From assembly GCA_003695725.1 (NCBI GenBank), contig RFHX01000145.1:1-8416 (forward strand): 8,416 bases of DNA, read 5' to 3'. Shown piece after piece: positions 1-8,416 of this stretch. Source of the stretch: J061 sp003695725 [NCBI: Candidatus Schekmanbacteria bacterium]. GTDB taxonomy: Bacteria; Schekmanbacteria; GWA2-38-11. The notes beneath the pieces are model-generated. The model was not told the DNA's origin, made no database searches, and was given only the letters and a program-made list of their open reading frames with translations. The first letter of the stretch is position 1; the number at the start of each line of letters is the position of its first letter. The position numbers were made by a program, and so were the translations under genes.

Positions 1-43
1 GGATATGACGGTTCAGATTATGAGATATTCTTCTATGATGGAA
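1..43 (+). repeat. 43-bp exact repeat, copy 1 (in first PEP-CTERM gene)
   Basis: Bases 1-43 are identical to 1324-1366. Both copies are in the same reading frame and encode GYDGSDYEIFFYDG. The match may extend upstream of the window edge, since base 1 is already inside it. Neighbouring repeats in the same genes match far less well at the nucleotide level. Confidence 0.9.
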
Positions 44-858
44 GCTCAATACAGCAAATTACAAATAATTCAAGAGGTGATGAAAATGTAAAAATAGATA
101 ACAATGATAATATTGTATGGTTAATCAGAGATGGCACAGATTCTGAAGTTATGCTTTACAACGGAGGAACAACTACACAAATTACGAATAATACTACCGA
201 TGATGAATTTGCTGAGTTGAATAATGGCAAAATTGTTTGGCGAGGTTATAACTCTGTTAGCGGCAATACTGATATCTATCTCTATGATAGTGGAGTGATT
301 GATCAAATTACAAGCAACTCTTACAATGACGATTATCCTCAAATAAATTCGAATGGCCAAATTGTTTGGGTAGCAAATGATGCACCTTCAAGCTATCAGA
401 TATATTTTTACGATGGAATGACTATTCAAAATATTTCGAACAATTCATTGAATAACTCTTCTCCTCAAATAAACGATTCAGGAGAAATTGTTTGGTCAGC
501 TAATGATGAGATTTTTTACTATGATGGGAGTGCTACATTACAGCTTACAAATAACACATTTATAGATAGTACGCCTTTGATAGATTCACAAGGAAATATT
601 GTTTGGGGTGGATTCGATGGTAATGATTGGGAGATTTACTACTTTGATGGCATATCAATTGAGCAGCTTACTGATAATATCTATGACGATTTGAATTATT
701 CGATTTCTCCTTCAGGAAATATTGTTTGGCAGTCATTTGATGGCAACGATGATGAGATTTTTCTTGCCCTGAAGAATGCGCCTGTCCCTGAACCATCGAC
801 ATTATTTCTTCTTGGCGCAGGATTTGTCCTTTTTACATTTTGTGGAAGGAAAAAATAA
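1..858 (+). CDS. PEP-CTERM anchored IVW-repeat (beta-propeller-like) protein, 5' end missing
   Basis: The frame is open from the first base of the window, so the start and any signal peptide lie outside; 285 residues are visible. The protein is built from six complete repeats of about 40-47 residues, plus a partial one at the window edge. Each repeat has a core like N-G-x-IVW, then often DG(N/S)DxEIxxYDG, then QLT(D/N)N and a short acidic turn. This resembles TolB/WD-type beta-propeller blades, which is inference from the repeat pattern. The C-terminus (visible residues 262-285) is a PEP-CTERM signal: VPEPST, a hydrophobic segment LFLLGAGFVLFTF, then the basic end GRKK. In known systems an exosortase recognises this signal at the inner membrane and the protein is exported to the surface or extracellular matrix. 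The gene lies 39 bp upstream of a paralogue on the same strand and is probably cotranscribed with it. Its substrate or function is unknown. Confidence 0.9.
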   Translation, partial: GYDGSDYEIFFYDGSSIQQITNNSRGDENVKIDNNDNIVWLIRDGTDSEVMLYNGGTTTQITNNTTDDEFAELNNGKIVWRGYNSVSGNTDIYLYDSGVIDQITSNSYNDDYPQINSNGQIVWVANDAPSSYQIYFYDGMTIQNISNNSLNNSSPQINDSGEIVWSANDEIFYYDGSATLQLTNNTFIDSTPLIDSQGNIVWGGFDGNDWEIYYFDGISIEQLTDNIYDDLNYSISPSGNIVWQSFDGNDDEIFLALKNAPVPEPSTLFLLGAGFVLFTFCGRKK

Positions 859-897
859 CATAGCATATTAGCTCATTAGAAATTGAGGAGAAAAAAG

Positions 898-2109
898 ATG
901 AAGAAAAAGGTTATGTGGACCATAATATTGCCATTTCTACTCATTTTGATATTTGGATCTTATTCATATGCAGTGCAATTTTCAACAAAAGTATTGGATC
1001 AGGTTTATGCCGCTGATTTTCTCAAAATCAATGAAACTGGAATGGCGGTATGGGAAAGTGAGGATGACCGCGAAGATATTTTCCTTTATGATAACAGCAG
1101 GGACCAGATAATAAAACTTAAAGCAGGATTCAATACAAGTGACAAAGCCCCCGATATAAATAAATTTGGAGATGTAGTTTGGGCTGACACTGATCCTGTA
1201 TCAGATGGAGGAGGAATTTATTTTTATAATTACAGCGACGGCACAATCTCATCAATTGGAGGTTCAGGTTTCTATGACGCTTGGTATCCACAAATAAATT
1301 CTCAAAGGAATATAGTGTGGCAGGGATATGACGGTTCAGATTATGAGATATTCTTCTATGATGGAATGAATATCATACAGCTTACAAATAACAGCTATGA
1401 CGATCTATATCCTCAAATAAATGATCAAAATTCTATTTTGTGGCAAGGTTCAGACGGAACTGATTTTGAAATTTTTCTATATAAAGATTCTTTTACAACA
1501 CAACTTACAGATAACAGTTTTGATGATACATCGGCAGTAATGAACGAAAATGGTGCTGCTGCGTGGATGGGTTTTGATGGAAATGACAATGAAATCTTTT
1601 ACTATGACGGTTTAAATGTAACTCAATTGACTGATAATTTATTGGTTGATGAGTCACCTGTCATTAATAATCAGGGGAGTGTAGTTTGGTTTGAGGGAGG
1701 TGATTCAATCACAACTTTTGATGATTTGGAAGTTTGTCTTTATGATGGATTAACCATAAATCAGATAACAGATGACAATGATTATGATGATTTTTCCCCT
1801 TACATAAATGATAACGGAGAAATAGTATGGACTTCTCAGCAGAGGAATTTTCCATATTATTCTGATATTTATTATTCTGATGGAACGATGATTCAGCAGA
1901 TTTCAACCATTTATAACAATAATTCATTTCCAGCCATAAGCAATTCGGGCAATGTCGTATGGTTTTCCACTGACCAATACGGTAATCAATATGTAAATTA
2001 TGCTGAAAAGATTTCAGAGCCTGTTCCTGAGCCTTCTTCTTTATTTCTTATGGGGGGAGGTTTTTTACTCATTATTTCTTTACGGCTGAATAGAAAAAGG
2101 AAATATTGA
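898..2109 (+). CDS. PEP-CTERM anchored IVW-repeat (beta-propeller-like) protein, complete
   Basis: This is a 403-residue paralogue of the gene just upstream. The ATG at 898 is preferred because GAGGAG lies at 885-890 with 7-nt spacing. A TTG at 883 in the same frame would overlap that ribosome-binding site. An N-terminal signal peptide is clear: MKKK, a hydrophobic stretch to about residue 18, and probable cleavage after SYSYA. Eight repeats follow with VVW/IVW/ILW cores and YDG-x-x-x-x-QLT(D/N)N segments, a number compatible with a beta-propeller. The C-terminus carries PEP at residues 377-379, a hydrophobic segment (about 382-395) and a basic tail (RLNRKRKY). It is therefore expected to be exported by Sec and processed by an exosortase/archaeosortase-type enzyme, which is not encoded here. 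Asp and Asn are very abundant in the repeat turns, which could suit calcium binding or solvent exposure (inference). Its specific role is unknown; a surface or matrix protein is the safest description. Confidence 0.92.
   Translation: MKKKVMWTIILPFLLILIFGSYSYAVQFSTKVLDQVYAADFLKINETGMAVWESEDDREDIFLYDNSRDQIIKLKAGFNTSDKAPDINKFGDVVWADTDPVSDGGGIYFYNYSDGTISSIGGSGFYDAWYPQINSQRNIVWQGYDGSDYEIFFYDGMNIIQLTNNSYDDLYPQINDQNSILWQGSDGTDFEIFLYKDSFTTQLTDNSFDDTSAVMNENGAAAWMGFDGNDNEIFYYDGLNVTQLTDNLLVDESPVINNQGSVVWFEGGDSITTFDDLEVCLYDGLTINQITDDNDYDDFSPYINDNGEIVWTSQQRNFPYYSDIYYSDGTMIQQISTIYNNNSFPAISNSGNVVWFSTDQYGNQYVNYAEKISEPVPEPSSLFLMGGGFLLIISLRLNRKRKY
1324..1366 (+). repeat. 43-bp exact repeat, copy 2 (in second PEP-CTERM gene)
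   Basis: This is identical to bases 1-43 and lies in the third blade-like repeat of the second paralogue (residues 143-156). A shorter 16-bp match also links the genes: CAGCTTACAAATAACA at 541-556 and 1378-1393. This suggests fairly recent duplication or gene conversion. Confidence 0.9.
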
Positions 2110-2128
2110 CAGGAAATTGAATAGATTT

Positions 2129-2842
2129 TTATTTGGAAAGATTGCCATAGTTACGGTATTTTTCCGCAACTATTGGTAGGTTGGAGATTATTGCTTTGAG
2201 TGCTTCATAGGGAAAGCTTAGAGTGATTTCCTCATCTGATATGCCGGTATATTTCCTCCAAGCAACATCGCTATATGAAAAAGCGGGTTTGCCCGTAACA
2301 TAGGGATATTGAATATTAAAGGTGCATCCTCCATTTCCTCCGAATCCTTTTATGAGATTGCCTGTCGTATAAACATATGTGCGTGAAAGAATATCTGCTT
2401 TTTTTGGAGTACAGAAAATCAACAAAATGTCAGGGCTTGAAATTTCAGGAAAAAGTCCGAGCTGAATAGCTGCATTCTTCTTTGCCGGATAGGGTATTTC
2501 CTTTTCCACTTCATCATAATAAGACATTGCAGTTTCAATGTCCTTATATGAGCCTTCCATATCCATATGTAGTTTAATCATCTCCTTCTTTTCTTCTCTT
2601 GTCATCGATTCGGCTACACCTGCCGCAACTACACCTCCTGTGCAGAAACATTGGTCTTTTATGGTATAGAAGGTTTCTTCTCGCTCTAAAATCTCCTTAA
2701 TCTGTGTGCAAAGTCCGGGAAATGCTCTCTCTTCATATTTTTTGATGCCTTCCGGTTCTTTTTTTGAAAACTTGAGAGCAACAATCCTTTTTGCAAGAGA
2801 AAGTTCATCTTTCAATATCTTCCATATCTCGTTATCTTTCAA
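2129..2842 (-). CDS. DUF169 family protein
   Basis: The product has 237 residues. The start is TTG (complement of 2840-2842), strongly supported by AAAAGGAG on the minus strand 7 nt upstream; the next in-frame ATG codons are far inside. Features I associate with DUF169 (COG2043) are an early VALKF segment (residues 21-25), a Cys in the FPGLC segment (Cys45), a CxC followed by TGG (Cys65, Cys67), then SPDILLIFCTP (136-146). The second half carries GGNGGCTF (168-175, with Cys173), the TGKPAFSYSD segment (183-192) and RKYTGISDEEI (196-206). The conserved cysteines suggest metal or Fe-S binding, but the family has no established reaction that I know of. No signal peptide or membrane segment is visible, so it is probably cytoplasmic. 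It converges on the PEP-CTERM gene with only 19 bp between stop codons, and it diverges from the bilin-reductase-like gene, with which it may share regulation. Confidence 0.82.
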   Translation of the reverse strand: MKDNEIWKILKDELSLAKRIVALKFSKKEPEGIKKYEERAFPGLCTQIKEILEREETFYTIKDQCFCTGGVVAAGVAESMTREEKKEMIKLHMDMEGSYKDIETAMSYYDEVEKEIPYPAKKNAAIQLGLFPEISSPDILLIFCTPKKADILSRTYVYTTGNLIKGFGGNGGCTFNIQYPYVTGKPAFSYSDVAWRKYTGISDEEITLSFPYEALKAIISNLPIVAEKYRNYGNLSK

Positions 2843-2858
2843 AGCAATTCTCCTTTTA

Positions 2859-2950
2859 AATTATTGTGCAGTGAGATTGAAGGCAAATTATGGAATTTTT
2901 TTTACAGATTTGATATTCATTGTCCAGAAATTAATGAATTCACAATAAAT
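2859..2950. repeat. Inverted repeat spanning the divergent DUF169 / FDBR-like intergenic region
   Basis: AATTATTGTG (2859-2868) and CACAATAAAT (2941-2950) form an inverted repeat matching at 9 of 10 positions, with 72 bp between the arms. One arm lies just outside the DUF169 ribosome-binding site and the other just before the start region of the rightward gene, so the arrangement is nearly symmetrical about the shared intergenic region. It could be a pair of operator half-sites for one regulator. In such AT-rich DNA chance is a real alternative. I see no convincing -35/-10 pair for either gene. Confidence 0.35.
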
Positions 2951-2961
2951 GGGGTTGAATT

Positions 2962-3666
2962 TTGGAAGATTTGAAGAAATCCTTCATAAAGGAAGCGGAG
3001 AAGTCCTTTGCAGAAATCTGCAAGAAAGCAGTTGATATAGGAAAATCCTTTGAAGAGATAAAAAATGGAAAAGGCGAAATATCTTTGAAGGTCTATAAAG
3101 GTGATAAAGTTGAAAAGGTGATTTTTTCTTCAATAAAAATTTTCGAGCTCGCTGTAGTAGAAGAATCTTTTATGGTTTGGCCAACTGATGAATACAATTT
3201 TCCTGTCTTATGGTGCAATCTGACAAGTATGTCCGGAATGAATATAGCAATTTGCGATTATATGCCGTTGGCTGATTTGACAATTTGGAGCGACTATATT
3301 TCAAAATATTTTGAGGGATTTCAAAGAATTAAAAGAGAAGTTATGAAAGAGCTAAAAAATGGGATTGAAGAAGAACTTAATGAAATTTCATCAATAGTAA
3401 TTTGCGCGCTGTCGCCATATAGAATCATCTTGAATCTGAAGGATGAAGGTGTCGATAGATTTATTTTTCAGCTAAAAAAATTCTATTCTGATTACCTGTC
3501 ACTTATAAACTCTTCAAAGAATATCGATGGCGATGATAAGGATTTCAGCATAAGAAAAAAAGAAGCACTCAAAAAATTAATGAAACAAAATGACCCCGGT
3601 TATCCAATTATGGCAAATGCATTTGGAAATGAGCTTACTGATAAGGTTTTCGATATAATCTTTTAG
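2962..3666 (+). CDS. Distant ferredoxin-dependent bilin reductase (PcyA/HY2 superfamily)-like protein
   Basis: The product has 234 residues, close to the usual 230-260 of bacterial FDBRs. Those enzymes reduce biliverdin IXalpha to phytobilins using reduced ferredoxin. From memory of the Synechocystis PcyA sequence, three blocks align without forcing. First, residues 74-88 (P-x-x-x-Y-x-x-P-V-L-W-C-N-L-T) align with PcyA 93-107 (P-x-x-x-Y-x-x-P-L-F-G-C-D-I-V), followed by AICDYMP against AIADLSP. Second, SPYRIIL (151-157) aligns with SEYCLFI. Third, ND at 210-211 and AFG at 220-222 align with PcyA ND 219-220 and AFG 229-231 at the same spacing, and both end in a short helix closing on F. Key positions: PcyA Glu76 is kept (Glu62) and Asp220 is kept (Asp211), but Asp105 is Asn86, His88 is Ser69 and His74 is Ile60. 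The start is TTG with a weak GGGG 7 nt upstream; an in-frame stop at 2956 excludes a longer protein, and TTG at 2971 is the alternative. No heme oxygenase gene is in the window. Function is inferred only at superfamily level; a red chlorophyll catabolite reductase-like or unknown activity is possible. Confidence 0.7.
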   Translation: MEDLKKSFIKEAEKSFAEICKKAVDIGKSFEEIKNGKGEISLKVYKGDKVEKVIFSSIKIFELAVVEESFMVWPTDEYNFPVLWCNLTSMSGMNIAICDYMPLADLTIWSDYISKYFEGFQRIKREVMKELKNGIEEELNEISSIVICALSPYRIILNLKDEGVDRFIFQLKKFYSDYLSLINSSKNIDGDDKDFSIRKKEALKKLMKQNDPGYPIMANAFGNELTDKVFDIIF

Positions 3667-3729
3667 AATTATTAGCCCTCACTAACTATGAGATGTATGC
3701 CATAATTCTCTGGATTTGAAAAAGTTTTT

Positions 3730-5454
3730 TTAATATACTCTTTTCTTAGGTTGAAATTTAGTGATGCTCACTTCCTTGTAATCAAAACGGATATTTTCGC
3801 CATCCTTGTAGGCAAGAGTATGCTTTAACCAGTTAGCATCGTCTCTTTCAGGATAATCTTCCCTGAAATGAGCTCCTCTGCTTTCAGTCCTGTTTAGCGC
3901 ACCTGCTGCTATCACTTGAGAATAATCCAACATATTACCAAGCTCGATGGCTTCGATAAGTTCTGTATTGTATTTTTCGCTTTTGTCAGTAATAGAGATC
4001 TGTTGGTATCTTTCCTTCAAAGTCTTAAGATGTTCATTGAGCTCCTTTAAGCCCTTTTCTTCTCTAAATACTGAGCATTTATCCATCATCTCTTCCTGCA
4101 AACTGGCTCTTATTTCGTGAACCTTTTCTTCCCCATTGCTGTTTTTTATCTTTTCGATTTTTTCCCGCGCGCCTGCATCTGCATCCTTTGGAAGGGGTTC
4201 AAAATCTGCATTTGGCAGAAAATCGAGAATGGCTTTTCCTGCCCGCCTTCCAAAGACTATTGTATCGAGAAGTGAATTTGTCCCTAAACGATTTGCCCCG
4301 TGGACTGATACACAGGCACATTCACCGGCGGCAAAGAATCCGGGTATGGTCGTCTTATCTTTACCTAAAAGTATTTTTCCGTCAACATCTGTTGGTATTC
4401 CGCCCATTTGATAGTGGGTAGTTGGTTTTACAGGAATTGGCTGTTCGGCAGGGTCTATTCCTAAGTATGTCCTTGATAATTCACTTATTTCTGACAATTT
4501 TCTTTCGATTTCAGCTTTACCAAGATGTCTGATGTCCAGATGCACATAATCTTGTCCATTTATACCACGTCCTTCTCTTATTTCAGTATATATAGACCTT
4601 GAAACAACATCGCGAGAAGCAAGCTCTTTTACAGTAGGGGCATATTTCTCCATAAATCTTTCCCCTTTATCGTTGTAGAGAATGCCGCCTTCTCCTCTTA
4701 CTGCTTCGCTTATCAAGATTCCAAGTTTATGAATCCCTGTTGGATGAAACTGCACAAATTCAAGGTCTTGAAGAGGTATCCCATGGTTATAGGCAATAGT
4801 AAGCCCATCGCCGGTGCAGGAATAAGCATTTGTGGTGGTTTTGAATGCTTTCCCATATCCCCCTGTAGCAAACAGCACGGCTTTTGCATGAAATGTTATT
4901 ATTTCTCCGCTTCTCATATCCATTGCTACTATTCCGCAACAGATTCCGTTTTTGATTATGAGGTCGAGCATAAAAAATTCAGAATAAAATTTAACTCTGT
5001 GTTTTATACATTGTTCATATAGGGTGTGTAGCATAACATGACCTGTGCGGTCAGCTGCATAACATGCTCTTTTAACTGGTGCTTCTCCGTAGTTTTTTGT
5101 ATGTCCTCCCATAGGCCTTTGGGCAAGCTTTCCATCTTTTGTCCTGCTGAAAGGGACTCCCATATGTTCAAGCTCATACATTGCCCGCGGCGCATCATTG
5201 GTCATTATTTCGATGGCATCTTGGTCTCCAAGATAGTCGCTTCCTTTTGTTGTATCAAAGGCATGCCATTCAGGATAATCTTCTTCTTCATTTGCAAGGG
5301 CTGCGCCAATTCCTCCTTGTGCCGCAGATGAGTGGGAACGCGTTGGGAAAACTTTTGTAACAACGGCAACATCAGTTTTGCCGGCAAGCTCAACTGCCGC
5401 TCTTGAACCAGCCAACCCTGCACCTACAATAATAACATCGTGTTGAATTATCAT
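3730..5454 (-). CDS. sdhA: Succinate dehydrogenase / fumarate reductase flavoprotein subunit
   Basis: This 574-residue protein is full length for the family and catalyses succinate-fumarate interconversion on the cytoplasmic face of the membrane complex. The N-terminus has the dinucleotide-binding GAGLAG (residues 11-16). SHSSAAQGG (40-48) carries His41, the expected site of covalent FAD attachment. Active-site signatures follow in order: QFHPTGI, SEAVRGEGG, the arginine of RDVVSRS, THYQMGG, and HGANRLGTNSLLD. The C-terminal helical domain ends with ESRGAHFREDYPERDD and a short TKFQPKKRVY tail, typical of SdhA rather than of L-aspartate oxidase (NadB), the main alternative. The ATG start is supported by AAAGGAG on the minus strand with 6-nt spacing. 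It usually works with an Fe-S subunit (SdhB) and membrane anchors, but none is adjacent: downstream is the convergent bilin-reductase-like gene and upstream a 308-bp region with a divergent operon. It is therefore a monocistronic, orphan sdhA, and partners must be elsewhere. Confidence 0.95.
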   Translation of the reverse strand: MIIQHDVIIVGAGLAGSRAAVELAGKTDVAVVTKVFPTRSHSSAAQGGIGAALANEEEDYPEWHAFDTTKGSDYLGDQDAIEIMTNDAPRAMYELEHMGVPFSRTKDGKLAQRPMGGHTKNYGEAPVKRACYAADRTGHVMLHTLYEQCIKHRVKFYSEFFMLDLIIKNGICCGIVAMDMRSGEIITFHAKAVLFATGGYGKAFKTTTNAYSCTGDGLTIAYNHGIPLQDLEFVQFHPTGIHKLGILISEAVRGEGGILYNDKGERFMEKYAPTVKELASRDVVSRSIYTEIREGRGINGQDYVHLDIRHLGKAEIERKLSEISELSRTYLGIDPAEQPIPVKPTTHYQMGGIPTDVDGKILLGKDKTTIPGFFAAGECACVSVHGANRLGTNSLLDTIVFGRRAGKAILDFLPNADFEPLPKDADAGAREKIEKIKNSNGEEKVHEIRASLQEEMMDKCSVFREEKGLKELNEHLKTLKERYQQISITDKSEKYNTELIEAIELGNMLDYSQVIAAGALNRTESRGAHFREDYPERDDANWLKHTLAYKDGENIRFDYKEVSITKFQPKKRVY

Positions 5455-5469
5455 GTTGAACTCCTTTCT

Positions 5470-5561
5470 AAGTATCTAATTTTTATATTTTTTTTAATTT
5501 TTTCATCTTTGTAAAAGTTGCTATCTTATATACCTGTGAATTATTTATTTCAAGTATCTAA
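5470..5561. repeat. 10-bp direct repeat AAGTATCTAA, two copies 82 bp apart
   Basis: AAGTATCTAA occurs at 5470-5479 and 5552-5561, each followed by a T-rich stretch. The distal copy overlaps the candidate sdhA -35 by two bases. The proximal copy lies next to the ribosome-binding site, in the leader. It could be a regulator site pair or an accident of composition. Confidence 0.35.
5525..5553 (-). promoter_or_regulatory. Candidate sigma70-type promoter of sdhA
   Basis: On the minus strand TTGAAA (5553-5548) is followed after exactly 17 bp by TATAAG (5530-5525). This gives 5 of 6 matches to the -35 consensus and 5 of 6 to the -10 consensus. Transcription would begin near 5518, leaving a leader of roughly 64 nt before the sdhA start. 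AT-rich DNA produces such matches by chance, so this is a prediction. Confidence 0.45.
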
Positions 5562-5671
5562 ATGTATTTTTCTCAGTAGTTGATTTTTAAAGATTTTTGA
5601 AGAAAGATAAAAATCCAATATGACCCCTTGAATAATATTTCAATTTAAAATAAAAGGACTTCAAAAAAAAA

Positions 5672-5699
5672 TTGACTTTTCTTAAAATAATTCAATAAA
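5672..5699 (+). promoter_or_regulatory. Weak candidate promoter of the radical SAM-apt-lipoprotein operon
   Basis: TTGACT (5672-5677) is followed after 16 bp by AATAAA (5694-5699). The -35 is good (5 of 6) and the -10 is mediocre (4 of 6). A 9-A tract directly upstream (5663-5671) could act as an UP-like element. The leader would be about 55 nt. Confidence 0.3.
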
Positions 5700-5762
5700 C
5701 TTAATCACTTTGAAGTAAGATAACATTGCAAAATTACAACATTTTAAAGGAAGGATTTAGTA

Positions 5763-6968
5763 ATGGAGCATTATGATTTGTTAGGACTTGAATTAGGATT
5801 AAACGATTCAGGCCTTGTGGAAGGAAAGGTTACAGGATTTCTTGCAAACGAATTGTCAGGTTTTTTTGACCTTTATTTGATGAAATTGAATACAAATAAA
5901 GTTCTTGCTGTGAAAAGAGGCGGGAATGTTTATACCTGTTTTTTGCCTCCTCTACCAAGCAAAGCAGGGGTAAAGGATTTAACGAGAAAGCTTTTGAGAA
6001 AATTTTTGAATTTTCGCATTCCCTCCACATGCACATTAAGTACGACTTATGCCTGTCAGGCAAAGTGTGTACATTGCAGTGCTGACAAGAATATGAAAAA
6101 GAGAGGCAGAGAGTTGACGACTGAAGAATTTAAAAATGTCCTTGATCAGGCCATTGAGCTCGGTGTTGTGAATATTACCTTGACAGGAGGTGAGCCCCTT
6201 TTAAGAAAAGACATATTTGAATTGATTAAACATGTAAATCCAGATGACGCAAACTGTATGATGTTTTCGAATGGAGAATATTTAACTGAAGAAAACTGCG
6301 CTAAACTTGCCGAAGCCGGACTTTTTTCTGTTATGGTAAGCATAGATAGCCCTGACCCTGAAATTCACGACAAATACCGGGGAGTCAAAGGGCTTTTCGA
6401 TAAAGCCATAAAGGGAATTGAAAGAGCAAAGAAAGCCGGCATCTTGGTTGGTATTTCGACATATGCAACAAGAGAAGATTACAAGGATGGAAGTCTTGAA
6501 AGAATTTTAGAGCTTGGAAAGGAAATAGGAGTTCATGAAGTAGTTGTTTTTGACCCCGTGCCAACAGGCAAATTGATAGATAATATGGATATGATATTGA
6601 GTATGGAAGAAAAGGAAGAGATAGCAAAACTGACAAATGAATATCGTATGCGTCCCGATTATCCGGGTGTAATAACACAGTCTTGGATAAATGGACCAAA
6701 GGGCTCCGGCTGTTTTGCCGGGAATGAACAGTTCTATATGACTGCATATGGAGATATTTGTCCCTGTGATTTTACACCATTGAGCTTTGGAAATATTAAG
6801 GATGAAAGCCTTGCAACAATATGGAATAGAATTCTTGACCATCCAGCTTATCGGGAAAAATGCAATCATTGCCGTATGCAGGATAAGGAATTCCGCGCAA
6901 AATATATCGATACTATTCCTGAAAATGTGCCTTTCCCTTATGAGATATTTAAAGAAAATCAGGTTTGA
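5763..6968 (+). CDS. Radical SAM protein with SPASM/twitch-like C-terminal domain, function unknown
   Basis: The product has 401 residues. The ATG start is preceded by AAGGAAGGA, 7 nt away. The radical SAM core begins with CxxxCxxC at Cys98, Cys102 and Cys105, which binds the 4Fe-4S cluster that cleaves S-adenosylmethionine. TGGEP at 141-145 contacts SAM. The C-terminus has a second cysteine set: GC-x-AG with Cys317, GDICPC with Cys333 and Cys335, FGNI plus a SLATIW helix, then CNHC with Cys367 and Cys370. This is the layout of an auxiliary Fe-S domain of SPASM/twitch type. Only five cysteines are visible, fewer than the seven of a full SPASM domain, so one auxiliary cluster is likely. Residues 1-90 form an N-terminal extension I cannot assign. 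Relatives act in peptide and cofactor maturation (PqqE, anaerobic sulfatase maturase, heme enzymes such as NirJ/AhbC), but no peptide substrate is evident here. It is the first gene of a likely operon with apt, 21 bp away. Confidence 0.88.
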   Translation: MEHYDLLGLELGLNDSGLVEGKVTGFLANELSGFFDLYLMKLNTNKVLAVKRGGNVYTCFLPPLPSKAGVKDLTRKLLRKFLNFRIPSTCTLSTTYACQAKCVHCSADKNMKKRGRELTTEEFKNVLDQAIELGVVNITLTGGEPLLRKDIFELIKHVNPDDANCMMFSNGEYLTEENCAKLAEAGLFSVMVSIDSPDPEIHDKYRGVKGLFDKAIKGIERAKKAGILVGISTYATREDYKDGSLERILELGKEIGVHEVVVFDPVPTGKLIDNMDMILSMEEKEEIAKLTNEYRMRPDYPGVITQSWINGPKGSGCFAGNEQFYMTAYGDICPCDFTPLSFGNIKDESLATIWNRILDHPAYREKCNHCRMQDKEFRAKYIDTIPENVPFPYEIFKENQV

Positions 6969-6980
6969 TTTGTAATCAAA
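6964..6980 (+). promoter_or_regulatory. Perfect intercistronic hairpin next to the apt ribosome-binding site
   Basis: TTTGATT (6964-6970), loop TGT, AATCAAA (6974-6980) is a perfect 7-bp inverted repeat. Its left arm contains the radical SAM stop codon TGA (6966-6968). Its right arm abuts GGAG (6981-6984), the apt ribosome-binding site. No U-tract follows, so it is not an intrinsic terminator. It could affect mRNA stability or reinitiation, but the stem is A/U-rich and weak. Confidence 0.4.
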
Positions 6981-6989
6981 GGAGAGAAG

Positions 6990-7505
6990 ATGGAAGAGAT
7001 TAAAGGGTTTATAAGAAATATTCCGGATTTTCCAAAAGCAGGCATTAATTTCAAAGACATAACACCCCTCTTGGGTGATGCAAAAGCATTCAAGAAGGTT
7101 ATTGATACCTTTGCTGAAAGACATTCAGGAAATGGAATAGATAAGGTGGTAAGCGTGGAATCAAGAGGTTTTTTCTTCGGAGCGGCGCTTGCTTATAGAA
7201 TTGGCGCTGGCATTGTGCCTGTTAGAAAACCGGGGAAACTTCCTTATGAGACAATAAGCGCAAGTTATGAATTGGAATATGGACAAGACACACTCGAAAT
7301 TCATAAGGATGCAGTAAAAGAAGGTGAAAAAGTATTGATAATAGATGACCTTCTGGCAACAGGAGGGACGATTGGGGCTGTATGTGAGTTGGTTGAAAAA
7401 TTAGGCGGAAATATCGTAGAAATAGACTTTGTTATTGAACTTGGATTTCTTAATGGAAGGGAAAAACTGGGAGAGCGTCCAATTTTTTCCCTGATTGCTT
7501 TTTAA
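6990..7505 (+). CDS. apt: Adenine phosphoribosyltransferase
   Basis: The product has 171 residues, the usual length for this enzyme. It converts adenine and PRPP to AMP and pyrophosphate in cytoplasmic purine salvage. Seen in order are the N-terminal [21 protein letters not shown] signature, a [16 protein letters not shown] segment, the [10 protein letters not shown] loop, and the PRPP-binding motif [13 protein letters not shown] at residues 115-127. The ATG start follows AAAGGAG with 5-nt spacing. It lies 21 bp after the radical SAM gene and 38 bp before the lipoprotein gene, so all three are probably one transcript. A link to the radical SAM enzyme is conceivable, because SAM metabolism can release adenine, but this is speculation. 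Identification is secure. Confidence 0.96.
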
Positions 7506-7543
7506 AGAACTTTATATCAAACTTTTTGGAGTATTAAAATTCA

Positions 7544-8284
7544 ATGGAGCGAAAAATCCTGCTGTTTATTGTGTTGCCTCTTTTTTTTCTTTATTCCTGC
7601 ACACCAGCCTATGTAAAGAGATTGGAAAGGATAGAAACTCTTTTAGACAATCTTGAAAAAGAAATCAAAATAACAAAAACATCACCTGAGCTTGCTGTTA
7701 TTCATACGAATATAAATGCTTTTTCAATGGAGATAAAAAAAATTTCGTCTCTTGATTATTCAGAAAATGGCAAGTATGCAGAGAATTCTTCGCGCCTTTC
7801 AGATATTATTTCTAAAATAGAATCGATTCATAATGAATTCAAAAAGATTGAATCTGAAAACTTGGACAATGAGTTGAAGGAAACATTTTTAGATGTTTCA
7901 AAGAAAGTTATTTCTTTTGCTGAAAAATTGAAGGATAGAGATTTGGCAATATCGAAAGGGGAAACAGCATACAAGAATGCGGAAACAAGTATGATTGCGG
8001 CAAATGCGGCATTGAAAGATGGCAGGCAAGAAGATGCTGAAAAAAAACTCAAAGAAGGAAAAGCATCTCTTAATATTGGAAATAATGAATTCATCAAGGC
8101 AGCTGAACTGAATAATAGCTTATTGAATCAAAGAGAGGATTTGATCCAAAATTATCAAAGACTTTCCTCTTTGGTGAAAGATAAAATGGGTTTAGAGCTC
8201 TTTGAAATCTCTGATTTTAAGTTTCTTGAAAAAGATAAAAAAAGACTCGACCGTACAGTCAATAATCTCAGGAAGAGAGGTTGA
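7544..8284 (+). CDS. Putative coiled-coil lipoprotein
   Basis: The product has 246 residues. The N-terminus is a lipoprotein signal peptide: MERK, a hydrophobic core, and LYSC with the lipidated residue at Cys19. Tyr at the -2 position is unusual but tolerated, so this is a probable rather than perfect lipobox. The mature part is almost entirely Lys/Glu-rich predicted helix with heptad-like spacing, without clear domains. An Ala-rich stretch with AETSMIAANAALKDG and EDAEKKLKEG resembles DUF4398-type or TPR-like helical hairpins, only loosely. It is expected to be anchored in the inner or outer membrane facing the periplasm. The start ATG has GGAG 12 nt upstream, longer than ideal. It is the third gene of the radical SAM-apt transcript. 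I do not recognise the family. Confidence 0.82.
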   Translation: MERKILLFIVLPLFFLYSCTPAYVKRLERIETLLDNLEKEIKITKTSPELAVIHTNINAFSMEIKKISSLDYSENGKYAENSSRLSDIISKIESIHNEFKKIESENLDNELKETFLDVSKKVISFAEKLKDRDLAISKGETAYKNAETSMIAANAALKDGRQEDAEKKLKEGKASLNIGNNEFIKAAELNNSLLNQREDLIQNYQRLSSLVKDKMGLELFEISDFKFLEKDKKRLDRTVNNLRKRG

Positions 8285-8288
8285 ATTT

Positions 8289-8405
8289 TTAAAAGATATC
8301 TTTTACCCGCTTAAAGAAGTCCCACAGAATTATTAATAATAATGTTGTTGTGGAAAATAATCCTGCCAAGAAAAAGATAAGTGCATCCTTATCTATTTTT
8401 TTCAT
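8289..8405 (-). CDS. Possible small single-pass membrane protein (38 residues), perhaps partial
   Basis: On the minus strand an ATG (complement of 8403-8405) opens a 38-codon frame ending in TAA at 8291-8289. The product begins MKKIDKDALIF and continues with a hydrophobic run ending LLLIILW (about residues 8-28). It ends DFFKRVKDIF, an arrangement expected for one membrane helix with a basic cytoplasmic end. The frame stays open to the window edge, so it may be the C-terminal end of a longer gene. Only 11 bases upstream of the ATG are visible, and the GGG there is not a convincing ribosome-binding site. Its stop lies 4 bp from the stop of the convergent lipoprotein gene, a spacing typical of real gene ends. 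The hydrophobic pattern in an AT-rich stretch can also arise by chance. Confidence 0.45.
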   Translation of the reverse strand: MKKIDKDALIFFLAGLFSTTTLLLIILWDFFKRVKDIF

Positions 8406-8416
8406 AGATATTACCC

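Follow-up and report, generated by a model that had tools for sequence, protein, structure and literature searches.

Twelve different FDBR-like genes, relatives of the pigment-reducing ferredoxin-dependent bilin reductases (FDBRs) of plants and cyanobacteria, are found in a single genome of a little-known bacterium (Candidatus Schekmanbacteria), and this is the main finding, which reaches beyond the window, that is, the whole stretch of 8,416 nucleotides that was analysed. The window carries one of these genes, which taken alone is of smaller interest, being one divergent member of the family with an Asp-to-Asn replacement that has a precedent. The genome in question (G000; 2.77 Mb, 374 contigs, completeness 97.84, contamination 1.19) possesses 12 places exceeding the PF05996 cut-off; together with three relatives from the same order of Ca. 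Schekmanbacteria, GWA2_38_11 (G001-G003), the counts of FDBR-like genes are 12, 8, 3 and 3, where two of the 26 fell under the cut-off in that search. Outside the order one FDBR-like match was found in 1 of 56 genomes (60 were searched, including G000). When the 26 proteins were scanned one at a time, every one of them matched PF05996 (E <= 0.01), and five also matched PF06405 (best E 1.3e-4); the PF06405 scores of the six proteins examined were all below the cut-off. In the cyanobacterial phylum (that of genome G049) 51 of 117 genomes showed a match, none of them with more than four rows. Weak FDBR matches were also seen in this phylum at L145:1821-2528 on the minus strand (G069; 64 bits) and at L146 (G094; 33 bits), both of which are possibly pre-PcyA-like.

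A scan of an 84,980-species collection returned 43 stretches and two confirmed loci, both from the MAG Ca. Schekmanbacteria bacterium GWA2_38_11, with proteins equal to those at G003:C34 and G003:C55; the patterns were drawn from 9 of the 26 members and the window genome's own records were possibly omitted, so the scan shows no absence elsewhere. Searches of the open-access literature, with subscription papers and supplements outside their scope, showed no paper on what these proteins do or in how many copies they occur.

The window gene begins with TTG, and its product matches PF05996 (Fe_bilin_red) with 36 bits against a cut-off of 31 (E 7.7e-9). PF06405 (RCC_reductase) reached 16.1 bits, below its cut-off of 24.9, and PF01218 (HemF/CPO) was not among the Pfam families matched at E <= 1. 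NCBIfam gave a weak match to PebB alone (30 bits of 303). With phmmer the best match in the PDB was tomato phytochromobilin synthase HY2 (E 1.2e-5), followed by GtPEBB (E 9.8e-4) and then by 14-3-3 proteins at E >= 0.013. No viral relatives were found for this protein or for the neighbouring DUF169 protein, a plasmid search returned no match, and an Rfam scan gave 0 matches.

A full-length orthologue, L039, is found on contig C2 of G001 and shares 46% identity over 229 amino acid residues. Comparison of the two genes reveals a pN of 0.385 against a pS of 0.782 (dS is saturated); the window gene is therefore a maintained one. It belongs to the least conserved of six G000/G001 orthologue pairs, which span 46-74% identity, the other five lying at 65-74%. 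Identity is concentrated in the strands and the Asp211 loop (47 of 73 residues, compared with 58 of 160 in the remainder; Fisher p 7e-5), these segments having been picked post hoc from the alignment itself. The encoded protein can be counted as a divergent, conserved member of the Schekmanbacteria FDBR-like family.

The fold of the protein was modeled using AlphaFold2 from an alignment of 11 rows, comprising the window protein, two Schekmanbacteria sequences and eight viral FDBRs. The model has a pLDDT of 74.9 and a pTM of 0.76, with residues 124-150 under pLDDT 50. VIA-align gave Z scores of 23.0 to PcyA, 23.0 to GtPEBB, 21.8 to PebA, 21.0 to HY2, 20.5 to RCCR, 19.1 to PebS, 17.6 to PcyX and up to 17.5 to CPO/HemF, the next other fold scoring 5.3. 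The predicted structure is that of the alpha/beta/alpha sandwich of the FDBR/RCCR superfamily. Because FDBRs were part of the model alignment, the fold does not count as evidence separate from the sequence; the sequence evidence stands without the model, and a profile of the 26 family members (A2) finds the FDBRs of the PDB at E 1.3e-34 and RCCR at 1.9e-9. The preliminary description had called the open reading frame a relative of the bilin reductases; profile, phmmer match, fold and family profile all uphold this. The sandwich was present in the model, and no other family gave a better score.

Residues were matched using an alignment of 62 rows, for which Synechocystis PcyA served as the anchor. 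Positions 74, 76, 88, 105, 216 and 220 of PcyA fall on Ile54, Ser56, Ser69, Asn86, Met207 and Asp211 of the window protein, in which the central Asp pair (105 and 220) is incomplete, Asn86 standing with Asp211. The equivalences proposed beforehand for Asp105, His88 and Asp220 are borne out. Two others were misaligned: Glu62 had been taken for a kept Glu76, which falls on Ser56 and hence is not kept, and Ile60 for the match of His74, which falls on Ile54. Nor is the spacing nearly constant as had been stated, since in the pairs given the offset changes by 5 residues from position 76 to 88, and by 10 from 105 to 220. Glu76 is described as specific to PcyA (PMC10151467).

Asn at position 105 had been read as a possible sign of new function. 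It is not one in itself, because vascular-plant HY2 carries the same residue; it is reported to be the only FDBR with this Asn, where Asp-116 substitutes for the role (PMC6755814). In the HY2 row of the alignment (6kmd) position 88 is Asp and position 105 Asn. The replacement as a unique trait was rejected on the same precedent. In PcyA and GtPEBB the D105N exchange or its equivalent is reported to abolish activity, or nearly so (PMC6755814, PMC9800206). In RCCR the two positions are occupied by Ser (88) and Glu (105). Glu67 of the window protein sits at the position of PcyA Ile86, a residue located near Glu76 and Asp105 in the PcyA structure (PMC9800206); Glu occurs here in the window protein and L039 alone (0 of 24 other Schekmanbacteria rows), and both Glu67 and Asp211 are identical in L039. 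By analogy, it is possible that the acid was relocated from position 105 to Glu67, which is to be taken as an idea and not as a result, because in PcyA the I86D exchange is reported to disrupt the proton relay even though Asp105 is in place (PMC9800206).

At the position of Asp105 the 26 paralogues possess Asp (11), Glu (7), Asn (6) or Tyr (2), and within G000 alone the same four residues occur 4, 3, 4 and 1 times, respectively. Glu, the RCCR state, is thus present in seven paralogues, the window protein not among them. Nine of the 26 (L009, L010, L011 and L029-L034) have Asp at both 105 and 220, close to PebA/PebB, and carry Asn at position 88, except for Thr in L033 and L034. In 11 rows, that of the window protein included, the loop that follows the DxxP motif is longer and contains a DY/DF...Y element, which is largely common to RCCR and HY2.

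Phylogenetic analysis using IQ-TREE was based on 61 rows, with L146, a fragment in a 144-aa frame, left out and with no named pre-PcyA row; the weak cyanobacterial-phylum row L145, which was included, may be a pre-PcyA. The window protein and L039 form a pair (100/100) that groups with RCCR and with nine further rows from Schekmanbacteria (94/94). The window protein lies outside the clade of PcyA/X (99/97) and also outside the group made up of PebA/PebB/HY2 (93/83), which agrees with the early-branching position suggested in the preliminary description. The Schekmanbacteria rows need three changes on this tree. The AU test rejects neither a single clade of all 26 (p-AU 0.234) nor one that unites the 11 long-loop rows to the exclusion of RCCR (p-AU 0.524). 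The exact place of RCCR is unsure because it is represented by one partial, long row.

The lineage is not new, since Rockwell et al. in 2023 already placed Ca. Schekmanbacteria sequences in the RCCR outgroup (PMC10151467). Those sequences come from the same bacterial group and occupy the same place between FDBRs and RCCRs, so that the likeness is one at group level; the main text of that paper gives neither the number of copies nor the residue series for them, and neither their gene context nor a function. The occurrence of FDBRs outside phototrophs and their phages, which had been considered noteworthy, is likewise already published in the form of pre-PcyA (PMC10151467). The pre-PcyAs resemble the present family in being FDBR relatives of heterotrophic bacteria with altered catalytic residues, and pre-1 is reported to lack Glu76, His88 and Asp105 and yet to form phytochromobilin weakly (PMC10151467); by contrast, they are described as branching with PcyA and as mostly sitting in clusters that contain V4R, Fe-S and globin genes, often together with one for heme oxygenase. 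HY2 (PDB 6kmd/6kme) is the best single-sequence PDB match of the window protein and shares with it Asn at 105, Asp at 220 and the longer loop, whereas it has Asp at 88 and Arg at PcyA position 216 in place of Ser69 and Met207. RCCR (red chlorophyll catabolite reductase; PDB 2zxk) agrees with the window protein in Ser at 88 and Asp at 220 and likewise in the longer loop, the fold and the neighbouring place on the tree, but differs in Glu at 105 instead of Asn86, and its Pfam family stays below cut-off. HemF/CPO, the oxygen-dependent coproporphyrinogen oxidase, has the same fold, although the window protein matches PF05996 and not PF01218.

The features of the window and of the related loci are collected in Table 1. 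The 3′ side of the window also encodes a phosphoribosyltransferase and a lipoprotein-like protein. The radical SAM/SPASM protein reaches about 143-166 of 500 bits for AhbD and 146 of 500 for NirJ2. Pfam matched none of the eight window proteins to a heme oxygenase, phytochrome or phycobilisome family, as had been noted from the letters alone, nor was any V4R, Fe-S protein, globin or heme oxygenase of a pre-PcyA-type cluster found among them; the PEP-CTERM motifs of two proteins agree with the earlier view of a PEP-CTERM bacterium. A scan for promoters and terminators around the window gene was at chance level.

Table 1. Positions of the features discussed; those given without a contig or locus handle refer to the window.
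Feature	Position	Strand	Basis or remark
Two PEP-CTERM proteins, upstream side	151-2109	+	Similar tandem repeats, wording IVW..YDG.D.EI..YDG
DUF169 protein, divergent neighbour	2129-2842	-	Pfam PF02596, 102 bits
Intergenic gap of 119 bases separating the divergent gene pair	2843-2961		Promoter-like matches no more than in shuffles
FDBR/RCCR-superfamily protein, 234 aa	2962-3666	+	Profile, fold (predicted), alignment
Codons of residues 66-86 (model strands 65-74 and 82-90)	3157-3219	+	Glu67, Glu68, Ser69 and Asn86 all identical in L039
Codons of residues 200-216 (loop with Asn210-Asp211-Pro212, PcyA Asp220 region)	3559-3609	+	13 of 17 residues identical in L039
sdhA, convergent to the FDBR-like gene	3730-5454	-	TIGR01816, 842 bits, cut-off 727
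Radical SAM/SPASM protein	5763-6968	+	Nearest AhbD and NirJ2, far below both cut-offs
DUF169 genes near FDBR-like genes, three loci	Window 2129-2842; L027:7494-8165; L044:4201-4869	- (window)	
HemF-like genes, multiple per genome	G000:C71, C97, C23; G001-G003: L096, L098-L105, L108, L109, L005:526-1281		PF01218
HemF-like remnants	G000:C161:8218-8595; G002:C11:199905-200282 and 260952-261320		Stops or truncation

The window gene and its G001 orthologue have no conserved neighbours in common. In G001 the orthologue (L043:7921-8625) shares 4 bases with the 3′-end of an upstream 367-aa open reading frame (L043:6821-7924), an overlap suggestive of coupled translation in G001 but not in the window. 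An sdhA gene adjoins an FDBR-like gene in both genomes (L048:5623-7347 in G001), but the paralogues differ; it is convergent in the window and directly upstream in G001, and the two sdhA products share 72% identity. A DUF169 gene is also located near another FDBR-like gene (G000:C252) and near that gene's G001 orthologue, and contig C6 of G000 carries a DUF169 gene together with one for aldehyde:ferredoxin oxidoreductase (AOR). Nothing useful on DUF169 was found in the literature, and a single-sequence model of the neighbour reached a pLDDT of 35.

Elsewhere in the family some paralogues adjoin redox genes. On G000:C195 (L026:2496-4141) genes for a ferredoxin, an FDBR-like protein and a DUF1847 protein stand in line on the same strand; on C268 an AOR gene precedes the FDBR-like gene; and on C23 a NIR_SIR/Fer4 gene (4Fe-4S, sulfite-reductase-like), an FDBR-like gene and a HemF-like gene follow one another, and G001 keeps the order of the first two. 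On C7 geranylgeranyl-reductase-like FAD proteins are encoded before the FDBR-like gene, whose G001 orthologue is preceded by a member of the geranylgeranyl-reductase-like family and then sdhA. Six of the eight G001 copies are located on one 516-kb contig. All counts of neighbours were made post hoc: DUF169 is found on FDBR-like contigs of G000 in 2 of 7 cases (expected 0.24, p 0.023), AOR on FDBR-like contigs in 1 of 9 (p 0.27) and on FDBR-like or HemF-like contigs in 2 of 9 (p 0.059). The company of the family is weakly above chance, and chance is not well excluded.

Divergent HemF-like genes are likewise multiplied in these genomes. PF01218 identified 4, 7, 4 and 2 places in G000-G003, some of them remnants, and a profile of 12 HemF-like proteins (A3) found 4, 7, 3 and 2 when run on 116 genomes, with a match in 5 of the 112 others. 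This profile was built without a 13th HemF-like protein (G001:C7:463 kb / L048:12518-13441; 307 aa) and without the remnants at G000:C161 and G002:C11, which indicate that the HemF-like family also decays. A cluster of HemF-like, HEAT/4Fe-4S, 4Fe-4S and AOR genes is kept between G000:C71 and G001:C8, with 61-82% identity for the four. Some HemF-like genes adjoin UbiD or AOR genes.

Published accounts describe no significant sequence similarity between FDBR and CPO (PMC13193486, PMC10151467). Alignment of A2 with A3 using hhalign gave a score of 35.0 (E 2.9e-4, probability 40%, 170 columns), with D99-x-x-P102 placed on the DxxP of the HemF-like proteins; the maximum of 60 column shuffles was 18.2 and reversed A3 scored 17.2. 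Canonical FDBRs against A3 reached 21.4, slightly above a shuffle maximum of 18.9, and A3 against canonical HemF 241. Against five canonical HemF proteins the canonical FDBRs scored 17.7, below the maximum of 40 shuffles (19.7), and A2 scored 12.8, below a shuffle maximum of 17.9. When an HMM of A3 was run on 440 neighbourhood proteins plus controls, the best FDBR-like proteins scored 19.3, 14.4 and 14.3 bits, compared with 7.0 for the best unrelated protein once three HemF-like pieces were set aside, and one canonical FDBR (GtPEBB) scored 11.9; the HMM of A2 on the same set gave 13.2 bits for the best HemF-like protein and 5.3 for the best unrelated one. These scores, from small sets and with uncalibrated E-values, are suggestive of FDBR-like and HemF-like sets in Schekmanbacteria that recognise each other at the level of sequence, which the canonical FDBRs and canonical HemF do not. 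Weighing against such a bridge are the hhalign probability of 40%, the score of A2 with canonical HemF, the slight excess over shuffles of canonical FDBRs with A3, and the bits given to GtPEBB.

No canonical heme oxygenase (PF01126, a profile that would miss non-canonical types) was found in the four genomes of the order, where the cyanobacterial control G049 showed two places. HutW/ChuW (TIGR04107) was over cut-off in none of five genomes searched, and neither was AhbD (TIGR04545; cut-off 500), for which G000 reached 475 bits and G003 413; an Ahb heme route is not concluded from these scores. As the usual substrate-making enzyme was not found, the family probably works on some other compound, and the result leans toward the different tetrapyrrole or different reduction proposed in the preliminary description. 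COX1 (PF00115) exceeds its cut-off in all four genomes of the order (in G002 as a 41-bit fragment); a strictly anaerobic life was consequently rejected as a premise, and oxygen use is not excluded.

Judged by fold and residues, the most economical reading is that of a cofactor-free, ferredoxin-fed reductase acting on a tetrapyrrole-like substrate other than heme-oxygenase-made biliverdin; we favor it tentatively. The conjugated substrate, which is probably not biliverdin of that origin, would be bound between the β-sheet and the C-terminal helices and reduced by single electrons from ferredoxin. Protons would come from Asp211, with Glu67 on the neighboring strand possibly serving as a source in place of Asp105; such a moved acid would have its parallel in HY2, where it shifted from 105 to 88. 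The known enzyme families with this fold (FDBR, RCCR and CPO) act on tetrapyrroles (PMC13193486). In favor count the profile and the fold, the absence of PF01126 matches from the four genomes, the nine paralogues with Asp at both 105 and 220, the redox genes beside some paralogues (ferredoxin on C195, AOR on C268, 4Fe-4S on C23), the retention of Glu67 and Asp211 in the orthologue and the higher conservation of the strands and the Asp211 loop. Against it count the lack of Asp105 in this copy, given the effect of D105N on PcyA and GtPEBB, the harm done by I86D in PcyA, the low conservation of the window pair, the gene company that is weakly above chance, and the fact that the window gene lacks a conserved redox neighbor, its G001 orthologue having other ones.

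The paralogues could also be explained if the fold had been recruited into catabolism, each paralogue reducing a different conjugated, non-tetrapyrrole compound with electrons from ferredoxin. Twelve divergent paralogues with differing central residues would suit this, as would the catabolic-looking neighbors (amidohydrolase, geranylgeranyl-reductase-like FAD proteins, AOR and SDR) and the HemF-like genes beside UbiD and AOR; the neighbor enrichment is weak, however, and the known families of the fold keep to tetrapyrroles, so that we regard it as possible though less probable. A true bilin reductase working in the manner of HY2, on biliverdin taken up or made by an unrecognised heme-opening enzyme, would account for Asn at 105, for HY2 as best single PDB match and for the longer loop after DxxP (D-L/I...DY..xYY/F) that HY2 and RCCR also have. 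Yet the replacing Asp at 88 is Ser69 here, Arg215 of PebB/HY2 is Met207, and the searches for PF01126 (0 of 4 genomes) and HutW/ChuW (0 of 5 over cut-off) also speak against this reading, which we regard as improbable.

Equally doubtful is the notion that paralogues without Asp105 are pseudoenzymes, which bind a tetrapyrrole without reducing it or act as scaffolds. Asp105 is lost in 15 of the 26, the window pair evolves fastest, and a PcyA occurs as a subunit in motor complexes of Chlamydomonas (Ycf2/Orf2971-FtsHi; PDB 8xqw, 8xks); but conservation between the orthologues extends to Asp211 and to the strands around Asn86, and HY2 shows that Asn105 is compatible with catalysis. That the similarity is due to chance or to a binning artefact is hardly credible. 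The single-sequence scores are modest (36 bits, with 14-3-3 proteins at E 0.013), but a chance match was rejected on the strength of the PF05996 matches of 26 of 26 members, of a fold Z of 23 versus 5.3 for the next unrelated fold (8 of the 11 model rows being viral FDBRs), and of six orthologue pairs between G000 and G001, the latter with most of its copies on one contig.

A bolder reading is that Schekmanbacteria carry a radiation of the whole FDBR/RCCR/CPO fold superfamily (12 FDBR-like genes plus the HemF-like ones in a 2.8-Mb genome) that would work without heme oxygenase, perhaps without oxygen, and be fed by ferredoxin and AOR; we consider this unlikely. The known FDBR/RCCR/CPO relatives are stated to depend ultimately on oxygen in all cases (PMC10151467). 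If true, the radiation would represent a branch that does without oxygen in a superfamily of which every known member has been described as ultimately oxygen-dependent, and the FDBR-like and HemF-like sets would provide a sequence link between two families that share only a fold. With many such genes and no recognised heme oxygenase, these bacteria make the statements on missing similarity and on oxygen dependence testable by ordinary protein work. The paralogues constitute a natural panel at the central position (Asp, Glu, Asn and Tyr) in one organism, which includes the states known from PebA/PcyA, RCCR and HY2.
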